The position numbers and the translations under genes are program-made. Shown here piece after piece: positions 1 to 64,000 of a stretch of 64,000 nt of DNA (its first letter is position 1; each line of letters begins with the position of its first letter). The DNA is taken from positions 1,674,001 through 1,738,000 of the forward strand of contig NZ_CP006269.1 of assembly GCF_000737535.1 (NCBI RefSeq), given 5' to 3'. Under the pieces are notes generated by a model, which ran no database searches, was not told the origin of the DNA, and saw only the letters and a list, made by a program, of their open reading frames with translations. Source of the DNA: Synechococcus sp. KORDI-100. GTDB taxonomy: Bacteria > Cyanobacteriota > Cyanobacteriia > PCC-6307 > Cyanobiaceae.

Positions 1-836
1 ACGTGCACCAGCACCGGGCCACCATCGCGATGGGCCGCTTCAAACGTGCGCTTCATCTCGGCGATGTCGTGACCATCGATCGGCCCCATGTAGGTGAAGC
101 CGAGCTCTTCAAACACCGCACCGACTTTGGGAACAGCCAGACGACGCATGCTGTCTTTGAGGCGGTTCAGCTCAGCCGGCAACTCTCCGCCCATGAAGGG
201 CAGATGACGCACACTCTCCTCAACGCTGCCGGACAGAAACTGCATCGGGGGGCTGAGCCGCATCCGATTGAGATGGTTCGACAAGGCGCCGACAGGGGGG
301 GAGATCGACATGTCGTTGTCGTTCAACACCACCACCAGCGGTGTCTGCGGCAGATGTCCGGCGTGATTGATCGCTTCAAGCGCCATGCCGCCGGTGAGAG
401 CGCCGTCGCCGATCACCGCAACGCAGCGGAAATCCTCTCCACGCTGGTCCCTGGCCATTGCCATCCCAAGAGCCGCCGAGATCGAGGTGCTGGCATGGCC
501 GGCACCGAAATGATCAAAAGGGCTTTCGCTGCGCTTGAGGTAGCCCGCCACGCCGTTTTGTTGCCGGAGGGTGTTGAACCTGCCGAAACGACCGGTGATC
601 AATTTGTGCGGGTAGGCCTGGTGACCCACGTCCCAAACCACACGATCCTTGTCCAGGTCAAGGGTTTGATACAGCGCCAGGGTGAGTTCCACCACACCGA
701 GACCAGGCCCGAGATGGCCGCCGCTGGTGGAGACAACCTCTAGGTGACGCTCCCTGATCTGACGTGCAATGTCCTCCAGTTCCGCGGTGCTGAGACCATG
801 CAATTGATTCGGATGGGTCAGATCTCCGAGATGCAT
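1..836 (-). CDS. dxs: 1-deoxy-D-xylulose-5-phosphate synthase, N-terminal part
   Basis: First enzyme of the MEP isoprenoid pathway: condenses pyruvate and glyceraldehyde-3-phosphate using thiamine diphosphate. Only the first ~278 residues are in the window; the rest lies beyond base 1. The start at 836 gives the family N-terminus [16 protein letters not shown], followed by [31 protein letters not shown] and the thiamine-binding GDG (about residue 141) to NDN (about 172) motif. Longer upstream starts add residues without family character. It is transcribed away from ilvA. ispG, another MEP-pathway gene, lies about 11 kb away. Family identification is secure from these motifs. Confidence 0.96.
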
Positions 837-916
837 GAACAACCCGCTCCAATCCATGCAATCTACGGGGTCCATCCCTACACCAGATGGCGCATTGCCA
901 TGAAGAGAATGGAGGG

Positions 917-2446
917 ATGACCGATTATCTGCAGAGAGTCCTGCGTGCCCGTGTCTACGACGTGGCCCGGGAGACGCCACTCGACTTCGCCCCCAACTTG
1001 AGTCGGAGGCTGAACAACAGCATCTGGTTGAAGCGAGAGGATCTGCAGCCGGTCTTTTCCTTCAAGCTCCGCGGTGCCTACAACCGCATGAGCAAACTCT
1101 CGGCGGACGAGCTGGCTCGGGGTGTGATCGCCTCAAGCGCAGGTAATCACGCCCAGGGAGTGGCCCTCAGTGCCAAGCGCCTTGGCTGTCGTGCCGTGAT
1201 TGTGATGCCTGCGACAACGCCTGAGGTCAAGGTGAGGGCCGTGCGCGCCCTCGATGGAGACGTCGTCCTGCACGGCGAGACCTATGACGAGTCGTCCGCA
1301 GAAGCGGAGCGGCGCTGCCGCGAGGAAGGACTCACCTACATCCATCCCTTTGATGATCCCGAGGTGATTGCCGGCCAGGGGACCATCGGCCTGGAAATCA
1401 TGCGGCAGTGTGATCAACCACCCCGTGCGATCTACCTGGCGGTGGGGGGCGGAGGCCTGATCAGTGGTGTGGCCTCCTATGTGAAGAGCCTCTGGCCCGA
1501 TGTGGAACTGATCGGCGTGGAACCGGAGGATGCCGCGGCAATGACGCGCTCGTTGGAAGCAGGGGAGCGCATTGAACTCAACAAGGTGGGGTTGTTCGCC
1601 GATGGGGTGGCGGTGCGAAAAGTTGGTGTTGAAACCTTTGCCCTGGCTCAGCGTTACGTCGATCGGATGATCACCGTCGACACCGACGCCATCTGCGCTG
1701 CGATCAAGGACGTGTTTGAAGACACGCGATCCATCCTTGAACCAGCCGGTGCCCTGGCCGTTGCTGGCCTGAAGAGCGATGTGGCGGAACGCAGCCTCCT
1801 TGATCAGCACCTCGTGGCCGTGGCCTGTGGCGCCAACATGAACTTCGACCGTCTGCGGTTCATTTCCGAACGGGCTGAACTCGGCGAGGAACGGGAAGCG
1901 ATGCTCGCGGTTGAGATTCCGGAGCGGCCGGGAAGTCTCAGAGATCTGTGCGAGGAGCTGCGAGAACGCAGCCTCACGGAATTCAGCTACCGGATGACCG
2001 AGGCCGCAACAGCCCAGATCTTCATCGGCGTGCAGATCCGTGACGAGCAGGACAGAGTTGAACTCGTGCAGACCCTCACCCGTCGGGGATTTCCCTGCCA
2101 GGACCTCAGCGACAACGAATTTGCCGTTGTGCATCTGCGCCACATGGTCGGCGGCCGCCTGCCGGCATCAGCACGCGAAACCCGATCAGCCGATTGCCGC
2201 GAACTGCTGTATCGCTTCGAATTCCCAGAACGACCTGGAGCTCTGATGACCTTCGTCAGTGCTCTGCATCCCGACTGGAGCATCAGCATCTTTCACTACC
2301 GCAATCACGGCTCCGATACGGGCCGAATCGTGGTGGGAGTTCTGGTTCCGGAGGCAGGGCGACCGGAATGGACCCGCTTCCTCGATGACCTGGGATATCC
2401 GAGTTGGGACGAAACGGCCAATCCCGCGTACCACCTGTTCCTCTAG
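917..2446 (+). CDS. ilvA: Threonine ammonia-lyase (threonine dehydratase), biosynthetic
   Basis: PLP-dependent deamination of threonine to 2-oxobutanoate, the entry to isoleucine synthesis. 509 residues. The PLP lysine is in SFKLRGAYN (Lys50), the glycine-rich phosphate loop is [10 protein letters not shown] (about residue 185), and two ACT-like regulatory domains follow, beginning near EIPERPGSL (about 335) and EFPERPGAL (about 435), as in isoleucine-feedback-regulated enzymes. I chose ATG 917 over the in-frame 887 start because [17 protein letters not shown] is the family N-terminus. The purine-rich GGAGGG abuts this ATG directly, unusually close for a ribosome binding site. ilvD, a later enzyme of the pathway, is at 45-46.6 kb. 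Confidence 0.96.
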
Positions 2447-2484
2447 GGATTGAGGCGGTACCTTGATGCATCACGAGGGTTGTG

Positions 2485-2985
2485 ATGCCTGGTGTCCCGT
2501 CCTTGGCTGCGCGGCTGGAAGCCATCCTTTATCTGAAGGGACGTCCGATCAGCGTTGCCGAGCTCAGTGAACTGTCGCAGTCCGAACGCAGTGAGGTGGA
2601 GCAGGCCCTGCTGGTGCTGACAACCGGTTACGCCCAGCGGGACACAGCCCTGGAAATTGTGGAACTGAAGGGGCGTTATTGCCTTCAGTTGCGTCCTGGT
2701 CTGGGAGATCTGGTGCAGAACCTGCTGCCAGTGAACCTTTCAACCGCCACGTTGCGGACCCTGGCCACCATTGCGTTGAAGAAAAGAATCCTTCAGTCAG
2801 AACTCGTGGATCTCCGTGGCTCGGGTGCCTACGACCACATCAAGGAACTGTTGGCGCAGGATTTCATTGAGCGCCGTCGCCAGAGCGAAGGGCGTTCCTA
2901 CTGGCTGACGCTGTCCGAGAAGTTTCATCGAACCTTTTCTGTGTTGCCAGACCTTTCCACCGCCGCCATCTCCGAAGCTGCATAA
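2485..2985 (+). CDS. scpB: Segregation and condensation protein B
   Basis: 166 residues. ScpB forms paired winged-helix domains and, with ScpA, clamps SMC in chromosome condensation. The N-terminus ARLEAILYLKGRPISVAEL is the typical ScpB opening ('ILF..G.P'), and the C-terminal half (about residues 90-150: LRTLATIALKKRI, GSGAYDHIKELLAQDFIE, GRSYWLTLSEKF) matches the second winged helix with its 'rG..S..tl..L...glI' pattern. A GTG three bases upstream (2482) is an alternative start. It lies 38 bases after ilvA on the same strand and is followed by a YggT gene, a common cyanobacterial order. scpA is not in the window. Confidence 0.9.
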   Translation: MPGVPSLAARLEAILYLKGRPISVAELSELSQSERSEVEQALLVLTTGYAQRDTALEIVELKGRYCLQLRPGLGDLVQNLLPVNLSTATLRTLATIALKKRILQSELVDLRGSGAYDHIKELLAQDFIERRRQSEGRSYWLTLSEKFHRTFSVLPDLSTAAISEAA

Positions 2986-3010
2986 AGTCAGGTAAATCCC
3001 CAACGATTCC

Positions 3011-3304
3011 ATGGAGCTTCTAGCGGGCCTGTTTCAGGTGCTTGCCCAGACCCTGCAGATCTATTCGCTGATCCTGATTGTGCGGGTGTTGCTCAGCTGG
3101 TTCCCGAATCTGGATTGGGGAAACCCTGTTCTCTCCACGGTGAGTTCGATCACCGATCCCTATCTCAATGCCTTCAGAGGGCTGATCCCGCCGTTGGGGG
3201 GCATTGATCTTTCGGCGATCCTGGCCTTCGTCGCCCTGAATCTGATGCAGCAGCTGCTGTTGGGAGCCAGTTCAGACTTCTTCAGGGGTGCTTTGCCGTA
3301 CTGA
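3011..3304 (+). CDS. YggT family membrane protein
   Basis: 97 residues, two hydrophobic segments (about 8-30 and 70-92). Residues VRVLLSWFPNLDWGNPVL and SITDPYLNAFRGLIPPLGGIDLS contain the YggT signature (R-x-LLSWFP ... DP.L..fR..iPp.gg.D.sp). The family is linked in plastids and cyanobacteria (Ycf19/CCB3-like) to cytochrome b6f assembly and nucleoid or membrane organisation; the exact role of this copy cannot be read from sequence. It starts 25 bases after scpB, so co-transcription is likely. Confidence 0.9.
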   Translation: MELLAGLFQVLAQTLQIYSLILIVRVLLSWFPNLDWGNPVLSTVSSITDPYLNAFRGLIPPLGGIDLSAILAFVALNLMQQLLLGASSDFFRGALPY

Positions 3305-3494
3305 CGCAAGCTGTTGGGAGGATCAGCAGTTTGAGCGATCAGGCTGTTCAACGTTTCAGGCTGCTCGAGATTTTGGGCTGTTCGACCTTCAGGATCTGGA
3401 AACAGGAAATTTGCGCAGAGCTCTGATCAGCCACAAGGGTTCTGTGATGAGCCTCCTGAGTCACAAGGCCCAATGTTCAGGCCTGAAAAGGGGC

Positions 3495-4001
3495 CTATTG
3501 AATCGATTGCTCGAGCGGCAGGAGTTCATCCTCAACACCTGCTCGACTGCGCACAGGAGCGGTGAATCCCCTGGCCCTGGCATTGCGCACATCAAACGGT
3601 CCAGGTGTGCCGGCAGGAACGGCGAGTCGCAGAGCAAAGGGGTGGATTCCGGGCTCCACATCACCGATTGATCCCACCCTTGTCCGGTTCTGCAGAACGG
3701 GCTCACCGCTGGCATCGAGGATTCGGGCAAACACGTCGGTGTCCACCACAGCACGGCGGGCGGGGTTGTCGACCATGCCACTCAGCACAAAGCAACTGGC
3801 ACCCATCGGCCGGGCGAAATCCGGTTGATTGCCTGGATCGTCGAGGCCGCAGGGATCCAGACTCACGCCGGAGAGTTTCAGGTCGGCAGCCCACGCCGGG
3901 CTGACAATCACGACCGAAAGCAGCAGCACCAGCAGAGCAGTTCTTAAACGAGCAGGGATCACGTCGGTGGTTTCGGTGGCGATGACTTGTCTCGCTTCCA
4001 A
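3495..4001 (-). CDS. Hypothetical secreted protein
   Basis: 168 residues; no family recognised. A hydrophobic stretch TALLVLLLSVVIVSPAWAA (about residues 21-39) with an Ala-x-Ala type site predicts a cleaved signal peptide or lipoprotein-like export. The mature part has two cysteines in a SLDPCGLDDPG / GASCFVLSGM context, and the middle (ARRAVVDTDVFARILDASGEPVLQNRTRVGSIGDVEPG) reads like a beta-sandwich 'FxxK/DUF3426-like' domain comparing quantities across strands, but this is only an impression. It is divergent from mfd, 97 bases away. A start nearer to the hydrophobic segment is possible. Confidence 0.7.
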   Translation of the reverse strand: MEARQVIATETTDVIPARLRTALLVLLLSVVIVSPAWAADLKLSGVSLDPCGLDDPGNQPDFARPMGASCFVLSGMVDNPARRAVVDTDVFARILDASGEPVLQNRTRVGSIGDVEPGIHPFALRLAVPAGTPGPFDVRNARARGFTAPVRSRAGVEDELLPLEQSIQ

Positions 4002-4098
4002 CCTATTCAGATCGTGGAACGAGCGGACTCAAGCCGGCCCATTCCCCCACACCGCCGTCCCCGCGCTGCAAAGATCGGAAGCTGGAATCACTGCATGC

Positions 4099-7000
4099 AT
4101 GCCGCTGAGATCTCTGGTCAGACAGCTGCAGGACTCCGCTCTCAGTGGAGAACTGCTGGACCGTTCCAGACGGACGGACCGCCTGCTGATGCGTGGAGCC
4201 GGGCGATGCAGCCGAGCCCTGGTTGCCAGTGCTCTAGCCCGAAGAGATCAACGCCCCCTGCTGATCGTCGTGCCGACATTGGAGGAGGCGGGACGTTGGA
4301 CGGCTCTGCTCGACCTGATGGGTTGGGACAGTGTGAGCTTGTATCCAACGAGTGAAGGTTCTCCTTACGAACCGTTCGATCCCACCAGCGAAATCATCTG
4401 GGGACAACTGCAGGTGCTCAGCGACCTGCTTGGCGATCCCGATGGCACCAACAAAGCGATGGTGGCCACCGAACGATGTCTGCAGCCCCATCTGCCACCG
4501 CCACAAGCGCTCGCGGATCAATGCCGCAGTTTGAAACGGGGGGACGAACTCGACCTCGAGCAACTTGGCGAGCATCTGGCCCATCTCGGATACGAACGGG
4601 TCTCCTCCATTGACCAGGAAGGGACCTGGAGCCGACGGGGGGACATCGTCGACATCTTCCCGGTGAGCAGCGAACTGCCCGTGCGTCTGGAGTTCTTTGG
4701 AGAGGAACTCGACAAACTGCGTGAGTTCGACCCCGCCAGCCAGCGTTCCCTGGATGCCATCGAGCAATTGCGCCTGACGCCGACCGGCTTCAGCCCGCTC
4801 ATCGCAGACCGTCTCCGGGATGAGATGCCCGAAGGGATTGAACGGCTTCTGGGAGACGAGGCGACTGAGGCCCTGCTGGAAGGAGGCACCCCTGAGGGAA
4901 TGCGGCGCCTAATGGGACTGGCATGGAATCAGCCAGCCTCGCTACTCGACTACTTGCCGGAGCGATGCTGCGTCCTCATCGATGAGCGACGCCACGGACT
5001 CGCCCATGGACAGCAGTGGTTGGATCATGCGGCGGATCATCATCAGGAGATGGCCGCTGAGCTGGGGTTCAGCGAGGACGAACGCGACCGCCTCTGGCCT
5101 GGCGTGTTGCATCGGGACATCTCCGAGGCCTATCAGACAGCGGAAGCCTTTGATGGGTTTGATCTGGCGGAACTGCTCGAGGAGGACGCCCATCCCAACA
5201 GCTTCGACCTGGCCAGCCGACCGGTGCCGGCCTACCCCAATCAGTTCGGCAAACTCGGCGAACTGATCAAGGGCTATCAGAAGGACAAAACCGCCGTCTG
5301 GCTGGTGTCGGCACAGCCGAGCCGAGCCGTGGCGTTGCTCGAGGAACACGATTGCATCAGTCGTTTCGTTCCGAACAGCGGTGATGCACCGGCGATCGAA
5401 CGGCTGATTCAACAGAACACACCTGTTGCCCTCAAGACTCGCGGCAGTGCCGAGCTGGAAGGCGTGCAATTACCGCCCTGGCGGGTTGCCCTTGTGACCG
5501 ATCGGGAATTCTTCGGCCAGCAGACCCTGACCTCCAGCGGATATGTCCGTCGCCGACGCAAGGCAGCCAGTCGAACGGTCGACCCCAACAAGATGCGTCC
5601 CGGCGACTTCGTTGTGCATCGCAACCACGGCATCGGACGCTTCAAAACGATGGAAAAACTCGCTGTCTCGGGCGACATTCGCGATTATCTGGTCGTCCAG
5701 TACGCGGACGGCACACTCCGGGTCGCTGCTGATCAGCTGGGAAGCCTCGGTCGATACAGGGCTACGAGCGAGACACCTCCCCAGCTCAGCCGCATGGGTG
5801 GATCGGCCTGGAACAAGGCCAAGGAACGCGCCAAGAAAGCCGTTCGCAAGGTCGCGATGGACCTGGTGAAGCTCTACGCAGAGCGTCATCAGGCCAATGG
5901 CTACGCCTTTCCCGTCGATGGGCCATGGCAGATCGAGCTCGAGGAGTCGTTTCCGTTTGAACCGACTCCCGATCAACTCAAAGCCACCGCCGATGTGAAA
6001 CGCGACATGGAGAAACCGGAACCGATGGACCGTCTTGTCTGTGGCGATGTCGGTTTCGGAAAAACAGAGGTCGCAATCCGCGCCATCTTCAAGGCGATCA
6101 CGGCCGGGAAGCAGGTGGCCATGCTGGCTCCAACAACCGTTCTGGCGCAGCAGCACTGGCGCACCCTGAGCGAACGCTTCGCGCCTTATCCAATCAAAGT
6201 GGCCCTGTTGAACCGTTTTCGGACGGCCTCGGAACGAAAAGGCATCCTTGATGGCCTCAAAGCCGGCACGGTGGATGCCGTTGTGGGAACGCACCAGCTG
6301 CTTGGCAAAGGCGCCGCGTTCAACCAGCTGGGACTGCTTGTGGTGGATGAGGAACAGCGCTTCGGTGTGAATCAGAAAGAGAAGATCAAGGTGCTGCGCA
6401 AGGACGTCGACGTCCTGACGCTCTCGGCGACTCCGATTCCTCGAACGCTGTACATGAGTCTTTCAGGCGTGCGGGAGATGAGCCTGATCACCACCCCACC
6501 GCCATTACGACGCCCGATCAAAACCCACCTTGCGGCCCTAGACCCGGAAGCGGTCCGCAGTGCCATTCGTCAGGAACTGGATCGAGGCGGCCAGGTGTTT
6601 TACGTGGTCCCTCGGGTGGAGGGGATTGAGGATGTCGCTGCGGGGCTGCGCGGGATGCTTCCCGGCCTGAAGCTCCTGGTGGCTCACGGCCAGATGGCAG
6701 AAGGTGAGCTGGAGAGCGCCATGGTGGCGTTCAACGCCGGCGAGGCCGACGTGATGCTCTGCACCACGATCGTGGAGAGCGGTCTTGATATCCCCCGGGT
6801 GAACACGATCCTGATTGAGGATGCCCATCGATTCGGTCTAGCCCAGCTTTACCAGTTGCGTGGTCGTGTCGGTCGCAGCGGAATCCAGGCCCATGCCTGG
6901 CTGTTTTATCCAGGCAATGCATCGCTGAGCGACAACGCTCGTCAACGACTGCGTGCGATCCAGGAATTTGCCCAGCTGGGCAGCGGTTACCAGTTGGCGA

Positions 7001-7677
7001 TGCGGGATATGGAGATCCGTGGTGTCGGCAATCTGCTGGGGGTGGAGCAGAGCGGCCAGATGGAAACAATCGGATTCGACCTCTACATGGAAATGCTTCA
7101 GGAATCCCTGGCCGAGATCCAGGGGCAGGACATACCGAGTGTCGAAGACACCCAGGTGGACCTCCAGGTCACCGCCTTCGTGCCAGCGGACTGGATCACC
7201 GATCCCGACGAGAAGATTTCGGCCTATCGAGCAGCAGCCGACTGCACCAGCTCAGAAGCCCTGGTGGAACTGGCTGCTGGCTGGGCTGATCGCTATGGCG
7301 CTTTGCCAGGAGCTGTGCAGTCCCTCCTGCAGCTCATGGACCTCAAACTGCTGGCCAAGCGCTGTGGTTTCTCAAGAATTCGACCGGAAAAACCAAACAT
7401 CGCTCTGGAAACACCCATGGAGGAGCCAGCATTCCGGATGCTGCGACAAGGGCTTCCGCAGCATCTCCACGGTCGTCTGATCTACCAGTCCGGCAGCGGC
7501 ATCCAGCACAAGGTCCTGGCCCGTGGTCTTGGGGTGCTGCCGATGGAGAAGCAGTTGGAGCAATTGATGGAATGGCTGAAACAGATGGCGGCTCAGATCC
7601 CCGACGTCAATGGACGAACTGCCAGCGAGATGGAGGCCGAACAGAAACGCCGGAACGACCAGGTGTTGAGGGTGTGA
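4099..7677 (+). CDS. mfd: Transcription-repair coupling factor
   Basis: 1192 residues. Mfd pushes stalled RNA polymerase off DNA lesions and recruits UvrA. Order: UvrB-like N-terminal module (from LLIVVPTLEEAGRW and SLYPTSEGSPYEPFDPTSE), RNA-polymerase-interacting CarD-like domain (DFVVHRNHGIGRF, about residue 505), superfamily 2 helicase motor with Walker A GDVGFGKTEVA (about 650), DEEQ box VVDEEQRFG (about 750), SATPIPRTLYMSLSG, motif VI QLRGRVGRSG, then the C-terminal TRCF domain with ADWITDPDEKISAYR. Start 4099 (MPLRSLVRQLQDSALSGEL) was chosen because the 90 upstream in-frame residues overlap the divergent gene and look non-coding. Full length for the family. Confidence 0.97.
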   Translation: MPLRSLVRQLQDSALSGELLDRSRRTDRLLMRGAGRCSRALVASALARRDQRPLLIVVPTLEEAGRWTALLDLMGWDSVSLYPTSEGSPYEPFDPTSEIIWGQLQVLSDLLGDPDGTNKAMVATERCLQPHLPPPQALADQCRSLKRGDELDLEQLGEHLAHLGYERVSSIDQEGTWSRRGDIVDIFPVSSELPVRLEFFGEELDKLREFDPASQRSLDAIEQLRLTPTGFSPLIADRLRDEMPEGIERLLGDEATEALLEGGTPEGMRRLMGLAWNQPASLLDYLPERCCVLIDERRHGLAHGQQWLDHAADHHQEMAAELGFSEDERDRLWPGVLHRDISEAYQTAEAFDGFDLAELLEEDAHPNSFDLASRPVPAYPNQFGKLGELIKGYQKDKTAVWLVSAQPSRAVALLEEHDCISRFVPNSGDAPAIERLIQQNTPVALKTRGSAELEGVQLPPWRVALVTDREFFGQQTLTSSGYVRRRRKAASRTVDPNKMRPGDFVVHRNHGIGRFKTMEKLAVSGDIRDYLVVQYADGTLRVAADQLGSLGRYRATSETPPQLSRMGGSAWNKAKERAKKAVRKVAMDLVKLYAERHQANGYAFPVDGPWQIELEESFPFEPTPDQLKATADVKRDMEKPEPMDRLVCGDVGFGKTEVAIRAIFKAITAGKQVAMLAPTTVLAQQHWRTLSERFAPYPIKVALLNRFRTASERKGILDGLKAGTVDAVVGTHQLLGKGAAFNQLGLLVVDEEQRFGVNQKEKIKVLRKDVDVLTLSATPIPRTLYMSLSGVREMSLITTPPPLRRPIKTHLAALDPEAVRSAIRQELDRGGQVFYVVPRVEGIEDVAAGLRGMLPGLKLLVAHGQMAEGELESAMVAFNAGEADVMLCTTIVESGLDIPRVNTILIEDAHRFGLAQLYQLRGRVGRSGIQAHAWLFYPGNASLSDNARQRLRAIQEFAQLGSGYQLAMRDMEIRGVGNLLGVEQSGQMETIGFDLYMEMLQESLAEIQGQDIPSVEDTQVDLQVTAFVPADWITDPDEKISAYRAAADCTSSEALVELAAGWADRYGALPGAVQSLLQLMDLKLLAKRCGFSRIRPEKPNIALETPMEEPAFRMLRQGLPQHLHGRLIYQSGSGIQHKVLARGLGVLPMEKQLEQLMEWLKQMAAQIPDVNGRTASEMEAEQKRRNDQVLRV

Positions 7678-7755
7678 CGGCGTAGTCCGATTTCTGAGAA
7701 AAACTCCACAAGCTCGCAAATCTTCGTTACATTGGTCAAAACCAGCGGTGGTGAG

Positions 7756-7923
7756 ATGGGCGAGTTCATTGAATTAGGTACAACCTCCGGTCCCATCGGG
7801 CTCATCAGTGGACTGTTCTGCCTGAGTGCTCTGGGTCTTTTTGCCATCTTCCAGACGGGTCCGAGCGACGACGACGATTCCAACGGCGGCGGTGGTGGCG
7901 GATTGATGCAGCCAATTTCCTGA
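7756..7923 (+). CDS. Small single-span membrane protein, hypothetical
   Basis: 55 residues: MGEFIELGTTSGPIGLISG, then a hydrophobic helix (LISGLFCLSALGLFAIFQ, about 16-34), an acidic patch DDDD and a run of six glycines before LMQPIS. No family recognised. The ATG at 7756 follows GGTGGTGAG, a plausible ribosome site; an in-frame TTG at 7732 also exists. It sits alone between mfd and a secreted protein gene. Small single-helix proteins are common in cyanobacterial thylakoid complexes, but nothing here ties it to one. Confidence 0.65.
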   Translation: MGEFIELGTTSGPIGLISGLFCLSALGLFAIFQTGPSDDDDSNGGGGGGLMQPIS

Positions 7924-8064
7924 GCAGGATCTTTTCAACTCAGGATTCGATCTGAACAGGTCAGCGGTTGCGATCGAGTCATGTTTGATCGCATTTACTC
8001 AACACTTCAGTGACCACTCTTCAGAGTGATGGCAACAAGCTGATGTCATCACTGGGATCAGGCG

Positions 8065-8703
8065 ATGAAGCGAGTCAATTCATTGGTTCTTTCCGTTGCT
8101 GTCGCTTCTGCAGGGGTCGGGCTGACAACCTCTGAAGCCTCTGCCACACGCTGGTCTGATGTGGATGCTCTGCGGCTGCGCCTCGAAAACAATGGAGTTC
8201 GGGTGACACAGCGCGACTGCAAACGCGGTCTCCAAGGTGCCTACGACTCAAGACGAAATTTTTTAATTGTCTGCCGGGCGCATCGAACGCCAGCTCAGGT
8301 TTGGAACACTCTGGCCCACGAAGCGGCCCATCGGATGCAGGATTGCGCGGGAGGACTGATCTCGCGTCCCGAGCATCTGCAAGCCATGGTCAATACATTG
8401 TCTCGCTATTCACCCCAGGACATTGCATCGCTGCGAGCATACCCTCGCTCTCAACATCGCATTGAAATCGAAGCAAGATATACAGCAAAGTTGCCACCCC
8501 AGCAGGTGATGCAACTGTTTGACCGGTATTGTTCAAGTCCTCAAGGCCAGGGATACAGAACAGTTGGGTTTTCAAAACGAGTGCACGGCAGCGGTGGAGT
8601 CGGTCAGTCCATCACCAATCAAGACAACTCAATTCTCCATCTCACTCCGTTTAAAAATTGGATATCAAACATCTTCTCGAAAATGACGACTGTGTTCACT
8701 TGA
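8065..8703 (+). CDS. Secreted protein with HEAAH zinc-peptidase-like motif
   Basis: 212 residues with a signal peptide (residues 1-27, ...ATSEASA-type end at EASAT). The segment VWNTLAHEAAHRMQDC (about residues 77-92) resembles the HExxH helix of zincin metallopeptidases, and cysteines at CKRGLQG, VCRAH, MQDCAGG and RYCSSPQG suggest disulfides in the mature protein. The C-terminal third (from GQGYRTVGFSKR) is low in recognisable features. No third zinc ligand can be assigned, so peptidase activity is inference. ATG at 8065 follows GGGATCAGGCG. Typical of orphan small secreted proteins in picocyanobacteria. Confidence 0.75.
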   Translation: MKRVNSLVLSVAVASAGVGLTTSEASATRWSDVDALRLRLENNGVRVTQRDCKRGLQGAYDSRRNFLIVCRAHRTPAQVWNTLAHEAAHRMQDCAGGLISRPEHLQAMVNTLSRYSPQDIASLRAYPRSQHRIEIEARYTAKLPPQQVMQLFDRYCSSPQGQGYRTVGFSKRVHGSGGVGQSITNQDNSILHLTPFKNWISNIFSKMTTVFT

Positions 8704-8707
8704 CTCA

Positions 8708-9136
8708 TTACTTGGATTGCCAGATCGCGTCTCCACTTAAAGAGGAAACGTCAATCTTTTCTCGATAGATAGCTTGAGCCAATTGTAAATTCGCGGTTAA
8801 AACACCGGCGATTGCCAGATGAAATAAATTGCCATTGGAAATACCCATCCCCTGAAAAGCTATCCAAGTATTCACAACAAGGAACGACGCATTCAGGAGT
8901 GTCCAGAGACCAATGGCGACAGCACGCCACCGATGGAGAGCTGACACCTGTATGCGGACTGCAGCGACGCAGGCCACAACACCAGTCATCAATCCGATCG
9001 AGGTATATCCGTGGAGAATTCGCATCGATGCATCGGAATGGGCATGACTAAACAGCGCCGCCAGCAGATTCAAGGAAATCAGGGCACCTGGATAAGGTCC
9101 AAGGAAACTTCGAAGGGTGTCTTCCCATTGAACCAT
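8708..9136 (-). CDS. Hypothetical four-helix membrane protein
   Basis: 142 residues with about four hydrophobic segments (PGALISLNLLAALFSHA, GYTSIGLMTGVVACVAAV, AIGLWTLLNASFLVVNTWIAF, LFHLAIAGVLTANLQLA). The pattern of periodic His/Asn in helices (FSHAHSD, LHGYTS, NLFHLAIA) recalls small cyanobacterial multi-span proteins such as those of the DUF4079/cytochrome-b561-like groups, but I cannot assign it. It converges on the 8065-8703 gene with only 4 bases between stops. Start at 9136 (MVQWEDTLRSFLG) gives the complete first helix. Confidence 0.7.
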   Translation of the reverse strand: MVQWEDTLRSFLGPYPGALISLNLLAALFSHAHSDASMRILHGYTSIGLMTGVVACVAAVRIQVSALHRWRAVAIGLWTLLNASFLVVNTWIAFQGMGISNGNLFHLAIAGVLTANLQLAQAIYREKIDVSSLSGDAIWQSK

Positions 9137-9915
9137 TGTGTCCCCTCCAGATACAACTCAGGTCCTTTTCGAGGGAGACAAAATGAATATTCAATAAAAA
9201 CCATTTTGGAGCAAACAGTTGCCGGAAGTGAGCAGTATGCTGTAACCCACACAATTGCTTTCAACCAATCGAACTACACCGAACATTCAAGTCGGAAAAT
9301 TGCCATGAGATGAGTCAATATAATCGCTGCAAAAAGATGATTAATACCAAATCATTGATGCATGCTAAACCTTTGCAAACCTCGACTGCCGCACGAAACT
9401 CCTCACAAGGCTACCGATAGTCGCTGTAAATACCCTGCTCTTTCAGGGGATTACTTGCAAAGCAAATCCTGACGTTGAGTTGCACCACCGCTGCTGGGTT
9501 CAACTCAACCTTTCGCCTTGATCCGCAATCAGGAATCGTTATGCATCTCACATCCAGCGACAGCGCAACAGGGCTCGTGGACCATCAACGAAAGGCTGAA
9601 GACTCTTCATCAAGAGCCTGGCTGATTTGTGTGTGACAACAGTTCATTCGCTGCCGAAACGCGCTCGGTGGTTGTTGATGCTCTCAACGTCAAGGCACGG
9701 ACAATCGTCTCGGCAACATCGGTTGCCGATCGCAGGGACAACCAAGCTGATCAGATGGATCAATGCATGCATTCAATCGGTTGGGATCCGACGTCGTCGA
9801 CGCATTCGAGGGCAGTTGGATCTGGTCACAGCTCTGTTGCATCTGGCGAGCATCCAGGCCATCCAGGAGTGCCACTCTGGAACTGTCATATCAAGCGGAC
9901 ACGTATCTTTACGCA
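9137..9915. other. Stretch without a convincing gene
   Basis: About 780 bases. Open frames here are short or look random (for example the + frame from 9627). One 31-codon frame at 9541-9636 has an AGGA upstream but no other support. A small hairpin CCCTG...CAGGG lies at about 9434-9452. I see no tRNA, repeat or clear terminator. The 3' end is the leader of the glycine-rich gene at 9916. Confidence 0.5.
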
Positions 9916-10431
9916 ATGGAATCACTGTTAATGCAATTGGCCATGGCCGCCTTGTCCCAGTTTGGGGGCGGGGGATTTGGTGGTGGCGGCTTCGGGGGTG
10001 GTGGATTTGGCGGAGGTGGCATGGGAGTTCCCTTCAGCGGCGGTTACGGAATGCCAGCGCGTCCCCGGCCGATCGCCTACCCCCAGGGCCCTGTGATGAG
10101 GCCCGCTCCGGCTCCAATCCAAACCCAGGGTCCGGCCATGCAGGCCAGCACCTTGGCCGCAACCACCTGTCTGCTCAGAAACGGAGAGCTGAGCCGCCAG
10201 CAGGCCATGACCATGCTGGATCAACAGGGCCAGAGGATGGGATGGGCTCCAGGTTGGGGACGTTCGATTCCGGTCAACGTCGTTGATCGAACCATTGCCG
10301 GTGCCGGAGGGTGTCGGGCCCTGCTGGCCGGCATCAGAAACGGGCAACGATCTGGGGCAACCCAGGTGGCCGGCGGCGGACTGGGGAGCCGCAGCCAGCA
10401 GGAGGGTTTCGGGTTGTATCCCTATCGCTGA
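9916..10431 (+). CDS. Glycine-rich hypothetical protein
   Basis: 171 residues. After MESLLMQLAMAALSQ comes a run of GGGGF units (about residues 16-35), then a Pro/Met/Gln-rich part (PARPRPIAYPQGPVM), and a conserved-looking C-terminal domain with STLAATTCLLRNGELSRQQAMTML and GAGGCRALLAGIR. The LSRQQAMTMLDQQGQRMGW segment resembles a short helical domain seen in cyanobacterial secreted or surface proteins. Start 9916 was preferred to the in-frame 9763 because the upstream 51 residues look non-coding. It converges on the ctp protease gene with a 10-base overlap. Confidence 0.7.
   Translation: MESLLMQLAMAALSQFGGGGFGGGGFGGGGFGGGGMGVPFSGGYGMPARPRPIAYPQGPVMRPAPAPIQTQGPAMQASTLAATTCLLRNGELSRQQAMTMLDQQGQRMGWAPGWGRSIPVNVVDRTIAGAGGCRALLAGIRNGQRSGATQVAGGGLGSRSQQEGFGLYPYR
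9961..10022 (+). repeat. GGGGF-coding short tandem repeat
   Basis: Four imperfect 15-base units coding Gly-Gly-Gly-Gly-Phe (the last ends Gly-Met) inside the glycine-rich gene. A likely slippage-prone stretch, so copy number may vary between strains. Confidence 0.8.
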
Positions 10432-11774
10432 AGCGCTGATTGAAGGTTGGCGCTGGACGGGTTGTAGGTCTGTCCGGCGCTGGCTTGTCCAAGAACTCTG
10501 ATCAGAGTCGTTTCAGCGACTATGTACTGACTGTCACGTCCTGTGCCGAGATCCTCGGCGGTGATCGAACGGATCTCCTCCTCCGTCATCGTGGCCTGGA
10601 CATCTGGCTCGATGCCGTTTTTGTGGATGTCTCGGCCACTGGGTGTGAGGTACTTCGCGATGGTCACGGTCATCCCCGAGCCATCAGCCAAACCACGCAC
10701 CGACTGCACCAGACCCTTGCCGAAGGTCTTCATCCCCACCAGCTGAGCGCGGTCGTTGTCCTGCAGTGCTCCCGAGAGAATCTCGCTGGCACTGGCCGAC
10801 CCCTCGTTGACGAGGACCACCATCGGTTTATCGGTGATGGCTGAACCCGTCGCACGACGGACATCACGGATTCCCTCCCGGGTCCGCGTGCTCACGATGG
10901 TCCCCTCATTGAGCCACTGACGGGCAATGTCGACGCTGGCCTCGAGAAGGCCGCCGGGATTGCTCCTGAGATCCAGCACGTAGCCCTGAGCACCTTGTGA
11001 TTCCAGTTCACGGATCGCGTCTCGCATCTCGCGCGAGGCATTGGCGTTGAACTGTTTCAGCCGGATGTAGCCGACCTTGCTGCCGTTCGGGGCTGTGTTG
11101 AGGGAGCTGTCAACGGAATTGATTTCAATCCGGGCCCTCACCAGAGGCACGTTCAGGACCTGGCCCTTGCGGCGAAGCCCGAGCACAACCTTCGATCCTT
11201 CCGGTCCACGAATCAGCTTCACGGCGTCAGCCGTGCTCATGCCATTGGTGGATTTGCCATCAATGGTGACGATCACATCCTTTGGCTGAACGCCAGCCTT
11301 GGCGGCGGGGGTGCCCTCGATCGGAGACACCACTGTGAGCTCCTTGGTGTCCTTGTCCAGAGAGAGCTGAATGCCAACGCCCAGGAGTTCCCCGGACGTG
11401 TCGATCTGCATCTCCTTGAATTCCTTCGGATCCAGGAAGCGCGTGTAAGGATCCTTGAGGCTGGCGAGCATGCCTCGGATCGCTTCATAGGACTCGCCCG
11501 TGCCCGAATAGGACTGGGCCAGGAGATCACGACGCAGTTGTTTCCAGCGATCCGGTGAATAGGAACCACTCGAATCGAGGAAATCGCGATACACGATCTG
11601 CCACACCTGGTCGATCACCTCTTTGGGGCTGTCGGTGATCGATCCACCCGAGGCGCTCGGCAGGCTGAGGCTCGGCTGCGCCACCGTCACTGCCGTTGCC
11701 ACACCAGCAAGACCGAGGGCCACAAGCAGTGGACCTGACCGAAGAAGCGAACCCAGACGGACCGGACTGGGCAT
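10422..11774 (-). CDS. Carboxyl-terminal processing protease (S41 family)
   Basis: 450 residues. Periplasmic or lumenal serine protease of the Ctp family; the best known member, CtpA, matures the D1 protein of photosystem II, but cyanobacteria carry paralogues (CtpA/B/C) and I cannot say which this is. Visible: N-terminal membrane/signal segment (LLRSGPLLVALGLAGVATAV), PDZ domain (SGELLGVGIQLSLD to GPEGSKVVLGLRRKG, about 125-215), protease core with LDLRSNPGGLLEASVDIA, the catalytic Ser in NEGSASASEILSGAL (about 324) and Lys in KTFGKGLVQSV (about 350), the usual Ser-Lys spacing. Start 11774 (MPSPVRLGSLLRSG) was chosen; longer frames run into ispG. Confidence 0.93.
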   Translation of the reverse strand: MPSPVRLGSLLRSGPLLVALGLAGVATAVTVAQPSLSLPSASGGSITDSPKEVIDQVWQIVYRDFLDSSGSYSPDRWKQLRRDLLAQSYSGTGESYEAIRGMLASLKDPYTRFLDPKEFKEMQIDTSGELLGVGIQLSLDKDTKELTVVSPIEGTPAAKAGVQPKDVIVTIDGKSTNGMSTADAVKLIRGPEGSKVVLGLRRKGQVLNVPLVRARIEINSVDSSLNTAPNGSKVGYIRLKQFNANASREMRDAIRELESQGAQGYVLDLRSNPGGLLEASVDIARQWLNEGTIVSTRTREGIRDVRRATGSAITDKPMVVLVNEGSASASEILSGALQDNDRAQLVGMKTFGKGLVQSVRGLADGSGMTVTIAKYLTPSGRDIHKNGIEPDVQATMTEEEIRSITAEDLGTGRDSQYIVAETTLIRVLGQASAGQTYNPSSANLQSALQR

Positions 11775-11808
11775 GCGCCCTCGTAATCGATTCTTTACGT
11801 TAACGACT

Positions 11809-13029
11809 TCAGCCTGGATCCACCCAACGGCCATCCTCCTTGATCAACTGGATCAGGGCTTTCACACCATCGGCCTCCGGAACTTTGCGGATCTCATCGC
11901 GGCCCCGGTAGAGCGAAATCACACCAGGCGTCTTTCCGACATAGCCGTAGTCGGCATCGGCCATCTCTCCTGGACCGTTGACGATGCAACCCATCACGGC
12001 AATGTCCAGGCCTGTGAGGTGATCGGTGGCCTCACGGACCTGCTTCAAAACGTCCTCGAGGTTGAACAAGGTGCGGCCGCAGCTCGGGCAAGCCACGTAT
12101 TCCACCATCGTCTTGCGCAGTCCAAGAGCCTGAAGAATCGAGTAGCAGACGGGAATCTCGCGCTCAGGTGCCTCAGTCAGCGAAACGCGGACCGTGTCGC
12201 CCAGACCATCAGCCAGCAGGGTGGCAATGCCCGCCGTGCTCTTGATCCGGCCGTAGTCCCCATCTCCAGCTTCCGTGACACCGAGATGAAGGGGGTAGTT
12301 GAACCCCGCCTGATCCAGCGTGTCCGCCATCAGACGGTAAGCCGCCAGCATCACCGGGGCACGCGATGCCTTCATCGAAATGACGATGTTGTGAAAGTCG
12401 AGGTCATCGCAGATCCTGACGAACTCCATCGCCGACTCCACCATTCCCTTGGGGGTGTCTCCGTAGGTGAACAGCATCCGCTCTGCCAGCGATCCGTGAT
12501 TCACACCGATGCGCAAGGCCTTGTTCTGATCTCGCAGCAGGGTGACCAGGGGTTCGAAGGTCTCGCGGATCCTGGCTCCGATGGCAGCGAACTCTTCGTC
12601 TGAAAAATCCTGACGGTTGGGATCTGGCTTGTCGAAGACGAACAGACCCGGATTGATCCGGACTTTGTCGACATGCTGAGCAACCTCGAGGGCGATCTTC
12701 AAGCCGTTGTGATGCACATCGGCAACCAGGGGCACCGTGCAGCCTTGGGCACGCAGGGAAGCGCGGATCTCACCCATGGCCTTGGCGTGGGCCATGGAGG
12801 GGGTGGTCACACGAACGATCTCACTACCAGCCTCCGCCAGCCGCAGGATGCCGGCCACGGCCGCCTCGATATCAAGGGTGTCCTCGTTGATCATCGACTG
12901 CACCACAACGGGGTGCTCGCTGCCGATGGGCACATCACCGACCATCACGGTACGGGTGACCCGGCGGTGGATCTGCGTGTCGTAGCGACGATCCACAACG
13001 GCCGCTGTGGTCGGCAAGGTGGCAGTCAT
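11809..13029 (-). CDS. ispG: 4-hydroxy-3-methylbut-2-enyl diphosphate synthase (ferredoxin)
   Basis: 406 residues. [4Fe-4S] enzyme that converts MEcPP to HMBPP in the MEP isoprenoid pathway (also gcpE). The TIM-barrel half begins [25 protein letters not shown], with [16 protein letters not shown] and RINPGLF; the cluster domain has [17 protein letters not shown] and [18 protein letters not shown], supplying three cysteines. Start 13029 ([17 protein letters not shown]) avoids an implausible 29-residue extension. The ctp gene starts 34 bases downstream, so a shared transcript is likely. dxs of the same pathway is at the left edge. Confidence 0.96.
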
Positions 13030-13051
13030 GGCGGATGTTGCCGCATGCAGG

Positions 13052-13615
13052 TCAACGTTCGCACAGGCGACGCCGGACCGCGCTGAGATCACCCCGGGTG
13101 AGGTCGAGCGGGGCACCAGGCGCGTCGGAGGGGTTGCGAAGCAGATAGGAGGGATGGAAGACCGGCATCACGGCTCGCTGATTCCAGTGTTGCCAGCGCC
13201 CCCGCAGCTGGCTCATGCCGCCTTTGATCCCAAGAATCGCCTCAACAGCTGTTGCACCGGCAAGAACGATCACGTCGGGATCGACCAGCTCCAGCTGACG
13301 ATCGAGCCAGGGTCGACAGGCCGCCAGCTCAGCGCGCTTCGGCCGTCGATTGTTGGGCGGCCGGCATTTCACCGCGTTGCAGACGTAAAGGTCACGCTCG
13401 AGATCAAATCCCACGTCGCTGAGCAGTCGGTCCAGGGCCTGACCAGACCGGCCCACGAACGGCAGACCGGTGGCGTCTTCACGGGCGCCTGGCGCTTCAC
13501 CGATCAACATCAGCTCGGCGTTTGGGTTTCCGCGGGCAATCACCACCATCTGGCGCGTGTAAGCCAGCGCGCAGGCCGTGCAGGTCGAGCAGCCCTGGAG
13601 CAGCTCAGCCGTCAT
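13052..13615 (-). CDS. Family 4 uracil-DNA glycosylase
   Basis: 187 residues. Removes uracil from DNA. The N-terminal C-x2-C (GCSTCTAC) and later Cys residues ([17 protein letters not shown]) make the iron-sulfur-binding set of type 4 enzymes; the catalytic loop is [20 protein letters not shown] and the C-terminal motif is [11 protein letters not shown]. Often misnamed as a DNA polymerase-related or phage SPO1-type protein. It overlaps the upstream VOC-like gene by 4 bases (13612-13615), which implies coupled translation. Confidence 0.92.
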
Positions 13616-14058
13616 CGGCCATCACGGCTGACATCAGGGGCACCAGGATCAGGTGCATCAGGATCACTGGCACCACGGTCAAAGGGCACCACAATCAAGC
13701 AGCTGTTGCCTTCAGGATCCCGTAACCAGCATTCCGCACCGAAGCTTTCCCGACGCGGGGGCTCCAGGATGGCTGCTCCAGCTCCCTGAAGATCTGGCAG
13801 GAGGCTGGTGAGTGTGACAAGCGGATCCTGGCTGGCCTCCAACCGGAGACAGAGCGAAAGGCAGCGGCCTCGCTCCGGGAATGGACGCGAGCGCGAGGGA
13901 CGGTAGAGCTCCAGATCCAGCCCCTCAGCCAGCGGAAGCGTCCAGTGCTGCGGCGACAAGCCCTGACTGGCCTGACGATTCAGCAGAGATTCATAGAACA
14001 GGCGAAGACGACCGGGATCGTGGGAGGCCAGCACCCAGCTGATCTGCTTTGGATTCAT
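13612..14058 (-). CDS. Glyoxalase/VOC-fold protein
   Basis: 148 residues. Contains the VOC pattern: QISWVLASHDPGRLRLFYESLLN at the start and AECWLRDPEGNSCLIVVPF near the end, the usual 'DPdGn...lv' signature. Substrate and metal binding cannot be told. The C-terminus has a run of Asp/Pro repeats (SDPDAPDPGAPD). Start 14058 (MNPKQISWVLAS) fits the fold; the in-frame 14091 start adds 11 unconvincing residues. Translationally overlaps the uracil-DNA glycosylase gene. Confidence 0.75.
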   Translation of the reverse strand: MNPKQISWVLASHDPGRLRLFYESLLNRQASQGLSPQHWTLPLAEGLDLELYRPSRSRPFPERGRCLSLCLRLEASQDPLVTLTSLLPDLQGAGAAILEPPRRESFGAECWLRDPEGNSCLIVVPFDRGASDPDAPDPGAPDVSRDGR

Positions 14059-14142
14059 GGCTGAGACCGTGGCGAGGGTGATCTGCGACACCAGGTGAGG
14101 CAGGATGAGATTTTGAAGCGCACCGGGGGTGGTGCGTTGCCG

Positions 14143-15321
14143 ATGCCCAGTCCGCTAGCTCTCTCCGATCGAGCCAAGTCCCTCAGACCCTCCCTCACCC
14201 TGGAGATCTCGGCACGGGCGAAGGCGCTGCGGAGTGAGGGACAGGACATCTGCAGCCTCAGTGCAGGCGAACCGGATTTCGACACCCCTGATTTCATCCT
14301 GGAAGCAACCCAGAAAGCACTGCGCGATGGCATCACGCGTTACGGCCCTGCAGCCGGGGATCCGGATCTGAGGGCCGCCGTCGCAGAGAAGCTGACCAAC
14401 GAGAACGGCATTCCCACGACATCGGCGCAGGTGCTGATCACCAATGGCGGCAAACAAGCCATCTACAACCTTTTCCAGGTCTTGCTGGATCCAGGAGATG
14501 AGGTTCTGATTCCCGCTCCGTTCTGGCTGAGCTACCCCGCAATCGCATCTCTGGCCGGTGCTGAATCACGGTTGATTCCATCTCAGGCCAAGGAGGGATT
14601 CCGGCTTGATCTCGATCAACTCGAGCAGGCCATCACACCCAGAAGCAAGGTGCTGGTGCTCAACAGCCCAGGGAATCCAACAGGGCGTGTGATGGATCGT
14701 TCCGAGCTGGAGGCCATCGTGAACCTGATGCATCGCCATCCCCAGCTGTGTGTGATGAGCGATGAGATCTACGAATATCTCCTGGCCGAAGGCCAGACGC
14801 ACTGCAGCTTCGGCTCCCTCGACGAAAGCCTGGCCGATCGCTGTTTCACCGTGAATGGGTTCGCCAAAGGCTGGGCGATGACAGGCTGGCGGTTGGGCTA
14901 CCTGGCAGGCGCTGAATCGGTGATTCGAGCGGCGACCGCCCTCCAGAGCCAGAGCACAAGCAATGTCTGCAGCTTCGCCCAACGCGGCGCCCTGGCGGCC
15001 TTGCAGGGGTCAAGGCAATGCGTTGAAACCATGGCCGCCAGCTACAACCGCCGGCGGCGGCTGCTGAGCGAAGGACTGCAGACCATCAATGGCATCACCC
15101 TGTCTGATCCCCAGGGAGCCTTTTACGCCTTTCCCCAGCTGCCGCACGGAAGCGGGAATTCGGTTGACTTCTGTCGCCGGGCGCTGGAGGACCAGGGGCT
15201 CGCCATGGTTCCAGGTGCCGCCTTCGGAGATGACTCCTGCATCCGCATGTCCTGCGCTGTATCGCATGAGACGATCGAGGACGGTCTGAGGCGACTTCGA
15301 ACCTTGCTCAACAGCGCCTGA
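14143..15321 (+). CDS. aspC: Pyridoxal-phosphate aspartate aminotransferase (class I)
   Basis: 392 residues. Transfers amino groups between aspartate (possibly prephenate too) and 2-oxoglutarate. Signatures: SLSAGEPDFDTPDFI near the N-terminus, TNGGKQAIYNLF, NSPGNPTGRVM, SDEIYEYLL, and the PLP lysine context NGFAKGWAMTGWRLGYLAG (Lys about 241). This is the Igamma-subgroup pattern. Start 14143 (MPSPLALSDRAKSL) was chosen; the 16-residue extension to 14095 overlaps the opposite-strand leader. It lies divergent from the VOC gene and 26 bases upstream of the ABC transporter binding protein. Confidence 0.94.
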   Translation: MPSPLALSDRAKSLRPSLTLEISARAKALRSEGQDICSLSAGEPDFDTPDFILEATQKALRDGITRYGPAAGDPDLRAAVAEKLTNENGIPTTSAQVLITNGGKQAIYNLFQVLLDPGDEVLIPAPFWLSYPAIASLAGAESRLIPSQAKEGFRLDLDQLEQAITPRSKVLVLNSPGNPTGRVMDRSELEAIVNLMHRHPQLCVMSDEIYEYLLAEGQTHCSFGSLDESLADRCFTVNGFAKGWAMTGWRLGYLAGAESVIRAATALQSQSTSNVCSFAQRGALAALQGSRQCVETMAASYNRRRRLLSEGLQTINGITLSDPQGAFYAFPQLPHGSGNSVDFCRRALEDQGLAMVPGAAFGDDSCIRMSCAVSHETIEDGLRRLRTLLNSA

Positions 15322-15347
15322 ACCGACCCAACCAAGCCACCAACACA

Positions 15348-16247
15348 ATGCCCTCTCGAGAACGTCGGGCCGTGGTTCTCACCGGACTGGTCCTCAGCTT
15401 CGGGATCACGGCCTCGAGGACGTCCGCTGGCCAACCCCTCAAAGTCGGCGCCATTCCAGATCAGAATCCGGAGAAATTGAATCGTCTGTACGGATCTCTG
15501 GCGAAGGAACTCAGCGACAGGCTGAATGTTCCGGTCCGCTACGTGCCGGTCAGCAACTACGCCGCCGCCGTGAGTGCCTTCCGCACCGGCAGCCTCGACC
15601 TGGTCTGGTTCGGGGGCCTGACTGGCGTTCAGGCTCGCCTCCAGACCCCCGGTGCCAAGGTTCTGGCGCAACGGGACATCGATGCCCGTTTCACCAGCGT
15701 GTTCATCGCCAACGGCAGCAGCGGCCTGCGACCGATCAGCAGTCAGGACCAGCTGAAGCAGCTGAAGGGCAAACGGTTCACATTCGGATCGGAAAGCTCC
15801 ACGTCCGGTCGTTTGATGCCGCAGTACTTCATGAAGCAGGCGGGGGTCACCCCTGCTGACTTCGCTGGAGGGCGAGCCGGTTTCAGTGGAAGCCATGACG
15901 CCACCATCGCCATGGTGCAAAGCGGTGCTTACCAGGCTGGAGCCCTGAACGAGCAGGTCTGGTTCAGCAATGTGAACGCCGGCAAGGTTGACCCAAACAA
16001 AGTCCGCGTGATCTGGAGGACGCCGACGTACCCGGATTACCACTGGGTCGCACGTCCAGGTCTCGATCAGCGGTTCGGCAGCGGGTTCACCGAACGCATC
16101 CGCACCACCCTGATCGGCCTGAAACCGGATACGTCCCGTCGCCGTAAGGTGCTTGAACTGTTCGGAGCCAAGCGCTTCATCCCCGCCAAGGCGTCCGACT
16201 ATGTGGCGATCGAAAAGGTCGGACGGCAGCTCGGCAAAATCCGCTGA
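15348..16247 (+). CDS. PhnD-type ABC transporter substrate-binding protein
   Basis: 299 residues with a signal peptide (about 1-27). Family pattern: LKVGAIPDQNPEKLNRLYGSLA, VSNYAAAVSAFRTGSLDLVWFGGLTG, FTFGSESSTSGRLMPQYF, and GSHDATIAMVQSGAYQAGALNE. PhnD relatives bind phosphonate, phosphite or, in one clade recalled from cyanobacteria, selenate; the ligand cannot be deduced by eye. The next two genes encode the ATPase and permease, so this is a full importer. Start ATG 15348. Alternative: a phosphite-specific binding protein. Confidence 0.88.
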   Translation: MPSRERRAVVLTGLVLSFGITASRTSAGQPLKVGAIPDQNPEKLNRLYGSLAKELSDRLNVPVRYVPVSNYAAAVSAFRTGSLDLVWFGGLTGVQARLQTPGAKVLAQRDIDARFTSVFIANGSSGLRPISSQDQLKQLKGKRFTFGSESSTSGRLMPQYFMKQAGVTPADFAGGRAGFSGSHDATIAMVQSGAYQAGALNEQVWFSNVNAGKVDPNKVRVIWRTPTYPDYHWVARPGLDQRFGSGFTERIRTTLIGLKPDTSRRRKVLELFGAKRFIPAKASDYVAIEKVGRQLGKIR

Positions 16248-16252
16248 ACGCT

Positions 16253-16948
16253 GTGTTGGAGCTGACGCGAGTCGGCGTCCATGGACGCCTGAAACCGTTC
16301 AGTCTTCGGATCAACCTCGGAGAACGGGTCTGCCTGCTTGGTCGTAGCGGCGCCGGCAAGAGCACCCTGCTGAGCCTCGCCAACGGCAGCCTTCGACCTG
16401 ATCAGGGAGCCGTTCACTGGGACGGGACAGCCATCCATCGGTTGTCCCGGCAGCAGCGACGTGCGATCGGCACGCTCTGGCAGGACCTTCTGCTGGTGGA
16501 CGAGTTGAACGTGGCTCGCAACATCAACGCAGGGGCTCTCGGACGCCATTCCCTGCTGTGGGCGCTGCGCAACCTGCTGACCCCACTGGCCCATGGGGAC
16601 TGTCTCGCCGTGATGCAGCAGGTGGGACTGGAACCTGAATGGCTTGAGACGCCCGTGGCCCAGCTCTCCGGTGGGCAGCGTCAACGCGTTGCCCTGGCCA
16701 GGCTGCTGCGTCAGCAGCCATCTCTGGTGCTTGCGGATGAACCTCTCTCAGCGCTGGACCCGCGACTCTCTGAGCAGGTTCTCGGGCAGCTGCTGACGAT
16801 GCCTGGTTGTGTGGTGAGCCTGCACCGTCCCGACCTGGTTCGTCATTTCGACCGTGTACTTGGCTTGCGCGACGGCCATCTGGTGATGGATCAGGCCAGC
16901 GACGATCTGTATCCCGAGGACCTGCAATGGCTGTATCAGGACGTCTGA
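16253..16948 (+). CDS. PhnC-type ABC transporter ATP-binding protein
   Basis: 231 residues. Walker A LLGRSGAGKSTLL (about 35-42 in context), Q-loop LWQDLLLVDELNVARNINAG, signature AQLSGGQRQRVALARLL, Walker B LVLADEPLSALDP, and the H-loop near VVSLHRP. It energises the importer encoded around it. Start is GTG at 16253 (TTG 16256 also possible), 5 bases after the binding protein. It overlaps the permease gene by 22 bases, indicating one transcript. Confidence 0.9.
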   Translation: MLELTRVGVHGRLKPFSLRINLGERVCLLGRSGAGKSTLLSLANGSLRPDQGAVHWDGTAIHRLSRQQRRAIGTLWQDLLLVDELNVARNINAGALGRHSLLWALRNLLTPLAHGDCLAVMQQVGLEPEWLETPVAQLSGGQRQRVALARLLRQQPSLVLADEPLSALDPRLSEQVLGQLLTMPGCVVSLHRPDLVRHFDRVLGLRDGHLVMDQASDDLYPEDLQWLYQDV

Positions 16949-18453
16949 AGCCAGCGCTGCCGTTGCTACCGCTGCTGCCGGCCGTGGTGTTTCTGCCACT
17001 CCTTGTACAGCTGGTGCGGGATCTGCACGGCGGCGGCATGACCCTCCTGATCCAGTTCATGGTTGCCGCCTGCCAGCCATCTCTGGATCCGACCGTGATC
17101 TCCGCCCAGCTGACAGGGCTCCAGATCACGGTGATCACGGCTTTGCTCTCCTGGAGTCTCAGCTGCATCCTGGGCATCGTTCTTGGACTGATCAGCTCAC
17201 GCAGCATCTGGAATCTGGTGTGCGGCAGCGCGGCAGCATCCCGCTGGATCAGCCGCCTGCTCTCCCCCCTGCGCTCCCTGCATGAACTGATCTGGGGCCT
17301 GCTGCTGCTGCAGGTCTTTGGACTGAGCAGCTGGGTGGCCGTCATGGCCATCGCGTTGCCCTATGCCGCCTTGATGGCACGGGTGGTGGCTGAACAGATC
17401 GACAGTCGTGAGATTCCAGCCATAAAGGCATTGCACTGCAATGGAGCTGGAACGGTCTCCACGCTGATCACCGCACTGCTGCCGTCCTTTGCTGAAAGTC
17501 TCAGCCAGCACATGGCCCACAGGCTGGAGTGCGCTCTGCGATCCGCACTCCTGCTCGGCGTGTTCGGACTCGGAGGGCTGGGCACCGACCTGGCCCTCAG
17601 CATGCAGTCGCTGCAGTTCAACGAGCTGTGGAGCGGTCTCTGGCTCCTGGCCTTGGCGATGGGGTTGCTTGAAGTCCTCAGCCAGCGCCTGGGCGTGAAG
17701 CTCGTCGCAACCCTGATCCTGTTGGCGCCGGGAATCGGCATCGGCTGGGGGCGGCTGCTTGATCTGGATTTCTCGATGCCACAGCTGATGCTTCCCCTGA
17801 CGAATGTCTCCGCCAGGGGAGCTCTGAACGCCGCCTTCGAAGCCCTGCCCACAGCACCCTGGCTCGCCCTGATTGGATCAACGATCTGGCTCACGGCGCT
17901 GGCGGCTGCTGTCGCCATTGGTGGACCTCCGCTAGGCCTGTTGCTCTGGCCAGGACGAACCGGGGTTCTTGTGCAACGTGTCAGTTGGGGATTGATGCGC
18001 CTCTTTCCCCCTCCCCTCACAGCACTGCTTCTCCTGCTGCTTGCCAAACCAAGCGTGGGTCTGGCTGCCATCGCCCTTGGGCTGCATCACCTCGGGGTGA
18101 TGGGACGCGTGTTGCAGGATGAACTCGACGGCCGCAGTCACGCCATCAGAACGGCCATGCAGTGCAGCGGTGCTTCCAAGCGGCTCTCCTGGCTGTACGG
18201 AGACCTCGCGGGCGCCAGTCGCAGCTACCTCGCCTATGCCGCGTACCGCGCGGATGTGATTTTGCGCGACACAGCCGTGGTGGCCCTGGTCGGTGGCGCT
18301 GGACTGGGCTGGCAGCTGCGGGAATCCCTGGCGTCCTTTCACTGGGCCCTGGTGATCTGGCTTGTTCTGGCCTACGCCCTGCTCACTGCTGCCGGAGAGA
18401 TGGTGAGTGAGCGAGTGCAAAATCACTGGGCCTGCGAAGCTGGCGGGCTGTGA
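16927..18453 (+). CDS. ABC transporter permease, two PhnE-like domains fused
   Basis: 508 residues, about twice the length of a single PhnE. Two permease domains each have an EAA-loop-like segment: the first around EIPAIKALHCNGAGTVSTL to ALLLGVFGLGGLGTDL (about 160-220), the second around AIRTAMQCSGASKRLSWLYGDLAGAS to VALVGGAGLGWQL (about 400-460). About 10-12 transmembrane helices in total. A single chain would replace the usual homodimer or two-permease set. Start 16927 lies inside the end of the ATPase gene. Substrate as for the binding protein: phosphonate, phosphite or selenate. Confidence 0.88.
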   Translation: MAVSGRLKPALPLLPLLPAVVFLPLLVQLVRDLHGGGMTLLIQFMVAACQPSLDPTVISAQLTGLQITVITALLSWSLSCILGIVLGLISSRSIWNLVCGSAAASRWISRLLSPLRSLHELIWGLLLLQVFGLSSWVAVMAIALPYAALMARVVAEQIDSREIPAIKALHCNGAGTVSTLITALLPSFAESLSQHMAHRLECALRSALLLGVFGLGGLGTDLALSMQSLQFNELWSGLWLLALAMGLLEVLSQRLGVKLVATLILLAPGIGIGWGRLLDLDFSMPQLMLPLTNVSARGALNAAFEALPTAPWLALIGSTIWLTALAAAVAIGGPPLGLLLWPGRTGVLVQRVSWGLMRLFPPPLTALLLLLLAKPSVGLAAIALGLHHLGVMGRVLQDELDGRSHAIRTAMQCSGASKRLSWLYGDLAGASRSYLAYAAYRADVILRDTAVVALVGGAGLGWQLRESLASFHWALVIWLVLAYALLTAAGEMVSERVQNHWACEAGGL

Positions 18454-18468
18454 ACACCTGATCAGGTG

Positions 18469-19140
18469 ATGGCGCTTGCCCCGCGACAACTCGTGGTGCT
18501 GGGTGACAGTGGCGTGCACGGCTGGGGGGACCGCGAGGGCGGTGGCTGGTGCCAAAGGCTCCGGCTGCAGTGGATGGCCCTGCCTAAGACGCCGGTGGTC
18601 TATGGCCTGGGAGTGCGCGGCGACGGGTTGGAGCGTGTGGCGGCTCGCTGGCGATCGGAGTGGTCCTGTCGGGGTGAGCTGCGTCGCCATGTCCCCGATG
18701 GCGTTTTGCTGAGTGTCGGTTTGAACGACACGGCACGGGTGGGGCGAGTTGACGGCCGCCCCCAACTCAGCCTGGAAGGCTTCGGTTTTGGCATGGCTCG
18801 GCTGCTGAAGGAGATGCGTCAGAACTGCAGCGTTCTGGTGCTCGGACTGACGCCGGTTGATGAGCACGTGATGCCTTTTGCTGATTGCCTCTGGTACAGC
18901 AATCGCGACATCGAACGCTACGAGGCGGCTCTCGGCGAGGTCTGCCATGACGCTGACGTGCCATTTCTGCCATTGCATCAATCGATGCGATCAGATCCGT
19001 CCTGGCTGCGCTGGATCGAACCTGATGGGATCCACCTCAATGCCGATGGCCATGCCTGGATCCATGATCAGGTTCAGGGCTGGAGGGCGCTGCTGGCCTG
19101 GGCCCAGCTGGAAACCGTCAGCAACGTGTCTGTCCGCTAG
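18469..19140 (+). CDS. SGNH/GDSL-family hydrolase
   Basis: 223 residues. The SGNH blocks are visible: VVLGDSGVHGWGD (nucleophile Ser about residue 13), a central glycine, LSVGLNDTARVG (Asn of block III), and the Asp/His pair in EPDGIHLNADGHAWI. These enzymes are esterases or lipases; substrate unknown. No signal peptide, so probably cytoplasmic. ATG 18469 follows a GTG at 18466; it begins 15 bases after the permease stop and may share its transcript. Confidence 0.88.
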   Translation: MALAPRQLVVLGDSGVHGWGDREGGGWCQRLRLQWMALPKTPVVYGLGVRGDGLERVAARWRSEWSCRGELRRHVPDGVLLSVGLNDTARVGRVDGRPQLSLEGFGFGMARLLKEMRQNCSVLVLGLTPVDEHVMPFADCLWYSNRDIERYEAALGEVCHDADVPFLPLHQSMRSDPSWLRWIEPDGIHLNADGHAWIHDQVQGWRALLAWAQLETVSNVSVR

Positions 19141-19284
19141 CGATTGAATCCGTCTCCGGAGAGGAACGCAGCGACGTTGAGCTGGGGCGCGTACCGACTC
19201 GCACCTGAGTGCTGAATCCATACACCTGGGTGGGCAGCCTGCGGTGCCTGCCTTGGAAAGGCTGTGGGGGACTGACGTTCTCCC

Positions 19285-20094
19285 ATGAACCGATCCATCC
19301 GCAAACGCATTTGTCAACGCCGCGAAGCCCATCGCGGCCTCGATCCGGCCATCAGCCAACGCAACCAGTCGCTGCTTGAGCATCTGGGGCTCGCCCATCT
19401 CGCCGCACGGCGTCAGGCCAGCAAAGGAAGCGAGGACTACGACGATCTTTTTCAGGAATCCAGCATCGGCGTTCTGAGCGCCATCGAACGCTTTGATCCC
19501 AGCCGCGGCTTTCAGCCGAGCAGCTACTTGATCAGCCGCGCCACAGGCCAGATCCTGCATTACCGCCGCGATCGTGCGCAATGCTTTCGGATTCCCTGGC
19601 GCCTGCGCGATCTGGCCGTGAACGCCGCACGGATCCAGCAGCAGAACGAGACGATCGGCAAACCGCGGCTCACTGACCAGGAGCTGGCCAACAGGCTCGG
19701 CGTCAGCCTGGGACGCCTGCAACAGGCCCTTGAGGCTGTTCGGATGGCGCGCCTGGGGCGTCTCGACCAGGGAAGCGATGACCCTGAGGGCCCGAAGGCA
19801 TGCTGCCAGCTTGAACAGCTCGAACAACCTGAAGCTGATCAGGATCATCAAAGGGACTGGCTGCTGACGGTGTTCGGCGATCTTGAGCCGAACCACCAGC
19901 AATGGCTGCGTGGCTACTACATCGAGCGCATGAGCCTGGTGAGCATGAGCCGCTGCTTCGGCGTCAGTCGAGCCAGGATCAAATCCGGGATCCAGGACGC
20001 CGTTCAACAGCTGCAGCGCTGGGCTAGGCGAGATGGAGAACTGCTGCCAGAACCATGGCAAGTGCTGCGGCCAACAGGGTTTGCAGGGCATTGA
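19285..20094 (+). CDS. RNA polymerase sigma factor, alternative sigma-70 family
   Basis: 269 residues. Region 2 is clear: ASKGSEDYDDLFQESSIGVLSAIERFDPSRGFQPSSYL, with core-binding YDDLFQE and the -10-binding helix around GQILHYRRDRAQCFRIPWRLRD. Region 3 (PRLTDQELANRLGVSLGRLQQAL) and a shorter region 4 with HTH SLVSMSRCFGVSRARIKSGI follow. It lacks the long N-terminus of principal sigma factors and has the shape of cyanobacterial group 3 sigmas. Region 4 is less canonical, so promoter specificity is not predictable. Its 3' end overlaps the opposite-strand DUF92 gene by 71 bases. Confidence 0.9.
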   Translation: MNRSIRKRICQRREAHRGLDPAISQRNQSLLEHLGLAHLAARRQASKGSEDYDDLFQESSIGVLSAIERFDPSRGFQPSSYLISRATGQILHYRRDRAQCFRIPWRLRDLAVNAARIQQQNETIGKPRLTDQELANRLGVSLGRLQQALEAVRMARLGRLDQGSDDPEGPKACCQLEQLEQPEADQDHQRDWLLTVFGDLEPNHQQWLRGYYIERMSLVSMSRCFGVSRARIKSGIQDAVQQLQRWARRDGELLPEPWQVLRPTGFAGH

Positions 20095-20761
20095 CGAGCT
20101 CATTGCTGAGCCAGCTGAACCGGTCCTGGGCGACAGCGCCCAGGACACTCTCCGCGAGGGTGGCCTTGAGCCCCACACCAGCTACCAATATCCAGCAGGA
20201 CCAGTCGGGGAGAAGACCCAGACCAGCCATCACTGCAGTCATCAAGACGCTGCCAACGGCACTGGCCAGGGTTCCCTCAAGACTGATCGCCCCTTCAGTT
20301 CCAGGCGCAACAGGCTGAAAGGTGGTGATCAGCACGGTGGTGCGGCCCCAGCGCTTGCCGATCTCACTGCCGAAGGTGTCCGCCAGCTTGGCCGCGAAAC
20401 TGGCGGCGAAGCCAATCAGGAGAAGTGAGCGCGGCTCAGCACCAGCTCCGATCAGCAGAGCCAGAGCAGCACCGGTGGCCGCGGAACCCCAGACATTTTC
20501 AGGTCCCCGTCGGCCTCCTCTGGCTTCCTCCAGACCGCGTTGCTGTTTGTTCTGCCAACCCAGCTTCGTCACCAGACTTCCCAGCCCGAGATAGGCCACC
20601 ACCGACAGCCAAGCGGTCCAGCCGATTCCTCCCCAGAGAACCGTGCCGAGGATGCCGGCATGGACCCAGCCGGCTCTGGTGAGCAGAGATGTTGTCTGCG
20701 CGAAGGAGATCAACACCGCATTGATCAGCAGTGCCGTCAACCAGGCCATCACAGCGATCAA
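20024..20761 (-). CDS. DUF92 integral membrane protein (VTE6-like)
   Basis: 245 residues, about six transmembrane segments. The DUF92 signature is strong: RAGWVHAGILGTVLWG, GSLVTKLGWQNKQQRGLEEARGGRRGPENVWGSA, FAAKLADTFGSEIGKRWGR, APGTEGAISLEGTLA. Members in Synechocystis and Arabidopsis (VTE6) act as phytyl-phosphate kinase in tocopherol/phytol salvage; this gene is a likely orthologue, but that is inference from family. Overlaps the sigma gene 3' end on the opposite strand. Confidence 0.9.
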   Translation of the reverse strand: MIAVMAWLTALLINAVLISFAQTTSLLTRAGWVHAGILGTVLWGGIGWTAWLSVVAYLGLGSLVTKLGWQNKQQRGLEEARGGRRGPENVWGSAATGAALALLIGAGAEPRSLLLIGFAASFAAKLADTFGSEIGKRWGRTTVLITTFQPVAPGTEGAISLEGTLASAVGSVLMTAVMAGLGLLPDWSCWILVAGVGLKATLAESVLGAVAQDRFSWLSNELVNALQTLLAAALAMVLAAVLHLA

Positions 20762-20880
20762 GACGCTCTGGAGATTACGGCGATTGCGTCGGTCCCTGTT
20801 GGCGGTCGTTGTGATCGAAGCGGTAAATAATGTGTCACCTCTTTCGCGAAAGACCCTGTTCCGCAGGGGCTGAGGGGAAG

Positions 20881-21372
20881 ATGGGCGCCTGTTCGGAGTC
20901 CATCGGCATGGTGTTCAACAGATCCGGTAACGCCGGCTTCTTTCTCACTCTCGAGGACAACGACAGCCCAAGCGCCGGTGTGGTTCTGAAGCCAGGCTCG
21001 CCAGCGGCGTCGGAGCCGGGCCCCGTTGCTCCAGCTGCTGAGAATTCTGCTGCCGAAGCCGTTGCCACAGTTGCTGCAACAACCGCACCCGCCACAACAG
21101 CTTTAACCGCCAAAACAGCTTTAACCGCCAAAACAGCCTCCCAAACAAAGGTCGCTCCAACAACAGGGGCTCAGACAAAACAGGTTCAAACGACAGCCGA
21201 AGCGATCGCCGCCGAACTGGCAGCGGCCGAGGCTGCCCGTCCTCCCGTTCCCCTTACAACGTTTGCTCCAGACAACCTGATGCCAGGCAGCGCACTGCGG
21301 CAGAGCCGGCGCCGTCCCGGAGCCGCCATGAAGGGATTCCGCGTCCTCGCCGGCGACCTGTTCAAGGCCTGA
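20881..21372 (+). CDS. Alanine/threonine-rich hypothetical protein
   Basis: 163 residues. The N-terminus (MGACSESIGMVFNRSGNAG) and C-terminus (FAPDNLMPGSALRQSRRRPGAAMKGFRVLAGDLFKA) look conserved and ordered; the middle is low complexity, Ala/Thr/Pro-rich, with a repeated TALTAK unit. A disordered linker between two short motifs is likely. The start at 20881 follows a purine-rich GAGGGGAAG; MVFNRSGN at 20908 is an alternative. No family recognised. It is divergent from the DUF92 gene and converges with rsmE. Confidence 0.7.
   Translation: MGACSESIGMVFNRSGNAGFFLTLEDNDSPSAGVVLKPGSPAASEPGPVAPAAENSAAEAVATVAATTAPATTALTAKTALTAKTASQTKVAPTTGAQTKQVQTTAEAIAAELAAAEAARPPVPLTTFAPDNLMPGSALRQSRRRPGAAMKGFRVLAGDLFKA
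21097..21138 (+). repeat. 18-base perfect tandem repeat
   Basis: Unit ACAGCTTTAACCGCCAAA occurs twice in tandem, then 5 bases of a third copy. It codes a repeated Thr-Ala-Leu-Thr-Ala-Lys segment in the Ala-rich protein. Confidence 0.9.
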
Positions 21373-21395
21373 TCAACCGTTATCGAATCAGCCTT

Positions 21396-22148
21396 TCAGG
21401 AAAAGCTGATTCGACGTGAGCGCCAGCTTGACAGCGTGACCGCGGCATGAACCGCAGCTGTTGAGGAGCGCAGAATCGACGCTCCGAAACTCACCAGTTG
21501 CCAGCCGCGCTGATCAGCCAGCTGGCGCTCGCGATCGGTCCATCCACCCTCAGGACCGATCACGATCCAGATGGGTCGGGAGTGATCAGCAGCACGCTCC
21601 AACCACTCCTCAGCGTGCGGAGCACTGGGTTCACGGGTCACAGCAAAGGCCACACGCGCCTCAGGATCGGGACACCAGTCGTCCAGGGATTTCAGATCGG
21701 CCAGCTCCGGAGACCAGAGCCGCTCAGACTGTTCAACGGCCTCACGCAGAATCACCGCCCAACGCTGTGGGCGATGGTCGGCCTGGGCGACGCGACGCTC
21801 ACTGGTCAGGGGCTGAAATCGATCAAGGCCCAGTTCACAACCCATCCTCAGCCATTCCTCCGTACCGCGGCGCATCAACACAACGGCAAGTCCTAGAGCG
21901 GGCCGCGGCGGCGCCTGGCGATGGTTCAGATCCTGTTCGGCGGGAATCTCAAGATGGTCTGCACCCAGCAGCGACGCCGTCCAGAGTCCGCCGACGCCAT
22001 CGACAACAGCCACAGGATCCCCGGAGCGAAGTCGCAGCACACGCCGCAGGTAATGCGTTTCATCCGGCAGAAGTGGAAGTTGCCGGTCCCCATCAGCCAG
22101 CCGATCCAGACGAGCCGGATCAACTAGCAGGCGACGAAGTTCAGCCAC
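21396..22148 (-). CDS. rsmE: 16S rRNA (uracil-1498-N3)-methyltransferase
   Basis: 250 residues. SPOUT-class enzyme methylating U1498 of 16S rRNA. Matches: HYLRRVLRLRSGDPV in the PUA-like N-terminal domain, MRRGTEEWLRMGCELGLDRFQPL, and the knot motif WIVIGPEGGWTDRER ... SFGASILRSSTAAVHA. Start GTG 22148 (VAELRRLLVDPARL) aligns with the family N-terminus and leaves only an 8-base overlap with the upstream DUF3531 gene; an in-frame start at 22202 would add 18 unlikely residues. Confidence 0.9.
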   Translation of the reverse strand: MAELRRLLVDPARLDRLADGDRQLPLLPDETHYLRRVLRLRSGDPVAVVDGVGGLWTASLLGADHLEIPAEQDLNHRQAPPRPALGLAVVLMRRGTEEWLRMGCELGLDRFQPLTSERRVAQADHRPQRWAVILREAVEQSERLWSPELADLKSLDDWCPDPEARVAFAVTREPSAPHAEEWLERAADHSRPIWIVIGPEGGWTDRERQLADQRGWQLVSFGASILRSSTAAVHAAVTLSSWRSRRISFS

Positions 22149-22590
22149 CGGCAGGAAAAACACTGTCCGGATGGTCTTCCACCGGCCAGTCTTCGTTGAC
22201 ACCGCCGATCACCAGCTCCTCGATCTGGACGACATCAGTGTCTAGCTGGCGCAACGCATTGATCAGAACATCAATCGCCACGCCATCGCTTGTACCCATA
22301 TCAACCCAGCAACGCGCCCATTCCTGCTGGTACTCCAGCTGGCCCATGTTGTGCATCAGGGCCGGCATCGCCGACTCAGCATCGTCGTTGTCGTAGCCCA
22401 TCCAACTGAGATCAGCACCCTCTTCATGCACCTGGAGGTTCTCCGCATTGAACCCACCCAGGCGTCCGATCACGTACCAGCTGTCGAAGATTCCGTCGAC
22501 GTAATTGCGCTCTCCCTGGCTGGGGACTTCGGCAAATCGAAGCCACAGCCAGCAATTAAAAGGATCAACCTCGCGAAAACGGACGTCCAT
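22141..22590 (-). CDS. DUF3531 family protein
   Basis: 149 residues. Begins MDVRFREVDPFNCWLWLRFAE and contains YVDGIFDSWYVIGRLGGFNAENLQ, the recognisable DUF3531 core restricted mostly to cyanobacteria and plastids. Function unknown. Acidic, no membrane segment, presumably cytosolic. The stop overlaps the start of rsmE, suggesting coupled expression. Divergent from the ABC ATPase gene, 42 bases away. Confidence 0.85.
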   Translation of the reverse strand: MDVRFREVDPFNCWLWLRFAEVPSQGERNYVDGIFDSWYVIGRLGGFNAENLQVHEEGADLSWMGYDNDDAESAMPALMHNMGQLEYQQEWARCWVDMGTSDGVAIDVLINALRQLDTDVVQIEELVIGGVNEDWPVEDHPDSVFPAGG

Positions 22591-22632
22591 GGGTCCAACG
22601 AGCTTTTCGCATCATGGGTCAAGCTGTGAACC

Positions 22633-23283
22633 ATGCTTGAACTGGAGCAGCTCCACTACGCACCGGCGACATCCGTCGACCCGATCCTGAACGGCATCCA
22701 GCTGAGGGCGTCCGCCGGTCGACCGGTGTTGATCGCAGGTGCCAGCGGATCCGGGAAAACGAGTCTTCTAGAGGTCATCAGCGGTCTTGCCGCATGCCGA
22801 ACCGGAACCATCCGCTGGCAGAGCGATGCGCTGACGCAACGGCAACGACGATCGCTGTGCGGCATTGTTTTTCAATTCCCGGAACGCCACTTTCTCGGTC
22901 TCACCGTCCAGCAGGAGCTGAAACTGGGGCATCGACGTCTGCCTGGAGAGCGGCTCGAGCAGGTCCTGCAGCAGGTGGGGTTGGGATCGATCGATCGTTC
23001 GATGGCGCCGGAACGATTGAGTGGAGGGCAGCAACGACGTCTCTCCCTCGCCGTCCAGTTGCTGCGGGGTGCCCAGGTTCTGCTGCTTGATGAACCGACG
23101 GCCGGCCTGGACTGGTCGGTCCGGGACGACGTGCTGGATCTGCTGGCGGATCTGTCCAAGGAACGGGTGCTGATCGTTGTGACCCACGAGCCAGAGTTGT
23201 TCCGGAACTGGCAATGCGACCGCCATCGGTTGCGGAACGGACAGCTCAGTCCGCTGACTACATTGCCTCGAGCGGAGAGTTGA
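22633..23283 (+). CDS. ABC transporter ATP-binding protein, energy-coupling-factor-like
   Basis: 216 residues. Walker [15 protein letters not shown]-loop [20 protein letters not shown] (the FPE-x-F after the Q loop is typical of EcfA/CbiO ATPases), signature [17 protein letters not shown], Walker [14 protein letters not shown], and H-loop VVTHEPELF. No permease gene is adjacent, as often seen for ECF modules in cyanobacteria, so the transported vitamin or metal is unknown. Its stop is 2 bases before the hslO start. Confidence 0.85.
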
Positions 23284-23285
23284 CG

Positions 23286-24203
23286 ATGGCCGACCGTCTG
23301 GTGCGGGCAACGGCGGCCGGAGGAGGAATTCGGCTCGTGGCTGTATCCACCACGGACACGGTGATTGAGGCGAGGGAGCGCCACGGCCTGTCGTACATCA
23401 CCACGGTGATGCTCGGCCGTTCCATCAGTGCTGGCCTGATGCTCGCCAGCTCCATGAAGGTGCGGCATGGGCGGGTGAATCTGCGGCTGGGCTCCGATGG
23501 GCCGATCCGCGGCCTGATGGTGGACGCCGGCAGGGACGGAACTGTTCGCGGTTATGTCGGGCGAGCGGACCTTGAACTTGATCCGATCGCTGATCCCAGT
23601 GGCCACTACAGCTTTGATTTCACAGCGGCGGCGGGCACGGGTTATCTGCATGTGATGCGGGATGACGGCCGCGGAGAACCGTTCAGCAGCACCGTTGAAC
23701 TGGTCAGTGGTGGGATCGGGGATGACATCGCCTCCTACCTGATGCATTCGGAACAGACCCCATCAGGGGTGTTCGTCGGCGAAAGGATCAGCAGTCAGGC
23801 CCTGCAGTGCTGCGGTGGGCTTCTGGTTCAGATCCTGCCGAAGGCGGCGGAGGAACCGGCTCTAGTGGAGCTGATTGACCAGCGCTGTCGGGAGATTGAT
23901 GATTTCAGCAATCGTCTGGCGCATTGCGGCGACAACCTCGAACAGTTGCTCACTGATGTCTTCCCGGACCTGGATCCTCAACCTCTTGAGGATGCTGATG
24001 CCAGCCAACCCGTGCGGTTCCACTGCCCGTGCTCAAGAACGCGAAGCATCAAGGCCCTGATTCTTCTGGGCCGCCAGGAATTGGTTGAGATGCTGGAGGA
24101 GGACGGTGGCGCAGAGCTCACCTGCCATTTCTGCAACACCAAATATCAGATCACGGCTCAGGAACTTGAAGCCCTGATCGAAGAGCTACCTTCCGCGGCT
24201 TGA
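23286..24203 (+). CDS. hslO: Hsp33 redox-regulated chaperone
   Basis: 305 residues. Holdase chaperone switched on by oxidation of a zinc-bound cysteine cluster. The N-terminal domain is typical ([49 protein letters not shown]), and the C-terminal zinc site has C-x-C (FHCPCSRTR) and C-x2-C ([10 protein letters not shown]). Start ATG 23286 lies 2 bases after the ATPase stop; the longer frame overlaps that gene. Confidence 0.95.
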
Positions 24204-24224
24204 CCGGCAACCCTCCCCGATGCA

Positions 24225-24917
24225 CTAGGCGAGGAAGAGGGCGCCCAACCAGAGCAGTAGGACAGCCGGTAGGGCCTGGAGCTGATCCTGCTGAACGGCC
24301 AACGGAAGGCCCACGTCGGCTGGCAACAATGCCGTGAGCAACGTTCCAAGTAACAGACCGGCCAGGAGTGTCATCAACGCCCAGCCCAGGGCCGGCAACG
24401 CTCGACGACCTCGACGAACGTGACTGAGGAAGCTTCCAATCACAGCAAGGGAGAGGACCAACTGGCTGCTGCTGGGACTGAACAACAGAAACAGGAGCGC
24501 CAGCGAGCCGGCAACCAGGCGAACGATGAGGCCCTGTCCCTCAACGAGACTCCACTGGGGCGCCAATCCGCTCAGGGACTGGGACGGATCCGGGAGGTTG
24601 GAACGGAACCGTTGCAACACACCGACGCCCGGCAATGAAGCCGCAGGAGATTCCACACCTTTCACCTGTTCCCTTGCCGAAGCGTTGACGGCTGCCTGAC
24701 TGACCTGACCATCCTGTCGGTCACGGAGCCTTGCCATGAGTACTGCGTCGTAAGCAGCCTCGACACGGGCCCTCTCCTGAGGATCATCTCCCGCCTCATT
24801 TAGACAACGCTGGCGGGCGCTCTGAACAGCCTCGAAACTGGCTCCAGCGGATAATCCCAGGCGTCCGTAGGGGTCGCCTGCATTCGGATTTGAGCCAGGG
24901 TCGCTCACCGCAGCCAT
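24225..24917 (-). CDS. CPP1-like / DUF3353 membrane protein
   Basis: 230 residues. N-terminal J-domain-like helices (DPYGRLGLSAGASFEAVQSARQRCL ... VEAAYDAVLMARLRDRQ) lacking the HPD motif of true DnaJ proteins, then about four transmembrane helices from residue ~130. This is the layout of CPP1 (chaperone-like protein of protochlorophyllide oxidoreductase) in plants and its cyanobacterial relatives. A role in stabilising POR is inference from the plant protein. Possibly co-transcribed with the small gene 43 bases upstream. Confidence 0.85.
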   Translation of the reverse strand: MAAVSDPGSNPNAGDPYGRLGLSAGASFEAVQSARQRCLNEAGDDPQERARVEAAYDAVLMARLRDRQDGQVSQAAVNASAREQVKGVESPAASLPGVGVLQRFRSNLPDPSQSLSGLAPQWSLVEGQGLIVRLVAGSLALLFLLFSPSSSQLVLSLAVIGSFLSHVRRGRRALPALGWALMTLLAGLLLGTLLTALLPADVGLPLAVQQDQLQALPAVLLLWLGALFLA

Positions 24918-24960
24918 CGCGGCTCATCCACAAACATCACTAGAGCGTATCGACCCTTGC

Positions 24961-25248
24961 TCAGAAGAGGGGAGTTCCGTGACGGAAGCCCTCAGACGCC
25001 TCAAGGCGACGACGGCAATTGAGCGCCTCGGACTGGTTCAGCCAGCGTCGTTTTTTCAATAGAGGCATCTGAGGAGGCAGGTGGTAGGCCTCGATCATTT
25101 CAATCGGGTCGGCATTGCCGCGGAAACAGACGTACTCCGTGCCGCCATCCGCACCCGTGCGAAGTAGCCAGAGCGTGTCCAACAGTCGAATCATTTCTTC
25201 ATTCCAGTTTGACGAGTTCACAGCGCCGGCGTGGCTGAAACAGCGCAA
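24961..25248 (-). CDS. Small hypothetical protein, possibly DUF1651-like
   Basis: Up to 95 residues. The C-terminal part PLLKKRRWLNQSEALNCRRRLEASEGFRHG resembles the 'LLK.RR.l...eA...wr.L...GF' pattern of DUF1651, a family of short picocyanobacterial proteins. A start at 25194 (MIRLLDTLWLLRTG, giving 77 residues) looks more natural than 25248. No other clue to function. Confidence 0.6.
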   Translation of the reverse strand: MRCFSHAGAVNSSNWNEEMIRLLDTLWLLRTGADGGTEYVCFRGNADPIEMIEAYHLPPQMPLLKKRRWLNQSEALNCRRRLEASEGFRHGTPLF

Positions 25249-25315
25249 TACAGCGCAAACACAAACTTGACGAGGTTTAAGCCAGGGTTAAGGCTGGGTT
25301 ATCGGTCGACAAACA

Positions 25316-25480
25316 ATGAAGACTCTCCAACAGCTGCTTGAGCTGATCGAGATCGAAGACCAGGCGCGTCTTTGCGTTTCACGCTCGGAGGCGCAGCGCT
25401 GCATCAAGCGCGCCGAGGAAGTCCGCCAACAGCTGTGGGGAAGTCCTCAGGCCATTCACTTCACCACGTCCCATCAGTGA
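25316..25480 (+). CDS. 54-residue helical hypothetical protein
   Basis: Starts MKTLQQLLELIEIEDQARLC, continues SRSEAQRCIKRAEEVRQQLW and ends SPQAIHFTTSHQ. Mostly amphipathic helix with two cysteines (20 and 29), consistent with a small helical-bundle or coiled-coil partner protein. It is alone between two minus-strand genes. No clear Shine-Dalgarno; the reading frame, composition and clean fit between neighbours support it. Confidence 0.6.
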   Translation: MKTLQQLLELIEIEDQARLCVSRSEAQRCIKRAEEVRQQLWGSPQAIHFTTSHQ

Positions 25481-25524
25481 CTTCGGGGTGTCTGAGACGA
25501 CGGGCTGTCTGAGACGACGGGCAG

Positions 25525-27171
25525 TCAGAGGTTGATGGGCTCCACCCCACTCACCACCGGAGCCACATTGCTGAGCTCAAGATCGGGATGATCGTTTCTG
25601 AGCTGATTGAGATTCCATTCGTTCTTGAACAGAAGTACCGGCCGGTTCCAGGCATCACGAACGGTTTTGCAGTTGAAAATTCTGCCGACCTGCTCCAGCG
25701 CTGACCAGCCACCGGTCACCCAACGAGCAACCTGGAACCCAAGCGGTTCAAGCCGCGACTCGACGCCATATTCATTCTCGAGTCGATGCTGAACCACCTC
25801 CAGTTGCAGTTGTCCAACAGCGGCAAGGATTGGATCGCGTTTGCTTTCGTCGGTGTCGTAAAGGATCTGCACTGCCCCCTCTTCCCGGAGTTCATTGACC
25901 CCCTTGCGGAAATTCTTGAACGCGGAGGGATTGGGATTTCTCAACCAGCTGAAGATCTCCGGACTGAAACAGGGGATTCCCTCGAATTCAACTTTCGCGC
26001 CTACATACAAAGTGTCGCCGATGGCAAACATTCCAGGGTTGTTCAGGCCGATCACATCACCCGGGTAGGCATCGTCCACAACGGCCCGATCCTGTCCGAA
26101 CAACTTCTGAGGACGTGAAAGGCGGATGGCTTTACCCGTGCGCGCGTGTTTGACGGTCATGTCTTTTTCAAACCGCCCACTGCAGACCCGCACGAAGGCA
26201 ACGCGATCGCGATGTCGGGGGTCCATGTTGGCCTGCAGCTTGAAGACGAAACCGCTGAAGCCGGCTCGCAGGGGATCCACCATCCCATCACTGCTGGAGC
26301 GGGCAATCGGTCGTTGCGCCATCTCCAGAAAGGCATCCAGGAACGGGCGCACGCCGAAGTTGGTCATGGCCGAGCCGAAGAACACCGGCGTCAGCTCTCC
26401 GGCGTGAACCGCCTCGATATCCAGCTCTGCACCGGCAACGTCGAGGAGCTCCATCTCTTCAACGGCGAGATCGAGCAGCTCCTCCTCCACCTGCTGTCGC
26501 AACAGGGGATCATCGATGGACAACCGCTGCTCACTGGCCTGCTTGCCCCGTTCCGCCCGACTGAACAGGACCACCTCACGGCTGCGCCGATCGATCACAC
26601 CGCGGAACTGCTCGCCACTGCCGATCGGCCAGTTCACCGCCCAGGGGGTGAGCCCGAGCTCGGCCTCGATTTCATCGAGCAGCGTGAGGGGTTCCCGGCC
26701 TGGCCGGTCCATCTTGTTGATGAAGGTGAAGATCGGGATCTTTCGCATGCGACAGACCTCGAAGAGCTTGCGGGTCTGAGGCTCAAGCCCCTTGGCGGCG
26801 TCTTCCAACATCACGGCGTTGTCCGCGGCCGCCAGGGTCCTGTAGGTGTCTTCAGAGAAATCCTGGTGGCCAGGAGTGTCGAGAAGATTGATGGTTGTGG
26901 TGTCGTAATCGAACTGCAGCACGGTGGAGGTGATCGAGATCCCCCTCTGTTTCTCCAGTTCCATCCAGTCGGAGGTCACCTTGCGCTGCTCACCCCTCGC
27001 CTTCACAGCCCCCGCCTGCTGAATCGCACCGCCGTAGAGCAGAAGCTTTTCAGTGAGCGTTGTTTTTCCCGCATCCGGGTGGGAGATGATTGCAAAATTG
27101 CGACGCCGGTCCACGGCCGAGGCCAGTTCTTCGGCGAGTTCATGATCCGTCGCTGCAGTCGTTCCGCTCAT
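25525..27171 (-). CDS. prfC: Peptide chain release factor 3
   Basis: 548 residues. Translational GTPase that recycles RF1/RF2. G1 [20 protein letters not shown], switch I/G2 around [14 protein letters not shown]3 [13 protein letters not shown]4 [13 protein letters not shown], then domain II ([22 protein letters not shown]) and the RF3 C-terminal domain. Full-length. Start 27171, 9 bases after the methyltransferase gene, so the two may be co-transcribed. Confidence 0.96.
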
Positions 27172-27180
27172 CGCTCGCTC

Positions 27181-27843
27181 TCAGTTCACCAAGCCTGACA
27201 CCACCAGATAACGGTCATCCTCCGGTTCAACGCTCCAGCTTCCCAGTCCGGCCTCAAGCAGCTGATCGTTCACCTCCTGGATTTCAAATGCTGCCACTAA
27301 CGAGGCCCTGAAATCACGAACAAGCAGGGCTGGAGCCTCGCCTAGATGGCGTTGCTGGAGCTGATCGAGGGCTTCGATGCTGGCTGGTCGGCGCAGATCC
27401 CGATGCAAGACCCGACACCCCGGAGCTGCAATCGCAATGGTTGTCCGCCACAGCAGATCCGGTTGATGCAGATGGTGCAGAAGGCTGTTGCTCGTCACCA
27501 GATCAGCGCCCAGATCGTTGAGGCAGCGCAGGTCACAGCATCGGAATTCAACGTTCAGATCAAGCTCGCTGGCCCGACGTCTGGCGATGGCCAGCATGGC
27601 TGCGGAACCATCCACCCCAATCACTCGAGCCTCCGGAAACGCCTGTGCCAGCCGCAGGGTGATGTTGCCTGGACCACAGCCAAGGTCCACCAGGCTTGGC
27701 GTCGGCGGCAGTGCACCTGTTCGCTCGAGCAAGCCGTTGAGCAGGCTCAGGGTGTGGGCATCGCCAGCGCCGAAGTCGGCATCGGCGTACACCTGAACCT
27801 GCTGCGCCCCCTCCATCAGCTCCGGCTCTGGCTGGCGCTGCAT
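27181..27843 (-). CDS. Class I SAM-dependent methyltransferase
   Basis: 220 residues. SAM-binding motif I VDLGCGPGNITLRLA, acidic motif II VIGVDGSAAMLAIARR, then FRCCDLRCLN and DLVTSNSLLHHLHQPD, a standard Rossmann methyltransferase. Substrate unknown; the sequence resembles small-molecule (trans-aconitate/ubiquinone-type) methyltransferases. Start 27843 (MQRQPEPELMEGAQQVQVY) was chosen; the 43-residue extension would run into the divergent nrdJ leader. Confidence 0.85.
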   Translation of the reverse strand: MQRQPEPELMEGAQQVQVYADADFGAGDAHTLSLLNGLLERTGALPPTPSLVDLGCGPGNITLRLAQAFPEARVIGVDGSAAMLAIARRRASELDLNVEFRCCDLRCLNDLGADLVTSNSLLHHLHQPDLLWRTTIAIAAPGCRVLHRDLRRPASIEALDQLQQRHLGEAPALLVRDFRASLVAAFEIQEVNDQLLEAGLGSWSVEPEDDRYLVVSGLVN

Positions 27844-27959
27844 CGAATACTGCCGTTTGGCACTCCAGCATGATCGGTCCACTGCAGATGGTGGTGAAGA
27901 ACCCTTGCTGCCCCCATCAGTGGCGTTAGGGTTCGGGGACTCCCTGTGCAACGCTGCAC

Positions 27960-30290
27960 GTGACCCTGACACCGAGCCGCGCCGAGGTCGCCGCAGGCGA
28001 AAGCGCCTGCTTCAGCGACTTTCCAGCCACCGCCCCCGCCGCCAACCCTGTCTTCTATCGCACCTACAGCCGTCGCACACCCGGCGGTCGCGAAAGCTGG
28101 TCCCAGGTGGGAGATCGCAACCTTAGCGGTCTGCGCAAGCTGGGCGACCTCAACGACGACGAAGTGGCGCTGCTTGCCCGGATGCAGGCCGAAAAGAAAG
28201 CGCTGCCCTCCGGACGTTGGCTCTGGATCGGCGGAACACCCTGGATCGAGGAACAACAGAATTTTTCAGGTGCCTACAACTGCACCTCAACCAATCTTGT
28301 GGATTGGGATGCCTTCGGTCTGATGATGGACCTGGCGATGATGGGTTGCGGCACCGGCGCGATCATCGAGCCGCACCTGATCGAACGGCTACCGGAGGTG
28401 CGCAACACCCTCACCGTGCTGTCCGTCAGCGACATCGGCATCACCCCAGCCGGCGAACGTCAGGACGCCTGCACCCACAGGATCGAGGGCAACAAGGTCA
28501 GCATCAAGGTGGGAGACACCCGTCGCGGTTGGGTGGACAGCTATCAGCTGCTGCTGGAGCTCAGCAGTGATCCACGCTTCGAGTCAGGCCAGGTCGACAT
28601 CAACGTGGACTTGTCCGATGTGCGTCCGGTCGGCGAAACCCTCAAGGGCTTCGGCGGCATGGCCAATCCGGTGAAGCTCAAGGACCTCTATCACCGCATT
28701 GCTCGCCTGTTGAACAAAGCGGTTGGCCGCCGACTCACATCGGTGGAATGCTGCCTGCTGATCGATGAGGCAGCCGTCACCATCGTGGCCGGCAACATCC
28801 GCCGCAGTGCAGGCATGCGCCAGTTCGCTGCCGACGACGCAGCAGCGGCTTCATCCAAGGACAACCTCTGGCAGCAGGACGATCAGGGCAACTGGCGCAT
28901 CGATCCCGAGCGTGATGCCCTGCGCATGGCCAATCACACCAGGGTGTATCACACGCGCCCCAGCAAAGAGGTGGTGCTGGCAGCGGTCACCAAGCAGTTC
29001 CACTCCGGTGAGGGAGCCATTCAGTTCGCACCCGAGGCGATTGCGCGATCGAATGCCGACCTGCTCAGCACACCGGAACTGCGTGCGGAATTCATTGAGA
29101 TCTACTGCGATCAGGGTCGCGAGGAAGCGGGCAGGTGGTTGCGGCTGAACCACGGCCCGATCTCTGATCCCGAGCTGGATCACAGGCTGAGTCGCTACGG
29201 CCTCAACCCCTGTGGAGAGATTCTGGGAGCGGATTTCCACTGCAACCTGGCGGAGATCCATCTCAATCAGATCGACCCCAGTGATGAAGAGGGTCAGGCC
29301 GATGCCTTCCGGGCGGCAGCTCTGTCAGTGGCCTGCCTGCTCAACCACCGCTTTGAAGTGGAGCGCTACCGCCAAAGCCGTGCCTGGGACCCGATCGTGG
29401 GCGTCAGCTTCACCGGCCTGTTCGACTTCTTTGTGCATGCCTTCGGCAGTGACTGGCTGCGCTGGTGGGAGGCCGGACGCCCCGACACCGAAGCTGGACG
29501 CGCCTTCAAAGCTGAAGAAGCCAGGTATCTCAGCCGCTGGAAACAGGTGGTGAACGACACGGTGTGGGACTACTGCGATCGCCATGGTCTGCGTCGTCCC
29601 AACCGTTGCACCACCGTGCAACCCGCCGGAACCAAGAGTCTGCTCACAGGAGCTGCGCCTGGCTGGCATCCCCCCAAGGCCCAGCGATTCATCCGCCGCA
29701 TCACGTTCCGCAAGAACGATCCGGTCGCCATGGCCTGCATGGACTACGGCTACACGATCGTTCCATCGCAATCGGACAAGGACGAACAGGGTCGACTGCT
29801 CGACGATCCCTTTGATCCCCGTTGCACCGAATGGCTGGTGGAAATCCCCACTGAAGTGAGCTGGGCCAACCTGCCGGGTGCTGACGCCGTGGACATCAAC
29901 GGCTTTTCAGCAATGGCCCAGTTCGATTTCTACATGCAGGTTCAGCGCCATTACACGGCGCACAACACCTCTGCCACGATCGAATTCCGCGAGCTCGAGA
30001 TCGAGCCCCTCGCCGATGCCCTTCATCAGGCGATGGAGCAGGGCGAGGGATACATCTCGGCGGCGCTGCTGGCTCGCTTCGACGCCAATGCCACGTTCCC
30101 TCGCCTGCCGTTCGAGCCCATCGATGCGGAGACCTATGAACAGCTGCAATCGCAGGTCATCCAGAGGCGCGTCAGCAGTGATTTCTTTGAAGCGCTGCAG
30201 CGGTACGACCAGGGCGAACTCAAGGAAGCCGGCCCTGCTGGCTGTGATTCCGACAAGTGCCTGTTACCTCTGTCCCAGCCCAAGGGCTGA
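27960..30290 (+). CDS. nrdJ: Adenosylcobalamin-dependent ribonucleotide triphosphate reductase (class II, monomeric)
   Basis: 776 residues. Makes deoxyribonucleotides using adenosylcobalamin to generate the thiyl radical, with no oxygen requirement or metallocofactor subunit. Active-site motif NPCGEI (Cys about 418, Glu 420) in YGLNPCGEILGADFHCNLAEI, substrate-site cysteine in NFSGAYNCTSTNL, and the C-terminal redox pair in GCDSDKCLLPL, all as in the Lactobacillus leichmannii-type enzyme. GTG start at 27960, 116 bases from the divergent methyltransferase start. It implies dependence on cobalamin or pseudocobalamin. Confidence 0.95.
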   Translation: MTLTPSRAEVAAGESACFSDFPATAPAANPVFYRTYSRRTPGGRESWSQVGDRNLSGLRKLGDLNDDEVALLARMQAEKKALPSGRWLWIGGTPWIEEQQNFSGAYNCTSTNLVDWDAFGLMMDLAMMGCGTGAIIEPHLIERLPEVRNTLTVLSVSDIGITPAGERQDACTHRIEGNKVSIKVGDTRRGWVDSYQLLLELSSDPRFESGQVDINVDLSDVRPVGETLKGFGGMANPVKLKDLYHRIARLLNKAVGRRLTSVECCLLIDEAAVTIVAGNIRRSAGMRQFAADDAAAASSKDNLWQQDDQGNWRIDPERDALRMANHTRVYHTRPSKEVVLAAVTKQFHSGEGAIQFAPEAIARSNADLLSTPELRAEFIEIYCDQGREEAGRWLRLNHGPISDPELDHRLSRYGLNPCGEILGADFHCNLAEIHLNQIDPSDEEGQADAFRAAALSVACLLNHRFEVERYRQSRAWDPIVGVSFTGLFDFFVHAFGSDWLRWWEAGRPDTEAGRAFKAEEARYLSRWKQVVNDTVWDYCDRHGLRRPNRCTTVQPAGTKSLLTGAAPGWHPPKAQRFIRRITFRKNDPVAMACMDYGYTIVPSQSDKDEQGRLLDDPFDPRCTEWLVEIPTEVSWANLPGADAVDINGFSAMAQFDFYMQVQRHYTAHNTSATIEFRELEIEPLADALHQAMEQGEGYISAALLARFDANATFPRLPFEPIDAETYEQLQSQVIQRRVSSDFFEALQRYDQGELKEAGPAGCDSDKCLLPLSQPKG

Positions 30291-30347
30291 GACATCCGGT
30301 TGACCTAAACTCCCGTCAGCACCTGCACGGCTCGTGCTGACCTCCCT

Positions 30348-30434
30348 GGAGAGGTGGTCGAGTGGTTTATGGCTCTGGTCTTGAAAACCAGCGTGGGTGC
30401 AAGCCCACCGTCGGTTCGAATCCGACCCTCTCCG
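30348..30434 (+). tRNA. tRNA-Ser (anticodon UGA)
   Basis: 87 bases without CCA. Acceptor GGAGAGG pairs with CCTCTCC, discriminator G. Anticodon stem CTGGT/ACCAG with loop CTTGAAA gives anticodon TGA at 30382-30384. A long variable arm (GTGGG...CCCAC) and T arm GTCGG-TTCGAAT-CCGAC identify a class II serine tRNA. The integrase remnant begins about 210 bases downstream, consistent with use as an attachment site. Confidence 0.96.
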
Positions 30435-30450
30435 CTCTAATCACAGAGAA

Positions 30451-30475
30451 GCTCAGTCCCTGACTGGGCTTTTTT
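30451..30475 (+). terminator. Intrinsic terminator after tRNA-Ser
   Basis: GCTCAGTC-CCT-GACTGGGC (8 pairs, one G-U) followed by TTTTTT. It should end the tRNA transcript 17 bases after its 3' end. Confidence 0.85.
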
Positions 30476-30480
30476 AGTGC

Positions 30481-30618
30481 ATGGCCACCCTGCCCGCTGT
30501 TGCGCCTCTCGCGGAATTCGCGAAATTTCAGCGACGTTCCCGCAAGACAATCGGCAACGATTCTGCAAACCGTAAAGCGCTCAATGCCGTTGATGAGGTG
30601 CCGTTGATGAAGGGCTGA
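30481..30618 (+). CDS. Possible 45-residue protein, unrecognised
   Basis: Reads MATLPAVAPLAEFAKFQRRS, then RKTIGNDSANRKALNAVDEVPLMKG. Starts right after the terminator. It is basic and lacks any recognised motif; it could be a fragment of the same mobile element as the integrase remnant that follows. Support is weak: no clear ribosome site and short length. Confidence 0.3.
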   Translation: MATLPAVAPLAEFAKFQRRSRKTIGNDSANRKALNAVDEVPLMKG

Positions 30619-30647
30619 AGAGACGTCGAATCAATGATCCGATCGAG

Positions 30648-30858
30648 GTGACCATGGGTCGTCTCTTCCTTCGCGGTCCTTTCGCCGAAGCCGTTGCAGC
30701 AGGACGCATCGACGCATCGCTAGCGGCCAAGTGCATGGGCCACGACTGCCGTTCACCATCGGACCTACCACCGCTGGATCGATCAGGCCGACATTGCGGC
30801 AGAGGCTGCTGGGCTCAGGGGCAGCGAAACTCTCAGCCAAGCCTCAGAACAAAACTGA
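30648..30858 (+). pseudogene. Tyrosine integrase C-terminal remnant, frameshifted
   Basis: One frame reads AVAAGRIDASLAAKCMGHDC up to 30750, containing the recombinase 'LGH'-type motif (here KCMGH). Seven bases after the histidine codon, a different frame opens (30751-30858): VHHRTYHRWIDQADIAAEAA, containing the expected catalytic tyrosine (RTYHRW), and ends at TGA. Together they match the C-terminal catalytic tail of a site-specific tyrosine recombinase, broken by a frameshift (about 2 bases missing). The N-terminal and central parts of an integrase are absent. Adjacent to tRNA-Ser, the classic integration target. Confidence 0.75.
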
Positions 30859-31246
30859 CGAAGGGCTCTTAACTGGCGCTGCAAAGGGCACATACAACTG
30901 AACCCAAGCGCCCTGGACTCCTCGCTTGGGTTTTTTATTACTTTGGAACAGCGGGGAACACTTCAGGTATTCACAGCTGATCCATGACACCTTTAAGCGT
31001 TGGCTACGTGTCGGAGTAGAGGATTTGTAAGCCAGCTGTGTAGTAGCTGTTCCTGAACTGGCTTGCCCCTTTTTTGAATGAAGAGGAGAAAGACAGGCAG
31101 ATTGCTTGGTACCTGGCGGTGAGCTGTTCGTTCCTGCGGGGGAACGAGCAGCGAACAAGACCACCCGAACGGGTGATGTGATCTGAAGGCAGAACGACTA
31201 AAGTTGTTATACCCAAGGGGATAACCCTCACACTCACAACCTATAA
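30859..31246. other. Gene-free stretch with one terminator
   Basis: Holds the terminator at 30901-30937. The rest has no reading frame with protein-like composition; minus-strand frames at 30844-31237 look random. Its last 40 bases are the leader of the secreted protein gene at 31247. Confidence 0.5.
30901..30937 (+). terminator. Strong intrinsic terminator
   Basis: AACCCAAGCG pairs perfectly with CGCTTGGGTT (10 pairs, 12-base loop), and the right arm runs into TTTTTT. It lies 43 bases after the integrase remnant stop and probably once ended that gene. Confidence 0.85.
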
Positions 31247-31606
31247 ATGAAATTCTTTACTTCAATCGCTGCAATAGCTGTTATTGCCGGCAGTCCGTTG
31301 TTACATATTACATCAGCAAACGCAAAGCCATTTATCTACTCTAATACTTTTGCGTATAGCGGCACTAACGAACAATGCCTGAAAGGAGCAGAGGCAGTTC
31401 TCAAGAATAATGAGATCGAAGATATTCAAATCGAATACAAACAAGATAATCGCATTGCTTTCATTTATGGAGCTCACAAAAATGAATACACAACAATCCA
31501 AATTGAATGCAATCAGAAACTAGGAGTAACTTCTTTGGCAATCGCCGGACTCGACAACGATTTCACATTTCAACTCTACTCGAAGCTGTTTGAGACGACG
31601 TGGTAA
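31247..31606 (+). CDS. Small secreted protein, hypothetical
   Basis: 119 residues with a clear signal peptide (MKFFTSIAAIAVIAGSPLLH ... SANA, about 1-26). The mature part is acidic/neutral with two cysteines (NEQCLKGAEAVLKNN and QIECNQKL), likely disulfide-bonded. Codons and base composition are visibly more A+T-rich than flanking core genes, suggesting horizontal acquisition. No family recognised. Confidence 0.75.
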   Translation: MKFFTSIAAIAVIAGSPLLHITSANAKPFIYSNTFAYSGTNEQCLKGAEAVLKNNEIEDIQIEYKQDNRIAFIYGAHKNEYTTIQIECNQKLGVTSLAIAGLDNDFTFQLYSKLFETTW

Positions 31607-32232
31607 AACCGATATGTCGGGAAGCCCAATGCTGAATGAGGAGCCAGCTGCAAGTTATACAAAATTCGCGAGGGATAGGGAGGGCAGTCTGATTGCGCTG
31701 GTCGACGATGATTTATATTAAACTGATTACAGACACGACTTGCCAGCGTCAGCTTTCTCCAACGATTTTTAACGGCTGCAAGCAATGGTTTTTGTCATTC
31801 ATTCGACTGATCAGATCTAAAATTCTTCGGTGATTGTCTGTGCTCGGCACTGCCATCCAGCTGATGGACCCCACACTGCCGTCCGAATAAGGACGCCCTA
31901 AGACCACCACAAGGATTGCTCTTTGTGTGACACACATCACGTGATGGTTTTGGAAGGAATTGACAAGGGTTAGCCAGGAGGGTTTTTCCCTTGAACTCAT
32001 CGAGGATCGAACCATCGAGTGATGACAGCCATCGCAGACCGGACCAGCACCATTGATCGCGTCGATGGATGACTTATCTCGTCTGTTCAATCACACCTTC
32101 CGAAGCAATGAACGGATGCCTTCCAATTAGCTCAGGCACCAGAACAACAGACGTTGGTCTTGATGGTTGCGGTGCTGGCAGAACCAGAACAGATCAACCG
32201 AACGATGACAAAGAAGTCTTCAGAACAAGCAG
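31607..32232. other. Stretch without a convincing gene
   Basis: About 626 bases. A minus-strand frame of 113 codons (31749-32090) and a plus-strand one of 55 codons (32069-32236) exist but have random-looking composition. No tRNA, strong hairpin or repeat seen. Probably decayed accessory DNA. Confidence 0.45.
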
Positions 32233-32604
32233 TTAACGGGCGCAGAATATATCGCGAGCACCCTTTTTTGTCTTTTTAAAAAATGATTCTGCTCCAGTTG
32301 AGAGGTAACGAGCACCAGACGTTGGCACCATAATCTGGCGCTCCCATGTGAAATATCCAGTACGGCACAGCGCATCAAACTCCATCACACCAACATCTTT
32401 CCCTTGAAGATTGATCTGGAAAATCACCACTTTGCTTTCACGCAAAGGATCCCATTCCGAGCTCATCAAACGCGCCAAGAACGTGGTGCTGTATCGCGTG
32501 TCTCGAACATTTTGATAACGACCGACCTCAACCCAGGCACTCTGGGCAACCGCCGGGGATGCCGTGGCAATCGACACGATCTAAGCCGCAAATAGAGATT
32601 TCAC
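32233..32604 (-). pseudogene. Secreted hypothetical protein interrupted by TAG in the signal peptide
   Basis: Reading upstream from the visible frame (GTG 32577), the codons from GTG 32604 give V/M-K-S-L-F-A-A, then an in-frame TAG at 32581-32583, then IVSIATASPAVAQSAWVEVG. Joined, this is a textbook signal peptide with an A-V-A-Q cleavage site. The mature part (about 100 residues: RDTRYSTTFLARLMSSEW, VVIFQINLQGKDVGVMEFDALC, two cysteines) looks intact. Either the gene is inactivated by a single point change, or it restarts at GTG 32577 with a damaged export signal. No function recognised. Confidence 0.6.
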
Positions 32605-32719
32605 CACAAGCTCTAGTCAGTGTTCAAAAGGCGATATCTGAGCAGACTGATCGCGAACAACGAAGCCACCATCAACGCCAGGTTGATTGCAGCATGACCA
32701 GCCGTGAGCATCGACCAGC

Positions 32720-32857
32720 TCAGATCGGAATGGTTGCTTCAATATCCCAACCTTCCTGGGTCAGCTCGTTCGATTGATCCTCAGCTTCATCTTCAACAGC
32801 ATCAACCAGCAGAAACTCCTCGGAGCGATAGCAGTAGAACCTGACCAAACCAATCAT
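32720..32857 (-). CDS. 45-residue acidic hypothetical protein
   Basis: MIGLVRFYCYRSEEFLLVDA, then VEDEAEDQSNELTQEGWDIEATIPI. A hydrophobic/aromatic N-terminus and an acidic tail; the ending GWDIEATIPI looks like a conserved cap. Composition is protein-like and the frame is closed neatly between neighbours. No clear Shine-Dalgarno; divergent from the 32946 gene. Function unknown. Confidence 0.55.
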   Translation of the reverse strand: MIGLVRFYCYRSEEFLLVDAVEDEAEDQSNELTQEGWDIEATIPI

Positions 32858-32945
32858 CACGGCTCCTCAAGTACTTCTCTGGTTTAAGAGCCAGCAGCTC
32901 AGTCGGCAAGCGATTGGAACTCCAGATCAGCTGCAGCACACCATC

Positions 32946-33125
32946 ATGGAAGGGATGTCATCAAGACCGGCCATGGGAGCCACCCCGCTGCTGGGAGCTA
33001 TTCCACTCGAACTCGGGATTGTGGCCATCGGAGCCAGCATGGCGATCTCCATCTCCATCGGCGTCGCTGTCCTGTTCGAACGGTGGAAGCAACAACAGAA
33101 CAACAACGACAAGGCCAAGCCATGA
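32946..33125 (+). CDS. 59-residue single-span membrane protein
   Basis: MEGMSSRPAMGATPLLGAIP is followed by one long hydrophobic helix (about residues 18-47, GIVAIGASMAISISIGVAVLF) and a short polar tail ERWKQQQNNNDKAKP. Likely an inner or thylakoid membrane protein with a cytoplasmic C-terminus. Its stop overlaps the next start (ATGA at 33122-33125), so the two are translated together. Confidence 0.65.
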   Translation: MEGMSSRPAMGATPLLGAIPLELGIVAIGASMAISISIGVAVLFERWKQQQNNNDKAKP

Positions 33126-33331
33126 CGCAGAACTTTCAGCTCAATGGACGTGTGGTGCCTTTGTCTGCCCCGAGCGATCGGGCCGTTGCTCAACGCGTGG
33201 CAGCACAGTTTCAACGCCGAATCGCTGAGAATGACTGGCGTCCGTACCGATCCCAGCAAGAAGCCGTTGAGGCCTGGTCGAAGCTGGGGGGAATCCGTGT
33301 CGCGGTGATGAAGGCCCTGGATCTTCTGTGA
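33122..33331 (+). CDS. 69-residue hypothetical protein
   Basis: MTQNFQLNGRVVPLSAPSDR, then AVAQRVAAQFQRRIAENDWRPYRSQQEAVEAWSKLGGIRVAVMKALDLL. Basic and soluble. Start at the ATGA overlap with the membrane protein gene; the pair probably forms a membrane protein and its partner, an inference from coupling only. No family recognised. Confidence 0.65.
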   Translation: MTQNFQLNGRVVPLSAPSDRAVAQRVAAQFQRRIAENDWRPYRSQQEAVEAWSKLGGIRVAVMKALDLL

Positions 33332-33349
33332 TGGTTGGGGTTTGGAGCC

Positions 33350-33718
33350 TCAGTAGCAGTATCGATCCGGGACGACCTTGCCCCGAAGAATGCAGTAGCC
33401 CGAAACCTTCTCAGCGGAGCGTCGGGTCAGCATCGGAAGGCTGATGGTGCGGTTGGAAAGGAACACGGTGAGCACCCCATTCACCCATTTCCAGGTGCCG
33501 TATTCGGACCGCCCACGCGGAAAATCCATGCGGGCATCGCCTGATCGACCCACGGAGATGACATCGCCGTTGGGGTAGGTGATCAACGTGCCGTGCTGGT
33601 TGTATTCAATCGTCTGAGCCAGAACCGAGCAGGGCGTCAGGCTGATGAACGCCATCAGAGCAACCCCGGCCCATGAAGGGATCAGCCGGACCATCGTCTG
33701 TCGACACGGGACGCTCAT
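33350..33718 (-). CDS. Secreted hypothetical protein
   Basis: 122 residues. Signal peptide within MVRLIPSWAGVALMAFISLT ... SVLAQT; mature part TIEYNQHGTLITYPNGDVIS is beta-rich and ends with two cysteines (GYCILRGKVVPDRYCY). Start 33718 makes an ATGA overlap with the gene upstream; MVRLIPSW at 33694 would be the shorter start. Converges with the 33122 gene. Confidence 0.65.
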   Translation of the reverse strand: MSVPCRQTMVRLIPSWAGVALMAFISLTPCSVLAQTIEYNQHGTLITYPNGDVISVGRSGDARMDFPRGRSEYGTWKWVNGVLTVFLSNRTISLPMLTRRSAEKVSGYCILRGKVVPDRYCY

Positions 33719-33924
33719 TTTGATTCGGGAGATCCCCAGAGACCATGGCAATACGACAGATCCTTAGCGAGGACCTGCTCGATGTCCGGATCACCGGCCA
33801 GGTAGTCGATGCACTGCTCATAAGGACTCATGGCCGAGTACCAATCCCAGGCGTCATCGACGACGGCACGAACAGGTCCACTGGTGAGAGGGATGCACAG
33901 TGCAGCGACAGCCAGGCAGCGCAT
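33715..33924 (-). CDS. Secreted 69-residue hypothetical protein
   Basis: Start 33924 gives MRCLAVAALCIPLTSGPVRA, a compact signal peptide, then VVDDAWDWYSAMSPYEQCID and a second Cys in LSYCHGLWG. Two cysteines in a ~50-residue mature chain suggest one disulfide. Its stop overlaps the start of the 33718 gene by 4 bases, so these two secreted proteins are co-translated. Longer in-frame starts up to 34074 exist but hide the signal peptide. Confidence 0.6.
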   Translation of the reverse strand: MRCLAVAALCIPLTSGPVRAVVDDAWDWYSAMSPYEQCIDYLAGDPDIEQVLAKDLSYCHGLWGSPESK

Positions 33925-34129
33925 GCCCACCGATTCCAAAACCCCATTGTGAAGAGAACGAACCAGGGATGCCAAAACAGACGCCGAACGAGAGAGCGGA
34001 TGCATCTCCTGGTCGCCCATGCAAACTCCATCAACGATCGCCAACCAGCTGGAATCACCGTGAAGTAACCCCAAGGTTGCTCACAAGCAACTTGCAAGAT
34101 ACTCTGAAGTAACTCGTACGATCACACCC

Positions 34130-34366
34130 GTGATCAAGGCCACCACCCGTGAAAACCAGGTGAAGCTCACGGTCTCCGTGCCACCAAGCCTGCATGTCTT
34201 GCTGCGCAGCTGGGCGGTTTGCGAGGGGCGTGAGCTCACCAGCGTTGTTCTGCAGTGCGTGGAACTGTCCGTTCGACAAATGAAAAGCAACGGCTCCATC
34301 CCAGCAGCTGCGGTTCGCAACTACGAAGCGGCTTGTGATGACCGTCTTGCGATCGGAGGCCTGTGA
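34130..34366 (+). CDS. Ribbon-helix-helix-like small protein
   Basis: 78 residues from GTG 34130. ENQVKLTVSVPPSLHVLLRS followed by WAVCEGRELTSVVLQCVEL has the beta strand plus two helices of CopG/Arc-like DNA-binding proteins. Such proteins regulate their own small operons; here the next gene starts 2 bases after the stop. Target unknown. It is not paired with an obvious toxin. Confidence 0.6.
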   Translation: MIKATTRENQVKLTVSVPPSLHVLLRSWAVCEGRELTSVVLQCVELSVRQMKSNGSIPAAAVRNYEAACDDRLAIGGL

Positions 34367-34368
34367 CC

Positions 34369-34797
34369 ATGCTGTTTGATCAGATCGAGAAAGCGCTGCA
34401 AGCACCGACGATGGACGCGGTGATCGCGTTGACGGAGCGGTTTCAGGATCTTGAAATCAAGCCGGAGGCGATGGTCTTCACCTTCCTGCGCAGGATCGAC
34501 GAGACCATCCTGATCGGCTACTCAGAAGCGTTTTCGTCAACACGCAAGGACATTCAGCAACGCGACTTTGTTCTGGTCGAAGCGCGCAGGGGAACTCGCC
34601 GCGAGGAACGACTTCTGCTGATGACCCTGCAGGAGATCGGCCTCAAACCCACATACAACAGTCACTGTTTTGCAGCTGATTCCAGCCTGATTCGGCATCT
34701 GAATCATCTGGGCTGGCCGATTGGTGATCTCAAATCACTGACGTTCCGAAAAAAAAGGCACAACCAACGTTTCAGCCATCAACCGGACGACCACTGA
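34369..34797 (+). CDS. Hypothetical protein with GIY-YIG-like features
   Basis: 142 residues. AMVFTFLRRIDETILIGYSEAFSSTRKDIQ, then ARRGTRREERLLLMTLQEIGL recalls the beta-hairpin, 'IGys...R...' and a later glutamate of GIY-YIG/T5orf172 domains (strand-turn-strand with Arg, then E in helix). The canonical GIY-YIG tyrosines are not clear, so it may be a degenerate relative. Start 34369, with GTG 34363 overlapping the RHH gene stop as an alternative. The C-terminus overlaps the opposite HIT gene by 19 bases. Confidence 0.55.
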   Translation: MLFDQIEKALQAPTMDAVIALTERFQDLEIKPEAMVFTFLRRIDETILIGYSEAFSSTRKDIQQRDFVLVEARRGTRREERLLLMTLQEIGLKPTYNSHCFAADSSLIRHLNHLGWPIGDLKSLTFRKKRHNQRFSHQPDDH

Positions 34798-35279
34798 GCC
34801 TGGATCTGCCGGGCCTGCTTCACCAGAAGCTGGACAGATTCAGGCGAGGCAGCAGCACATACACCCTGTTCAACAGCCCGATAGTGATCGGCAACGGACC
34901 ATGCGGATGTTCTCGCATCCTGGATGAATCGGGGAATCAGATGCAGGTGCAAGTGCTGGGCACCTTCACCGAAGGCCATCGCATAGACCCGATCACATCC
35001 GGTGAGCGTCGTCACAAGCGCACTGGCGTGGCGAACAGCTCGCCCCCAGTCAGCGGACTCCTCGTCGTTGAAATCAATCGGGCCCGAAACGCGCCGAACA
35101 CTGTCGAGGAGCAACCAGCCGGGCAACGGCGCTGGATCGGCATGGTGACGCAGGACCCAGAGAGCGTCGCGCTGAATCTCATAGCGCTCGATCAGGCCGT
35201 CATCGGAATGAATTCGACAGATGGGACATTGAGCGCCCCCAGCCTCTGATGGCGAGGCAGTATCTCTGATCCCAGGCAT
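34779..35279 (-). CDS. HIT family nucleotide-binding protein
   Basis: 166 residues. The histidine triad is EGAQHLHLHLIPRF near residue 120, and CPICRIH near the N-terminus is the zinc-type pair of many HIT hydrolases. These enzymes hydrolyse nucleotide phosphoramidates or transfer nucleotides. Start 35279/35282 (MMPGIRDTASPSEAGG) was chosen over 35405, whose added 41 residues overlap the divergent gene and look random. Confidence 0.85.
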   Translation of the reverse strand: MPGIRDTASPSEAGGAQCPICRIHSDDGLIERYEIQRDALWVLRHHADPAPLPGWLLLDSVRRVSGPIDFNDEESADWGRAVRHASALVTTLTGCDRVYAMAFGEGAQHLHLHLIPRFIQDARTSAWSVADHYRAVEQGVCAAASPESVQLLVKQARQIQAQWSSG

Positions 35280-35324
35280 CATGAACAGGACACAACGATT
35301 GGCTCGCCGACAATTTCCTGCATC

Positions 35325-35678
35325 ATGTGGCGCTTCCTGATCAGTGTCTGCATCGGCTGGTTTGGCACCGTGATTCCGGTGCTGATGTCGGGGATTGTCC
35401 GGCAACTCAGCTGGGGCTTACGCCTCCTCCTGCCGGACTGGATCGTGCACGGCAGCTTCGCCGTGGCCCTTGTGCTCTGGATTGCGCTGATGCTCACCCT
35501 CCTCGAAAGGGTATGGAGATCACCGCGATCGAAAGTGACGAATGGCCATGACGATCAGCGTTTGGCAAGACCGCGCCCGTTTCCGATCAATCCCAGATCG
35601 ATGATCACGCCGATCGCCACAACCAGGATTCCGCTGAAATTGGAGACCCCCCCAAACGATGAGGACGCCCAGCAATAA
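35325..35678 (+). CDS. Small membrane protein, 3' end antisense to another gene
   Basis: 117 residues. The first ~65 (MWRFLISVCIGWFGTVIPVL ... LVLWIALMLTLLERVWRSPR) form two membrane helices and look real. The last ~45 residues are basic/proline-rich and lie wholly antisense to the minus-strand gene 35555-35842, suggesting the original stop was lost and translation now reads through. Function unknown. Confidence 0.55.
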   Translation: MWRFLISVCIGWFGTVIPVLMSGIVRQLSWGLRLLLPDWIVHGSFAVALVLWIALMLTLLERVWRSPRSKVTNGHDDQRLARPRPFPINPRSMITPIATTRIPLKLETPPNDEDAQQ

Positions 35679-35842
35679 CCAAGCGTTGTTGTCGGAAGCA
35701 GGATCAAACCCAGAACGGGGATCACAGGGTTAGGAACAGCCATCCCCGCAAAGGGCTGCAGAACAAAACTGCTGTTGAACAACCACATCAGCACCAGAAT
35801 CAAGCGCGGTGCCAGCAGTCCGAGGGCAGCCAAAAAACACAT
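35555..35842 (-). CDS. Three-helix membrane protein, hypothetical
   Basis: 95 residues from MCFLAALGLLAPRLILVLMW. Helices about 2-22, 33-53 and 66-88 with the motif PFAGMAVPNPVIPVLGLILLPTT between the first two, and a C-terminal FGGVSNFSGILVVAIGVIIDLG. The pattern recalls short cyanobacterial/actinobacterial DUF-type membrane proteins; no function is known. Longer frames upstream (to 36001) lack membrane character. Confidence 0.7.
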   Translation of the reverse strand: MCFLAALGLLAPRLILVLMWLFNSSFVLQPFAGMAVPNPVIPVLGLILLPTTTLGYCWASSSFGGVSNFSGILVVAIGVIIDLGLIGNGRGLAKR

Positions 35843-35909
35843 GGACACGATCCTGACATTCCCCTTTTGGTAGCGAAAGATGCGAAACCGTGCCGACACG
35901 GCGCTGGGA

Positions 35910-36251
35910 ATGCAACCTGCAAAAAAGTCCGCCAGCCGGTGGCGAGGTGACGCTGAAAGCACTACCAGAGATTCAGAGGTCATCAGCCCGTTGCTCAGCA
36001 CCCAGACCCGACTGCGACTGAAAGCCGCCCTGCGTCGGCTTGCTGCTGGTTATGGCGTGAGTTTGCCGGAGATCATCAACCTGCAGATCTGCGCCGATCG
36101 CGATCAAACAGTGGCGGCCTGGCTGCGCCGTGCACGCCATCTCCGGAGTCAGCGCACGGGAGGGGCGTCCTGGAGATCCTCTCTGGCATCACAGACGCGC
36201 AATGACGATGATCCGGGCCTGGACGGACCCTTCGATCAGGACGAGCTTTGA
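35910..36251 (+). CDS. Short basic hypothetical protein
   Basis: 113 residues; the credible part is LLSTQTRLRLKAALRRLAAG, followed by LPEIINLQICADRDQTVAAWLRRARHL, two amphipathic helices resembling small picocyanobacterial RNA/DNA-associated proteins. The first 30 residues and the final Asp-rich end are less convincing. Start uncertain. Next gene begins about 95 bases on. Confidence 0.5.
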   Translation: MQPAKKSASRWRGDAESTTRDSEVISPLLSTQTRLRLKAALRRLAAGYGVSLPEIINLQICADRDQTVAAWLRRARHLRSQRTGGASWRSSLASQTRNDDDPGLDGPFDQDEL

Positions 36252-36345
36252 ATCACAGCGTTCAATACAAAATGCCACTGGCTGGGCAGAACGCGATCCC
36301 AAGACAGGAAGCAATCAGCATGCAACAGCCAACATCAGCCAAAGC

Positions 36346-36909
36346 ATGATGGAAGGAACGAATCATCGGCTCATTACAATCAAAGGGCTATTTCTAATAC
36401 TGATGAGCCTTATTTACGTGAACAGCACCCCCAGCAAGGCGCAACCCACAGGCAGCCATACGCCCCTGCCCGATCAATACAACTCAGAGAACTGGATCAT
36501 CGTCAACAAATATCAAAGTCCAATTCAAACCAAACAATATGAAATGACTCTGATCAACAAAGACAGCATCAGGAACACAACTGGATCCAGATGGGATTTT
36601 GATCTGGCTTTCCTGCAGTGGGACACGTACGCCGACCCAAATCATTACGCACTGACCAGAAACGACCTGGGAAAAGGCAACTGGGTCGATTGCAACAAGG
36701 GGATGTATGTTGTTGAGAGGCATGGTCAGGATTATTCAAATCAGTATTACTACTCACGCTCAGGGAAATGGCTCCAGAAGGAGATGTTCGGATCCGAGGA
36801 ATGGCAGCATCCAGAGGCCGATTGGGAAGAATTCGGGCGCCTTGGAGACAACAGAATGACAAGGATTTTCAATCTGATCTGCGGCTCAACATTCAAAACT
36901 AGAACATAA
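36346..36909 (+). CDS. Secreted hypothetical protein, A+T-rich
   Basis: 187 residues. N-terminal hydrophobic signal (GLFLILMSLIYVNSTPSKAQ) after a polar start MMEGTNHRLITIK. Mature part ENWIIVNKYQSPIQTKQYEM ... RNTTGSRWDFDLAFLQWDTY has the shape of the small secreted proteins that report surface conditions ('tRNA-like' DUF family not identified), two cysteines (VDCNKGM and LICGST). Codon use differs from core genes, suggesting transfer. The start might be 36349. Confidence 0.65.
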   Translation: MMEGTNHRLITIKGLFLILMSLIYVNSTPSKAQPTGSHTPLPDQYNSENWIIVNKYQSPIQTKQYEMTLINKDSIRNTTGSRWDFDLAFLQWDTYADPNHYALTRNDLGKGNWVDCNKGMYVVERHGQDYSNQYYYSRSGKWLQKEMFGSEEWQHPEADWEEFGRLGDNRMTRIFNLICGSTFKTRT

Positions 36910-37054
36910 TGATTGCCAATTCCAACAATCAAAGACCCTGTCTTGCATCTGTCAATCAGAGACCTTGATCGACGATGTGTCGTGGTTACTTATGTTCGAA
37001 ACGATGAGCAACATCCCTGAATCCTTTAACGATGTAACTCGATGAACCCTGGAA

Positions 37055-37768
37055 TCAGGTTTCCAGGCTGCAGTTGATCATCAACTCGAAGGGAACTGCA
37101 GCATTTGGTAACTGCAAAAGCGTGCTGGAAAGAGAAGCAAGGTCCTGAGGCTGCGTCATCGCCTCAGGGGCCACCCGGCTGATGGAGGTGGCCATCTCCG
37201 TGTTGACCCAACTGGGGCAAAACGCTGTCACCCGAATCCCTGCATCCCAGCCTTCGTTGCGCATCGTTTGGCACAGCGCCATCAAGGCGAACTTGCTGAC
37301 TGGGTAGCCGGCCATCCGCCCCTTGGAGCGCTTGCCGCTCATCGAAACCAGCACCTGAATCCTCCCCTCACCACTGGCACTCAGCGATGACCAGGCCGCC
37401 CGCGTCAACCACCAGGGTCCCATCACATTCACCCGCCAAAGATCATCGAGATCGGCCTCCTCGCCATCTGAAAACAGCAAGCCCGTGCGACGCAGAATGC
37501 CCGCGCAATGAACCAGGGCCGTGAGCTCATCACGCCAGTGCGTTGTGGCGGCCACCCAATCCTCAGCTGACGCTGGATCGCAGGCGTGGTAGGGATGCAC
37601 AAGCACCCTGTCTTCCCCGACATCAACAAGATCCGGGCGGTCATGCCGCAATCGGTCCGGATCCCGTACACCGAGGCTGATGTTGTGGCCATCGTTCAGC
37701 AGTCGTTCGGCAATCGCGCAGCCGATGCCGCGGCTGGCGCCGCTGATCATCACGGTGCGTTTGATCAA
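37055..37768 (-). CDS. Short-chain dehydrogenase/reductase
   Basis: 237 residues. NAD(P)-binding GASRGIG at residues ~10-16, the VHCAG-type motif (ALVHCAGIL), and the active-site YxxxK in MAGYPVSKFALMAL with Ser in VLVSMSGKRS. Substrate unknown. Its start overlaps the end of the LOG-family gene by 4 bases, so they form a pair. Located at the right boundary of the accessory region. Confidence 0.88.
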   Translation of the reverse strand: MIKRTVMISGASRGIGCAIAERLLNDGHNISLGVRDPDRLRHDRPDLVDVGEDRVLVHPYHACDPASAEDWVAATTHWRDELTALVHCAGILRRTGLLFSDGEEADLDDLWRVNVMGPWWLTRAAWSSLSASGEGRIQVLVSMSGKRSKGRMAGYPVSKFALMALCQTMRNEGWDAGIRVTAFCPSWVNTEMATSISRVAPEAMTQPQDLASLSSTLLQLPNAAVPFELMINCSLET

Positions 37769-38307
37769 GGCAACCTCAGCAGCGCGGAAAGCAAGCGATC
37801 GGGATCCTCATCGACCACGGCCAGATCTCGATGCTCGCTGGTCATGAACCCGTGCTCCACGGCATTGTCGAGAAAGCTCACCAGGGAATCGAAGTAACCC
37901 TGCACATTCAGCAGACCACAGGCTTTGCTGTGCAAACGAAGCTGCGCCCAACTGAGCGCTTCAAACATTTCCTCCAGAGTTCCCAATCCACCGGGCAGGG
38001 CAACCATGGCGTCCGCAAGCTCAATCATCCGTGCTTTGCGCTGATGCATCGATGGCACGACCTCCAGTGATGTCAGGCCCTGATGGGCTACCTCATCCTG
38101 TCTCAGAGACTCTGGAATCACGCCGATCACTTCCCCGCCGCCTGCAAGCACTGCATCGGCAACAACACCCATCAAGCCGATCTTTGCGCCGCCGTAGATC
38201 AAGCCAACGTCGAGGCGGAGCATCGCCACCGCCATCGCTTCAGCCGCACGTTGAAAACAAGTGTCATTGCCACTCCGCGAGCCGCAATAGATGCAGAGAT
38301 GACGCAC
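37765..38307 (-). CDS. LOG family / TIGR00730 Rossmann-fold protein
   Basis: 180 residues. Signature PGGLGTLEE is clear, with GLIYGGAKIGLMGVVADA and EVVPSMHQRKARM. LOG proteins are cytokinin riboside 5'-phosphate phosphoribohydrolases in plants and probably nucleotide-processing hydrolases in bacteria. The order LOG then SDR, overlapping by 4 bases, suggests a common transcript. Confidence 0.92.
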   Translation of the reverse strand: MRHLCIYCGSRSGNDTCFQRAAEAMAVAMLRLDVGLIYGGAKIGLMGVVADAVLAGGGEVIGVIPESLRQDEVAHQGLTSLEVVPSMHQRKARMIELADAMVALPGGLGTLEEMFEALSWAQLRLHSKACGLLNVQGYFDSLVSFLDNAVEHGFMTSEHRDLAVVDEDPDRLLSALLRLP

Positions 38308-38409
38308 AACTCAAACCCGTGAGTGACGATCCTCCTTCAGGATCGTTGAGGCTCCGCGCTCAACGATCCCTCGGTAGGACTGCAGTGGAGCTCCAACCTG
38401 AACCACGGC

Positions 38410-39225
38410 ATGACTGACAGCGCAGAACTCATTCTGAAGCTGATCGATGAGCACAGGATTCTGGACGAAGCAGCCGGCCTCAATGAGCCCTCAGGACTCA
38501 CGCTCAATGCCGACGGCTCAGCCCTTTACACCGTCAGCGACGACACCAAAGCGGTCTTCAAACTTGATCTGAAGGGTCGCTTGAGCATCAGCGGTTCCTT
38601 CTTCGTTGGTGTTGATGATCTCGAAGGCATCGCCCTATCCGCAGACGGCAACAAGGTGCTGATGGTTCAGGAGGAAACCAATTCCATCGTCACCGTGGAT
38701 CTGGACAGCCGCCGTGAGCTGAGCAGACGGCCACTGGCAGGCATGCAGAACTACGACAGTATTCGCCATTACTTTCCCGAATTACCAGACAACAAGGGAC
38801 TGGAAGGCATCACGGTGAATACACGCAACAATCATGTGTTTGTGGTGAAGGAAGGCAAACCCGGAGTCCTGATCGAGGTTTCAGCAGACCAGGACAAAAT
38901 CCTGAACTCACGCCTGCTATCGACAGAGAATGGTTTCAAACATCCCAAAGTTGAGCCTGAGAAGCTTGATTTCTCGGGCCTCAGCTATGACAGCAGCCGG
39001 GACACGATCTGGATCACCAGCGACAAAGGTCAGTGTCTGTTCCATTACGACTGGAACAATGATCGCGTCCTGCAGAGGCTGGAGTTAACCATCAACAACG
39101 ATGGAAAGCAGAAACGCGTTCGCAAATCAGAAGGGGTGGCGATCGATCCAGAAAGGAAACGTTTGTACGTGGTGGGTGAACGAGACGGACACCTTTACAC
39201 CTACGAAATTCAAGAAAAGAAATAA
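38410..39225 (+). CDS. SdiA-regulated/YjiK-like beta-propeller protein
   Basis: 271 residues. Repeated blades with 'GLNEPSGLTLNADGSALYTVSDDT', 'LEGIALSADGNKVLMVQEE' and 'FSGLSYDSSRDTIWITSDK' type motifs, the SdiA-regulated domain pattern. No signal peptide seen, which is unusual since many relatives are exported. Probably binds a ligand or metal; function unknown. Starts 102 bases after the LOG gene, divergent. Confidence 0.85.
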   Translation: MTDSAELILKLIDEHRILDEAAGLNEPSGLTLNADGSALYTVSDDTKAVFKLDLKGRLSISGSFFVGVDDLEGIALSADGNKVLMVQEETNSIVTVDLDSRRELSRRPLAGMQNYDSIRHYFPELPDNKGLEGITVNTRNNHVFVVKEGKPGVLIEVSADQDKILNSRLLSTENGFKHPKVEPEKLDFSGLSYDSSRDTIWITSDKGQCLFHYDWNNDRVLQRLELTINNDGKQKRVRKSEGVAIDPERKRLYVVGERDGHLYTYEIQEKK

Positions 39226-39479
39226 TCCGTGGACTTGAGAACCTGACTAAAAAAGTCAGACCAAGCGGAATCATGACAGTGTCGTCAAAGCAAAAACACA
39301 GTGGTCAATGAACAATTCATTACCCCTTGGAATCAATCACTGGTAGACGCCTTTAGCGATGTTTGATACAGGCCATCGTTGATCGACGTCGGTCGTACGC
39401 TCACCACTCAACAGAGGGGACTGTCTGCATCAACCATTCTGCGCTGAGTCGCGCAGCTTGACTGCCGTCGCACGGGCTG

Positions 39480-39836
39480 TTACCGATCAGCCAAGGGCAA
39501 ATTGACATTCTTTTTTCCGCAAGTCTCTTCTGCATACTTCAGGGCTGCCTGAATGTTTGATGCATCACTCGAAGCCAATACTTTAATGACGTCACTCGCG
39601 TATTGGTTGAAATGATCCGAAGTAATTGCAATGTCCTTTCTCAAATCGCACAGCAAGGTTAAAGCTTGATACAGGGACACGTAGCCGCCGTCGTAGGACG
39701 TATCACAGCCCTTTTGATTCTGCTCTTTCAAAGTATCCATGAATTCCTGGTAAACATCTTGCGCGGACGCTGCAGGGGCAACAAGGCAAAGAGAAACAAG
39801 CAGAACGAAAATTTTCACGGGGATCAGTCCTGACAA
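39480..39836 (-). CDS. Small secreted protein, hypothetical
   Basis: 118 residues with signal peptide (VKIFVLLVSLCLVAPAASAQ). Mature part DVYQEFMDTLKEQNQKGCDTSYDGGYVSLYQAL, with cysteines at GCDTS, LLCDLRK and ETCGKKN, and helical. Start 39836 or the GTG 39821 nearer the signal core. Neighbour at 39963 on the other strand is a similar small secreted gene with a stop. Confidence 0.7.
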   Translation of the reverse strand: MSGLIPVKIFVLLVSLCLVAPAASAQDVYQEFMDTLKEQNQKGCDTSYDGGYVSLYQALTLLCDLRKDIAITSDHFNQYASDVIKVLASSDASNIQAALKYAEETCGKKNVNLPLADR

Positions 39837-39962
39837 ACCTCTTGGGACAATCGATCTTAAGCCATGCCATCGGCTTGAAACATCGAAAACAACTGCTTTG
39901 GCGTCGCTTTCCGATCAGAAAAAAACCACAATTAAAAATTACGTTAAGATCGCCATCCGCAA

Positions 39963-40253
39963 ATGAAACCTTTCTCGCTGAGTGCGCTTCTACTCCTGAT
40001 TCAAATGCAGGCGCATGCAAATCTGATTAACAAGCGGGAATACAACATGTTTTTACTGGGCCGAGACGTCGATGCAACCGAACTCGCCTGCTGAGAGAAG
40101 GTGGGAATCGACAAGGTAAAATTCCATAAAGATTCCAAAAAAGTCTTTAAGGAGATCAAAGCAGTTCTGCCAGAAGCAATCGTTAACAGAGCCTGGCAGG
40201 ATTTAAGAACCAACTGCAAAACAATTGGCGGGGTGGATATCGGCAACCTGTAA
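39963..40253 (+). pseudogene. Secreted hypothetical gene with in-frame TGA
   Basis: From ATG 39963 the frame gives signal peptide MKPFSLSALLLLIQMQAHAN, then LINKREYNMFLLGRDVDATELAC, then TGA at 40092-40094, then EKVGIDKVKFHKDSKKVFKE, IKAVLPEAIVNRAWQDLRTN and CKTIGGVDIGNL to TAA at 40251. Both halves are in one frame and protein-like (96 codons in all). A CGA(Arg)-to-TGA change is the simplest reading. A selenocysteine at this codon is possible in principle but no support is visible. Confidence 0.65.
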
Positions 40254-40435
40254 ATCAAGCCCCAGGACATTCAACGACAATCTCGATGCCATGCTGAACC
40301 AATTGGCTGTCATCGAATCCCTGATCCATCTCCTCTATCCCGTCGATCGCTGATGCCGCTCCAAAAAGGAATGCGCTCCCAAACCGAAGCTGATCTCAAC
40401 ACCGATCACAAACAGCTGCACCATTCGCTGCTTCG

Positions 40436-41431
40436 ATGAAGAGACTCGATCCATTGCACCTACTGATCACCGGCGCCAGCTCGGGGATTGGTTATGAGGC
40501 TGCGAAAGCGCTCGCGCGTGAGGGCCATCGGCTCACGCTCCCATGCCGATCAAACAAACGCTGCGAGCAGACCCGCAGGAAGTTGTTGCAGGCCGGAGCA
40601 GATCCCGAACAACTTGATCTCCCTGTGGTTGATCTGGCGGATCTGGACAGCGTTGAACAGGGTTGCCAGACCTGGCTCTCCAAGGGGGACCCGATCGATG
40701 CACTCGTTCTCAATGCTGGATTGCAACGGGCTGGAACCAAACAACCGGCGTTCAGCAACCAGGGCATTGAGTTGACCTTCGCCGTTAACCATCTCTCCCA
40801 TCAATGGATGGCGATGCGCCTGCTGCCCTTACTGCGGAACAACACCCCATCAAGGATCGTGATCACCGCCTCCGATGTGCACAACCCCGGAACCGGCGGG
40901 GGACGCGTCGGCAAACCGGCAGGCCTCGGCGACATGGAGGGACTGAAACAGGGAGCCGGATTTGCAATGGTCGATGGCAGCGGTCGGTTTGATGCCGACA
41001 AGGCCTACAAGGACAGCAAACTCTGCAATGTGTTGATGGGTCGTGAACTGGCCCGACAGTTGCAAGGGCAGGGTCGGGTGATGCCGGTGATCTCCTGGAG
41101 TCCAGGGTTGGTGATCCCGAGGACAGCTGAGGGATTTTTCCGCACAAGCCGCCAGGCAAACCCATTGGGCCTGGCACTGTTCAGCGTCGTGGCGCGGGAC
41201 CTGCTTCGCCTCACGGAATCGTCAGCCACAGCTGGAGAGCTGCTGTCGGCCCTGGCAACGCAGGGACGATTCGCTCAGCCGGGCTTCGCCTACTTCAGCA
41301 ATCACCTGGTCGGCCCAGGACGGCATCAATTCGAGCCAATGGACACGAGCCCAGAAGGAAACGACGCTGCCAAAGCGGAGCAGCTCTGGCAGTTGAGTGA
41401 ACGGCTGATCATGCAGACCTGCCGGCCATGA
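40436..41431 (+). CDS. SDR-family oxidoreductase, protochlorophyllide-reductase-like
   Basis: 331 residues. LLITGASSGIGYEAAKALAREGH (nucleotide-binding GxxxGIG), ALVLNAGLQ, SRIVITASDVHNPG and the active site DADKAYKDSKLCNVLMGREL (YxxxK). Sequence resembles light-dependent POR and retinol-dehydrogenase-type SDRs but lacks the usual POR cysteine pattern, so it is most likely a paralogue of unknown substrate. It overlaps the next gene by 4 bases (ATGA). Confidence 0.88.
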   Translation: MKRLDPLHLLITGASSGIGYEAAKALAREGHRLTLPCRSNKRCEQTRRKLLQAGADPEQLDLPVVDLADLDSVEQGCQTWLSKGDPIDALVLNAGLQRAGTKQPAFSNQGIELTFAVNHLSHQWMAMRLLPLLRNNTPSRIVITASDVHNPGTGGGRVGKPAGLGDMEGLKQGAGFAMVDGSGRFDADKAYKDSKLCNVLMGRELARQLQGQGRVMPVISWSPGLVIPRTAEGFFRTSRQANPLGLALFSVVARDLLRLTESSATAGELLSALATQGRFAQPGFAYFSNHLVGPGRHQFEPMDTSPEGNDAAKAEQLWQLSERLIMQTCRP

Positions 41432-42279
41432 CAGGGGTGGTCGCAGCGCTGGGAGCCGCTTTGGCCTGGACATCAGCCAGTGCCCTCTGGCGCTCCTTGA
41501 CCCGGGTCGGGCCAGCAGTGCAGCTGAACTGCCTCAAAAACAGTCTCGCGACGGTCCTGTTTCTGCCGATCCTGCTCCTCCTGCCCTGGAGCAGGTTTCC
41601 GATCGACAGCCTCCTGCTGCTGGCCAGCGGCATCATCGGCATTGCGCTCGGCGACAGTTTTTACCTGGCGGCCCTGCGACGGCTCGGCACCAGGCGAACC
41701 CTGACCGTGGAAGCCATCGGCCCGGTTCTCGCCAGTCTCGGCACGGTCACCCTGGCGAGAGAGTCCCTGACATCACAAGCCTGGATAGGGGCGGCATTGG
41801 TCACCACAGCGGTGTTGCTGATCGCCTGGCCAGACGGTTCAGAGAGCCAAAATTCGTTCAATGGCGCCGGACTGCTTTGCTCCTTGATGGCGGTGATCTG
41901 TGGACTGAGCGGCGCCTTTCTGGCACGCCAGGTGCTGGTGGGAGGTGATCTGTCAGCCCTGCAGAGTGCGGCCATCCGACTGCTCGGTGGTGCTTTGGTG
42001 CTGCTGCCCTTCTCTGCTGGGGCGTGGAGCAAACTGCCAAGCCAACCGGCCGCCATCAACGCACGGCTCGTGATCGCAACCGTCCTGGGAACCAATCTCG
42101 GCATCGGCCTGCAGCAGGTGGTGTTCCAACAGCTGCCGGTTGGCCCTGGTGTCACTCTGATGAGCACGGCCCCTGTGATGGCCCTCGTGGCCGCACGTTT
42201 CGAAGGCGATTCGCTTCAGCCCCGTGGGATCGGGGCTGCGCTGCTGGCCGTGGCCGGCGTGGCCTTCACCACTCTTTGA
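41428..42279 (+). CDS. DMT/EamA family transporter
   Basis: 283 residues, ten predicted membrane segments in two EamA repeats: the first ends around SLLLLASGIIGIALGDSFYL, the second around LGTNLGIGLQQVVFQQL ... LMSTAPVMALVAARFEGDSL. Drug/metabolite exporter superfamily; substrate unknown. It starts at the ATGA overlap with the SDR gene and its stop overlaps the opposite CobW-type gene by 64 bases. Confidence 0.87.
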   Translation: MTGVVAALGAALAWTSASALWRSLTRVGPAVQLNCLKNSLATVLFLPILLLLPWSRFPIDSLLLLASGIIGIALGDSFYLAALRRLGTRRTLTVEAIGPVLASLGTVTLARESLTSQAWIGAALVTTAVLLIAWPDGSESQNSFNGAGLLCSLMAVICGLSGAFLARQVLVGGDLSALQSAAIRLLGGALVLLPFSAGAWSKLPSQPAAINARLVIATVLGTNLGIGLQQVVFQQLPVGPGVTLMSTAPVMALVAARFEGDSLQPRGIGAALLAVAGVAFTTL

Positions 42280-43394
42280 AGCTGAAGACGGACCGCTTCA
42301 GCAGCGTTGGCCTGGAAGGACAACACCACCAGATCAACACCACAACCGACAGCAGGAGACCAGACCTGTTCCGGTGCGGCTTCAAACCAGCTGTCCAGCC
42401 GGGGACCCACCATCTGAATCTGCAGCGGCAACGCCTTGCCCGGCAGCCAGACCCGGCCTTTCAGCCGGACGATCTGAAGCTTTTGAGCGAGTTCCGGAAG
42501 AGTAGATTCCAGAATAGATCGATCCCAGCTCCCCTCCAGACGGACTGAGCCACCCACGATCTCAACGTGGGAATGATCATGGCCATGGCTGTGCCCATGG
42601 CCATGGCTGTGCCCTTGGCCATGGCTGTGCTCATGGTCATGGCTGTGCTCATGGTCATGGCTCTGCTCATGGTCATGGCTGTGCCCGTTGCCATGGCTGG
42701 GATCGGGATGGTGGTCGAGACCCAGCACGACTGCGGGATCGATGCGGCCGCCCTGAATCGGAAGCAGGGGAGTTCCCTGACGAACCTGAGAACGAAGACC
42801 ATCAAGAACGCGTTGCATTCCAGCCTCTGAGAGGCGATCGGCACGGCTGATCAACACAAGATCGGCAGCATCCAGTTGATCCTTGAACAAATCCTCGATC
42901 GCTGTGAGGTGATCCAGGCTGGGATCGTCACGGCGCTGCTGCTCGAGGGCTTCCGGATCACCGACGGGACTGCCCGCGGCCAGGGCCGCACCATCGGTGA
43001 GAGTCACCACGCCATTGACGTGAACCCGGCTGCGAATCGCTGGCCAGTTGAGGGCCTGCAGCAACGGGTCCGGCAGTGCCAGACCGCTTGTTTCCACAAC
43101 AATGCCGTCCAACTGGTCAGCGCGTTCCAGCAGACGCTCGATGGTCGGCAGGAAATCGTCCTGAACCGTGCAGCAGAGACAACCGTTGTTGAGCTCAACA
43201 AGACGACCATCCAGCTCCTCTTCAGGACAGAAGCCGCAGCTGCGAATCAGATCGCCATCGAGGCCGACACTTCCGAATTCATTGACCATGACGGCCAGTC
43301 TCTGACCGCTGTTGACGAGCAGATGTCGCAACACGGTCGTTTTGCCTGCCCCCAGAAATCCGGTGATCACAGTCACCGGCAAGCGTTTTGGCAT
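42216..43394 (-). CDS. COG0523 GTPase (CobW/zinc chaperone type) with His-rich loop
   Basis: 392 residues. Walker A GFLGAGKTTVLRHLL (residues ~12-26), metal-binding NNGCLCCTV (CxCC, ~70-77), VVETSGLALPDP, ISRADRL, then a His-rich segment of about 35 residues with repeated HSHDHE/HSHGHG units, then the C-terminal CobW domain. Such proteins load zinc or cobalt into target enzymes; the His loop suggests metal storage. In cyanobacteria often named cobW though not always linked to cobalamin. A long convergent overlap with the DMT gene (64 bases). Confidence 0.9.
   Translation of the reverse strand: MPKRLPVTVITGFLGAGKTTVLRHLLVNSGQRLAVMVNEFGSVGLDGDLIRSCGFCPEEELDGRLVELNNGCLCCTVQDDFLPTIERLLERADQLDGIVVETSGLALPDPLLQALNWPAIRSRVHVNGVVTLTDGAALAAGSPVGDPEALEQQRRDDPSLDHLTAIEDLFKDQLDAADLVLISRADRLSEAGMQRVLDGLRSQVRQGTPLLPIQGGRIDPAVVLGLDHHPDPSHGNGHSHDHEQSHDHEHSHDHEHSHGQGHSHGHGHSHGHDHSHVEIVGGSVRLEGSWDRSILESTLPELAQKLQIVRLKGRVWLPGKALPLQIQMVGPRLDSWFEAAPEQVWSPAVGCGVDLVVLSFQANAAEAVRLQLQRVVKATPATASSAAPIPRG
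42566..42690 (-). repeat. His-codon repeat tract in the CobW gene
   Basis: Imperfect units coding His-Ser-His-Asp/Gly-His-Glu/Gly, of ~18 bases (for example catggtcatggctgtgctc on the + strand), repeated about seven times. A likely site of copy-number variation. Confidence 0.85.
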
Positions 43395-43402
43395 CCTTTG
43401 CG

Positions 43403-43915
43403 TCAGGGGCGGCAGTTCAGGCTCTCACGGGTTGCAATCCCAGTCCGAGGATTGACGCCGTTCGCGCGGGAACACAGAGATCGCTGCTGGGGCAGATCCA
43501 GCACGGCGTCTGTGAAGTCGGCTCCTTCGATGCGGGAGTCCGCAAAGCGGCTCTGCATCAGCATGGCGTTGGTGAACAACGCCCCCCTCAGGTCAGCGCC
43601 ATCGAAACGGCTGGCAAACCCCACCACATCGGAAAGATCGGCATCGCGCAGGTCAGCTCCCTGGAGCTGAGACGTGTTGATCACAGCGCCCCGCAGGTCG
43701 CTGCCACTGAGATCAACATCCCTGAGATCGGCCTTGAGAAACTCCTTCTCCTTCAGATCGAGTCCGTGCATGTCAGGAGTGATCTCCTGAACAGCCCGTT
43801 GCCCCCGCAGCTCAGGCGCCGTGATCGCTGCAGCCGTCGTTGGCGCAAGGCACTGGATCAGAAAGGCACAAACCATGGCCAGTGCCAACGATCCCAAGCG
43901 TGAAAGGGCAGGCAT
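43403..43915 (-). CDS. Exported pentapeptide-repeat protein
   Basis: 170 residues with a signal peptide (MPALSRLGSLALAMVCAFLI ... TTAAA). The central part is a right-handed beta-helix of A(D/N)LxX repeats: EFLKADLRDVDLSGSDLRGA, GADLRDADLSDVVGFASRFD and DGADLRGALFTNAMLM. The protein resembles the lumenal pentapeptide proteins (TL17-like) of cyanobacterial thylakoids. Start 43915 (MPALSRLGS). It lies 8 bases from the CobW start on the same strand, so co-transcription is likely. Confidence 0.86.
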   Translation of the reverse strand: MPALSRLGSLALAMVCAFLIQCLAPTTAAAITAPELRGQRAVQEITPDMHGLDLKEKEFLKADLRDVDLSGSDLRGAVINTSQLQGADLRDADLSDVVGFASRFDGADLRGALFTNAMLMQSRFADSRIEGADFTDAVLDLPQQRSLCSRANGVNPRTGIATRESLNCRP

Positions 43916-43983
43916 CAGGTCCAATCACTCCAGCCGGTAATTTGTGCGCTCACGTTATGGCAGGAGCCAGTGAAGCGAGGCCC

Positions 43984-44601
43984 ATGGCGATGACCCTGCG
44001 GGTGGTCGTGCCACCCCATCCCTTGATCGGGCACTGGCTCACGATGCTCAGACATCGCGAGACCCCGGCACCGGTCTACGGAACAGCCATGCAGGAGCTG
44101 GGTCGCTGGCTCACCTATGAAGCGCTGCGCGACTGGCTGCCGCATCGACGGGACACCGTGCCAACCGAAACCGGGACAACGGAAGGAACCGTCTGCGAAG
44201 CGAACGTCCCGCTTCTGGCCATGCCACTGCTGCCCGCAGGACTGGAGCTCTGGCATGGCGCCCGCAACGTGCTGCCCAATGCGGCCCTCTGTCTCAACGG
44301 TGTTCCCGACGGCATCGAAGCGAATGCGGGTTTGATTTTGTTCGTCGACCAGATCACCGATGGCAGGACGCTTCTGGACGTCCTGGTCCAGTTGCAGGAG
44401 CAAGGCGTGACAGGCCCTCGGATTCGGGTGATCACAGCCCTCTCAGCCAATGCCGGCTTGAAGCTTCTGGGTGAAGCCGTTCCGGAACTCACCATCCACA
44501 CCGCCTGCATTGATCCCGATCTCCGCGAGAACGGGCTGATCAGTCCAGGTATTGGTGACCCGGTGCAACGGCTGAATCTTAGAGCAGCGGCCCGTGCCTA
44601 A
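43984..44601 (+). CDS. upp: Uracil phosphoribosyltransferase
   Basis: 205 residues. Converts uracil and PRPP to UMP in pyrimidine salvage. Features: VVVPPHPLIGHWLTMLRHRETP N-terminus, LVQLQEQGVTGPRIRVITALSANAGLK (PRPP region), and the C-terminal uracil-binding ENGLISPGIGDPVQRLN. Alternative starts at 43957 and 43990; 43984 follows a GCGAGG site. The protein is slightly divergent from the bacterial Upp consensus (PGIGD for PGLGD). Confidence 0.86.
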   Translation: MAMTLRVVVPPHPLIGHWLTMLRHRETPAPVYGTAMQELGRWLTYEALRDWLPHRRDTVPTETGTTEGTVCEANVPLLAMPLLPAGLELWHGARNVLPNAALCLNGVPDGIEANAGLILFVDQITDGRTLLDVLVQLQEQGVTGPRIRVITALSANAGLKLLGEAVPELTIHTACIDPDLRENGLISPGIGDPVQRLNLRAAARA

Positions 44602-44634
44602 CATTGTCCTAGGTCAGTCGAGCCGACGACAGCC

Positions 44635-44928
44635 ATGGGTCAGCATCACGAAGCCGCTCCAGCCACCCTGGTCACCCTGATCACAGGAGCCGTCATCGGA
44701 GCGGGGAGTCTTGCCTGGTGGTTGCTGAATGAGGCCGATCGACGTCGACGCCTCGGACATCAGCAGGCGATGCTCTACGCCCCGCGGATGCAGGACGGAT
44801 CAGAGGTGCTTGATCCCGTCAGCAACGGCCACAAACGCAACCAGGCCTTGGAGGAGCGCGTTGAACGCCTGAACGCAGCCATTGCCGATGTTCGCCGACA
44901 GCTCGAGGGCCTGGGGAAGGGCGACTGA
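44635..44928 (+). CDS. Membrane-anchored coiled-coil hypothetical protein
   Basis: 97 residues. One hydrophobic helix ([20 protein letters not shown], about 12-31), then a basic linker [16 protein letters not shown], and a C-terminal heptad-like coil [25 protein letters not shown] short membrane-tethered protein with a predicted dimerising helix; no family assigned. Located between upp and ilvD on the same strand. Confidence 0.65.
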
Positions 44929-44971
44929 GCGATCGGTAGGTTGTCCTGATCCGTCCGAGGCCAGTTACACC

Positions 44972-46632
<1,661 letters not shown>

Positions 46633-46645
<13 letters not shown>

Positions 46646-47013
46646 TCAGCCGCCGGTTGCACCAGCGAACGCAGCCTCCGGCCCAGCGCTTCCAGTGGTG
46701 CAGCATCCTGAGGAGCACTGCAACGCTGGCCTGATTCAGCATCCATCCACACCGGATGGCGGCCATGCCACAGCATCGGGAGATCGGGCTGATCCAACCA
46801 GCTGAGCATCAGGTTGACCTCATCGCCACTGCGATAGATCTCCAGTTCGAGATCACGGTCGGGATGACGTTGTCCATCAGCATCGCGGCATTCGATTCGC
46901 ACATTCAGGTCGTCCAGCTCAACTGCAGCGGAAGGATCGATCGGCACAACGGCGTGACTCCAGGGCTTTAGGCAGACATCGGCGGCCTTGGCGATCAGCA
47001 CCAGCAAATCCAT
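46633..47013 (-). CDS. Hypothetical protein
   Basis: 126 residues, acidic, no membrane helix. Readable segments: [40 protein letters not shown] and [18 protein letters not shown]. Looks like a compact beta protein with a cyanobacterium-specific appearance; no function assigned. Its 3' end overlaps the ilvD stop by 13 bases. Directly downstream of the CIA30 gene (4 bases), likely one transcript. Confidence 0.7.
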
Positions 47014-47017
47014 GGAA

Positions 47018-47590
47018 TCAAGGCAGCGCGCTGATCGAACGGATCAACAACCGAATCGAACCGGGTCGAAAGCCAGGGTTGAGGTCGCCGGCATCGCCGA
47101 ACTTGGAATGCAGCACCTGGATGCGGGTGACACCGCCGCGATCAAAGCGCAACGGCAGGCCCACGGGTTTGGCGCGCACGGTGGGGCGCAGATCCGCAAA
47201 CGGCACCACCACACGGGTTGTCCCGCTGGAGTTGGTGGGGACGTCGATCACCCAACGCAAACCACCGGGAATCAGTTCAGTCAGCCCCAACGCTCCATCC
47301 CGGCAGCCAAGGGCGATCTTGAGGGTGCGGCCCTCACCATCCACATCGATCTGCAGCGCCGAGAAGGGCGTCAGATCCAGTGGCGGCTGCAGACGTGGTG
47401 AACGGCAGCTGACGAAGCCACCGCCGCGCTCGACCAGCTCGCCTTCCAAGAGGAGACCGTCCTCCACCACGCGGCATCCGGCACGGGAGCTGCCGCCCAT
47501 GATCGTGTCGTTGAGACTGGCCCAGTCAGCGAACTGCTGACCCTGTACAAGCACCTGGTCTGCGGCGGGCGACTGCATTCTGAACAGCAT
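47018..47590 (-). CDS. CIA30 family protein
   Basis: 190 residues. The galactose-binding-like CIA30 domain is visible: DWASLNDTIMGGSSRAGCRV ... GFVSCRSPRLQPPLDLTPFSALQIDVDGEGR and PLRFDRGGVTRIQVLHSKF near the end. Mitochondrial CIA30 assists complex I assembly; the cyanobacterial role is unknown (possibly NDH-1 or photosystem assembly). Start 47590 (MLFRMQSPAADQ) or 47602. Confidence 0.86.
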   Translation of the reverse strand: MLFRMQSPAADQVLVQGQQFADWASLNDTIMGGSSRAGCRVVEDGLLLEGELVERGGGFVSCRSPRLQPPLDLTPFSALQIDVDGEGRTLKIALGCRDGALGLTELIPGGLRWVIDVPTNSSGTTRVVVPFADLRPTVRAKPVGLPLRFDRGGVTRIQVLHSKFGDAGDLNPGFRPGSIRLLIRSISALP

Positions 47591-47648
47591 GAAACATGCC
47601 ATCCCTAGCAGGCTTTACCAGGAGATCGAGAGCATCCCCTTCAGTGCC

Positions 47649-48032
47649 TCAGCTCAGCTGTCGGAGAATCGCCGGTGGGATGAACCAGTACGACACCAAT
47701 TGCCAGTCGCGACCCAGGAGGTACGAACGGTAGAAATCCCCGACATCCCGCCAGGAATTCCGGTAGTGGCTGGGGTAGATCGTGGTGGTCAACACCGAAA
47801 AGATGACGACGTGCAGGAAGTTTGTTCCGAGATGGTGGCCGAGCTGAAAGCCCAGAAGCCTTGCCTCACTGTTGACGCTGAAGTCGAGCTGAAAATGATC
47901 ATGGAGATGGTCGTGCAGCTCCGTGCACTCACCGATTCAGGGGATCCAGTTTTCAAGGAACTCAACGAACGGATCCGGCTGGTCGCTGGGGTCGATCGGA
48001 CCAGGGGAGATGGCCCACGCAACTCCTGCCAT
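47649..48032 (-). pseudogene. Small helical protein gene with internal TGA
   Basis: From ATG 48032 the frame reads MAGVAWAISPGPIDPSDQPD, then PFVEFLENWIP, then TGA at 47937-47939, then IGECTELHDHLHDHFQLDF, ARLLGFQLGHHLGTNFLHVVIF and a conserved-looking end GDFYRSYLLGRDWQLVSYWF to the stop at 47649. Total 127 codons, coherent on both sides. Probably a point mutation (Arg CGA to TGA) or a sequence error; an unrecognised family, apparently helical with many His. It lies 16 bases after ghaB on the same strand. Confidence 0.6.
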
Positions 48033-48048
48033 TGACCGCAACCCCAAT

Positions 48049-48759
48049 TCAGCAAAGGGATCTTATTTGAGACTCCGCCGCGACCCGATGCTGGTCCAGG
48101 GACTCCCCAAGCCAGTGATGCCAGGCACTGAAGCCCTCTCCCGAGGTTGCTGACAGTTCAAAAATCACAGCATTCGGATTGATGCTGCGGATGTTGTCGC
48201 GGATGGTCTGCACATCCACAGGCAGATGGGGCAGCAGGTCTGTCTTGGTGATGATCACCACATCGGCTCGACGGAACATCACCGGGTATTTCAGAGGCTT
48301 GTCATCTCCTTCGGTGACGCTCAGCAGGGCGACCCCGAGATGCTCCCCCACAGCGAACTCCGCTGGGCAGACCAGGTTGCCGACGTTCTCGATCCAGAGC
48401 AGATCCAACGTGGATGGGTCGAGCCTCTGCTGCAGCAGGCGCAGACCGCCCTGCACCATGGAGGCATCGAGATGGCAGGCCCTCCCTGTGGTGATCGGAA
48501 CCACGGGAACGCCCACAGCCTCCAACCGCTGAGCATCCAGCTGGGTGGTCATGTCCCCCTCAAGCACCGCCATCCGGAATGTGCGGCACAGCTGCGGCAG
48601 GGACCTCTCGAGCAGGGCCGTCTTGCCTGCCCCCGGACTGCTCATCACGTTCAACGACAGCAACCGCCAGGCATCGAAGGCCTCTCGGTTGTGATCAGCC
48701 TGGTGCTGGTTGGCGGCCAGAAGATTGATCTCCAGGTTGTCGCCGATGGGCATGTGCAT
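48049..48759 (-). CDS. ghaB: HypB-like GTPase, nickel insertion for guanidine hydrolase
   Basis: 236 residues. SIMIBI GTPase: P-loop MSSPGAGKTALLE (about 39-51), EGDMTTQLDAQRL, GRACHLDASMVQGGL, and TKTDLLPHLP (NKxD-like). HypB normally supplies nickel to [NiFe]-hydrogenase or urease, but no hydrogenase or urease gene is in this window, and the neighbours are a HypA-like gene and the ureohydrolase. The N-terminal His-rich region typical of hydrogenase HypB is nearly absent (only MHMPIG). I therefore assign it as the accessory GhaB; hypB is the common annotation. Confidence 0.82.
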   Translation of the reverse strand: MHMPIGDNLEINLLAANQHQADHNREAFDAWRLLSLNVMSSPGAGKTALLERSLPQLCRTFRMAVLEGDMTTQLDAQRLEAVGVPVVPITTGRACHLDASMVQGGLRLLQQRLDPSTLDLLWIENVGNLVCPAEFAVGEHLGVALLSVTEGDDKPLKYPVMFRRADVVIITKTDLLPHLPVDVQTIRDNIRSINPNAVIFELSATSGEGFSAWHHWLGESLDQHRVAAESQIRSLC

Positions 48760-48774
48760 GGCTCTTGGATAGCG

Positions 48775-49131
48775 TCAGGTGGGTGCCGATTCGATCCGGC
48801 GGATCCTGAGTTCACGGCCGCTGAGGATGTCCTCAAGCGGTGCAGAACAGCATGGAGAGCGGTATTGCTCCGTCACCGTTGGGGTGTAGGTCGATTCACA
48901 GCGGGGACAACGACCAACCAGGGGAATGCTGTTGATCTGGAGGCTGGATCGCTCGAGCCAGGTTCCACCCACGGCGGCCGCATAGGTGGTGACCAGCGCG
49001 TCGGGTTCGACGCAGGTGAATTCACCAACATCCAGATGCACGGTCCTGACCTCCATTGGAGCGGATGGCTGGGAATCCCGCCATTCCGCAAGCGAGAGGA
49101 GCAGGCAACGGGTCATGTCGACTTCATGCAT
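48775..49131 (-). CDS. ghaA: HypA-like nickel metallochaperone for guanidine hydrolase
   Basis: 118 residues. Starts MHE, the nickel-binding N-terminus of HypA (His2). The zinc site is C-x2-C (RCPRC, residues 75-78) plus an adjacent pair SPCCSAP (94-95) in place of the usual second C-x2-C. Lies between the ureohydrolase (5 bases) and the HypB-like gene (15 bases), all on one strand. As with ghaB, context points to nickel delivery to the ureohydrolase rather than a hydrogenase. Confidence 0.82.
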   Translation of the reverse strand: MHEVDMTRCLLLSLAEWRDSQPSAPMEVRTVHLDVGEFTCVEPDALVTTYAAAVGGTWLERSSLQINSIPLVGRCPRCESTYTPTVTEQYRSPCCSAPLEDILSGRELRIRRIESAPT

Positions 49132-49136
49132 GACCG

Positions 49137-50327
49137 TCAGCGCCAGGCCTGATCGACCTGCATGTTGCAGTTGGGATCAAGCCAGCTCGGCGTTTCGCGT
49201 CGGGGGAGTTGACCGCTCACCACGAGGTGGGCCATGGTGTCGCAGATCACCCGGGTCGCCATCAGCGAGGTCATGTCGCTGATGTCGTAGGGAGGAGAGA
49301 CCTCCACGAGTTCAAGGCCACAGACAGGCACCTGGCGGACGATCAGTTCGAGCAGCTTGAGCGCTTCCCTGGGCAACAGACCACCTGGCTCCGGCCAGCC
49401 GGTGCCAGGAACGAAGCCGGCATCAATGCAGTCGATGTCGAAGGAGATGTAGACGCAGTCGGTGCCATCGGTGGCCCGTTCAATCGCGAACTGGGCCGCC
49501 GCCTCCAGCCCCATTTCGGTGATGTCCGTGACCGTGAGCACATTGGTGCCGCGCTCGCGGCAGACCTTCACGCCCTCCCGGGGAACCTGCCAGCCGCCGA
49601 TGCCCAACTGCACGAGATTCGCCGCAGGGGCATTGGCCATGTTCGTGGCATGGAACCAGGGGCAGGTATGCATCCGTTCATCCAGATCGGTCTCCTGGGT
49701 ATCGACATGCCGGTCGAAATGGATGATGCCGACCTTGCGATCGCCGAGATGCCTGCAGACCCCTCGCACCGTTGGGAAGCCGATCGAATGGTCGCCGCCC
49801 AGGATGATCGGGAAGGCGCCGCTGGCAAACACGTGGGCCACCCCTTTGGAGATCTGATCGAAACTCTTCTCGTTGTTGGCGGGAATCGTGAAGATGTCTC
49901 CGACATCGCACAGGCGAATCTGCTCGCGGAGATCGACGCCCATCTCGTAGTTGTACGGGGTGTACAGCGCCGAGATGCGGCGGATGCCCTGAGGACCGAA
50001 CCGCGTGCCAGGTCGATAGGTGGTGCCGCTGTCGTGGGGAACGCCCAGCACGGCAACGTCATAGTTGCCGACCTGATTCACATCCTCCAGGTAGGGAGCC
50101 TTCATGAAGGTGTTGATGCCGGCATAGTGAGGCAGTTCACCGCGCGAGAAGGTGGAAATCCGCCGGTCCACGATGCTTGCCGCAGCATCAAGCCCGAATT
50201 CGCGGGCCCGGTCCACCTCCGTTTGCCAACCGGTCAGCGGCAGCTGACGTTCCTTTTCAAGTGCCTGCATCCCCTCGCTGGGATGTTGACGCTGAAAACC
50301 AGCCGTGTCGTCTGAGGACGCAGTCAT
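49137..50327 (-). CDS. gdmH: Ureohydrolase, predicted nickel-dependent guanidine hydrolase
   Basis: 396 residues, arginase/agmatinase fold. Metal ligands: GGDHS (His180), HFDRHVD (Asp205, His207, Asp209) and SFDIDCIDAGFVPG (Asp297, Asp299). Usual agmatinases have FDAHxD; here it is FDRHVD followed by TQETDLDERMHTCPWFHATN, a signature I recall from Synechocystis Sll1077, shown to be a Ni-dependent guanidine hydrolase (guanidine to urea and ammonia). The long N-terminal extension (~80 residues) also fits that class (about 390 residues) and not short agmatinases. The two nickel accessory genes follow directly. Usual automated name: agmatinase speB. Confidence 0.85.
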   Translation of the reverse strand: MTASSDDTAGFQRQHPSEGMQALEKERQLPLTGWQTEVDRAREFGLDAAASIVDRRISTFSRGELPHYAGINTFMKAPYLEDVNQVGNYDVAVLGVPHDSGTTYRPGTRFGPQGIRRISALYTPYNYEMGVDLREQIRLCDVGDIFTIPANNEKSFDQISKGVAHVFASGAFPIILGGDHSIGFPTVRGVCRHLGDRKVGIIHFDRHVDTQETDLDERMHTCPWFHATNMANAPAANLVQLGIGGWQVPREGVKVCRERGTNVLTVTDITEMGLEAAAQFAIERATDGTDCVYISFDIDCIDAGFVPGTGWPEPGGLLPREALKLLELIVRQVPVCGLELVEVSPPYDISDMTSLMATRVICDTMAHLVVSGQLPRRETPSWLDPNCNMQVDQAWR

Positions 50328-50370
50328 GGAATCAAGTGCAGAAGCAGCGGAAGCGATGGGCTTCCTGACT

Positions 50371-50396
50371 CCACCCCTACACCGTCGCAGGGGTGG
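50371..50396 (-). promoter_or_regulatory. Hairpin with ACGG tetraloop upstream of gdmH
   Basis: Read on the minus strand: an 11-pair stem CCACCCCTGCG/TGTAGGGGTGG (two G-U wobbles next to and near the loop) with tetraloop ACGG. On the plus strand the wobbles become A-C mismatches, so the structure suits the gdmH-sense RNA. ACGR tetraloops are the hallmark of guanidine-II riboswitch hairpins, which normally come in pairs; a second ACGR hairpin is not seen here. It sits between the pgl stop (50407) and gdmH start (50327), with no T-run after it. Confidence 0.45.
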
Positions 50397-50406
50397 TGCG
50401 CAGCTT

Positions 50407-51120
50407 TCAAAGAGCTGCAGCGGCGTCCTGATCCGCCAGGATCACAACCTCCGATTCCGGTTGCACCAACTTGGCGGGAGTGCGCTCTGGTGATTCATCA
50501 GGGTCGATCAGGCGCTTCAGCGCCTCCTGTTTGCCCGCCCCACTCACCAGAAAGATCACCTGGCGCGACGCACTGAGCACAGGGGCGGTCAATGTGATGC
50601 GATCCAGACCCTTGCCACGGCCAACGGTGGACCAGCTGGTGGTGACCGTTGGGGCCTCGGTGCCGGGGAACAATGACGCGGTGTGTCCGTCATCACCCAG
50701 GCCGAGAAGCATGACATCAAAGACGGGTGGATCTCCGGAACACTGGCGAGAGACCAGAGCTCCGAAGGCCTCGGCACTGGCATCCGCATTGGCCAGCTCC
50801 ACAGTCGGAACGGCATGGAACGTGGCCTTCGAGCCTGGTCCTTCCGCCAGAAGGGTGTTGCGAAGCATGCGGGCATTGCTGGATTCATCATCGGCAGCAA
50901 CCCAGCGCTCATCTCCGAGGAACACATCCACGCGATCCCAGGGGAGCCGTTCCTGTCCGAGCAGGCTGTAGGCCCGGGCGGGAGTCGTTCCGCCGGAAAG
51001 AGCGATTTGACAGCGATCACGCTGATCGAGGGCCAGGCTGATCTGGGCAGCGATCAGCTCGGACGCCCGGCGAGCGAGGTCCTGAGGATCGCTCGCCCGC
51101 TCGATGCGATAAACGGCCAT
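50407..51120 (-). CDS. pgl: 6-phosphogluconolactonase
   Basis: 237 residues. Second step of the oxidative pentose phosphate pathway. N-terminus MAVYRIERASDPQDLARRAS; motifs ALSGGTTPARAYSLL, WDRVDVFLGDERWVAADDESSNARM, LLGLGDDGHTASLFPGTEA, the typical DevB/Pgl set. It begins 11 bases after gnd, the next enzyme of the pathway, on the same strand, so an operon is probable. Confidence 0.95.
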   Translation of the reverse strand: MAVYRIERASDPQDLARRASELIAAQISLALDQRDRCQIALSGGTTPARAYSLLGQERLPWDRVDVFLGDERWVAADDESSNARMLRNTLLAEGPGSKATFHAVPTVELANADASAEAFGALVSRQCSGDPPVFDVMLLGLGDDGHTASLFPGTEAPTVTTSWSTVGRGKGLDRITLTAPVLSASRQVIFLVSGAGKQEALKRLIDPDESPERTPAKLVQPESEVVILADQDAAAAL

Positions 51121-51131
51121 GTCTGATCAGC

Positions 51132-52550
51132 TCAGGCCAGCCATTCGGTGTGGAAGGTGCCTTCCTTGTCGATGCGCTTGTAGGTGTGGGAGCCGAAGCA
51201 ATCACGCATCGCCTGCACAAGGTTCTGAGGGAGACGTCCGGTGCGGTAGCTGTTGATGTAATCCAGCGTGCTGCTGAAGCAGGGGACCGGAATGCCGGAC
51301 TCAGCAGCGCCGGCCACCACCTTCGCCAGACCGGGAAGACGACGGTTTACCTGCTCGGCGAACCATGGATCCAGCATCAGATTGGGCAGCTGGGGATTGG
51401 CGTTGTAGGCATCCTGAATCCGCTTGAGGAGTCGGGCACGGATGATGCAGCCCCCCTTCCAGATCTGAGCGATGGAGGGCATGTGGAGGTCGTAGTCCAG
51501 ATCGTTCGAGGCGATCCGCAACAGCTCCATGCCCTGGGCATAGCTAGCAATGCAGCTGAGCACCGTGGCGTCCATCAACGGGGACATGGCATCGGCGGGA
51601 GTCCCAAGGTCGAAATCCTTGATGGCCGGTCCCTTCAGGACGTCCTCGGCCTTGACACGCTGCTCCTTCATGGAGCTCATCACCCGTCCATTCAGGGAGG
51701 CATAAATGGTGGGAACCGATGCGCCCATCTGGAGGGCAGTCACCACGGTCCAGAGACCTGTTCCTTTCTGCCCAGCCTGATCCATGATTTTCTCAACAAG
51801 ATCCTGGCCGTCCTCTGGATCCTTGGTGCGAAGACAAACCTCGGTGATCTCCACCAGATAGGAGGACAGTTCCTCCGTGGCATTCCACTGGGCCAGAACG
51901 TCGGCCATCTGATCGCCATTCATTCCCTTGACCCGCTTCATCAGGTCGTAACCCTCAGCGAGGATCTGCTCGATGCCGTACTCGATGCCGTTGTGGACGG
52001 TCTTCACAAGATGACCGGATCCACCCGGACCGATGTACGTGACGCAGGGGCCATCCTCAACCTGGGCGGCCATTTTGTTCACCAGGCTTTCAATTGCGTC
52101 GTAGGAGGATTTGGTTCCCCCCGGCATCATGCTCGGGCCCTCGAGGGCTCCTTTGGCCCCACCGGATACACCCATTCCGATGAAGCCGAAGCTCTTGCTT
52201 TCGAGCTGCTTCACGCGGCGCTCAGTGTCGTGATAGTCGGAGTTGCCGCCATCAATCAACAGATCACCTTCCTCGAGATAAGGAGAGATCTGATCAACCA
52301 CTGCATCCACGGCAGGACCAGCCTTGACCATCATCAGGATGCGGCGTGGACGCTCAAGCTTGCCGACGAAATCCTGCAGATCTGAGGCACCCTGAATGTT
52401 TTTGCCCTGGCCACGACCATTCAGGAACTCTTCGGTTTTGGCATAGGTACGGTTGTAGACAACGCTTGAAAAACCATTACGTTCGGCGTTGAGGACGAGG
52501 TTCTCGCCCATGACACCGAGACCGATCAGACCGAAGTGAGACTTGGACAT
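51132..52550 (-). CDS. gnd: 6-phosphogluconate dehydrogenase (decarboxylating)
   Basis: 472 residues. Third step of the oxidative pentose phosphate pathway. HFGLIGLGVMGENLVLNAERNGF (NADP site), GPSMMPGGTKSSYDAIESLV, GGSGHLVKTVHNGIEYG, and the C-terminal RDCFGSHTYKRIDKEGTFHTEW. Start 52550 (MSKSHFGLIGLG) follows a CCCTCCGACC-type leader with a purine-rich RBS; the 7-residue extension is rejected. Upstream is glgC, which makes ADP-glucose for glycogen, a related carbon-storage gene. Confidence 0.96.
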   Translation of the reverse strand: MSKSHFGLIGLGVMGENLVLNAERNGFSSVVYNRTYAKTEEFLNGRGQGKNIQGASDLQDFVGKLERPRRILMMVKAGPAVDAVVDQISPYLEEGDLLIDGGNSDYHDTERRVKQLESKSFGFIGMGVSGGAKGALEGPSMMPGGTKSSYDAIESLVNKMAAQVEDGPCVTYIGPGGSGHLVKTVHNGIEYGIEQILAEGYDLMKRVKGMNGDQMADVLAQWNATEELSSYLVEITEVCLRTKDPEDGQDLVEKIMDQAGQKGTGLWTVVTALQMGASVPTIYASLNGRVMSSMKEQRVKAEDVLKGPAIKDFDLGTPADAMSPLMDATVLSCIASYAQGMELLRIASNDLDYDLHMPSIAQIWKGGCIIRARLLKRIQDAYNANPQLPNLMLDPWFAEQVNRRLPGLAKVVAGAAESGIPVPCFSSTLDYINSYRTGRLPQNLVQAMRDCFGSHTYKRIDKEGTFHTEWLA

Positions 52551-52709
52551 GGTCGGAGGGACCACTGACAACTGACGTCAGTGTGAGCACGCCATCCGGA
52601 TCCGGCCGCAAATCAAACGACATGTGTCAGGAATGATGCATCGAGACGTCGTTTGTTTGATCAGGGACGTCTCATCCCTTGCATTGATATCCGATTGGAT
52701 ATCTTTCGG

Positions 52710-54005
52710 TCAGATCACCATTCCATCAGGAATCGTTGCATTCTTAACGACAACAACGATGCCATTACGGATATAAAAACCTTGATCTGCCCTGTCGGCC
52801 TCTTCAACATGATCCTTGTTGACGATCGTGACGTTGTTACCGATTCGGGTGTTCTTATCAAGAATGGCTCCCTTCACCGTCGTGCCCTGACCGACGCCGA
52901 CAGCGATGCCGCCGCGCTCACGCAGCAAGGCACGTTCATCACTCGACTCGAAGAAGTCAGCACCCATCACGAGGGTGTCCTGCAACACCACATCGCTTTC
53001 AACACGACTGCGAACACCAAGAACACAGTGATGAATACTGCATGACTTCAGGATGGAACCCTCACCAATGATGGAGTTGGTGATCTGAGCATCCACCAGC
53101 TTGCTGGGTGGCAGGTAGCGAGGACGTGTGTAAATGGGGAATTTCTCGTCGTAGAAACTGAACGGCGGTTTGGGTTGCATGGTCAACGCCAGATTGGCCT
53201 CATAGAAAGCACCAATCGTGCCGATATCTTCCCAGTAATCATCAAACACATAACTCTGAAGTTTGTCACCACGAGCGAGGGATTCAGGAATCACCTCCTT
53301 TCCAAAATCCTTGTGGGAAGGCTTGGTGTCGAGCAGGTCAAACAGTGTTTCCCTGCTGAACACATAAATTCCCATGGAGGCCAGGTAGGGCCGTTCTTTG
53401 GCGGAGTCAACACTCAGCCCGAACCGTAACGTATCGACGGCCATTTCAAGCAGGGAATCACCCTTGGGCTTCTCACGGAACTCGAGAATCTTGCCGTTTC
53501 CATCAGTGCGCATCAGTCCGAAGGCCTCGGCCTGCTTGGGGTCAACCGGCAGGGCTGCAACCGTCAAGTCAGCACCCGTGCTTCGGTGATGCTCAATGAA
53601 CTGGCTGTAATCCATCCGATACAGCTGATCGCCGGAGAGGATCAGATATTCATCAACATCCCATTCCTGAAACAGCCATTGATATTTACGAACAGCATCT
53701 GCCGTGCCTTCAAACCATGAGGGGCTGTCTGGCGTCTGCTGAGCGGCAAGGACCTCAACAAAGCCTTGTCCGAACGATGCGCTGAGGTTGAAGGTCTGAC
53801 TGAGGTGACGATTCAGGGACGCACTGTTGAATTGCGTCATCACATACATCTTGTTGATGTTTGAGTTGATGCAATTGCTGATCGGAATATCAATCAAACG
53901 GTATTTGCCTGCCACAGGAACGGCTGGCTTGGCTCGCATCTTGGTAAGCGGGTAGAGCCTCGTGCCGGCTCCGCCGCCGAGAATGATGGCCAGGACCCGC
54001 TTCAT
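52710..54005 (-). CDS. glgC: Glucose-1-phosphate adenylyltransferase
   Basis: 431 residues, exactly the usual length. Makes ADP-glucose for glycogen. N-terminal nucleotide-binding [54 protein letters not shown] catalytic region, and the left-handed beta-helix C-terminus ([24 protein letters not shown]). Cyanobacterial enzymes are activated by 3-phosphoglycerate. Start 54005 ([11 protein letters not shown]). Upstream region to hemA is 125 bases. Confidence 0.96.
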
Positions 54006-54130
54006 GCCGCTATCGGTGTCGCCGTTGCCGCAAGAACTTACCGGACTTTTCCCTCTCACCAGCGGAATCCGCCAAGATCCGACGAGATTGCTGGGAATCA
54101 GTTCGGGACTGAGGCCAGAGGAGCCTTTCT

Positions 54131-55438
54131 TCAGCTCTCAACCTGAGGCTCCAGATCAAACAGTCGCTCCACCGTGCGCAGGGATTGCTGACGCTCCTGA
54201 CGGCTCTGGGGAGCGCGCAACTGGGTAACCGGAGTATGCAGGATCTTGTTGATGATGCCTTTGCTCAGAGCCTCCACAACCTTGCGCTCGCGGGCGGAGA
54301 AATCCGGCCCCATCCGACTCAGGGCTTTCTGCAGCTCCTCGCTTCGAATCGTTTCCATCGATCCCCGCAGGCGGTTGATGGTGGGAACGGCCTCCAGGCT
54401 GTCCCACCACTCCAGGAACTGCTGAGCCTCCTTCTGAAGCAGCTGCTCCGCCTCGCGGGCGATCGCCTGCCTGGCCTCCTGATTGCGGGCCACCACCTCC
54501 TGGAGATCATCCACGTCATGGGATTCCACGCCGGCGACGTCGGCGGCATCCGCGGCAATGTTGCGGGGAACACCGATATCAATCAAGCGCAGGCGGCTGC
54601 GACGGTTGAGCGGTTGCAGACGAGCCGCATCGATGATCGGATCCTCAGCTGCCGTGCTGGTGAACACCAGTGAGCAGGTGCTGAGGTACTGATCAAGGTC
54701 CGTGATCGGACGGCACCGCACCGGAAGATCCGGAAAATCCTTTGAGAGCTGCTCGGCGCGCTCGACAGTCCTGTTGAGAAGAACGACCCCGGCAGCACCT
54801 TTGGCCTGCAGGTGCTGCAGCAGCAGCCGACTCATCCGGCCAGCGCCAACCACGGCGATTTGCTCGGATTCCAGGGGGACGAGCTGATCGAGTCCGCGCG
54901 ATTGTCCGAGCTTGAGCTGAGCCAGCTCGACGGCCGCCGAGCTGATCGACACCGCGCCCGTTCCAAGGTTGGTTTCACTGCGTACTCGCTTGCCAGTGCT
55001 AACGGCCTGGGTGAGCAGGCGGTTCAGGATGGGGCCGAGGGACTTGTGCTCCTGCCCCAACCGCATCATTTTCTTCACCTGAGACAGGATCTGCCCCTCT
55101 CCCAGGACAAGGCTATCGAGACCGGACGCGACGCGCATCAGGTGATCGACGGCATCTTCATGGTGGTAGCTGAATAAGTGTGGTGAAAGATCTCCCGTCG
55201 CAAGACCTGAATGTCCGCTGAGGAATTCGCTCACCGCCGACACCCCAAGCTCGGGATTGCGAACCAGGGTGTAGATCTCGAGACGGTTGCAGGTGCTCAG
55301 GATCGAGGCCTCGATCACCTGCTCATTGCCTTTCAGGGACTGAAGAGACGTCTCCATGGTCTGCTCAGGAATGCTGAGCCGTTCCCGGATCTCCACCGGT
55401 GCCGTTCGATGACTGAGGCCGACGACGGCAATGTGCAT
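54131..55438 (-). CDS. hemA: Glutamyl-tRNA reductase
   Basis: 435 residues. First committed step of tetrapyrrole synthesis from glutamyl-tRNA. Signatures: [36 protein letters not shown] (active-site Cys), [43 protein letters not shown] and [12 protein letters not shown]. Start 55438 is standard. It provides precursors for chlorophyll, haem and phycobilins. Convergent arrangement with no neighbour overlap; glpX starts 32 bases upstream of its start codon on the same strand. Confidence 0.96.
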
Positions 55439-55469
55439 GGAGACGTTCCTCTCAACCGGTGATCAACGT

Positions 55470-56474
55470 TCAGCTCAGAGCGATGCTTTGAGCGCCGTCC
55501 TTGATGTGAACGGTGTTGGTGAAGCGACAGGTGTTGTCCAGGTTGCTGATCACCAGGCTGCTGGTGCGTGTGCAGTCACATTCGAACTTAACGCCATGGA
55601 AGAGCAGTCCATCGGTGATGCCACTGCCGGCGAAGACCACATGCTCACCGCAGGCCAGTTCCTCGGCTTCGTAGACCTTGTCGGGATCGGCGATGCCCAT
55701 CTCCGCCAGGCGAGCCAGATTGCCTTCCTTCGTGAGGTCAGCCCATTCCTTGGTCTGAGCCACTGCGGGGTCATACACGAGTTGGCCCTGGAAATGTCCT
55801 CCGAGAGCGCGCATGGCCGCTGCGGAGATGACACCTTCAGGAGCGGCGCCGATGCCCATCAGGCAGTGGGTCCCTGTCCCTGCAAAACCACAGGCGATGG
55901 CAGCCTGAACATCACCATCGGAAATCGGCTGGATGCGAGCACCGGTGGCGCGAATCTCGGCCATCAGATCCTTGTGACGCGCACGATCCATCACGACGAT
56001 CGTGAGTTCATCGGCTGCCAGTCCCAGACAATCACTGAGGATCTTGATGTTCTCGGTGGCGGACTTGCCGATGTCCACCTTGCCCTTGGCGGCCGGCGGA
56101 GCAGCCAGCTTCTTCATGTAGAAGTCGGGGGCATTGAACAGACCGCCACGATCAGAGGCCGCGAGCACCGCCATGGAGCCGCGCTGACTGAAGGCGCAGA
56201 GGTTGGTTCCCTCGCAGGGGTCGACAGCGAAATCAACACCTGGACCGGTCCCGCTGCCAACCTCTTCGCCGATGTAAAGCATCGGGGCTTCATCCCGCTC
56301 GCCTTCGCCGATCACGATGCGGCCCTGCATCTGGATCTGGCCCATGCGCTTGCGCATGGCTTCGACGGCAGCAGCGTCAGCCTCGTTCTTGAGGCCCTTG
56401 CCGGAAAGCTTTGCGGAGGCGATGGCGGCCTGCTCGACGACCTCGAGAATTTCCTGAATCAGGGTCTGGTCCAC
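55470..56474 (-). CDS. glpX: Fructose-1,6-/sedoheptulose-1,7-bisphosphatase class II
   Basis: 334 residues, the usual cyanobacterial length. Calvin cycle bifunctional phosphatase. Motifs: [19 protein letters not shown] (metal site), [65 protein letters not shown]. The GTG start at 56474 ([14 protein letters not shown]) gives the conserved N-terminus; the longer frame is rejected. Divergent from rpe, 171 bases apart, so both Calvin-cycle genes may share control. Confidence 0.95.
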
Positions 56475-56645
56475 GGGACTCCGGTGATGGGGTGATGGGG
56501 GTGCGGATCGAGAATGCGGGTAAGGACAGCCTTCAGGAAGGTCAGTTTCCCCTTGCCGCAAGGGATCTCGGCGACGAAGCGCGGCTCACTGTATCAGTGG
56601 CCTCAAAGGTCTCTAAAATCGCCCCGCAGTTTTGCAGTCCCTGCC

Positions 56646-57329
56646 ATGAGCACCAAGCCCCTGGTGATCTCGCCATCCATCCTTTCAGCAGACTTTTCAC
56701 GTCTGGGCGCCGAGGTGAAAGCCGTGGATGAGGCAGGCGCTGACTGGATCCACGTTGATGTGATGGACGGTCGCTTCGTCCCGAACATCACCATCGGGCC
56801 CCTGATCGTTGAGGCCCTGCGTCCGGTGACCCAGAAACCGCTGGACGTTCACCTGATGATCGTGGAACCGGAGAAATACGTTCCGGATTTCGCCAAGGCC
56901 GGCGCCGACATCATTTCGGTCCAGGTCGAAGCGTGCCCACACCTGCATCGCAACCTGGCTCAGATCAAGGATCTCGGCAAGAAGGCGGGAGCGGTGTTGA
57001 ACCCTGGCACTCCCCTCGACACCCTTGAGTACTGCCTGGAGCTGTGCGATCTGGTTCTGATCATGAGCGTGAACCCCGGTTTCGGCGGCCAGAGCTTCAT
57101 TGAGAATCAGGTTCAGAAAATTCGCGACCTGCGCCGAATGTGCGATGAGCGCGGTCTCGATCCCTGGATCGAAGTGGACGGCGGCATCAAGGCCGGGAAC
57201 GCCTGGAAGGTGATTGAGGCGGGAGCAAACGCCATCGTCTCCGGCTCCGGGGTGTTCAATCAGCCCGACTACGCCGAAGCCATCAAGGGAATCCGCGCCA
57301 GCAGCAGCAAACAGGCTGTTCTGGTCTGA
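56646..57329 (+). CDS. rpe: Ribulose-phosphate 3-epimerase
   Basis: 227 residues. Interconverts ribulose-5-phosphate and xylulose-5-phosphate in the Calvin cycle and pentose phosphate pathway. TIM barrel with [40 protein letters not shown] (metal-binding His/Asp), [27 protein letters not shown] and [12 protein letters not shown]. Start 56646. Three tandem ~20-base repeats cover its stop codon. Confidence 0.96.
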
Positions 57330-57374
57330 CAAAGGACGTCCTGGTCCGACAAAGGCTGTTTTGGTCCAACAAGA
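57316..57374 (+). repeat. Three ~20-base tandem repeats over the rpe stop
   Basis: Units GCTGTTCTGGTCTGACAAAG (57316-57335, containing the rpe TGA), GACGTCCTGGTCCGACAAAG (57336-57355) and GCTGTTTGGTCCAACAAG (57356-57373) in tandem. The copy containing the stop is duplicated downstream, so the tail of rpe appears copied. Confidence 0.75.
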
Positions 57375-57707
57375 GCTTTCCTGTTGAATCGGAAAGACAA
57401 TCACAACAATGCCCTGCTACGAGGTGGGGGCATTGTTGATGGGATTTCAAAGATTAAAGACTCAACCGATCAAGACAGGCAATATCCCAATGGATGTCAG
57501 ATTGTCATCAACAGATCCATCGATCGTTCATGGGACCTGCAATGGACCGGTGACGGAACAGACAACAATCCAGACGACACGTATCGTTGCAACAGCACCG
57601 CCTGAAAGCCAGCTGCAGCGTTTTTCGCCGAACACGGAAACCCAGGTCGACTGACAACTTCAGAGGACTCACTCATTCGTCGCACGGCGAGGCAAATCAG
57701 GGCAGCC
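57330..57707. other. Stretch with repeats and hairpin, no convincing gene
   Basis: Contains the tandem repeats, the 11-bp hairpin at 57404-57438 and two overlapping open frames (from TTG 57384 and ATG 57409, 73 and 81 codons) whose products (for example MPCYEVGALLMGFQRLKTQP) have no coding character I can defend. Confidence 0.5.
57404..57438 (+). terminator. Perfect 11-bp inverted repeat, possible rpe terminator
   Basis: CAACAATGCCC and GGGCATTGTTG with a 13-base loop. There is no T-run after either arm, so it may be a processing/attenuation hairpin or a weak terminator rather than a classical one. Confidence 0.5.
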
Positions 57708-57809
57708 TCACAGCAAGAACAAGAAGAGCACGACCCACGAGGTCCCGATCAGGAAAAGCTTGTCTGCCCCTTTATTGATGTCGAACAGTTCGTATGGCTC
57801 TGGAGTCAT
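57708..57809 (-). CDS. 33-residue single-span membrane protein
   Basis: MTPEPYELFDINKGADKLFL followed by a hydrophobic run to the end (IGTSWVVLFLFLL). One predicted helix of about 15-18 residues with a charged N-terminal half. Small size and layout recall low-mass photosystem or NDH subunits, but the sequence matches none I recall. A longer in-frame start at 57899 exists but the added part looks random. Confidence 0.4.
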   Translation of the reverse strand: MTPEPYELFDINKGADKLFLIGTSWVVLFLFLL

Positions 57810-58155
57810 TGAGTCGCGTATCAACTCGAAGACCCTAGCGAGTAAAGCCGACCTGATGGAACGATGCGGTACGCAGTCGCTGGAGATGAAATGCCTCACT
57901 CCATTAGAAGGAGTGAGAACCCTCGCATTGACTCCCTATCAAGACATACTCCTGTATGTGTTGCATCGAAACCGTAATGAACAGCCTTGGATGATATTTC
58001 CCACTAGAACTCAACCTCGGCAGAGAGAGACCAAATACTTATTTTTGAACGACAATATTTTAGTTGACTTTTCTTCTATTGTCACCTTTGCAAAAAATGG
58101 CAGATACAAGTGTCATCGTAATCCTTGGCATCGTACTCAACTTGCCCACCAATGA
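57760..58155 (+). CDS. Doubtful open frame
   Basis: 131 codons from ATG 57760. Its first 50 codons are antisense to the 33-residue protein frame and its last ones antisense to the 58082 gene. The middle (LTPYQDILLYVLHRNRNEQP) has weak coding feel. No family, no ribosome site. Listed because it is the longest frame in the gap. Confidence 0.25.
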   Translation: MSAPLLMSNSSYGSGVIESRINSKTLASKADLMERCGTQSLEMKCLTPLEGVRTLALTPYQDILLYVLHRNRNEQPWMIFPTRTQPRQRETKYLFLNDNILVDFSSIVTFAKNGRYKCHRNPWHRTQLAHQ

Positions 58156-58318
58156 TGCTGTCAAAAATCGCATTCCTGCTCGTGCTCGAATGAACCAACT
58201 CAAAGGTGCCATCGTTTATATGGATTGATATCCAAAAAGCCCTGTCCGAGTAGTCGTGGCATATTGGGAAATCGTTTTCTTCGATTGTGATTATGACCTT
58301 CGTAACTTCACAATTCAA
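58082..58318 (-). CDS. Acidic hypothetical protein
   Basis: 78 residues: MNCEVTKVIITIEENDFPIC, then SDRAFWISIHINDGTFELVH and EYDAKDYDDTCICHFLQR. Beta-rich, A+T-rich codons like its neighbours. Overlaps the start of the divergent 58293 gene by 26 bases; a later start would remove the conflict. No family recognised. Confidence 0.4.
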   Translation of the reverse strand: MNCEVTKVIITIEENDFPICHDYSDRAFWISIHINDGTFELVHSSTSRNAIFDSIIGGQVEYDAKDYDDTCICHFLQR

Positions 58319-58541
58319 GTTGATTGCATCAGTCGTAGCGAGGACTGCTGTATTGGAGCAAATCTTTCACCGTGACATGCGTGGCGAGGACTTCATCGAG
58401 AACGAGGCATGCCGGGACAAGGTCGTCCTTGATAACATGGCTAGTATCAGGTTTGAGAACTTCCGTCGCAAATATGGGTATAAAAGCGAAATAGCGATAT
58501 GGCGATATACGGAATCGTTAGAAGGGCTGGAGTCCCTATGA
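58293..58541 (+). CDS. Small hypothetical protein coupled to an HTH gene
   Basis: 82 residues: MTFVTSQFKLIASVVARTAVLEQIFHRDM, EDFIENEACRDKVVLDNMAS and FENFRRKYGYKSEIAIWRYTES. A helical, basic protein. Its stop overlaps the next start (ATGA at 58538-58541), evidence that both are real. Located in the second accessory patch. GTG 58287 is an alternative start. Confidence 0.55.
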   Translation: MTFVTSQFKLIASVVARTAVLEQIFHRDMRGEDFIENEACRDKVVLDNMASIRFENFRRKYGYKSEIAIWRYTESLEGLESL

Positions 58542-58756
58542 GTCCTCGTCTAAGTCGACGTGATATTTTCGATAAAAAGACTATTGGTAATGACTTGTTC
58601 GATGGTAAACGGAGCGTGAAAGACATCGCTTCTCTGATGGGCTGCTCAACGACACAGGCGCATTACAGGAAGACAGCCCTGGGGATGAAGACTGATTGCT
58701 GGAAGAGAAAGAGTATCGTGATGCTGATTTCGTGGGTTTACCCACTGAGAAGATAG
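58538..58756 (+). CDS. HTH-containing small protein, possibly frameshifted
   Basis: 72 residues in this frame. SRRDIFDKKTIGNDLFDGKR, then SVKDIASLMGCSTTQAHYRK is a helix-turn-helix of the resolvase/sigma-4 type. After about residue 52 the frame turns unconvincing, while the -1-related frame starting at 58696 continues as LEEKEYRDADFVGLPTEKIV, DESLDYCRSIRREHRSTSYW and YWIQQGTREQV to a stop at 58863. I think the intact protein joined both, with a frameshift near 58700. Confidence 0.55.
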   Translation: MSPRLSRRDIFDKKTIGNDLFDGKRSVKDIASLMGCSTTQAHYRKTALGMKTDCWKRKSIVMLISWVYPLRR

Positions 58757-58863
58757 TGAGTCAACTAGATGAATCTTTGGATTATTGCCGTAGCATTAGA
58801 CGAGAGCATCGTTCAACGTCTTATTGGTATTGGATACAACAAGGGACTAGGGAACAGGTTTAA
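58696..58863 (+). pseudogene. C-terminal part of the HTH gene in another frame
   Basis: 55 codons from TTG 58696: helical segment with many charged residues, protein-like throughout. It has no ribosome site of its own and starts directly after an in-frame TGA, which fits the view that it is the displaced C-terminus of the 58538 gene. Confidence 0.5.
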
Positions 58864-59173
58864 TGGAGCAGCTTGGATAAGGTACTAATCCTAGATTTAT
58901 TCCGTCTTTCAAGAAAGCATTCAATTGTTGATAATTGAAACCATTCTGTTTCCACCACTCAGTCAATTGCTCTGCTGTAAGCAGACCATCGTCCTCTAAT
59001 CTGCAAAGTATTCCAGGTATGTATGTAAAAGCAGAATATTGAATTGCTGCCTGGCATAGAATGATGGTTTCTTCTGAAGCCGAACAAGCTTTATCAAACT
59101 CCTCAATTGTCTCAAAAGCCTGAACTGGACCTGCCAAAAGAAGCAGTGCACCAATGAGTGGAAGGCGTTTCAT
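58847..59173 (-). CDS. Small secreted protein of a local tandem family (copy 1)
   Basis: 108 residues. Signal peptide MKRLPLIGALLLLAGPVQAF (cut near QAF). Mature part EEFDKACSASEETIILCQAA, then YIPGILCRLEDDGLLTAEQLTEW and a final YPSCSIKPVP. The stretch LC-x-L-x2-DGLLT recurs in copies 2 and 4. Several cysteines suggest disulfides. Overlaps the 58696 frame on the opposite strand by 17 bases. Confidence 0.7.
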   Translation of the reverse strand: MKRLPLIGALLLLAGPVQAFETIEEFDKACSASEETIILCQAAIQYSAFTYIPGILCRLEDDGLLTAEQLTEWWKQNGFNYQQLNAFLKDGINLGLVPYPSCSIKPVP

Positions 59174-59189
59174 GATGGGTAGAATAATT

Positions 59190-59489
59190 TCAAGGTATTA
59201 TTGGGCAATTCGGATAGTATCCTAATGCTAATTCTATCCCGTTATTCCATAAGCCCAGTAAATAAACTTTCCAACCGGGCTCGGCATACTTAATTCGAAG
59301 CTTTATTTCATGATATTCAGCGTCAAATTCCTCTGGTGTTATTAAGCCTTTTTCGTTTAATTTACAAAGCATTCCTACGCATAATTTAAGTGCTACATCT
59401 GACGTTATGCAGACCTCATCGAACTCCTCATTTGCCTGAACTGGTGCTGTTAAAAGAAGCAGTGCACCGATGAGTGGAAGGAGTTTCAT
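59190..59489 (-). CDS. Small secreted protein of a local tandem family (copy 2)
   Basis: 99 residues. Signal peptide MKLLPLIGALLLLTAPVQAN. Mature part NEEFDEVCITSDVALKLCVGMLCKLNEKGLI, then TPEEFDAEYHEIKLR and ending GYYPNCPIIP. Shares LC-x-L-x2-KGLIT and the YP(S/N)C end with copy 1. 16 bases from copy 1's start. Start 59489 (MKLLP) preferred over 59498. Confidence 0.7.
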   Translation of the reverse strand: MKLLPLIGALLLLTAPVQANEEFDEVCITSDVALKLCVGMLCKLNEKGLITPEEFDAEYHEIKLRIKYAEPGWKVYLLGLWNNGIELALGYYPNCPIIP

Positions 59490-59500
59490 AAGAGACAATC

Positions 59501-59573
59501 TGCAGGAGCAAAGTGTCGCATCTCAATCAACCGGGAACAGCTTCCATTGAGCATCCTCTGGAATCTCTGGACC
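59501..59573. repeat. 73-base direct repeat, copy A
   Basis: Identical to 60137-60209. It covers the end of an open frame finishing KLFPVD-stop and the leader of the following secreted gene; similarity continues downstream into the signal-peptide codons. Confidence 0.9.
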
Positions 59574-59669
59574 CACTTTCATATCCTCCAAATCAGCAGT
59601 GATTGCCATCGAACGACACTCACCAACGATACGCAGAGCATTGGCTGAAGTCTTCAGTCGGCAGATCAT
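59523..59669 (-). CDS. 48-residue hypothetical protein or C-terminal fragment
   Basis: MICRLKTSANALRIVGECRS, MAITADLEDMKVGPEIPEDA and QWKLFPVD. The last 25 residues are the same as the end of the 60159 frame. The start (ATG 59669) overlaps the end of copy 3 in another frame. It may be the relic of a duplicated longer gene or a tiny functional gene. Confidence 0.45.
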   Translation of the reverse strand: MICRLKTSANALRIVGECRSMAITADLEDMKVGPEIPEDAQWKLFPVD

Positions 59670-59817
59670 CTTTGTTATCAGGATCACCATTCATGTAGGC
59701 CTTACAAATTTCATAAGGCGTGTAGTTGTCGTAAGGATCTCCGTCATCGAAAGGACTGCCTGCATGGACTGGTGCTGTTGAAAGAAAGAGTGCACCGATG
59801 AGTGGGAAGAGTTTCAT
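59620..59817 (-). CDS. Small secreted protein of a local tandem family (copy 3)
   Basis: 65 residues. Signal peptide MKLFPLIGALFLSTAPVHAG, then a short acidic mature part GSPFDDGDPYDNYTPYEICK and EDFSQCSAYRW. It lacks the LC-x-L motif and is half the size of the others, so may be truncated. Its ATG overlaps copy 4's stop by 4 bases (ATGA). Confidence 0.65.
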   Translation of the reverse strand: MKLFPLIGALFLSTAPVHAGSPFDDGDPYDNYTPYEICKAYMNGDPDNKDDLPTEDFSQCSAYRW

Positions 59818-60125
59818 TGAAAAACCTCTTTACAAGCTACATCTTGGATTATGTCTCTATAGGCGATGTCTATATTGGAAGCATAGTCTTTGGCATCAGG
59901 ATCTTTCTTAACCATATCAGGTATTTCTATAAATAGCTTTTGGGCATATTCTTTTGTGATTAGTTTGTCGGCTGCCAATCCGCACAAGGTATTCCCTATT
60001 CCATAGACATAGCCGTAGTAGAAGCCTTTGTTTCTTTCATCATCTGCTGATTTGTCAGGTGTAGCAACAGAATCGGCAGGTGCTGTTGAAACAAGGAGTG
60101 CTCCGATGAATGGAAAGAGTTTCAT
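59814..60125 (-). CDS. Small secreted protein of a local tandem family (copy 4)
   Basis: 103 residues. Signal peptide MKLFPFIGALLVSTAPADSV. Mature part DERNKGFYYGYVYGIGNTLCGLAADKLIT then KEYAQKLFIEIP, ending DVACKEVFQ. Shares the LC-x-L ... LIT motif with copies 1 and 2. Its leader carries copy B of the direct repeat. Confidence 0.7.
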   Translation of the reverse strand: MKLFPFIGALLVSTAPADSVATPDKSADDERNKGFYYGYVYGIGNTLCGLAADKLITKEYAQKLFIEIPDMVKKDPDAKDYASNIDIAYRDIIQDVACKEVFQ

Positions 60126-60136
60126 AAGAAACAGCC

Positions 60137-60209
60137 TGCAGGAGCAAAGTGTCGCATCTCAATCAACCGGGAACAGCTTCCATTGAGCATCCTCTGGAAT
60201 CTCTGGACC
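60137..60209. repeat. 73-base direct repeat, copy B
   Basis: Identical to 59501-59573. In both places the sequence on the minus strand is: end of a '...KLFPVD' frame, 33-base gap, then a secreted-family start. The duplicated unit is therefore gene end plus promoter/leader plus signal peptide. Confidence 0.9.
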
Positions 60210-60353
60210 TACCTTCATATCCTCAGGTTCTTTCCAAGCCACTCGCCACTCAGGCACACGGCAGGGAACATAGTCAAAGTTCTCGATACTCACTCCACCA
60301 AGTCGAGCTGGGCATCCATACCAGCCACTCACCCATCGGCTCCCGTCGTTCAA
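60159..60353 (-). CDS. Hypothetical protein, probably 5'-truncated
   Basis: 64 residues from TTG 60353 (M)NDGSRWVSGWYGCPARLGG, then FDYVPCRVPEWRVAWKEPED and MKVGPEIPEDAQWKLFPVD. In the same frame, codons upstream to 60416 (NPTKCIWFRGGLNDGSRW) also look coding but there is no ATG/GTG before a TAA, so the true N-terminus was probably lost next to ccsA. Cysteine-rich; the family is not recognised. Confidence 0.5.
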   Translation of the reverse strand: MNDGSRWVSGWYGCPARLGGVSIENFDYVPCRVPEWRVAWKEPEDMKVGPEIPEDAQWKLFPVD

Positions 60354-60443
60354 CCCTCCCCGAAACCAAATGCATTTAGTCGGGTTTGGAGGTCGAGTCC
60401 AGTTGTTCCCAGGGGGTTAACAGATGAAAAACCATCGCCAACA

Positions 60444-61364
60444 CTAAGTTCCAAGAAACCAGCCATAGCTGTGCAAACCAATGCCTAACAAGTTCACACC
60501 GATGTAACAGATTCCGATCACAGCCAAGCCAACAACAGCCACCAAGGCCGGACGACGACCCTGCCAACCGCGACTCAGTCGCGTGTGGAGATAGGCGGCA
60601 TAAACAAGCCAGCAAATCAATGCCCAGGTTTCCTTCGGATCCCAGCTCCAGTAACTGCCCCAGGCTTCATTGGCCCAGACAGCACCGCTGATGATGCCGA
60701 CGGTCAGCAGTAAAAACCCAACAGTGATTGTGCGATAGCTGAGGCTGTCGAGTTGTTCATTGGTGGTGAGCTGAACTGAACGCAACTGGAGAACGCCGTT
60801 GTCCCCCACGGCAGCGGCCTGACGAAATCCACCACTGCCGATCGAGCTGCTGCGCAGTTCCAGGGCCTCACCGCGGTCAGTGATCAACACCGCAAATGAC
60901 AGCAAAGATCCCACCAGCAGTGCGGCGTAACTCACCATGATCACGCTGACGTGCATCACCAGCCAGCTCGAGCGCAGGGCCGGCACCAGAGGTGCTGATG
61001 TCTGAAGCTGATCCGGCAGGGCGAAGCTTGCAAACGCAATACACCCAAGTCCCATCGGCGTTGCAGCCGCCGGAACGATCGGCGATGGCCAACTGCGCTC
61101 AACAAGCAGCTGGGTCAGTGTGCAGGCCCAGGCCAGGAAACAGAGCGACTCGTAGAGATTGCTGATCGGGAAATGGCCGGACTGCCACCAGCGCAACACA
61201 AGCTGGGCCGTCAGCAGGAGATTTGAAATCGCGACCAGCATGCGCACGCTCGTGGACGAAGTCTGGCTTGAAGCGGCCCAGAAGGACACCGGCAGTGCCA
61301 GAAGCAACAGCACGAAGGCCGCGAAGCCCAGGGTTGTAACCGCGTCGAATGAAGCAGCGAACAA
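60444..61364 (-). CDS. ccsA: Cytochrome c biogenesis protein CcsA
   Basis: 306 residues, about eight transmembrane helices. Membrane partner of Ccs1 (system II) that attaches haem to c-type cytochromes in the thylakoid lumen/periplasm. Haem-handling WWD motif is [24 protein letters not shown], and the flanking histidines include [11 protein letters not shown] and YLHTRLSRG. Start 61364. Ccs1 is not in the window. Confidence 0.94.
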
Positions 61365-61402
61365 ACGATGGAAACCTGCTGATCCGATTCTGCCGGGCTA
61401 GA

Positions 61403-62566
61403 TCAACGACTGGCCTGACGCAGTAACAGTCCACCAGCTCCAAGAGAGATCAAAACCGGCAGCCAGGCAGCTGCCAGAGGAGAAAGCGTTCCTTTCACCC
61501 CAAGGGAACTGAAACTGAAACTGATCACGTAGTACACAACGATGATGCCCAGCGTCAGAACAAACGCGAAGCTGCGACTGGTGCGGTAACTGGGTTGTGC
61601 GCCGAGCGTGGCACCAAACAGACCGAAGACGATGCAGGCCATCGGGAACGTGAATTTCTCCTGGATCCGCACACGAATCTTGCGAGCGTCCTTGTTGTTG
61701 CCTGACTCCACATACAACCGCTCAGCCTGCATGGCCTCCGCCACAGTCATGTTGACCGCGTCCTTCTGAATTTTGGCCAGGCGCAAGGGGCCAGATCCAA
61801 GTGGGTACACGTAGCGATCAAAGTCAGCCTGGGAGGAACTGCCACTGCTGTTCAGCGTCAGGATCTGGCCATCAAGAAAATCCCAGGACGCCTTCTGCTG
61901 ATTCCAGACGGCCTTCTTCGCCACCAGCATCTGGGTGAAACCAACCCGTGAAAAATCCAGCACCGTGACGTCCTGCATTTCCCCGTCTCTGAAGCGTCGG
62001 GCGAAGAACAGCTGGGTCAGACCGCGTTCTGAAGAGGCGTCATCCACTGCCCTTGTCCGCGGACCGAAGCGTGGATAAATGATGTCCTGACCCTTCTCCG
62101 TTGCCAGAGAGCGTCCGAGCGCCCGTTGCAGGGTGACCTCCGCATACCTGTTACTGCCAGGCACCACCACATCGTTGAGAACGAAGGTGAGCCCTGTCAT
62201 CAGCACAGCCACCACCATGGCGGGAGCGATCATCCGTGCCGTGGTCACCCCAAGACTTCGCAGAGCGGTGAGTTCACTGTTGGTGGACAGGCGCGTGTAT
62301 ACGAACAGCGACGCCATCAGCGTTCCCATCGGAACGGAAAATGCCAGCCAGCGCGGCGTGCTGAACAGAAGCACCTGAGTGGCAATCGTGATCGGCAGGT
62401 TCTTGTCCACCATCTGGCGAACCAGCTCGAACATCACACCGCCTGTCAGCAGCAGCAGGGTGAACAGCGCCACAAAGAACAACAGCGGGCCAAGCAGCTC
62501 GATCAGCAACCAGCGGTCAAGCAAGCTGAGTCGCTGCCATGGACCACGAAGGAACAACGGCCTCAA
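61403..62566 (-). CDS. LptF/LptG-family LPS export permease
   Basis: 387 residues, YjgP/YjgQ family. Helices at both ends (LLFFVALFTLLLLTGGVMFELV and a terminal block near SLGVKGTLSPLAAAWLPVLIS) around a periplasmic beta-jellyroll (about 140-290). With the ATPase LptB encoded next to it, forms the inner-membrane motor extracting lipopolysaccharide. Cyanobacteria often encode one such permease rather than two. ATGA overlap with lptB. Confidence 0.9.
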   Translation of the reverse strand: MRPLFLRGPWQRLSLLDRWLLIELLGPLLFFVALFTLLLLTGGVMFELVRQMVDKNLPITIATQVLLFSTPRWLAFSVPMGTLMASLFVYTRLSTNSELTALRSLGVTTARMIAPAMVVAVLMTGLTFVLNDVVVPGSNRYAEVTLQRALGRSLATEKGQDIIYPRFGPRTRAVDDASSERGLTQLFFARRFRDGEMQDVTVLDFSRVGFTQMLVAKKAVWNQQKASWDFLDGQILTLNSSGSSSQADFDRYVYPLGSGPLRLAKIQKDAVNMTVAEAMQAERLYVESGNNKDARKIRVRIQEKFTFPMACIVFGLFGATLGAQPSYRTSRSFAFVLTLGIIVVYYVISFSFSSLGVKGTLSPLAAAWLPVLISLGAGGLLLRQASR

Positions 62567-63291
62567 AGCTGAAAGTCCTCCCCCAGGTAGTAGCGGCGCA
62601 CCTGTGGATCGGCGGCAACCTGATCTGATCGACCCGACGCCAGGATCGCTCCGTCGTTGACGATGTAGGAGCGGTCGGTGATGGCCAGCGTTTCACGCAC
62701 GTTGTGATCCGTGATCAGAATCCCCATGCCGCGACTGCGGAGGGATTGAATCAGCGACTGCAGATCAGCCACGGCGAGGGGGTCGACTCCGGCGAAGGGT
62801 TCATCCAGCAGGAGATAACTCGGCCCGTCCACACCAACGGCAAGAGCACGGGCCACCTCGCAGCGACGGCGTTCGCCACCGGAGAGTTGAAATCCACGGC
62901 GATCAATGAACGCTGTGAGGTGAAAATCCTCAATCAACTGATCACGACGATCCCGCCGCTGGGCTGGCGTCAGATCCGTTTGCTCCAGCGCAACGGCCAG
63001 GTTCTGGCGAACCGTGAGCTGGCGAAACACACTCGGTTCCTGTGGGAGGTAGCCGATCCCCAGGCGGGCTCGATGGGGCATGGACAACGTCGCCACCTCC
63101 CGCCCATCGAGATTCACCTGGCCATGATCCGGTCGTAACAGTCCGATGACGAGATTGAACGTTGTTGTCTTGCCAGCCCCGTTTGGTCCGAGCAGACCGA
63201 CTACCTCCCCTGGCGAAAGCGTGAGGGACACACTTTTCACCAATTGCCTACCACCAAGGCTGATGGAGACCTGCTCCAGAGAAAGACTCAT
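62563..63291 (-). CDS. lptB: LPS export ABC transporter ATP-binding protein
   Basis: 242 residues. Walker A LLGPNGAGKTTTFNLV, Q-loop GYLPQEPSVFRQLTVRQNLA (the LptB hallmark 'YLPQEpSiFr.LtV'), signature FQLSGGERRRCEVARAL, Walker B YLLLDEPFAGVDP, H-loop LITDHNVRETL. Drives the LptF/G permease and LptA/C bridge. Start 63291; overlaps the lptA-like gene by 4 bases. Confidence 0.95.
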   Translation of the reverse strand: MSLSLEQVSISLGGRQLVKSVSLTLSPGEVVGLLGPNGAGKTTTFNLVIGLLRPDHGQVNLDGREVATLSMPHRARLGIGYLPQEPSVFRQLTVRQNLAVALEQTDLTPAQRRDRRDQLIEDFHLTAFIDRRGFQLSGGERRRCEVARALAVGVDGPSYLLLDEPFAGVDPLAVADLQSLIQSLRSRGMGILITDHNVRETLAITDRSYIVNDGAILASGRSDQVAADPQVRRYYLGEDFQL

Positions 63292-63713
63292 GGACGAAGC
63301 GGTTCCGTCTTCCGTTCCGATGATTTCAGGGTCCAGCGACTGAACACCTGTGCCCCCTCCGACGGTGTCGCGATGGCCCGTTCCTCATCCAGCAGATAGG
63401 TGACACGTTCAGCCCGCAACAGATTGCCGTCGGTCTGAACCACATCCACGTCGCCACTCAGCACGATCCTTGATTCCTTGGTGAAGTACTGCGCCTGACG
63501 ACTGGTTGCCACCACACCGCGCTGATCATGGACCAGCCGCACGTTGCCGCTGGCAGTGATGACGCCCGTGACGCTGTCGGCGGCCTGCTGATCGGATTCG
63601 ATGGTGATCAAACCCTGATCCGCTGATTCCTGGGCAGCGGCGACGTTCGGTCCAACCAGCAGTGCGGCGCTGACGGAGAACAGACAGGAGAGTGCTCGAA
63701 TTCTGCTCAGCAT
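63288..63713 (-). CDS. LptA/OstA-like periplasmic protein
   Basis: 141 residues. Signal peptide MLSRIRALSCLFSVSAALLV ... AAAQ. The mature domain GLITIESDQQAADSVTGVITASGNVRLVHDQRGVV ... ARQAQYFTKESRIVLSGDVDVVQ is the OstA repeat ('i.sd..........ii.a.GNV.....') that forms the LPS bridge. Could be LptA- or LptC-like. Start 63713 (MLSRIRALSC) was chosen; the upstream extension to 63848 lacks a signal. Part of the lpt operon. Confidence 0.86.
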   Translation of the reverse strand: MLSRIRALSCLFSVSAALLVGPNVAAAQESADQGLITIESDQQAADSVTGVITASGNVRLVHDQRGVVATSRQAQYFTKESRIVLSGDVDVVQTDGNLLRAERVTYLLDEERAIATPSEGAQVFSRWTLKSSERKTEPLRP

Positions 63714-63765
63714 GGTCTTAACCACGAAGGCGAAGGGCGCCAGATTTCGGGACCCTACCCCTCCC

Positions 63766-64000
63766 TCATGGCAGAGGTTGCAGTTGAGGGACAGTGCATG
63801 ACTCGGGGTCTGCATCATGTTGAAGCTGATGCAGACGTTGTTCGACAACGCAGCAGAGGGCCTCCAGATCGAGACCGAGATCAGGGGTCCCCGGCCGTCT
63901 CAGACGACCCAGGGCCTCTCCGTAGAGAATCGTGGCCCCACGACGGTTGCCGCGCTGCAGATGCAGTTGCGCCACAGCCACCTGAAGAATGCCCTGAAGA
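63766..64000 (-). CDS. DUF309 family protein, 3' part
   Basis: Reads LQGILQVAVAQLHLQRGNRRG, then GRLRRPGTPDLGLDLEALCC, and ends HDADPESCTVPQLQPLP. The 'LQGlIQ.AVA..hl.rGN..GA...l..al.rL' pattern is DUF309, a small helical family of unknown function in cyanobacteria and plants. The N-terminus lies beyond base 64000. It is the first gene upstream of the lpt genes on the minus strand. Confidence 0.8.
   Translation of the reverse strand, partial: LQGILQVAVAQLHLQRGNRRGATILYGEALGRLRRPGTPDLGLDLEALCCVVEQRLHQLQHDADPESCTVPQLQPLP

Follow-up and report, generated by a model that had tools for sequence, protein, structure and literature searches.

Among the closest described relatives of the locus considered here is the guanidine-degrading system of Synechocystis PCC 6803, where Sll1077 (GdmH) breaks down guanidine rather than agmatine (PMC8390497) and is encoded with hypA, hypB and transporter genes in one operon under guanidine-I control (PMC8390497, PMC12186494). 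Accessory proteins that deliver nickel to GdmH have also been described (PMC12186494). In Synechococcus and Prochlorococcus, the clusters designated Syn-eCAG_001 and Pro-eCAG_004 comprise speB2, which is the sll1077 ortholog, homologues of hypA and hypB and a TauABC-like transporter, to which most Synechococcus/Cyanobium add a Rieske protein. A guanidine riboswitch precedes the cluster in Synechococcus reference genomes, and its hypAB homologues have been suggested to insert nickel or another metal (PMC10119275). Structures are available for the Synechocystis guanidinase (7OI1 and 7ESR) and for that of Nitrospira inopinata (9FEK) (PMC11410670). Since PMC10119275 describes the picocyanobacterial speB2-hypAB cluster, the main inference of the initial annotation, namely that genes resembling agmatinase, hypA and hypB form a guanidine-degradation cassette, was already in print, and the reading of the enzyme as a guanidine hydrolase is largely published (PMC8390497; PMC10119275). 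None of the titles and abstract openings among the matches listed pointed to a Synechococcus guanidinase cluster that is split or has no riboswitch, but the supplementary figures of PMC10119275 may show one; a term search of PMC11851481 found no mention of guanidine.

Here we analysed a window, by which we mean the whole stretch of 64,000 nucleotides of Synechococcus sp. KORDI-100, together with the rest of its genome (G000; one contig, 2,789,000 bases), the genome of its sister (G203) and those of other relatives. Three ORFs encoding GdmH-, HypA- and HypB-like proteins lie at 48049-50327 on the minus strand, just where they had been annotated initially. In all probability they represent a guanidine-hydrolysis module with nickel chaperones that is uncoupled from the riboswitch and importer and resides inside gnd-pgl-CIA30. 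The features, in window coordinates, are the following.

47018..47602, minus strand: CIA30-domain gene, the downstream host gene (PF08547, 107 bits)
47652..48032, minus strand: small orphan ORF whose codon 32 is an in-frame TGA; the sister genome has it intact
48049..48759, minus strand: HypB-like GTPase (presumably GhaB), 236 aa (TIGR00073, 274.3 bits vs a cut-off of 121.2)
48775..49131, minus strand: HypA-like putative nickel chaperone (presumably GhaA), 118 aa, zinc motif CPRC + SPCC (PF01155, 80 bits)
49137..50327, minus strand: predicted gdmH-type nickel-dependent guanidine hydrolase (speB2), 396 aa (PDB scores and dN/dS)
50328..50406, minus strand: pgl-gdmH spacer, 79 nt, with hairpins and no T-run (no guanidine riboswitch found; folding)
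50407..51120, minus strand: pgl, 6-phosphogluconolactonase, the upstream host gene (TIGR01198, 189 bits)
51132..52571, minus strand: gnd-like 6-phosphogluconate dehydrogenase gene, 11 nt upstream of pgl (ORF, named by eye)

The names GhaA and GhaB, which we assume to apply to the HypA-like and HypB-like proteins, come from Funck et al. 2022. The cassette resembles the Synechocystis operon in combining an enzyme of the same family with hypA and hypB, and transporter genes are present in the genome too. However, the Synechocystis genes, transporter included, form one guanidine-I-controlled operon, whereas our searches of G000 revealed no riboswitch, and about 160 kb separate the cassette from the transporter. 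With Syn-eCAG_001/Pro-eCAG_004 the genome shares speB2, hypA and hypB and, elsewhere on the chromosome, the TauABC-like transporter and Rieske genes, but its cluster is split in two, has no riboswitch that we could find and has its guanidinase part in gnd-pgl-CIA30. The Nitrospira inopinata enzyme belongs to the same family (575 bits to 9FEK); by contrast with G000, the N. inopinata genome yielded no chaperones of this nickel-loading type, according to PMC11410670.

The identity of the enzyme is supported by a search of PDB sequences, in which it scored 769 bits against the Synechocystis guanidinase (7ESR/7OI1) and 575 bits against that of Nitrospira, whereas the best non-guanidinase match, proclavaminate amidinohydrolase, reached 176 bits. 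It is by such alignment scores, rather than by a joint tree, that we place the protein with guanidinases and not with agmatinases, as the initial annotation had proposed; clustering with agmatinases, which it had named as possible counter-evidence, is contradicted by the PDB scores. The Pfam Arginase family was matched above its cut-off, with the domain match starting at residue 90. The NCBIfam agmatinase model TIGR01230 was passed by 2 bits (176.4 vs a cut-off of 174.3), a marginal result that we judge insufficient beside the PDB scores. The FDRHVD motif and the DERMHTCPWFHATN stretch, to which attention had been drawn earlier, are indeed present and in the alignment are identical to those of Sll1077. 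The sequence contains GGDHS, FDRHVD and SFDIDCID, which we take to be the metal motifs. The long N-terminal extension, previously seen as distinctive, does exist but is not special: its alignment to Sll1077 begins at query residue 14, which makes it normal for the GdmH family. By analogy with its characterized relatives, GdmH would hydrolyse guanidine at a binuclear site containing nickel, yielding urea and ammonia, and we infer that it requires nickel in this strain as well.

The two accompanying proteins matched the Pfam HypA and CobW/HypB families above the cut-offs, and the HypA-like protein stayed below the NCBIfam hypA cut-off (71.1 vs 88.1 bits). In the best 80 of 558 loci, all of the 80 named ones show gdmH followed by hypA and then hypB. 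Genome-wide searches of G000 detected a single HypA, no NiFe hydrogenase, UreG above its cut-off and one urease alpha subunit, located at C1:82860. The initial remark that the window holds no hydrogenase or urease gene agrees with these results, the only urease alpha subunit being outside it, and the case of a hydrogenase-bearing genome without other hypAB copies is excluded because the genome has no NiFe hydrogenase. The linkage to gdmH, the lack of a NiFe hydrogenase in the genome and the urease having its own UreG support the role suggested for the pair, that of dedicated nickel chaperones for GdmH, whose site the HypA- and HypB-like proteins would load with nickel.

HypA proteins of hydrogenase maturation typically carry two CxxC zinc motifs. 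The HypA-like protein of the window departs from this pattern, its second motif being SPCC, so that the unusual adjacent cysteines pointed out in the initial annotation are real. SPCC is found in all 81 aligned HypA-like proteins, the window copy included, and PCC in 108 of 108 examined from family loci, which represent fewer genomes, since some loci are apparently doubled (at least L003/L151, L005/L120, L008/L153, L012/L155, L019/L133, L021/L156 and L032/L126). Elsewhere in the phylum the Cys-Cys pair is absent from 69 of 69 HypA proteins; these come from 70 loci chosen from matches in 156 genomes, L248 having no HypA ORF. Among them, 22 are gdmH-linked, meaning that a GdmH match of >50% identity lies within the fetched stretch (L230 and L231 scored highly but, having no gdmH within that stretch, were counted as unlinked). 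In contrast to the SPCC of G000, 21 of these 22 from other cyanobacteria (Synechocystis was not identified among them) have CPxC and one has CSQC. The suggestion that Cys-Cys marks a ureohydrolase-specific branch of HypA can thus be rejected for ureohydrolase-linked HypA in general, as the motif marks only its picocyanobacterial part. Apparently, one zinc-ligand position has moved by two residues in picocyanobacteria.

The chromosomal site of the cassette is unusual for the genus. A search with pgl showed that gnd precedes it in 18 of 18 genomes, and in 15 of the 16 relatives other than KORDI-100 and its sister the CIA30 gene directly follows pgl, with overlapping matches; in other words, the site is empty. 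In KORDI-100 and its sister, pgl and CIA30 are separated by gdmH-hypA-hypB plus the small orphan ORF. The one exception among the relatives, G112, has another gene there, a different ORF of 336 residues on the opposite strand (L175, 2299-3309, minus), so the pgl-CIA30 junction has apparently taken inserts at least twice. The orphan ORF spans 127 codons in the window, where it is interrupted, and 112 aa in the sister, where it is intact (L149:9083-9421); it has no Pfam or NCBIfam family. The spacings, namely 11 nt between gnd and pgl, 79 nt between pgl and gdmH, 5 nt between gdmH and hypA and 15 nt between hypA and hypB, would suit co-transcription of the cassette with gnd-pgl. This seems the most likely mode of expression for a cassette having neither a riboswitch nor a linked importer, because it stands between pgl and the CIA30-like gene.

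Guanidine-I riboswitches were sought with a model (R1) built from seven Rfam Guanidine-I hits. Among the best 80 of 558 loci, a riboswitch lies upstream of gdmH in all 53 non-Prochlorococcus loci (51 at ≥70 bits, two weak), and none was detected in the 27 Prochlorococcus loci (L058 has too little upstream sequence). Twenty relatives whose gdmH regions we retrieved, hand-chosen from the 74 genomes with gdmH in a set of 201 from the family, all have it upstream of the gene as well, one of them in a weakly scoring form. Within the genus gdmH occurs in 13 of 34 genomes, that is, in KORDI-100, its sister and 11 others, and all 11 others have the riboswitch before it. In KORDI-100 and its sister, the genome-wide R1 scan detected none (150 of 197 candidates were scored in the former, 150 of 194 in the latter). 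The same was true of the Rfam model run over KORDI-100 alone (none at E≤10, 99 of 99 candidates scored) and of a scan run without filters over the cassette and the transporter locus in both genomes, where the best score was 13.2 bits (E 0.23). As the Prochlorococcus loci among the best 80 of 558 illustrate, the absence of a detected riboswitch is not unique to these two genomes. Nor is riboswitch decay, because the scores of the RCC307-type loci L004, L005 and L120 are low (29.6-35.8 bits); in L004 and L005 the weak, perhaps degraded, guanidine-I riboswitch is at its usual place (7876-7976; 29.6 and 35.8 bits).

The hairpins of the pgl-gdmH spacer are kept in the sister genome (fold z -2.50 in KORDI-100 and -3.51 in the sister). 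We considered several regulatory elements and rejected them. A Guanidine-II riboswitch does not fit, as the loop of the main hairpin is ACGG here and ACGU in the sister and a loop of this kind is absent from the second hairpin; Rfam returned nothing relevant for the spacer at E≤5. An intrinsic terminator was discarded, there being no T-run and none listed at this position. For NtcA, no full consensus match was seen, with 149 nt upstream of gnd scanned, and core palindromes were present only in L157 (not L158) and L114.

The importer genes show a similarly exceptional arrangement. Each of the 11 further congeneric genomes with gdmH has its transporter and Rieske genes directly behind hypB. Where the sequence continues for 4.5 kb or more past gdmH (71 loci), the binding protein is found in 70 (L074 has no such ORF), the permease in 71 and the ATPase in 69 (L010 and L031 have no ATPase ORF). 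There is no transporter within 8.1 kb after gdmH in KORDI-100, and none at the cassette of its sister. Instead, the binding protein, permease, ATPase and Rieske genes start at C1:1884526 in KORDI-100 and occupy the syntenic position in the sister. Downstream of them comes the usual convergent gene, TIM12174, which has no Pfam or NCBIfam family and neighbours the Rieske gene in 13 of the 15 further loci used for comparison; therefore, the transporter half has kept its downstream order without the front half. The undetected riboswitch, the unlinked importer and the insertion into gnd-pgl-CIA30 had all escaped the initial annotation. Two other neighbourhoods may be mentioned. A glutamine-synthetase-like gene (named by eye) occurs in 30 of the 71 loci with 4.5 kb after gdmH (L007, L015, L123 and others), mostly between hypB and the transporter. 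In L157, L158 and L115 a nitrilase/radical-SAM/acetyltransferase cluster (named by eye), which we take to be Nit1C-like, is near the guanidine transporter genes.

The two halves of the system also differ in divergence. Between KORDI-100 and its sister, pS is 0.240 (132/549) for the cassette and 0.491 (310/632) for the transporter, giving a ratio of 0.49. The ratio was 0.89-1.13 in 54 control pairs from 14 genomes with a transporter pS of 0.40-0.60. Over all 91 control pairs, which share genomes, it ranged from 0.46 to 1.28 with a median of 0.99, and the one pair with 0.46 (L150-L152) is at small divergence. Consistent values were obtained for dS, which is 0.42-0.68 in six neighbouring genes vs 0.24-0.31 in the cassette. 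The contrast lies in synonymous sites and not in raw identity, which in 250-nt windows overlaps between the cassette (about 0.88-0.95) and its flanks (0.82-0.95). The best reading of these data suggests that, once the two lineages had separated, one of them or both received the cassette, either by exchange or from a shared source. The orphan ORF may be older in the site than the cassette, because its divergence (pS 0.377, pN 0.056) is like that of the flanks.

Several other explanations have to be considered. Having passed TIGR01230, if only by 2 bits, the enzyme might be a true agmatinase beside leftover hydrogenase-type hypAB genes. We find this very hard to believe in view of the 769 and 575 bits to guanidinase structures vs 176 bits for the best other match, the linkage of hypAB to gdmH in 80 of 80 named loci (best 80 of 558) and the second arginase-family gene elsewhere in the genome, about 33% identical to gdmH. 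The HypA/HypB pair could alternatively serve another nickel enzyme such as urease, which the genome does encode; yet UreG is present for it, there is no NiFe hydrogenase, and the pair accompanies gdmH at the new place too, all of which makes such a role scarcely credible. The interrupted orphan ORF next door might indicate a decaying relic. Against this, all three cassette frames are intact and dN/dS between the two genomes is 0.019 for gdmH, 0.161 for hypA and 0.126 for hypB, so that decay seems most improbable.

A more serious question is whether a native cassette was relocated within the genome and then evolved faster, instead of being acquired from another genus. Both the GdmH tree (59 rows) and the three-protein tree (53 rows) put the KORDI-100 and sister copies outside the clade of the other copies of the genus and join them to G054, which belongs to another genus (96/90 and 100/99, respectively). 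The transporters of the same two genomes, however, fall within the clade holding the copies of the genus (100/98; 47 rows), and joining them to G054 was rejected by the AU test (p 0.022, the group having been named after the tree was seen). These results, obtained with chosen rows, some of them doubled, and with Prochlorococcus left out of the three-protein and the later DNA and transporter AU analyses, suggest an origin outside the genus but do not prove it. In favour of relocation, a grouping of the cassette with the other copies from the genus was not rejected by AU tests (p 0.145 for GdmH, 0.064 for the three proteins and 0.27 for DNA positions 1+2), and in the HypAB tree (59 rows) the two copies, although outside the clade of the genus, sit on a long branch whose place the tree does not settle. 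On balance, we would give relocation somewhat less than an even chance. Composition provided no sign of foreign origin (GC 0.61-0.62 in the cassette vs 0.53-0.64 in neighbours), and no gdmH was confirmed in viral contigs. As for function, the module might mainly detoxify guanidine made in the cell rather than take part in nitrogen uptake. The undetected riboswitch and the importer being no longer linked would agree with that, but the importer's three genes have stayed conserved (dN/dS 0.03-0.06) and urease is present, and we regard detoxification as the main role as rather unlikely. Use of guanidine as a nitrogen source by this strain is plausible because the transporter homologue and urease are found elsewhere in the genome, which is thus predicted to encode importer, GdmH and urease together; urease would finish guanidine breakdown.

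It is tempting to speculate that a riboswitch-less module has been spreading among marine Synechococcus lineages into one gnd-pgl site. If so, inducible nitrogen scavenging might have given way to expression together with the oxidative pentose phosphate pathway, perhaps clearing internal guanidine; we offer this as a tentative scenario, possible but doubtful. The apparently shifted HypA cysteine ligand, present in every picocyanobacterial copy examined, may provide a test case for zinc-site plasticity in nickel chaperones. Likewise, a lineage that keeps the enzyme and the importer without a detected riboswitch, with the enzyme in a carbon-metabolism operon, would be a natural comparison for asking whether guanidine is a nutrient or an internal waste product.
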